This document shows, piece by piece, positions 1-16,184 of a stretch of DNA of 16,184 bases. Origin of the DNA: an uncultured Ancrocorticia sp. (GTDB lineage: Bacteria; Actinomycetota; Actinomycetes; Actinomycetales; Actinomycetaceae); contig CAJPTB010000004.1 of the NCBI GenBank assembly GCA_905373325.1, positions 1 through 16,184 of the forward strand, in the 5' to 3' direction. A program made the translations under genes and the position numbers. The notes under the pieces are model-generated. The model saw only the letters and a list, made by a program, of their open reading frames with translations. It was not told the origin of the DNA and did no database searches. Positions within the stretch are counted from its first letter, which is position 1. Each line of letters starts with the position of its first letter.

Positions 1-1247
1 GGCGCGGCGAGCCGCTCGCATCCGACCTTCCTCAGTTGCTCGCGTGCGAGCCGCCGCGCCTGGGCGCGCGGGAATCCGCGGCACACGAGAGGGAAGGCGA
101 CATTCGCCAACACTGTCATGTGTTCGAATATCCGGGGATTCTGGCTGACCATCGCCACGTCGCGCCCCCGCGGCGGAATGAAGGCTCCGGCGGCGTCCGC
201 GGTGAGGTCTCCAATTTGCACCGTGCCGGAGTCTAGCGCGAGGGAACCGGAGAGGACCTCGGCGAGCGTCGACTTTCCCGCCCCGTTGTGGCCCATGACC
301 GCGAGGACCTCGCCCGCTCCGACGTCGATGGAAACATCCCATCCGCGTTCGACGACCCTCCCCTCCACTCGAAGGGGAACGGCCGTCTTCTCGACGGGCT
401 GCAAGGATTGCGGAGCGTCGACGGCGTCGGGGTCGCCTCCGTCGTCGAGGCCTTCCTCCTCGCGCACGCGCCTCCTGCCTCTGGCGGGCATCTCGGTCGC
501 GGCGACGACGAGGGCCGCAACGCCCACGAGGATGATGCCGAGTACCAGATCCGTCTTGTCCGCCGACTCGCGCGCCAGATAGACCTGAATCGGAAGCGTG
601 CGCGTGATTCCCTGGAGCGATCCGGCGAAAGTCAACGTGGCGCCGAACTCCCCGAGGCAGCGAGCCAACGCGAGCGCCGCGCCGCGCGCCACACCCGGAA
701 CGACCATGGGAAGGGTGACGCTCGCAAGCACACGCGTAGGCCGGGCGCCCAGGCTCGCGGCCGTCTCCTCCAAGCCACGCGGGCGCGACCTGAGCGCCGC
801 TTCGAGAGTGACGACCAGAAATGGAAGGGAGACGAACACTTGGGCCAGGACGACCGCCGCCGTCGTGAAGGCGACGGTCACGCCAAAAGCCTCCAGCTGT
901 GAGCCAAGGACGCCTCTTCGTCCGAAAGCTGCGACCAAGGCGATGCCTGCGACAACCGGAGGAAGGGCGAGCGGGAGCGCCACAAGCACTCGCAGAACGC
1001 CGACGCCTCGCCAGTCTCTCGAAAGAGCCACGGCCAAGGGAACGCCCAAGACCAGGTCGATCGCCAAGGCTGCGGCGCACGTCTTCAGGCTCAACGAGAG
1101 GGCGTCCGCCGCCTCGTCGCTCGAAAGCACCGCGGGGAACTGGTCCCACGGCACCCTCGATCCCATGAAAACGAGAGGGAGAACGAGATACGCGGCGCTG
1201 ACGGACGCAAAGAGAACGAGCCACCAAGGCAAGGGTGAGACGTTCAC
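1..1247 (-). CDS. modBC: Molybdate ABC transporter, fused permease-ATPase (ModB-ModC), partial at left edge
   Basis: The inner-membrane part of the molybdate importer: a ModB permease domain and a ModC ATPase domain in one open frame. I translated 415 codons from GTG at 1247 with no stop before the window edge, so the C-terminus (ABC signature, Walker B, any TOBE domain) is missing. Residues 1-250 are hydrophobic, and the permease EAA loop lies near 160-180 (EETAASLGARPTRVLASVTLP region). Residues 253-290 are a charged, Asp/Glu-rich linker. The ATPase then begins, with Walker A GHNGAGKST at 319-327 and a Q-loop glutamine at 369 (MVSQN). The start was chosen because a GAGG-type ribosome-binding site lies 4-8 bases upstream and the GTG follows modA by 34 bases. 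Specificity for molybdate rests on ModA and the surrounding Moco genes. Fused ModBC proteins are known in some bacteria, but separate genes are commoner. Confidence 0.9.
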   Translation of the reverse strand, partial: MNVSPLPWWLVLFASVSAAYLVLPLVFMGSRVPWDQFPAVLSSDEAADALSLSLKTCAAALAIDLVLGVPLAVALSRDWRGVGVLRVLVALPLALPPVVAGIALVAAFGRRGVLGSQLEAFGVTVAFTTAAVVLAQVFVSLPFLVVTLEAALRSRPRGLEETAASLGARPTRVLASVTLPMVVPGVARGAALALARCLGEFGATLTFAGSLQGITRTLPIQVYLARESADKTDLVLGIILVGVAALVVAATEMPARGRRRVREEEGLDDGGDPDAVDAPQSLQPVEKTAVPLRVEGRVVERGWDVSIDVGAGEVLAVMGHNGAGKSTLAEVLSGSLALDSGTVQIGDLTADAAGAFIPPRGRDVAMVSQNPRIFEHMTVLANVAFPLVCRGFPRAQARRLAREQLRKVGCERLAA

Positions 1248-1250
1248 GCG

Positions 1251-1277
1251 CCTCGCACACCGCTTCGCGGTGCGAGG
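1251..1277 (-). promoter_or_regulatory. Intercistronic hairpin between modA and modBC
   Basis: CCTCGCACACCGC (1251-1263) and GCGGTGCGAGG (1267-1277) pair over 11 positions around a 3-base loop, with two extra bases on one side. On the transcript the arm nearer modBC contains the GCGAGG that acts as the modBC ribosome-binding site. Folding would therefore hide that site and could also protect the 3' end of the modA message. No U-run follows, so it is not a classic terminator. Seen: the inverted repeat. Inferred: the regulatory effect. Confidence 0.55.
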
Positions 1278-1281
1278 GCGC

Positions 1282-2100
1282 CTATCGCCCACCGGCCCCG
1301 GCCTCGTTGAAGCCGTGCTTCTTCAACGTCGCCTGCCCCTCCCGCGATGTCACATACTCGGCGAAGGCCTTGGCCTTGGCCGAATTCTTAGAGTCCTTGA
1401 CCACTCCGACCGGGTAGTCGTTGACAATCTTGTCGGCGCCGGGAATCTCGATCGTTTCGACCTCTTTGCCGCCGGCGACGGCGTCCGTGCGATAGACGAT
1501 GCCCGCGTCGGCCTCGCCCGATATCACTTTGCTGCGAACGTCCGTCACCTTCTGCTCTTCCGAAACGGGGTTGAGCTTCACGCCGAGCTTCTTGACGAGC
1601 TCGGCCGTCGCGGTTCCGCACGGCACCGTCTTGCCGCCCGCGGACGCCTTGGGCGTGCAGATGACGAGCTTGGCCTTGTCCAGGGACGAATTGAGGCCCG
1701 TGACCTTCGCGGGGTTTCCCTTGGGCGTGATGAGGACGAGGGTGTTCGAAGCGAAGACCTTCGTGTCTGCGACCTTGCCGCCGGACTTGAGCGCGTCCAT
1801 CGTCGTCGTGTTGGCCGTGGCGACGACGTCGGCCGGGGCGCCGGAGTTGATTTGTTCGACGAGTTCCTGAGAGCCTGCGAAGTTGAAGACGAGGTCGACG
1901 TCGGGATGCGCGGATTCGAACTTCTTCTCCATTTCCCCGAAGGACTCCTTGAGGGAGGCCGCAGCGAACACGTTGACCTTGGCCGCCTTTCCCGATGCGC
2001 CGCCGGACGGGGAGCCAGTCGAGTCCGAAGCGGCGTCGTCGCCGCATGCGGACAAGAGGAGCAGTGCCGCCCCAAAGGCCGCCGCGATGCGTCGATGCAT
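1282..2100 (-). CDS. modA: Molybdate-binding lipoprotein ModA
   Basis: Extracellular solute-binding lipoprotein (272 residues) that captures molybdate and passes it to ModBC. The N-terminus has MHRRI, a hydrophobic stretch and a lipobox LSAC with the lipidated cysteine at residue 19, followed by a Ser/Asp/Gly-rich linker. Family features: VFAAASLKESF with the oxyanion-binding serine region, FNFAGSQELVEQI, GAPADVVATAN, a middle IVYRTDA segment, and a C-terminal AFAEYVTSREGQ. ATG 2100 is preceded by GGAG eight bases upstream. It is the first gene of a minus-strand modA-modBC operon and is transcribed away from the mog gene across a shared regulatory region. Tungstate or other oxyanions could be alternative ligands, but the neighbouring Moco genes favour molybdate. 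Confidence 0.95.
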   Translation of the reverse strand: MHRRIAAAFGAALLLLSACGDDAASDSTGSPSGGASGKAAKVNVFAAASLKESFGEMEKKFESAHPDVDLVFNFAGSQELVEQINSGAPADVVATANTTTMDALKSGGKVADTKVFASNTLVLITPKGNPAKVTGLNSSLDKAKLVICTPKASAGGKTVPCGTATAELVKKLGVKLNPVSEEQKVTDVRSKVISGEADAGIVYRTDAVAGGKEVETIEIPGADKIVNDYPVGVVKDSKNSAKAKAFAEYVTSREGQATLKKHGFNEAGAGGR

Positions 2101-2160
2101 GTTGTTCTCCGTTCTAATCGGTGCGGTCTCGGATGCCTTTCAATCCGACCGTGAATCTAT

Positions 2161-2175
2161 TGCGTAGACTACACA
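2161..2175. promoter_or_regulatory. Near-perfect 15-base palindrome in the modA promoter spacer
   Basis: TGCGTAGACTACACA reads GTAG-A-CTAC at its core (2164-2172), with the flanks matching at two of three further pairs. It would lie between the candidate -35 and -10 of modA and next to the longer inverted repeat. It is a candidate operator. The binding protein is unknown. Confidence 0.35.
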
Positions 2176-2176
2176 C

Positions 2177-2206
2177 TGTTTTGTTTGGTTTTTCCCATAC
2201 AAAACA
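2177..2206. promoter_or_regulatory. Inverted repeat TGTTTTGT-N14-ACAAAACA, candidate operator
   Basis: Two perfect 8-base arms (2177-2184 and 2199-2206) are offset by 22 bases, about two helical turns, in the A/T-rich core of the modA/mog gap. The left arm overlaps the candidate modA -35. The spacing suits a dimeric DNA-binding protein acting on molybdate uptake. The winged-helix-MoaD protein at 12019 is one candidate binder, but nothing in the sequence proves it. Confidence 0.4.
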
Positions 2207-2279
2207 AAGAAGCGCTTGAAAGCTGAGAAAAGCAGCCAAACTAATCGGCGACGCAGCCGAACTGGCAGGCGGGGCGAGC

Positions 2280-2299
2280 GGCCTTCGCGCGCGAAGGCC
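2280..2299. repeat. Perfect 20-base palindrome upstream of the mog gene
   Basis: GGCCTTCGCGCGCGAAGGCC is fully self-complementary. A second, shorter palindrome TTCGCGAA follows at 2303-2310 and shares the TTCGCG core. Together they sit just upstream of, and within the spacer before, the TATGAT -10 at 2315. They could be a repressor site. If transcription starts further upstream they would instead form a leader hairpin. There is no U-run to support a terminator. Confidence 0.45.
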
Positions 2300-2368
2300 T
2301 GTTTCGCGAAGCCCTATGATGGCCGCAGACCCACAGTCGCCAAACAGCCGCCGAGCCGAGGAGGTTTC

Positions 2369-2872
2369 ATGTCCCCCAAATGGAGTCCCGAGAGCGTCCG
2401 TTCGACCGTCGTCGTCGTGAGCGACCGCGTCCTTTCAGGAGAGAAAGAGGACAAAGCCGGGCCTGGCTGCGTCCGGCGCCTCGCGGGCCTCGGCATGCCC
2501 GAGCCTCGGCTGCGCGTCGTCGCGGAAAGCCGGTCCGACATCGAGAAGGAGATAGCGGAGGCCTTGCGACGCGGCGACCGCTTTGTCCTCATCCTCGGGG
2601 GATCCGGGTTTCGCGAGGGAAATGACGCGCCGGAGGCGGCGCGCGCCTTCATCGACGTCGAGATCCCCGGAATCGCCGAGCAGATTCGCGCCCACGGGCT
2701 GGCCAAGACGCCTCTCGCCTCGCTGTCCCGCGAAGTGGTCGGAGTCAGCGCCCGCAACCGCACGGGCGCCCTCATCGTCGTCTCCCCCGGCTCCTCCGGC
2801 GGAGCGCAGGACACCCTCGACGTAGTCGAACCTCTTATGCCCCATATCCTGGCCCAGCTCGACGAAGCCTGA
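2369..2872 (+). CDS. mog: Molybdopterin adenylyltransferase-like protein (MogA/MoaB family)
   Basis: A 167-residue protein of the MogA/MoaB family, which adenylates molybdopterin before MoeA inserts molybdenum. ATG 2369 is set by AGGAGG four bases upstream. In-frame codons upstream lack both this signal and family similarity. Family features: VSDRVLSGEKEDKAGP (residues 17-32, with the conserved Asp28), LILGGSG (74-80), a long helix, SREVVGVSARNRTGALIVVSPGSSGG (about 120-145) and DVVEPLMPHIL. The usual GGTG-xxx-RD-x-TPE signature reads GGSG-FRE-GN-D-APE, so the position of the second catalytic Asp is Asn85 with Asp86 next to it. Activity may be altered. The gene diverges from modA and converges on mobA. 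A MoaB-like protein with another role remains possible. Confidence 0.85.
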   Translation: MSPKWSPESVRSTVVVVSDRVLSGEKEDKAGPGCVRRLAGLGMPEPRLRVVAESRSDIEKEIAEALRRGDRFVLILGGSGFREGNDAPEAARAFIDVEIPGIAEQIRAHGLAKTPLASLSREVVGVSARNRTGALIVVSPGSSGGAQDTLDVVEPLMPHILAQLDEA

Positions 2873-2880
2873 CGCCCGAA

Positions 2881-2901
2881 GCGCCCCGAGCCTCGGAGCG
2901 C
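2881..2901. terminator. Small hairpin in the mog/mobA convergent gap
   Basis: GCGC-c-CCGA-gcc-TCGG-a-GCGC forms two 4-base-pair stems with one mismatch and a 3-base loop. It lies in the 53-base gap between two converging genes, where a bidirectional terminator would be expected. There is no U-run on either strand, so the call is weak. Confidence 0.3.
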
Positions 2902-2925
2902 GACGCGAAAGGCGAACCGGCAGGC

Positions 2926-3633
2926 CTATGGCTCGAGCGGCGCAACGCCCGATTCGGCCGAGCCGAGGGCTTTTGACCACCAGGACAAGTCCTCCGGGGT
3001 ATCGACGTCGCGGCATTCGTCGGCTGAGGCCGGAACTTCGGCGAGGTCCAAGCCGCCCAGCGTCCGCCGCACGCCTTTGTTCCGAGGCCGTCCGGCCTCC
3101 TGGATCGCGGCCCGCAAGGCTTCGATCCGATAGATCGCCTGAAGACACTGGCGAAAGGGAGGGTCCCCGCCGAAGACGACGGCGCCGTCGCGGCCTCGGG
3201 AGGCCGCAGCCAGCCTCGGCGCCAAAGCCCCCGCCTGCGGCGTGTCGACGGCGAAGACGAAAACCATGTCGCGCGCCCCGGCCGAGGGCTCCCCCGCGGA
3301 CCCGGCTGCGAACGCGGCCGAACCCGGCGCGAGTGGCGGCGAGCCGACCGGAGCCCCGACAGAATCCGCCGACGCGCCAAGCGCCTTGAGCCCCGCGTCG
3401 ATCCCGGCGAGCGGCCCCCCGGCGGGGGGATCCTCCAAAGTCCTGAGCACTCCGGGCGGAACATCGACCGAGTCGGGCGCCACCGCGACGATCCGCCCGG
3501 CTACGAACGGGCGGACGCCGGCCACGACGCGCTCAAGCAGTCGGCGGCCACCGATCGAGACGTCGGCTTTAGACGCGCCGCCGAGGCGCCTTCCCTCGCC
3601 GCCGGCGAGGACGATGCAATGGGTGGCGGGCAT
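2926..3633 (-). CDS. mobA: Molybdenum cofactor guanylyltransferase MobA
   Basis: Cytoplasmic nucleotidyltransferase that joins GMP to Mo-MPT. This gives the MGD form that NarG needs as bis-MGD. From ATG 3633 the protein has 235 residues. A GTG five codons upstream (3648) is an alternative start; neither has a convincing ribosome-binding site. The N-terminal signature LAGGEGRRLGG (9-19) with Lys22 is the NTP-binding loop. Further features are LEDPPAGGPLAGI (67-78), FAVDTP with the likely metal-binding Asp130, and DVDTPEDL (209-216) near the C-terminus. Residues of about 86-120 are an Ala/Gly/Pro/Ser-rich stretch not needed in ordinary MobA proteins and probably a flexible loop. The gene converges on the mog gene and diverges from narK. 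Confidence 0.9.
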   Translation of the reverse strand: MPATHCIVLAGGEGRRLGGASKADVSIGGRRLLERVVAGVRPFVAGRIVAVAPDSVDVPPGVLRTLEDPPAGGPLAGIDAGLKALGASADSVGAPVGSPPLAPGSAAFAAGSAGEPSAGARDMVFVFAVDTPQAGALAPRLAAASRGRDGAVVFGGDPPFRQCLQAIYRIEALRAAIQEAGRPRNKGVRRTLGGLDLAEVPASADECRDVDTPEDLSWWSKALGSAESGVAPLEP

Positions 3634-3909
3634 GCGATGATCATGCACTCTCGACGTCGGCTTGGCAATCGGCCCTCGATTTACGTAAGACTTTTCGCGT
3701 GTATTTCCGATCCGAGGCTCGAGACAGCGGTTCGCAACTCCGCAAAACGGCGAGTTTTCAACAAAGCATCGAGAACCGAATCCGCAGGGGCCCGACGCTT
3801 CGAAGGCCGCGCCGCCACCTCGGGTCAGCGGACTTGGTACGCTTTACTCATATTCATCGGATTTTCCCATCTTTAAAATCTTCCATGACGGACGACCGCG
3901 AGGAGCACT
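3634..3909. promoter_or_regulatory. Divergent mobA/narK regulatory region with candidate nar promoter
   Basis: No coding sequence is supported here. The right end (about 3840-3885) is A/T-rich and holds TAAAAT (3874-3879), a good -10 that would give a leader of about 25 bases before narK. No good -35 lies 16-18 bases upstream, as expected for an activator-dependent promoter. A perfect TTACGTAA palindrome lies at 3681-3688 on the mobA side. No TTGAT-N4-ATCAA (FNR) or NarL heptamer pair was found, so oxygen and nitrate control must use other sites. Confidence 0.45.
3736..3756. promoter_or_regulatory. Imperfect inverted repeat AACTC-N11-GAGTT upstream of narK
   Basis: Five-base arms at 3736-3740 and 3752-3756 pair perfectly around an 11-base spacer. 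A nested AAAAC-N5-GTTTT pair (3744-3748/3754-3758) overlaps it. The site lies about 120 bases upstream of the candidate nar -10, in a position suited to an activator or distal operator. Short arms make chance occurrence possible. Confidence 0.25.
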
Positions 3910-5217
3910 ATGAAATCCGCCGTTCTAACCGACTGGAATCCAGAGGATTCGCAGTCCTGGGACTCAAAGATCGCCTGGCGCACCCTCGCGATCACCACAT
4001 ACTCGATGATCATGGCGTTCTGCGTATGGTTCCTCGTGAGCGCCATCGCCCCGAAACTCAACGACATCGGCTTCCATCTGTCAAAAGAACAGCTCTACTG
4101 GCTGACGTCGATGCCGGGGCTTTCCTGCGGGCTCATCCGTCTGGCATACATGTTCCTCCCGCCACTGGTGGGCACGCGCAAGCTCGTCGGCTACAGCTCG
4201 CTGCTCTACGCCATTCCAATGCTCGGCTGGTTCGTGGCCGTGCAGAATCCGAACACGAGCTACGGGGTGCTGCTCGGCCTGGCTTTCGCCTGCGGAATCG
4301 GCGGCGGCTCCTTCTCGGGGTACATGCCCTCCACAGGTTATTTCTTCCCCAAGCGCCTGCAAGGAACGGCCCTCGGCATCCAAGCGGGCATCGGCAATTT
4401 GGGCATGTCCATCATCCAGCTCGTCGGCCCGCTCCTCATGGGCTTCGGCCTGTTCGGAATGACGTGGGTTGCCCCGCAAGCCGGTGCGAACGGCCCCATC
4501 CACGTGCACAACGCGGCGATCTTCTTTGTTCCCTGGACCATCGTGGCGGCGATCCTCGCCTTCACGCTTCTCAAAGACGTTCCGGTCAAGGCGAACATCC
4601 GCCAGCAGCTCGACATCTTCTCCAACTCCAACACCTGGGTCATGACCGCCATGTACGTCATGACTTTCGGAATCTTCTCCGGGTTCGCCGCGCAGTTCGC
4701 GCTCATCATCAACCAGCACTACGGCAAGGACAGCGCGTTTGCAGGCATGGAAGGCCTTCCCGCGGGCGCGGGCTACGCCTTCCTCGGCCCCCTCATCGGA
4801 TCCCTCGTGAGATTCGTCTGGGGCCCGCTGTGCGACAAATTCGGCGGTGCGATCTGGACCTTCGTCTCGGCGGTGGGCATGGCCGTCACCCTCGGCTGGG
4901 CGGCGCTCTTCCTGGAACCGAAGGACCTCGGCCAGTTCCCCGTCTTCCTGACGGCGATGCTTCTCATGTTCTTCTTCTCCGGCATCGGCAACGCCGGAAC
5001 CTTCAAACAGATGCCGATGATCATGCCCAAACGCCAGGCGGGCGGGGCAATCGGCTTCACCGCGGCGGTGGCCAGCCTGGGCCCCTTCATCGTCGGCGTC
5101 GCGCTCTCGTCCATGTCCGCAAGCCTGTGGTTCTGGCTGTGCGCCGCGTACTGCTTGGCGTGCGCCGCACTCTGCTGGGTCCGCTACGCCCGCCCGGGCG
5201 CGCCTTTCCCCGGCTGA
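3910..5217 (+). CDS. narK: Nitrate/nitrite transporter NarK
   Basis: Major-facilitator membrane protein (435 residues, about 12 hydrophobic segments) that brings in nitrate and exports nitrite for the reductase encoded next door. The two nitrate signature motifs are present: GIGGGSFSGYMPS (129-141) and GIGNAGTFKQMP (358-369). The two substrate-binding arginines are Arg77 (GLIRLAY) and Arg301 (GSLVRFVWGPLCDKFGG). ATG 3910 has AGGAGC four to nine bases upstream. The next gene, narG, starts 12 bases after the stop, so the pair is almost certainly co-transcribed. The family includes proton symporters (NarK1) and nitrate/nitrite antiporters (NarK2). The sequence alone does not settle which applies here, though linkage to narGHJI suits the antiporter role. 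Confidence 0.96.
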   Translation: MKSAVLTDWNPEDSQSWDSKIAWRTLAITTYSMIMAFCVWFLVSAIAPKLNDIGFHLSKEQLYWLTSMPGLSCGLIRLAYMFLPPLVGTRKLVGYSSLLYAIPMLGWFVAVQNPNTSYGVLLGLAFACGIGGGSFSGYMPSTGYFFPKRLQGTALGIQAGIGNLGMSIIQLVGPLLMGFGLFGMTWVAPQAGANGPIHVHNAAIFFVPWTIVAAILAFTLLKDVPVKANIRQQLDIFSNSNTWVMTAMYVMTFGIFSGFAAQFALIINQHYGKDSAFAGMEGLPAGAGYAFLGPLIGSLVRFVWGPLCDKFGGAIWTFVSAVGMAVTLGWAALFLEPKDLGQFPVFLTAMLLMFFFSGIGNAGTFKQMPMIMPKRQAGGAIGFTAAVASLGPFIVGVALSSMSASLWFWLCAAYCLACAALCWVRYARPGAPFPG

Positions 5218-5229
5218 TCGGAGATTTCC

Positions 5230-8200
5230 ATGACATCTAAAGAGACACTTGGCTCCCCCCTCCTGAAGATGGGCTCGTGGCTTAGGCGAGGCCAGGCGAG
5301 CGGCGACGCCCACCAGCTCTTCCTCGAGGGCGGACGCCAGGCGGATTCCTTCTACCGCCAGCGCTGGAGCTACGACAAGGTGGTTCGTTCGACGCACGGC
5401 GTCAACTGCACGGGCTCGTGCTCGTGGAAGATCTACGTCAAGGACGGGATCATCACCTGGGAGTCTCAGCAGACCGACTACCCGACCACCGGCCCCGACA
5501 TGCCCGAGTACGAACCGCGCGGGTGCCCCCGCGGCGCCGCATTCTCCTGGTACGAGTACTCGCCCACGCGCATCAAGTATCCCTACGTCCGCGGGGTGCT
5601 GTTGGACATGTACCGCGAGGCCAAAGACCGCCTGGGCGACCCTGTTCTGGCATGGGGCGACGTCGTCGGCGACGCCGTCAAGGCCAAAGCCTACAAATCC
5701 GCCCGCGGAACGGGCGGAATGGTGCGCACGACGTGGGAAGAGGCTATGGAGATCGTCGCCGCCTCGTACGTCCACACGATCAAAGAATTCGGTCCGGACC
5801 GCATCGCCGGCTTTTCGGTCATCCCCGCGATGTCGATGATCTCCTATGCGGCGGGCTCGCGATTCCACGAGCTCATCGGCGCGACCATGCTCTCCTTCTA
5901 CGACTGGTACGCGGACCTTCCCCCGGCGAGCCCGCAGATGTTCGGCGATCAGACGGACGTCCCCGAATCCGGCGACTGGTTCAACTCGCAGTATCTCATC
6001 ATGTGGGGGTCGAACGTCCCGCTAACGCGCACGCCCGACGCCCATTTCATGGCCGAGGCCCGCTACCACGGACAAAAAGTGGTGGTGGTCTCCCCCGATT
6101 TCGCCGACAACACGAAGTTCGCCGACGACTGGCTGAGAGTTCAGCCCGGAACCGACGCGGCGCTGGCCATCGCCATGGGGCACGTCATTCTCAAGGAGTT
6201 TTTCCTGGCCCGGCGCGAGCAGTACTTCATCGACTACATGAAGCGCTACTCCGACAGCCCGTTCCTCATCCAGCTCGACCACGCGATCGATGCGAGCCCC
6301 TCGCACATGGAGACCTATGTTCCGGGCAAGTTCTACACCGCGAATCTTGCGCCCGCCGGAACCACCGTGCGCACCGAGCATAACGACTTCCGCCCGCTCG
6401 TCATGGAGGCCGACGGCGCCCTCAAGGATCCGGGCGGCACGCTGGCCGACCATTTCGGCGAAGAAGGCGCCGGTCACTGGAATCTCAAACTCGACGGCGT
6501 CGAGCCCGTGATGTCGGTCATGGACACTGACGCCTGGGAGCCCGCCCTCGTCGCGTTGCCGCGATTCGACCTTCCGGCCGAAGAGGGCCAGGGTTCGATC
6601 GGAGCCGGCGTCATGTACCGCGGAGTGCCCGCCCGCAGAGTCGGCGGCCGCCTGGTCACGACCGTCTTCGACCTTCTGCTCGCGCAGTACGGCGTGGGGC
6701 GCGAGGGGCTGCCGGGCCAGTGGCCTTCCGGCTACGGCGATTCGACCGCCCCCGGCACTCCTGCCTGGCAGGAGGAGCTCACGGGCGTGCCCGCCGGCGC
6801 AGCCATCAAGATCGGCCGGGAATTCGCCGTCAACGCGCTCGAATCCGGCGGGCGCTCGATGATCCTCATGGGCGCGGGGACGAATCACTACTTCCATTCT
6901 GACACGATCTACCGCACCTTCCTCGCGCTGACGACGATGTGCGGGACCCAGGGCGTCAACGGCGGCGGATGGGCGCACTACGTCGGCCAGGAGAAGGTCC
7001 GCCCCATCACCGGCTGGGCGAACTACGCCTTCGCCCTGGACTGGCAGCGCCCCGCGCGGCAGATGATCTCCACCGGGTGGTACTACGTTTCCACCAGTCA
7101 GTGGCGTTACGACGGCGCGCAGGTCAAGCTCATGGCGAGCCCGACCGCCGCCGGCGCGCTCAACGGCAAAACCACGGCCGACTGCCTGGTCGAGTCCGCC
7201 CAGCGCGGCTGGATGCCGAGCTATCCGACGTTCAACAAATCCCCGCTTGCGCTGGGCAGGGAGGCAAAAGAGGCCGGGCTGGCCCCCGGAGAGTACGTTT
7301 CGCGCGAGCTGCGCGAAGGCAGGCTTCGCTTCGCCGTGGAGGACCCCGACGCCGCCGAGAACGTGCCGCGCATCCTCGCCAATTGGCGCACCAACCTGCT
7401 GGGTTCGTCCGCCAAGGGAACCGAGTTCTTCCTTCGCCACCTCATCGGTGCCAACAACGACGTCAATGCCGTGGAACTTGAAGAAGATCGGCGTCCGGCC
7501 TCGATGACGTGGAGGGAGCCCGTCAACGGCAAGCTCGACCTCATGTGGACGGCCGACTTCCGCAACACCTCGACCACATTGCACTCCGACGTCGTCCTTC
7601 CGGCCGCGACCTGGTACGAAAAGCACGACCTGTCGTCGACGGACATGCACCCGTTCATGCACTCGTTCAACGCGGCGGTCGACCCGCCGTGGGAGGCCCG
7701 CACCGATTTCGAGACCTTCCAGACCCTCGCCTACCTCGTCTCCGGGATGGCTTCCAGGCATCTGGGAACGCAAATCGACGCGCTGGCGGCGCCGCTCAGC
7801 CACGACACCCCGGACGAATTCGCCAATCCCGCCGGGGCGGTCCCGTCCGACAACCCGTGGGTCCCCGGCGTGACAATGCCGAAAATCGTCGGCATAGAAC
7901 GCGATTACACGCAGATTGGCCATAAGTTCGACACCCTCGGCCCGCTCGTCGAGAAGGCGGGCATGCCGATCAAGGGGCTCCTGCTCACTCCAGACGAAGA
8001 GGTCGACTACCTCGGCAGACTGAACGGAACGGCTCCGCAAGACTACGGGCCGGGGGCCGGACGCCCGCTCGTCGACGGCGACGTCAAGGCCGCCGACGCC
8101 GTTTTGCGCCTGTCGGGCACGACCAACGGGCGGCTGGCCTACCAGGGATTCAAACGCCTGGAGGCCCGAACGGGAACCGAGATGGCGGACTTGGCTCTCG

Positions 8201-8955
8201 GCGACGAGGAACGCAGAATCAGCTTCGACCACACCCGGATCCAGCCGCGAAGCGTCATCACCTCGCCCGAGTGGTCGGGCTCCGAGCACGGCGGGCGCCG
8301 GTACAGCGCCTTCGTCCAGAACGTCGAACGGAACAAGCCCTGGCACACGCTGACCGGGCGCCCGCAGTTCTACATCGACCACGATTGGATGCAAGAGCTC
8401 GGCGAGACGCTGCCAATCTTCCGCCCTCCTTTGGACCTTCACCATTTGTACGGAGACGTCAAACTCGGCGCCACGGGGGTTTCGCCGGAGGGAACGGCCG
8501 AAGTCGCGGTGCGCTACCTCACCCCTCACAACAAATGGGCGATCCACTCCCAGTACTTCGACAATCCGCACATGTTGACGTTGGGGCGCGGAGGCCAGGC
8601 CATCTGGATGAGCCCCCAGGACGCGGAGAAGATCGGCGTCAAGGACAACGAATGGGTCGAGGCCTACAACCGAAACGGCATCGTTTCGGCCAGGGCGGTC
8701 GTCTCCCACCGCATGCCCGAAGGCACCGTGTTCATGCACCACGCCCAGGAGCGAACGATGAACACCCCGCTCAACGAACGCTCGGGCAGGCGAGGCGGAA
8801 CCCACAATTCGCTGACGCGCATCCTTCTCAAGCCGACCCATCTCATCGGCGGGTACGCCCAGCTTTCCTTCGCATTCAACTACTACGGGCCCACGGGCAA
8901 TCAGCGCGACGAGGTCACGATGATCCGCCGCCGCAGCCAGGAGGTGCAGTTCTGA
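5230..8955 (+). CDS. narG: Respiratory nitrate reductase alpha subunit NarG
   Basis: Catalytic subunit (1241 residues) of the membrane-bound nitrate reductase. It reduces nitrate to nitrite at a Mo-bis-MGD centre on the cytoplasmic face. HGVNCTGSCSW gives the FS0 cluster ligands His56, Cys60 and Cys64, with Cys99 in RGCPRGA. YADLPPASP places the molybdenum-ligating Asp at residue 229. GDQTDVPESGDW and WGSNVPLTRTPDAHF are further NarG signatures, and numbering runs 7 ahead of the E. coli protein. The N-terminus keeps WLRRG, a remnant twin-arginine-like segment typical of NarG rather than an export signal. ATG 5230 has GGAG six bases upstream. The stop overlaps the narH start by one base (TGATG). 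Length and motifs are intact. Confidence 0.98.
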   Translation: MTSKETLGSPLLKMGSWLRRGQASGDAHQLFLEGGRQADSFYRQRWSYDKVVRSTHGVNCTGSCSWKIYVKDGIITWESQQTDYPTTGPDMPEYEPRGCPRGAAFSWYEYSPTRIKYPYVRGVLLDMYREAKDRLGDPVLAWGDVVGDAVKAKAYKSARGTGGMVRTTWEEAMEIVAASYVHTIKEFGPDRIAGFSVIPAMSMISYAAGSRFHELIGATMLSFYDWYADLPPASPQMFGDQTDVPESGDWFNSQYLIMWGSNVPLTRTPDAHFMAEARYHGQKVVVVSPDFADNTKFADDWLRVQPGTDAALAIAMGHVILKEFFLARREQYFIDYMKRYSDSPFLIQLDHAIDASPSHMETYVPGKFYTANLAPAGTTVRTEHNDFRPLVMEADGALKDPGGTLADHFGEEGAGHWNLKLDGVEPVMSVMDTDAWEPALVALPRFDLPAEEGQGSIGAGVMYRGVPARRVGGRLVTTVFDLLLAQYGVGREGLPGQWPSGYGDSTAPGTPAWQEELTGVPAGAAIKIGREFAVNALESGGRSMILMGAGTNHYFHSDTIYRTFLALTTMCGTQGVNGGGWAHYVGQEKVRPITGWANYAFALDWQRPARQMISTGWYYVSTSQWRYDGAQVKLMASPTAAGALNGKTTADCLVESAQRGWMPSYPTFNKSPLALGREAKEAGLAPGEYVSRELREGRLRFAVEDPDAAENVPRILANWRTNLLGSSAKGTEFFLRHLIGANNDVNAVELEEDRRPASMTWREPVNGKLDLMWTADFRNTSTTLHSDVVLPAATWYEKHDLSSTDMHPFMHSFNAAVDPPWEARTDFETFQTLAYLVSGMASRHLGTQIDALAAPLSHDTPDEFANPAGAVPSDNPWVPGVTMPKIVGIERDYTQIGHKFDTLGPLVEKAGMPIKGLLLTPDEEVDYLGRLNGTAPQDYGPGAGRPLVDGDVKAADAVLRLSGTTNGRLAYQGFKRLEARTGTEMADLALGDEERRISFDHTRIQPRSVITSPEWSGSEHGGRRYSAFVQNVERNKPWHTLTGRPQFYIDHDWMQELGETLPIFRPPLDLHHLYGDVKLGATGVSPEGTAEVAVRYLTPHNKWAIHSQYFDNPHMLTLGRGGQAIWMSPQDAEKIGVKDNEWVEAYNRNGIVSARAVVSHRMPEGTVFMHHAQERTMNTPLNERSGRRGGTHNSLTRILLKPTHLIGGYAQLSFAFNYYGPTGNQRDEVTMIRRRSQEVQF

Positions 8956-10490
8956 TGAAGGTCATGGCGCAGATCGCAATGGTCATGAACCTCGACAAGT
9001 GCATCGGGTGCCACACTTGCTCGGTGACCTGCAAGCAGGCGTGGACGAACCGCGAAGGCACGGAGTACATGTGGTTCAACAACGTCGAGACGCGGCCCGG
9101 CGTGGGCTATCCGCGCACCTGGCAGGACCAGGAAACTTGGAAGGGCGGCTGGCGCAGGACGAAGTCGGGCAAGCTCCAGCTGCGCCAAGGCGGGCGTCTG
9201 GCCAGCCTTGCGAAGATCTTCTCGAATCCGACGCTGCCCGGCATGGACGACTACTACGAGCCGTGGACGTACGAGTACGACAAGCTGCTCTCCGCCCCCG
9301 CGGGCTCGGCGAACATCCCCGTGGCCCGAGCCAAATCGCGCATCACCGGCGAGAATATCGACACCATCGAGTGGGGTCCGAACTGGGACGACGATCTGGG
9401 CGGCTCCATGGAGACGTTGGACTCGGATCCAACGCTCAAGCAGATGAACCTCTCGGTCGCCAAGAACATCGAAGACTCCTTCATGTTCTACCTGCCGCGC
9501 ATCTGCGAACACTGCCTCAACCCGGCATGCGTCTCGGCCTGCCCCTCGGGCGCGATGTACAAGAGGACGGAGGACGGCATCGTCCTGGTCGATCAAGACG
9601 CCTGTCGCGGGTGGCGCATGTGCGTCTCGGCCTGCCCCTACAAGAAGGTCTACTTCAATCACAACTCCGGCAAAGCCGAAAAGTGCACGCTGTGCTATCC
9701 GCGCTTGGAGGCGGGCCAGCCGACGGTGTGCTCGGAAACCTGCGTTGGCCGCCTGCGCTATCTGGGGGTTGTCCTCTATGACGCCGACCGCGTGACATGG
9801 GCCGCCGCGCAGGAAGACGAACGGAGTCTTTTCCCCGCGCAGAAGGAGATCCTGCTCGACCCCCACGACCCCGAGGTGGTCGCGCAGGCGCACATGAACG
9901 GCGTGCCGCATTCGTGGATCACCGCCGCCCAGGAATCGCCCATTTGGGACCTTATCTCCACCTACGGCGTGGCGCTTCCCCTCCATCCCGAGTTCCGCAC
10001 GCTTCCCATGGTCTGGTATGTTCCGCCGCTCAGCCCCGTCGTCGACGCCGTCACCGCCTCGGGCAACGACGGCGAAGACCACAGGGTGCTGCTGTCGGCG
10101 ATCTCGCAAATGCGCATTCCCATGGAGTATCTGGCCGGGCTCTTCACCGCGGGCGACACCGCCCCCGTCGAGCTCTCGCTCAGGCGCCTGGCGGCCATGC
10201 GCTCCTACATGCGCGACGTGTTCATGGGCCGCGAAGGCAACGAGAGCATCGCCGCCTCGGTGGGCATGGACGGGGCGACCATCCAAAAGATGTACAGGCT
10301 TCTGGCCATCGCCAAGTACGACGAAAGGTACGTCATACCCACGGCCAGCCCGGAGCTTCCCCGCGGGATTTCGGAGCTCGAAGGCTGCCCGGTCTCCTAC
10401 GACGTCGAAGCGTTCCACGGGGTCGGCCCGGGCATGAACCCCACCCGTTCGGACGGACGCCGCATGCTCCCCCTCGAGGTTCTCCGATGA
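8955..10490 (+). CDS. narH: Respiratory nitrate reductase beta subunit NarH
   Basis: Iron-sulfur subunit (511 residues) that carries electrons from the NarI haems to NarG. Four cysteine groups are present at the same residue numbers as in E. coli: C16/19/22/26 (CIGCHTCSVTC), C184/187/192/196 (CEHCLNPACVSAC), C217/223/227 with Trp220 (CRGWRMCVSAC) and C244/247/259/263 (CTLC to CSETC). The tryptophan replacing a cysteine in the third group is the family marker of the [3Fe-4S] cluster. The start overlaps the narG stop by one base and the stop overlaps narJ by four (ATGA), which suggests translational coupling and fixed subunit ratios. A longer in-frame opening exists upstream but lies inside narG and is not used. 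Confidence 0.98.
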   Translation: MKVMAQIAMVMNLDKCIGCHTCSVTCKQAWTNREGTEYMWFNNVETRPGVGYPRTWQDQETWKGGWRRTKSGKLQLRQGGRLASLAKIFSNPTLPGMDDYYEPWTYEYDKLLSAPAGSANIPVARAKSRITGENIDTIEWGPNWDDDLGGSMETLDSDPTLKQMNLSVAKNIEDSFMFYLPRICEHCLNPACVSACPSGAMYKRTEDGIVLVDQDACRGWRMCVSACPYKKVYFNHNSGKAEKCTLCYPRLEAGQPTVCSETCVGRLRYLGVVLYDADRVTWAAAQEDERSLFPAQKEILLDPHDPEVVAQAHMNGVPHSWITAAQESPIWDLISTYGVALPLHPEFRTLPMVWYVPPLSPVVDAVTASGNDGEDHRVLLSAISQMRIPMEYLAGLFTAGDTAPVELSLRRLAAMRSYMRDVFMGREGNESIAASVGMDGATIQKMYRLLAIAKYDERYVIPTASPELPRGISELEGCPVSYDVEAFHGVGPGMNPTRSDGRRMLPLEVLR

Positions 10491-11173
10491 GCACATTCGT
10501 GGGAATCCCCAGGATCCCGAGCAAACGCCGCATACGGGTCGACGCCGACCAGGCCCGGATTATACGCATGGCGTGCTCGCTGCTGCTCGACTACCCCGAC
10601 GAAGCCCTCGAAAGCGAGATCGCCGCGGTCAGGGCGGAGCTGCACGCTCTGCCGGACGAGGTGGCCGAAGAACTGGAGGCCTTCTGCACGCAGGCAGAAC
10701 AGATGGGGCTGCGCGCACTTCAGGTTCTCTACGTCGAGACCTTCGACCAGCGTCGGCGCTGCGCTTTGTCGTTGACCTACTATTCGCAGGGCGACACACG
10801 AGGGCGCGGCCAAGCGATCCTCGCTTTCAAAGAGGTCATGGCCCGCGCGGGCTTCGAGCCGGCTCGCGAAGAGCTTCCCGACCACCTGCCCGTGGTTTTG
10901 GAGTTCTGCGCCCTCGACGAATCCGGCGTCGGCGAAGACCTGCTGGGGGCGAACCGGGAGGGAATAGAGGTGCTCCGCACGGCTCTGCGCAGCGCCGATT
11001 CGCCTTACGCCCACCTTCTCAACGCACTCGTCCTGACGCTTCCGGAACCCAGCCCGGAAGCGATCGAAGGCTATCGAAAGCTCATCAGCCAGGGGCCGCC
11101 CACCGAACTCGTGGGCATAGGCGATCTGACCGCCACCCCTTTCCCGACGTCGCAGGAAAGGCTGCAACCATGA
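10487..11173 (+). CDS. narJ: Nitrate reductase assembly chaperone NarJ
   Basis: Cytoplasmic chaperone (228 residues) of the NarJ/TorD group. It binds apo-NarG and assists insertion of bis-MGD and the FS0 cluster, and is not part of the final enzyme. It is recognised from YPDEALESEI near residue 37, the strongly conserved YVETFDQRRRCALSLTYY segment with GDTRGRG after it, and an all-helical, acidic make-up. It overlaps narH and narI by four bases on each side (ATGA), so starts and stops are fixed by context. About 25 basic residues at the N-terminus (PRIPSKRRIRVDADQ) precede the core domain. Confidence 0.95.
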   Translation: MSTFVGIPRIPSKRRIRVDADQARIIRMACSLLLDYPDEALESEIAAVRAELHALPDEVAEELEAFCTQAEQMGLRALQVLYVETFDQRRRCALSLTYYSQGDTRGRGQAILAFKEVMARAGFEPAREELPDHLPVVLEFCALDESGVGEDLLGANREGIEVLRTALRSADSPYAHLLNALVLTLPEPSPEAIEGYRKLISQGPPTELVGIGDLTATPFPTSQERLQP

Positions 11174-11889
11174 CCGTTCTCGATACCCTCCTATGGGTCG
11201 CACTTCCATACGTGTCGTTCGTCCTGCTCGTGGCGGGCCTTCTCTGGCGCTACCGCAGCGACCAGTATGGGTGGACGAGCCGTTCCTCGGAATGGAACGA
11301 GAAGGCCATCTTGCGGTGGTCCTCCCCCCTCTTTCACATCGGCATCCTGTGCGTTGCCGGAGGGCACGTGGTCGGCTTGGCCGTACCCGCCTCATGGACT
11401 GAGACCTTCGGCGTCTCGCAGCACATGTACCATCTTGGCGCCACCGTGCTCGGCTCTATCGCCGCCCTTATGACGATCGTTGGATTGGTGGGGCTGATCT
11501 ATCGACGCTTCGTCGTGAAGTCCGTACGGTTGGCCACGACCCGCAACGACATCGTCACCTACGTCCTTCTGACGATTCCCATCGTCTTGGGGACGGTTGC
11601 CACGGTCAGCTCGCAGATCTTCGGCGGGCATGAGGGATACAACTACCGCGAAACCATCAGCCCGTGGTTCCGCTCGATCTTCACGTTCAGTCCGAAGCCC
11701 GAACTCATGCTTGACGTCCCCATGACCTTCAAGCTGCACATCGTGGCGGGCCTTCTGCTCTTTTGCATCTGGCCTTTCACGCGCCTCGTCCATGTCGTCT
11801 CGGCCCCGGTGGGCTACCTGACCCGGCCCCAGGTGGTTTATCGTTCGCGCGACCGCGCCAAGCCCGTGTCCCGTCCGCGCGGCTGGTGA
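11170..11889 (+). CDS. narI: Respiratory nitrate reductase gamma subunit NarI
   Basis: Membrane cytochrome b (239 residues, five predicted membrane segments) that oxidises quinol and passes electrons to NarH. The haem-ligand histidines fall at His56 and His66 (LFHIGILCVAGGH), the same numbers as in E. coli, and at His190 and His208 (FKLHIVAG, TRLVHVVSAP). The actinobacterial quinol is probably menaquinol. ATG 11170 overlaps the narJ stop (ATGA). The C-terminus is short, basic and cytoplasmic. It is the last structural nar gene and is followed by 129 bases before the regulator-MoaD gene. Confidence 0.97.
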   Translation: MTVLDTLLWVALPYVSFVLLVAGLLWRYRSDQYGWTSRSSEWNEKAILRWSSPLFHIGILCVAGGHVVGLAVPASWTETFGVSQHMYHLGATVLGSIAALMTIVGLVGLIYRRFVVKSVRLATTRNDIVTYVLLTIPIVLGTVATVSSQIFGGHEGYNYRETISPWFRSIFTFSPKPELMLDVPMTFKLHIVAGLLLFCIWPFTRLVHVVSAPVGYLTRPQVVYRSRDRAKPVSRPRGW

Positions 11890-12018
11890 ATTCGCACGCA
11901 GCCCCGAGCCGGCGAAGCCCGAGGCGCGGCCCGCTGTGCCTCGTAGGCGCGGCCGGCCGGCGACGGCGCGCGTAGAATGCCGGTCAAAGGGCGAAACGCA
12001 ATCTGCAAAGGAGGGTCC
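11890..12018 (+). promoter_or_regulatory. Gap between narI and the regulator-moaD gene, possible internal promoter
   Basis: Very GC-rich and non-coding. TAGAAT at 11973-11978 resembles an actinobacterial -10, about 40 bases before the GTG start, but no -35 is visible (the region reads GGCCGGCCGG). An excellent ribosome-binding site, AAAGGAGG, lies at 12007-12014. The gap may carry a second promoter for the Moco genes. No clear terminator follows narI, so read-through from nar is also likely. Confidence 0.35.
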
Positions 12019-13008
12019 GTGAGCGCCAAGCGCCATCGATTCGGCGATCTGCTGTCTGCGATCGCCCGATTGACCCCTGCGCAGCACTCGCTTCTGATCG
12101 CCGTCTCACGCCACAACGTCCCGGTGACCGTCACCCAGCTGGCCAAGGAAAGCGGCCTGCACTCCTCGTCCGTTCGCGAGACCATCGAGGCCCTCTACAA
12201 TTCGGGGTTGGTCACCCGCGAACAGCTGCCGGTTTCCGGGCGCGGCAGGCCCGCTCTCGGATACCTCACACTCGCGCCCGCAAACGCCGCTTTCGCCGGC
12301 CAGCTCCTCGAACAAAGCGTCTCGGCCATGCTCGCCTGGCTCCGCGTCAACGCCTCCAATCCGGTCGAGGCGGCCTACGACATCGGCGCGAGGTGGGGAG
12401 AACAGGCTGTGTCCGACAACGAGTCGGCCAAGCTCCCGGACGGCCCGAAAGCCTCCGGCCGCTCAGACTTCCCCCTCGCAAGCCACGCCGACTGCATCCG
12501 CCGTTTTCTTACGAATATGGGCTTTGCGGCAACCTCGCATCCGACTTCGCCGTCGTGCCTCATCCTCAACGCCTGCCCATACACCGACCCCGCCTTTCCG
12601 GATCCCCTGGCCCTCGAATTGCGCCGCGGCGCCGTTGAGCGCATCGTCCAGGCCGCCTGCGGCGCGGACGTCGACGTCGACTTCGCCGCCGACCCGGACA
12701 ACCCGGTCGTCGCAAAGGTGACGCTGTGCGAACAGGAGGGCCGGCGGCCGGCGGGCGGCGGGCGGCTGACCGTGCGCTTCTACGGAGGCGCCGCCGAAGC
12801 GGTCCAGACCGACAGCATGACGTTCCCGCGCTCCTCGGCGCCCGAGACCCTCCGTGCGCTCATAGACGAGCTTGTCGGCGAGTTCCCTGATTTCGCACGG
12901 GTTGCCGACATTTCCTCGTTTCTCGTCGACGAACGCGAGTCGGGAACGGACACGCCTCTTCGCGACGGCGCCGTCGTCGAGGTGCTGCCGCCCTTCGCGG
13001 GAGGGTGA
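12019..13008 (+). CDS. Winged-helix transcription regulator fused to MoaD (MPT synthase small subunit)
   Basis: A 329-residue, three-part protein. Residues of about 15-85 form a winged helix (VTQLAKESGLHSSSVRETIE, then a wing GRGRPALGYL). Residues 95-245 resemble the output domain of ArsR/SufR-type regulators (LLNCPF-like ILNACPY, Cys186), but the two other cysteines usually placed to bind an Fe-S cluster are not at the expected sites. Residues of about 248-329 are a complete MoaD: LTVRFYGGAAEAV at the start and VVEVLPPFAGG at the end, with the Gly-Gly tail that becomes the thiocarboxylate. The start is GTG 12019 because AGGAGG lies four bases upstream; an in-frame ATG at 11977 lacks this signal. 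It ends two bases before moaE. No other MoaD is in the window, so this is probably the working sulfur carrier as well as a regulator. Its DNA targets are unknown. Confidence 0.85.
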   Translation: MSAKRHRFGDLLSAIARLTPAQHSLLIAVSRHNVPVTVTQLAKESGLHSSSVRETIEALYNSGLVTREQLPVSGRGRPALGYLTLAPANAAFAGQLLEQSVSAMLAWLRVNASNPVEAAYDIGARWGEQAVSDNESAKLPDGPKASGRSDFPLASHADCIRRFLTNMGFAATSHPTSPSCLILNACPYTDPAFPDPLALELRRGAVERIVQAACGADVDVDFAADPDNPVVAKVTLCEQEGRRPAGGGRLTVRFYGGAAEAVQTDSMTFPRSSAPETLRALIDELVGEFPDFARVADISSFLVDERESGTDTPLRDGAVVEVLPPFAGG

Positions 13009-13009
13009 G

Positions 13010-13438
13010 ATGCTCGACGTCGTTCACACCGGGCTGACGGCCCAGCGGCTGGACGCCGCTGCAATTTGCAAGGATGCGCACGACCCGCGTTGCGGCGCCG
13101 TGGCGATGTTCCAGGGAACCGTCCGCGACCATTCGGGCGGCGCGACCGTGGCCGCGCTCGAGTACACGGCGCACCCCTCGGCCGCGCGCATTCTGCGGTC
13201 GATCGCGGAAGGCCTGACTCTGCGCCAAGGCGTTCACCGCGTCGAGGCCTGGCATCGAACGGGGCTGCTGGACGTCGGCGACCTCGTCATGGTGGTCGCG
13301 GTGGCCGCCGAGCACCGGTCCCAGGCCTTTGCCGCAGCCGAGGCCCTGGTGGACGAAGTCAAGGCTCGCCTGCCGGTGTGGAAGAAGCAGATCATGGCCG
13401 ACGGCAGCCACAGCTGGTCGGGATTGGAGTCCGCGTGA
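13010..13438 (+). CDS. moaE: Molybdopterin synthase large subunit MoaE
   Basis: Catalytic subunit (142 residues) of MPT synthase, which converts cPMP to molybdopterin using sulfur from thiocarboxylated MoaD. Seen: FQGTVRDHSGG with Arg39, LEYTAHPSA (50-58), WHRTGLLDVGD, EHRSQAF (His102, Arg103), Lys118 and VWKK (Lys125/126), all matching the active-site residues of the E. coli enzyme. ATG 13010 follows the regulator-MoaD stop by one base, with GAGGGTG as the ribosome-binding site. An earlier in-frame ATG lies inside the upstream gene. The partner MoaD must be the C-terminal domain of the preceding protein, so the synthase may contain a DNA-binding subunit. Confidence 0.95.
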   Translation: MLDVVHTGLTAQRLDAAAICKDAHDPRCGAVAMFQGTVRDHSGGATVAALEYTAHPSAARILRSIAEGLTLRQGVHRVEAWHRTGLLDVGDLVMVVAVAAEHRSQAFAAAEALVDEVKARLPVWKKQIMADGSHSWSGLESA

Positions 13439-14766
13439 GATTCAGCGTTTCAGAGCATCGGGCATTCCTCGAGGGGCTCGTCGAGCCGTTGGAGCCGCTC
13501 GAATGCGCCATCGACGCCCTGCCCTACGGAACCGGCCGGGAGGGTGCGCGGCCGCTCGCGGAAGCCCAGCCCGGCGCCGTCTGGCCGGGCCGTTCGGCTC
13601 CGCCCGTCGCGGCGGCCTCGGCCGGGCTCGTGCTGGCGCGGGAAGTGTTCGCACGCCTAAGCGTTCCCCCGTTCACGAACTCCGCGATGGACGGCTTCGC
13701 CGTACGCCACGCCGACGTCGCCCGCATTCCGGCCACGCTGCCCGTCTGCGGCGACGCTGCAGCCGGGGACACGCGCAAACGCGCGCTCGAGCCGGGGACG
13801 GCGGTTCGGATCATGACGGGAGCGGCGATGCCCGACGGCGCGGACACCGTCGTCAAGGTGGAAGACACGGATCATGCGCCCGGCGTGAGCGAGGCGCCCC
13901 CGACGGTGACGATCCGAGCGGCCCAGGCTCCGGGCGCCAATGTGCGCTTCAAGGGCGAAGACCTCGATGCGGGCGCACCCGTCCTTCCCGCGGGCGTCGT
14001 GCTCTCCCCCGCCGCGGTCTCGGCGGCGGCGTCGGCGGGCTGCGGGACGCTCTTCGTCCGGCCCCGTCCGCGCATCGGAATTCTCACCACGGGAAGCGAA
14101 CTCGTCGCCCCGGGCGGGGAACTGGCCGAGGGCCGCATCCCCGACTCGAACGGGGTCCTTCTGGCCGGGCTCGCGGCGCAGGCGGGGGGCGACGTCGTCG
14201 CCAGATGGCGCAGCGCGGACGACCCCGAGGCTATGCTCGCGATTCTGGCGTCCGCGCCGGAGATCGATCTGCTCGTCACCGCGGGGGGCATATCCGCGGG
14301 GGCGTACGAGACGGTGCGGCAGGCCCTTTCCGGCCCCACGATGCGCTTCCACCACGTCGCCCAGCAGCCCGGCGGGCCTCAGGGCGCTGGGACCGCCCGC
14401 GTCGGCGGACGGTCCGTGCCGGCGGCGTGCCTGCCCGGCAACCCGGTGTCGGTCTACGTCAGCTTCCACGTGTACGTCGCCGGCATGATCCGGGTGCTCG
14501 CGGGGCGCTCCAGCACCGTCGAGCCGACGGTCGGGCAGGCCGTTGCGGGCGCCGAATGGGCCTCGCCTCACGGGAAAGTCCAGTTCATCCCCCTGCGTTT
14601 GGACGGCGGGCGCGCGTTCCCCATTCACGAACTCGGCTCACGCTCGCACCTTGTCGCCTCGCTTCCCTCGGCGGACGGGCTCGGCGTCGTGCCGGCCGAC
14701 GTCGAACGCGTGCGGCCCGGCGACACGCTGGGATTCATTCCAACCGAAGGAGGCGCCAATGGCTGA
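13435..14766 (+). CDS. moeA: Molybdopterin molybdenumtransferase MoeA
   Basis: A 443-residue protein that inserts molybdate into adenylated molybdopterin, releasing AMP. Family motifs in order: PPFTNSAMDGFAV (78-90), GTAVRIMTGAAMPDGADTVV (121-140), PGANVRFKGED (167-177), ILTTGSEL (216-223), IPDSNG (235-240), TAGGISAGAYE (282-292), QQPGGPQGAG and LPGNPVSV (333-340). A GTG start at 13435 overlaps the moaE stop as GTGA, a typical coupled arrangement, and gives a product that begins in the usual place for this family. The stop overlaps moaC by eight bases. It is presumed to work with the Mog-type protein encoded at 2369. Confidence 0.95.
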   Translation: MRFSVSEHRAFLEGLVEPLEPLECAIDALPYGTGREGARPLAEAQPGAVWPGRSAPPVAAASAGLVLAREVFARLSVPPFTNSAMDGFAVRHADVARIPATLPVCGDAAAGDTRKRALEPGTAVRIMTGAAMPDGADTVVKVEDTDHAPGVSEAPPTVTIRAAQAPGANVRFKGEDLDAGAPVLPAGVVLSPAAVSAAASAGCGTLFVRPRPRIGILTTGSELVAPGGELAEGRIPDSNGVLLAGLAAQAGGDVVARWRSADDPEAMLAILASAPEIDLLVTAGGISAGAYETVRQALSGPTMRFHHVAQQPGGPQGAGTARVGGRSVPAACLPGNPVSVYVSFHVYVAGMIRVLAGRSSTVEPTVGQAVAGAEWASPHGKVQFIPLRLDGGRAFPIHELGSRSHLVASLPSADGLGVVPADVERVRPGDTLGFIPTEGGANG

Positions 14767-15259
14767 CGGAAAAGAAACCTCTCCCGGCGGCCTTGCCCAT
14801 CTGCGCTCAGACGGCGCCGCGCACATGGTGGACGTGACGGCGAAAGAGCCGACGGTTCGCGAGGCGACGGCCGTGGCCCGCGTCGAGTGCTCCGACGCCG
14901 TCATGGCGCGGCTGAGAGAGGGCTCCGTGCCGAAGGGAGACGTGTTCGCGGTGGCGAGAGTCGCCGGGATCCAAGCCGCCAAGAAAACGCCCACGCTGCT
15001 TCCCCTCGCCCACGTCATAGGCCTCCACGGCTGCGAAGTGGACGTGGAGCTGGCCGACGGAGGCGTGGCGATTCGCGCGACAGCGCGAACGGCCGACAGG
15101 ACGGGCGTCGAGATGGAGGCGCTGACTGCCGTGACGGTCGCGGCGCTCGCCGTCGTCGATATGGTCAAAGGTATCGACCGCTCGGCCGTGGTGGCGGAAG
15201 CGAAGATCGTCGCCAAATCCGGCGGGCGGTCGGGAAACTGGGTCCGGCCGGAAGACTGA
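14759..15259 (+). CDS. moaC: Cyclic pyranopterin monophosphate synthase MoaC
   Basis: A 166-residue enzyme that turns 3',8-cyclo-GTP (the MoaA product) into cPMP, the first stable Moco intermediate. Seen: HMVDVTAKEPTVREATA (22-38), KGDVFAVARVAGIQAAKKT (59-77), TGVEMEALTAVTVAAL (115-130), DMVKGIDR (Asp134, Lys137) and AKSGGRSG. The usual PLCHP is PLAHV, so the catalytic His85 is kept and its neighbouring cysteine lost. ATG 14759 overlaps the moeA stop by eight bases, with AAGGAGG five bases upstream. It is the last gene of the plus-strand Moco run. MoaA, its required partner, is not in the window. Confidence 0.95.
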   Translation: MADGKETSPGGLAHLRSDGAAHMVDVTAKEPTVREATAVARVECSDAVMARLREGSVPKGDVFAVARVAGIQAAKKTPTLLPLAHVIGLHGCEVDVELADGGVAIRATARTADRTGVEMEALTAVTVAALAVVDMVKGIDRSAVVAEAKIVAKSGGRSGNWVRPED

Positions 15260-15442
15260 CCCCTCCCGGAAAGCCAAGCCCGCGGGAGTCTGAGGCTGAG
15301 GAAACAAGGCTCGCCGAGGTCTGAGGCCGGGGAAGCCGAGTCTGCGGGCGGCCTCCGGCGATCAAACACGCTCGCAAACGCGACAAGCCTTCTTGCGACC
15401 GCAAAGCATCCGCGAGCGCGACAAAGCGTCTTTGGGACATGA
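15260..15442. repeat. Non-coding stretch with degenerate direct repeats after moaC
   Basis: No gene is supported here. Two repeat families are visible. GAGTCTGAGGCTGAGGAA (from 15286) recurs in altered form at 15316 and as a short fragment at 15338. A second unit, GCGACAAGCCTTCTTGCGAC (15380-15399), recurs 38 bases later as a variant (15418-15438). Each copy of the second unit can form a small CAAG/CTTG or CAAAG/CTTTG hairpin. The stretch could form part of a 3' terminator zone or be decaying sequence. Confidence 0.5.
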
Positions 15443-15480
15443 CGAAGGGGCGGCGCCCCAGACAGAGCGCCGCCCCTTCG
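15443..15480. terminator. Strong bidirectional hairpin between moaC and groES
   Basis: A perfect 14-base-pair stem (15443-15456 with 15467-15480, CGAAGGGGCGGCGC and its complement) encloses a 10-base loop. It lies between converging moaC and groES, 39 bases past the groES stop. The U-run is absent on both strands, as is common for terminators in high-GC actinobacteria. Confidence 0.75.
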
Positions 15481-15519
15481 ATTCGATTGCGCGTCGACCC
15501 TGGGCCGACCGCCTCTCGA

Positions 15520-15816
15520 TTACTTCTCGACGACCGCGAGCACGTCGCGCGAGGACAGGATAATGTACTCGTCCGCTCCGTACTTGATCTCGGTCCCGCC
15601 GTACTTGGAGTAAATGACGACGTCGCCTACCTTGACGTCGACGGGCACGCGGTTGCCCTGATCGTCGACGCGGCCCGGCCCGACGGCCAGGACCTTGCCC
15701 TCTTGCGGCTTTTCCTTCGCCGTGTCCGGAAGGACGAGGCCGGAAGCCGTCGTGGTTTCTGCTTCGAGCTGCTGGATCACGATGCGATCCTCAAGCGGCT
15801 TGATGGAGACCGACAC
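15520..15816 (-). CDS. groES: Co-chaperonin GroES
   Basis: A 98-residue heptameric lid of the GroEL folding chamber. Seen: [13 protein letters not shown], the mobile loop [47 protein letters not shown] and the C-terminal [16 protein letters not shown]. The start is GTG at 15816, preceded by AGGGGG seven bases upstream. The longer in-frame opening to 16089 crosses the CIRCE operator and has no GroES similarity. groEL does not follow: the strong hairpin comes within 40 bases of the stop, so the gene is probably monocistronic. It belongs to the heat-shock regulon and is unrelated to the nitrate genes. Confidence 0.96.
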
Positions 15817-15935
15817 TGCGGATCCCCCTTCTATATACTCGTGCTTTGGTTGAGAAAGCCTGGACGCGGGACCCGCCGTCGCGGGGGCCGGGCCCGAACC
15901 GGGCACGGGCAGCTTTCGCTGCGCCTGATGAAAGA

Positions 15936-15962
15936 TTAGCACTCGCATGCGATGAGTGCCAG
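15936..15962 (-). promoter_or_regulatory. CIRCE element (HrcA operator) of groES
   Basis: TTAGCACTC (15936-15944), a 9-base spacer and GAGTGCCAG (15954-15962) match the CIRCE consensus TTAGCACTC-N9-GAGTGCTAA at 16 of 18 arm positions. The left arm is perfect and the right arm has two changes. HrcA represses chaperonin genes through this site until heat stress. It lies 120 bases before the groES start, which implies a long 5' leader. No convincing promoter hexamers were found beside it. Confidence 0.92.
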
Positions 15963-16184
15963 CTTTTCGCCGTAGGCGCAGCGCCGCGTGCGAGACTTGA
16001 TTCGTGGACGCTATTCCCTCCCCGCCTCGAGACGCCGATTCTCCCCGTTCCGACGCCGATTCTCCCCGAAACGCGAGAGCATCCCGCAATCTCGCCGTCG
16101 CCCGCTGGCTCCTCGGCGACGCCGGACGGGCCGTTCTCGCCGCGCAGTGAGGGCGAAGACGTCGTCTGAACGGTACGGGGGAAG
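15963..16184. other. Right-edge stretch without an assigned gene
   Basis: No frame on either strand gives a protein I recognise. A short plus-strand opening (GTG 16004 to TGA 16150, 48 codons, ending in [15 protein letters not shown]) has no ribosome-binding site. The stretch must hold the groES promoter and possibly the 5' end of a gene or control region beyond the edge. Confidence 0.4.
16031..16068. repeat. Tandem 17-base direct repeat upstream of CIRCE
   Basis: GACGCCGATTCTCCCCG occurs at 16031-16047 and again, without a mismatch, at 16052-16068, a 21-base period. It is a multiple of three, so would read as a 7-residue repeat if coding. It is also two helical turns, so it could be a paired protein-binding site upstream of groES. 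Confidence 0.6.

Follow-up and report, generated by a model that had tools for sequence, protein, structure and literature searches.

What is known of how the output of molybdoenzymes is matched to the supply of their cofactor comes mostly from molybdate sensors and an RNA element. Trigger enzymes, of which BirA is one, are pathway proteins that carry a DNA-binding domain and bind DNA as their own activity dictates. At a nar locus, the closest described regulator is ArnR of Corynebacterium glutamicum. It represses hmp and the nar genes (narKGHJI), binding the narK and hmp promoters in an NO-sensitive manner, senses NO through a [4Fe-4S] cluster that requires Cys179, Cys193 and Cys223, and is made of a winged helix and a sensor domain (PMC12343034). 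MoaD, for its part, is the small subunit of MPT synthase, a free-standing protein (e.g. mycobacterial MoaD2, structures 6jc0/6jbz). It is also found inside multidomain proteins, in MoaX (MoaD and MoaE in one chain) and in other fusions (MoaD-MoaE, MoaD-MoeB). The partners there are pathway enzymes, and the tail of the MoaD-MoaE fusion is blocked until cleavage (PMC11237513). Finally, a beta-grasp domain joined to a winged helix occurs in the HTH-SLBB fusions, where SLBB binds soluble ligands (PMC1796856).

The window analysed here, a stretch of 16,184 nucleotides taken as a whole, encodes a protein that shares features with all of these. MoaD is its C-terminal domain, not a free-standing subunit. 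As in MoaX and its kin MoaD belongs to a multidomain protein, but here it is joined to a DNA-binding protein, its tail is free and moaE is a gene of its own. As in BirA, a cofactor-pathway function and a DNA-binding domain share one polypeptide, and the domain make-up, known here from sequence, fits that of a trigger enzyme. By contrast with BirA, where the second domain is unrelated, it is here a sulfur-carrier protein domain. An HTH-SLBB identity was considered and rejected, as Pfam calls the domain ThiS and its tail is Gly-Gly. The explanation that we favour, with somewhat better than even confidence, is that of a bifunctional protein: an ArnR-descended regulator located at the narKGHJI-moa cluster, with the MoaD of MPT synthase as its C-terminal domain.

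Architecture and neighbourhood of the fused gene

The original prediction read in a single frame a winged helix, a regulator-type middle domain and a full MoaD with its Gly-Gly tail, preceded by narGHJI and followed by moaE. This is what is found (Table 1). The frame is intact, with zero internal stops over its 329 codons, and it begins with GTG behind a strong Shine-Dalgarno sequence. It lies 3′ of narI, ends with LPPFAGG and is directly 5′ of moaE, which starts one base past its stop codon. Pfam recognizes MarR_2 at residues 18–75 and ThiS/MoaD at residues 272–329, both passing the cut-off, while solved MoaD structures match the protein from residue 246–248 through 329. The C-terminal domain has the ThiS/MoaD beta-grasp fold and an unblocked C-terminal Gly-Gly (a divergent homologue, P0052, ends with AAG, not Gly-Gly). 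The usual partners of MoaD are at hand, MoaE in the window and ThiF/MoeB in 21 of 21 fused relatives.

Table 1. Position of the features discussed in the text, numbered from the first nucleotide of the window.
Feature	Position	Strand	Remark
modA-mog dyad, TGTTTTGT-N14-ACAAAACA	2177..2206	.	30 bp, between modA and mog; the window's best match to the element model
Weak counterpart of the narK-upstream element	3843..3878	-	5.8 bits; two close relatives have a strong element here
narK, narG, narH, narJ, narI	3910..11889	+	names from reading frames, no family search; narI 11170-11889
Shine-Dalgarno GGAGGG of the fusion gene	12010..12015	+	from sequence; duplex -12.6 kcal/mol
Fusion gene, wHTH, middle (sensor-like) domain and MoaD	12019..13008	+	329 aa
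Winged helix-turn-helix (wHTH)	12070..12270	+	residues 18-84
Middle domain	12292..12738	+	residues 92-240; Bet3/TRAPP-like predicted fold; homologue of the ArnR sensor domain
Cys186 codon	12574..12576	+	sole widely conserved cysteine; aligned to ArnR Cys179
MoaD domain	12766..13005	+	residues 250-329; Gly-Gly codons 13000-13005
moaE	13010..13438	+	ribosome site (duplex -10.8 kcal/mol) inside the fusion gene's final codons
moeA	13447..14766	+	
moaC	14765..15259	+	

The domain order and neighbourhood recur in relatives. A protein search returned 59 homologues; 21 full-length homologues were aligned, 39–89% identical to the query, in an alignment that holds one extra row (P0055) without MoaD. In 19 of the 21 loci obtained by scanning named genomes, narI lies immediately upstream and moaE follows within the cluster (at 1.8 and 7.4 kb in L011 and L015); the remaining two consist of a regulator half with no nar genes. 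The order narK-narG-narH-narJ-narI is identical in relatives. The nearest named locus is that of Peptidiphaga gingivicola (L002; Actinomycetaceae), with a fusion 94% identical to that of the window. In the family, 71 of 213 genomes match at E ≤ 1e-20, 21 of them over the full length, and in all 21 narI lies within 1.5 kb of the fusion. In Propionibacteriaceae two of five loci are fused (L004, L020).

The fusion is thus not absent from relatives. A frameshift or missed stop codon was rejected: both halves are in one open frame in 17 of the 19 nar-linked named loci, and the other two, of Propionibacterium acidifaciens and P. australiense, have truly separate adjacent genes for the regulator and moaD, each with its own ribosome site. 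A sequencing error is very unlikely because full-length homologues of identical architecture exist at 98% (P0002), 89%, 64% and 39–51% identity.

We found no description of such a fusion in the titles and abstract beginnings of the open-access papers listed. Of two beta-grasp reviews searched by term, one has neither HTH nor DNA-binding (PMC1779556), and the other, without HTH, uses 'DNA-binding' twice (PMC1949818). What would be new here, as read from the sequence, is an ArnR-descended regulator that lost its cluster ligands and to which a MoaD domain was added, the names of the two halves already adjoining in annotation. An automatic annotation (P0036) pairs them as 'ArsR family transcriptional regulator/m...'. 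Conversely, a regulator half standing alone (P0065; L021 9968-10708) bears the database name 'molybdenum cofactor biosynthesis protein MoaD', apparently carried over from the fusion; neither MoaD nor MoaE was detected in its genome. The records of Xylanimonas cellulosilytica 352_XCEL (L007) and Sanguibacter keddieii 250_SKED (L008) carry regulator and nar loci that hardly differ from those of Schaalia odontolytica, and their organism labels look wrong.

Descent of the regulator half and its candidate DNA site

The regulator-type middle domain of the original prediction is real, but it now finds its place as a homologue of the ArnR sensor domain that has lost most of the Fe-S ligands. Compared by profile with a wider family of regulators bearing three cysteines (12 members), the regulator half scores 99.8% probability over 209 columns; it also shares 27% identity over 213 aa with an ArnR-like protein near narI. 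Such proteins are encoded 2.6–2.8 kb downstream of narI in three of seven wider stretches from a genus of small genomes within the same class (g274), and two of the three, the 27% identical one among them, have cysteines at 179, 193, 222 and 223. The link to ArnR runs through these ArnR-like proteins, which share its cysteine numbering, and not through the C. glutamicum protein itself. There was no Corynebacterium-named protein among the best 120 of the 1262 matches of the protein search. In the other family searched, none of 30 narI loci with 1.5-kb flanks had an ArnR next to narI. As in ArnR, a winged helix goes with a homologous sensor domain, and the gene sits at the narKGHJI locus, downstream of narI. 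V4R is a bacterial relative of the Bet3 fold predicted for this domain.

It is in its cysteines, and in the added MoaD, that the fusion departs from ArnR. Cysteine counts and tree are based on 47 aligned rows, 24 of them fused, and omit 15 same-species copies (L081-L084, L087, L088, L090, L092-L097, L099, L100). None of the fused rows has the set of three. The equivalent of Cys179, Cys186 in the window, is present in 23 of the 24, L098 being the exception; in the alignment of full-length homologues P0048 and P0054 lack it as well. That of Cys193 is found in no fused row (0/24), nor is that of the neighbouring His (0/24), while that of Cys223, gone in the window, survives in L004 alone (1/24). 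The cysteine pattern is retained in the unfused, narI-adjacent L103 and in the unfused L105, L107, L108 and P0073. Loss of Cys193 is not tied to the fusion, since its equivalent is also absent from unfused metagenome proteins (P0064, P0066, P0067) and from the unfused, narI-adjacent L106. We infer from these alignments that the fused clade descended from regulators of the Fe-S type and lost the cluster site. Because the ligands are replaced in the fused rows and MoaD is added, the known NO/Fe-S mechanism of ArnR is not simply transferable. In two unfused Propionibacterium regulators (L017 and L019, ~10001–10700) the cysteine cluster GCPFGCTDESC stands where the Fe-S ligands were lost, and is possibly another metal site.

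On the tree the fused label requires five changes, three of which well-supported branches make unavoidable (mean after shuffling 16.1), and a single origin of the fusion appears in none of the bootstrap trees; given the long branches, the midpoint root and several open forks, the number and direction of fusion events are uncertain. Unfused proteins (L101, L102/L021, L104) are nested within the fused clade. Their genomes, three members of the Schaalia genus group (G587, G594, G589), keep the regulator half, and in them neither MoaD nor MoaE is found by Pfam, nor MoaD by a family profile. This distribution suggests that MoaD was shed upon loss of the cofactor pathway while the DNA-binding half remained, a half that can be kept without MoaD, as these genomes have it alone. 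Judged by eye, the frames next to L101, L102 and L104 seem unrelated (tRNA adenosine deaminase-like, glycerol-3-phosphate dehydrogenase-like).

The winged helix is the most conserved portion of the fusion. Over 22 fused rows, query included, 28 of its 67 positions are invariant; the middle domain has 12 such positions out of 149 and MoaD 9 out of 80, six of the latter's last eight (VLPPFAGG) being invariant. The helix at residues 49–61 is taken as the recognition helix, and the wing (residues 74–82) reads GRGRPALGY. We find it quite probable that this winged helix binds the region upstream of narK. There, a 36-bp element (aTTT...TTGgTAnnaTCCcTnnTAAA) is present in 11 of the 14 regions searched, the window, L017 and L019 being set aside as non-matching. 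The underlying 20-base motif scored 123.4, versus 59–64 in five shuffled sets that were given fewer search starts. When each locus was left out in turn, at sites chosen with all loci in view, the element was the best match in 11/11 (14.6–42.4 bits; smallest margin in L018), which does not amount to 11 independent events, since several loci are close relatives. In fused loci outside the model it was the best match in 2/2 (21.3 and 26.6 bits; maxima of 60 simulated sequences 11.4 and 13.5), and in unfused nar loci in 0/4 (6.1, 8.6, 12.6 and 2.4 bits, none above simulation). The scan left out L007, L008, L009 and L015, near copies of L010 and L011; the contig of L004 has no usable sequence upstream of narK.

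The window and P. gingivicola are exceptions, with an element that is weak at narK and, in L002, not among the four best matches. The dyad between modA and mog scores 12.8 bits in the window, inside the range of simulation (maximum 13.4 in 60), and its counterpart in P. gingivicola (L002 454-483) is the best match there, at 19.2 bits, above simulation. The arms of the latter read TATTTT...AAAATA, the G-C pair of the window having become A-T on both sides. A palindromic operator was sought and rejected: an exact-dyad search yields nothing common beyond near relatives, save a short dyad in L005 and L017, and the conserved 36-bp element is not a clean palindrome. The narK element may be the operator of the fusion regulator, or a promoter, or the site of another factor.

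The fused MoaD as a probable sulfur carrier

The original prediction noted that the window has no separate MoaD, and saw in the fusion a DNA-binding protein doubling as the sulfur carrier. The first statement is true of the window, but its nearest kin, P. gingivicola, has a stand-alone MoaD of 83 aa elsewhere. The second is upheld in 18 of the 21 fused genomes of the family, where the fused MoaD is the sole one detected, but meets with a second MoaD in Peptidiphaga. The search for MoaD and MoaE covered 50 of the 71, among them every fused genome, and left out 21 with weaker matches. By Pfam, the fused MoaD is the sole match of the ThiS family, together with one MoaE, in these 18. Pfam alone is not to be trusted on this point, since PF02597 missed MoaD in 7 of 23 non-fused, MoaE-bearing genomes (G486, G488, G498, G501, G534, G544, G600), and a family profile (A7), built from 17 MoaDs, was therefore added and run on 33 genomes. 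In the same 18 it again found no MoaD but the fused one, and it detected a stand-alone MoaD in 5/5 retested genomes missed by Pfam. With the same profile P. cyclohexanicum has the fused copy only, and Propionibacterium HOT 192 the fused copy plus a partial match at E 0.10. ThiS matches in frames of ~770–840 aa, which from length and position we take to be RelA-type TGS domains, are excluded from the counts. Completeness is only 84% and 70% in two of the 21 fused genomes. Of the 18, six consist of one contig each, S. odontolytica FDAARGOS_732 included, and one of these six is rated 70% complete.

The ThiF/MoeB gene lies within 250 bp of moaE in 18/18 of these genomes. As the sole detected MoaD shares its cluster there with the single moaE and a neighbouring moeB, the fusion is very likely their working sulfur carrier, barring a MoaD too divergent for both searches; its thiocarboxylation by MoeB and its activity in MPT synthase would be implied by this sole-MoaD status. 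In the three genomes of the Peptidiphaga group ThiF/MoeB is found at a second locus. These genomes, G001 (Peptidiphaga) and two assigned to its genus, have at that locus, apart from the fusion, another MoaD that stands alone and another MoaE. In P. gingivicola this second Moco locus (L024 73-1290, 1498-1749) comprises a Mog-like and MoaE chain, the stand-alone MoaD and a moaA-like frame. The nearest kin of the window own a second MPT synthase set. With two MoaDs in these kin, the argument for a sulfur carrier is weaker for the window itself, and in Peptidiphaga the second MoaD could see to biosynthesis.

What MoaD may bring to the regulator

Our best reading of this combination is that MoaD replaced or supplemented the Fe-S input in a nar regulator resembling a trigger enzyme. 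That DNA binding depends on the state of the MoaD tail (free, thiocarboxylated or bound within MoaE), as originally proposed, we regard as a serious candidate, at a little under even chances. The more specific proposal, in which thiocarboxylation or MoaE binding switches an ArnR-derived repressor on the nar and moa promoters, a Moco sensor superseding the Fe-S/NO sensor, is more tentative. In its most economical version, the one that we adopt, which follows the logic of BirA-type trigger enzymes, the free fusion dimer would sit on DNA and repress narK; MoaE would capture the MoaD tails during cofactor synthesis; the dimer thus engaged would leave DNA and the nar genes would be expressed. The three Schaalia-group genomes nested in the fused clade with a regulator half and neither MoaD nor MoaE count against signalling by MoaD, which, judging from their gene content, is dispensable there for the role of this half.

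About as likely, and at odds with the signalling step only, is that the middle domain senses redox or a small ligand while MoaD is tethered for the sake of stoichiometry with MoaE. The neighbouring separate genes of P. acidifaciens and P. australiense show a route to such a fusion, the regulator half persists without MoaD in the three genomes just mentioned, and the middle domain offers both a Bet3-like predicted fold and a cysteine kept in nearly all fused rows. Yet the C-terminal position of MoaD has been maintained over several genera, and inside the fused clade, as far as the 50 family genomes examined show, regulator and moaD never occur as a split pair together with MoaE.

Rather unlikely is a further proposal, that free MoaD comes from an internal start or from proteolysis, the full-length protein being merely a regulator. 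The old start of MoaD is a GTG in L004 and an ATG in L020 (ribosome-site duplexes -7.4 and -6.6), and candidate starts are also found in L006 (ATG, -9.2), L014 (ATG, -5.7) and L015 (GTG 12 codons upstream, -9.3). By contrast, L007-L010 and L012 have no ATG, GTG or TTG within 16 codons, and these include the complete chromosome of S. odontolytica, where no other MoaD was found. In the window and L002 the only candidate is a GTG preceded by a weak site (-7.2 and -6.3), near the 10% quantile of background (-7.0), where the separate moaD genes reach -11.1 and -10.8. An internal start would be possible in L004, L006, L015 and L020, and unlikely in the window. As to cleavage, MoaD-MoaE fusions elsewhere are cut by a JAMM protease, as cited in PMC11237513, but none is needed here, MoaD being C-terminal and its tail already free. 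Far less probable again is that the winged helix decayed to a scaffold, leaving an ordinary MoaD that carries a long N-terminal extension: its DNA target is a predicted one and the Peptidiphaga rows form a long branch, but this helix is the best conserved part of the protein, and three genomes keep the regulator half where MoaD is gone.

Returning to the bifunctional protein, the sole MoaD detected in 18 nar-bearing genomes of the family sits within an ArnR-derived regulator of the nar cluster, so that a direct coupling of cofactor assembly to transcription can be tested with one protein. Basic genetic tools are available for S. odontolytica XH001 (PMC12369343). The fusion is also a case in which a sensor domain's loss of Fe-S ligands can be traced alongside the acquisition of a biosynthetic domain by the protein. 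If signalling by MoaD is true, a ubiquitin-like sulfur carrier would be the signal-input domain of a transcription factor, a molybdenum-cofactor sensor at the protein level. In some actinobacteria, including species that dwell in the mouth, one and the same protein probably helps make Moco and controls the genes of an enzyme that requires it.
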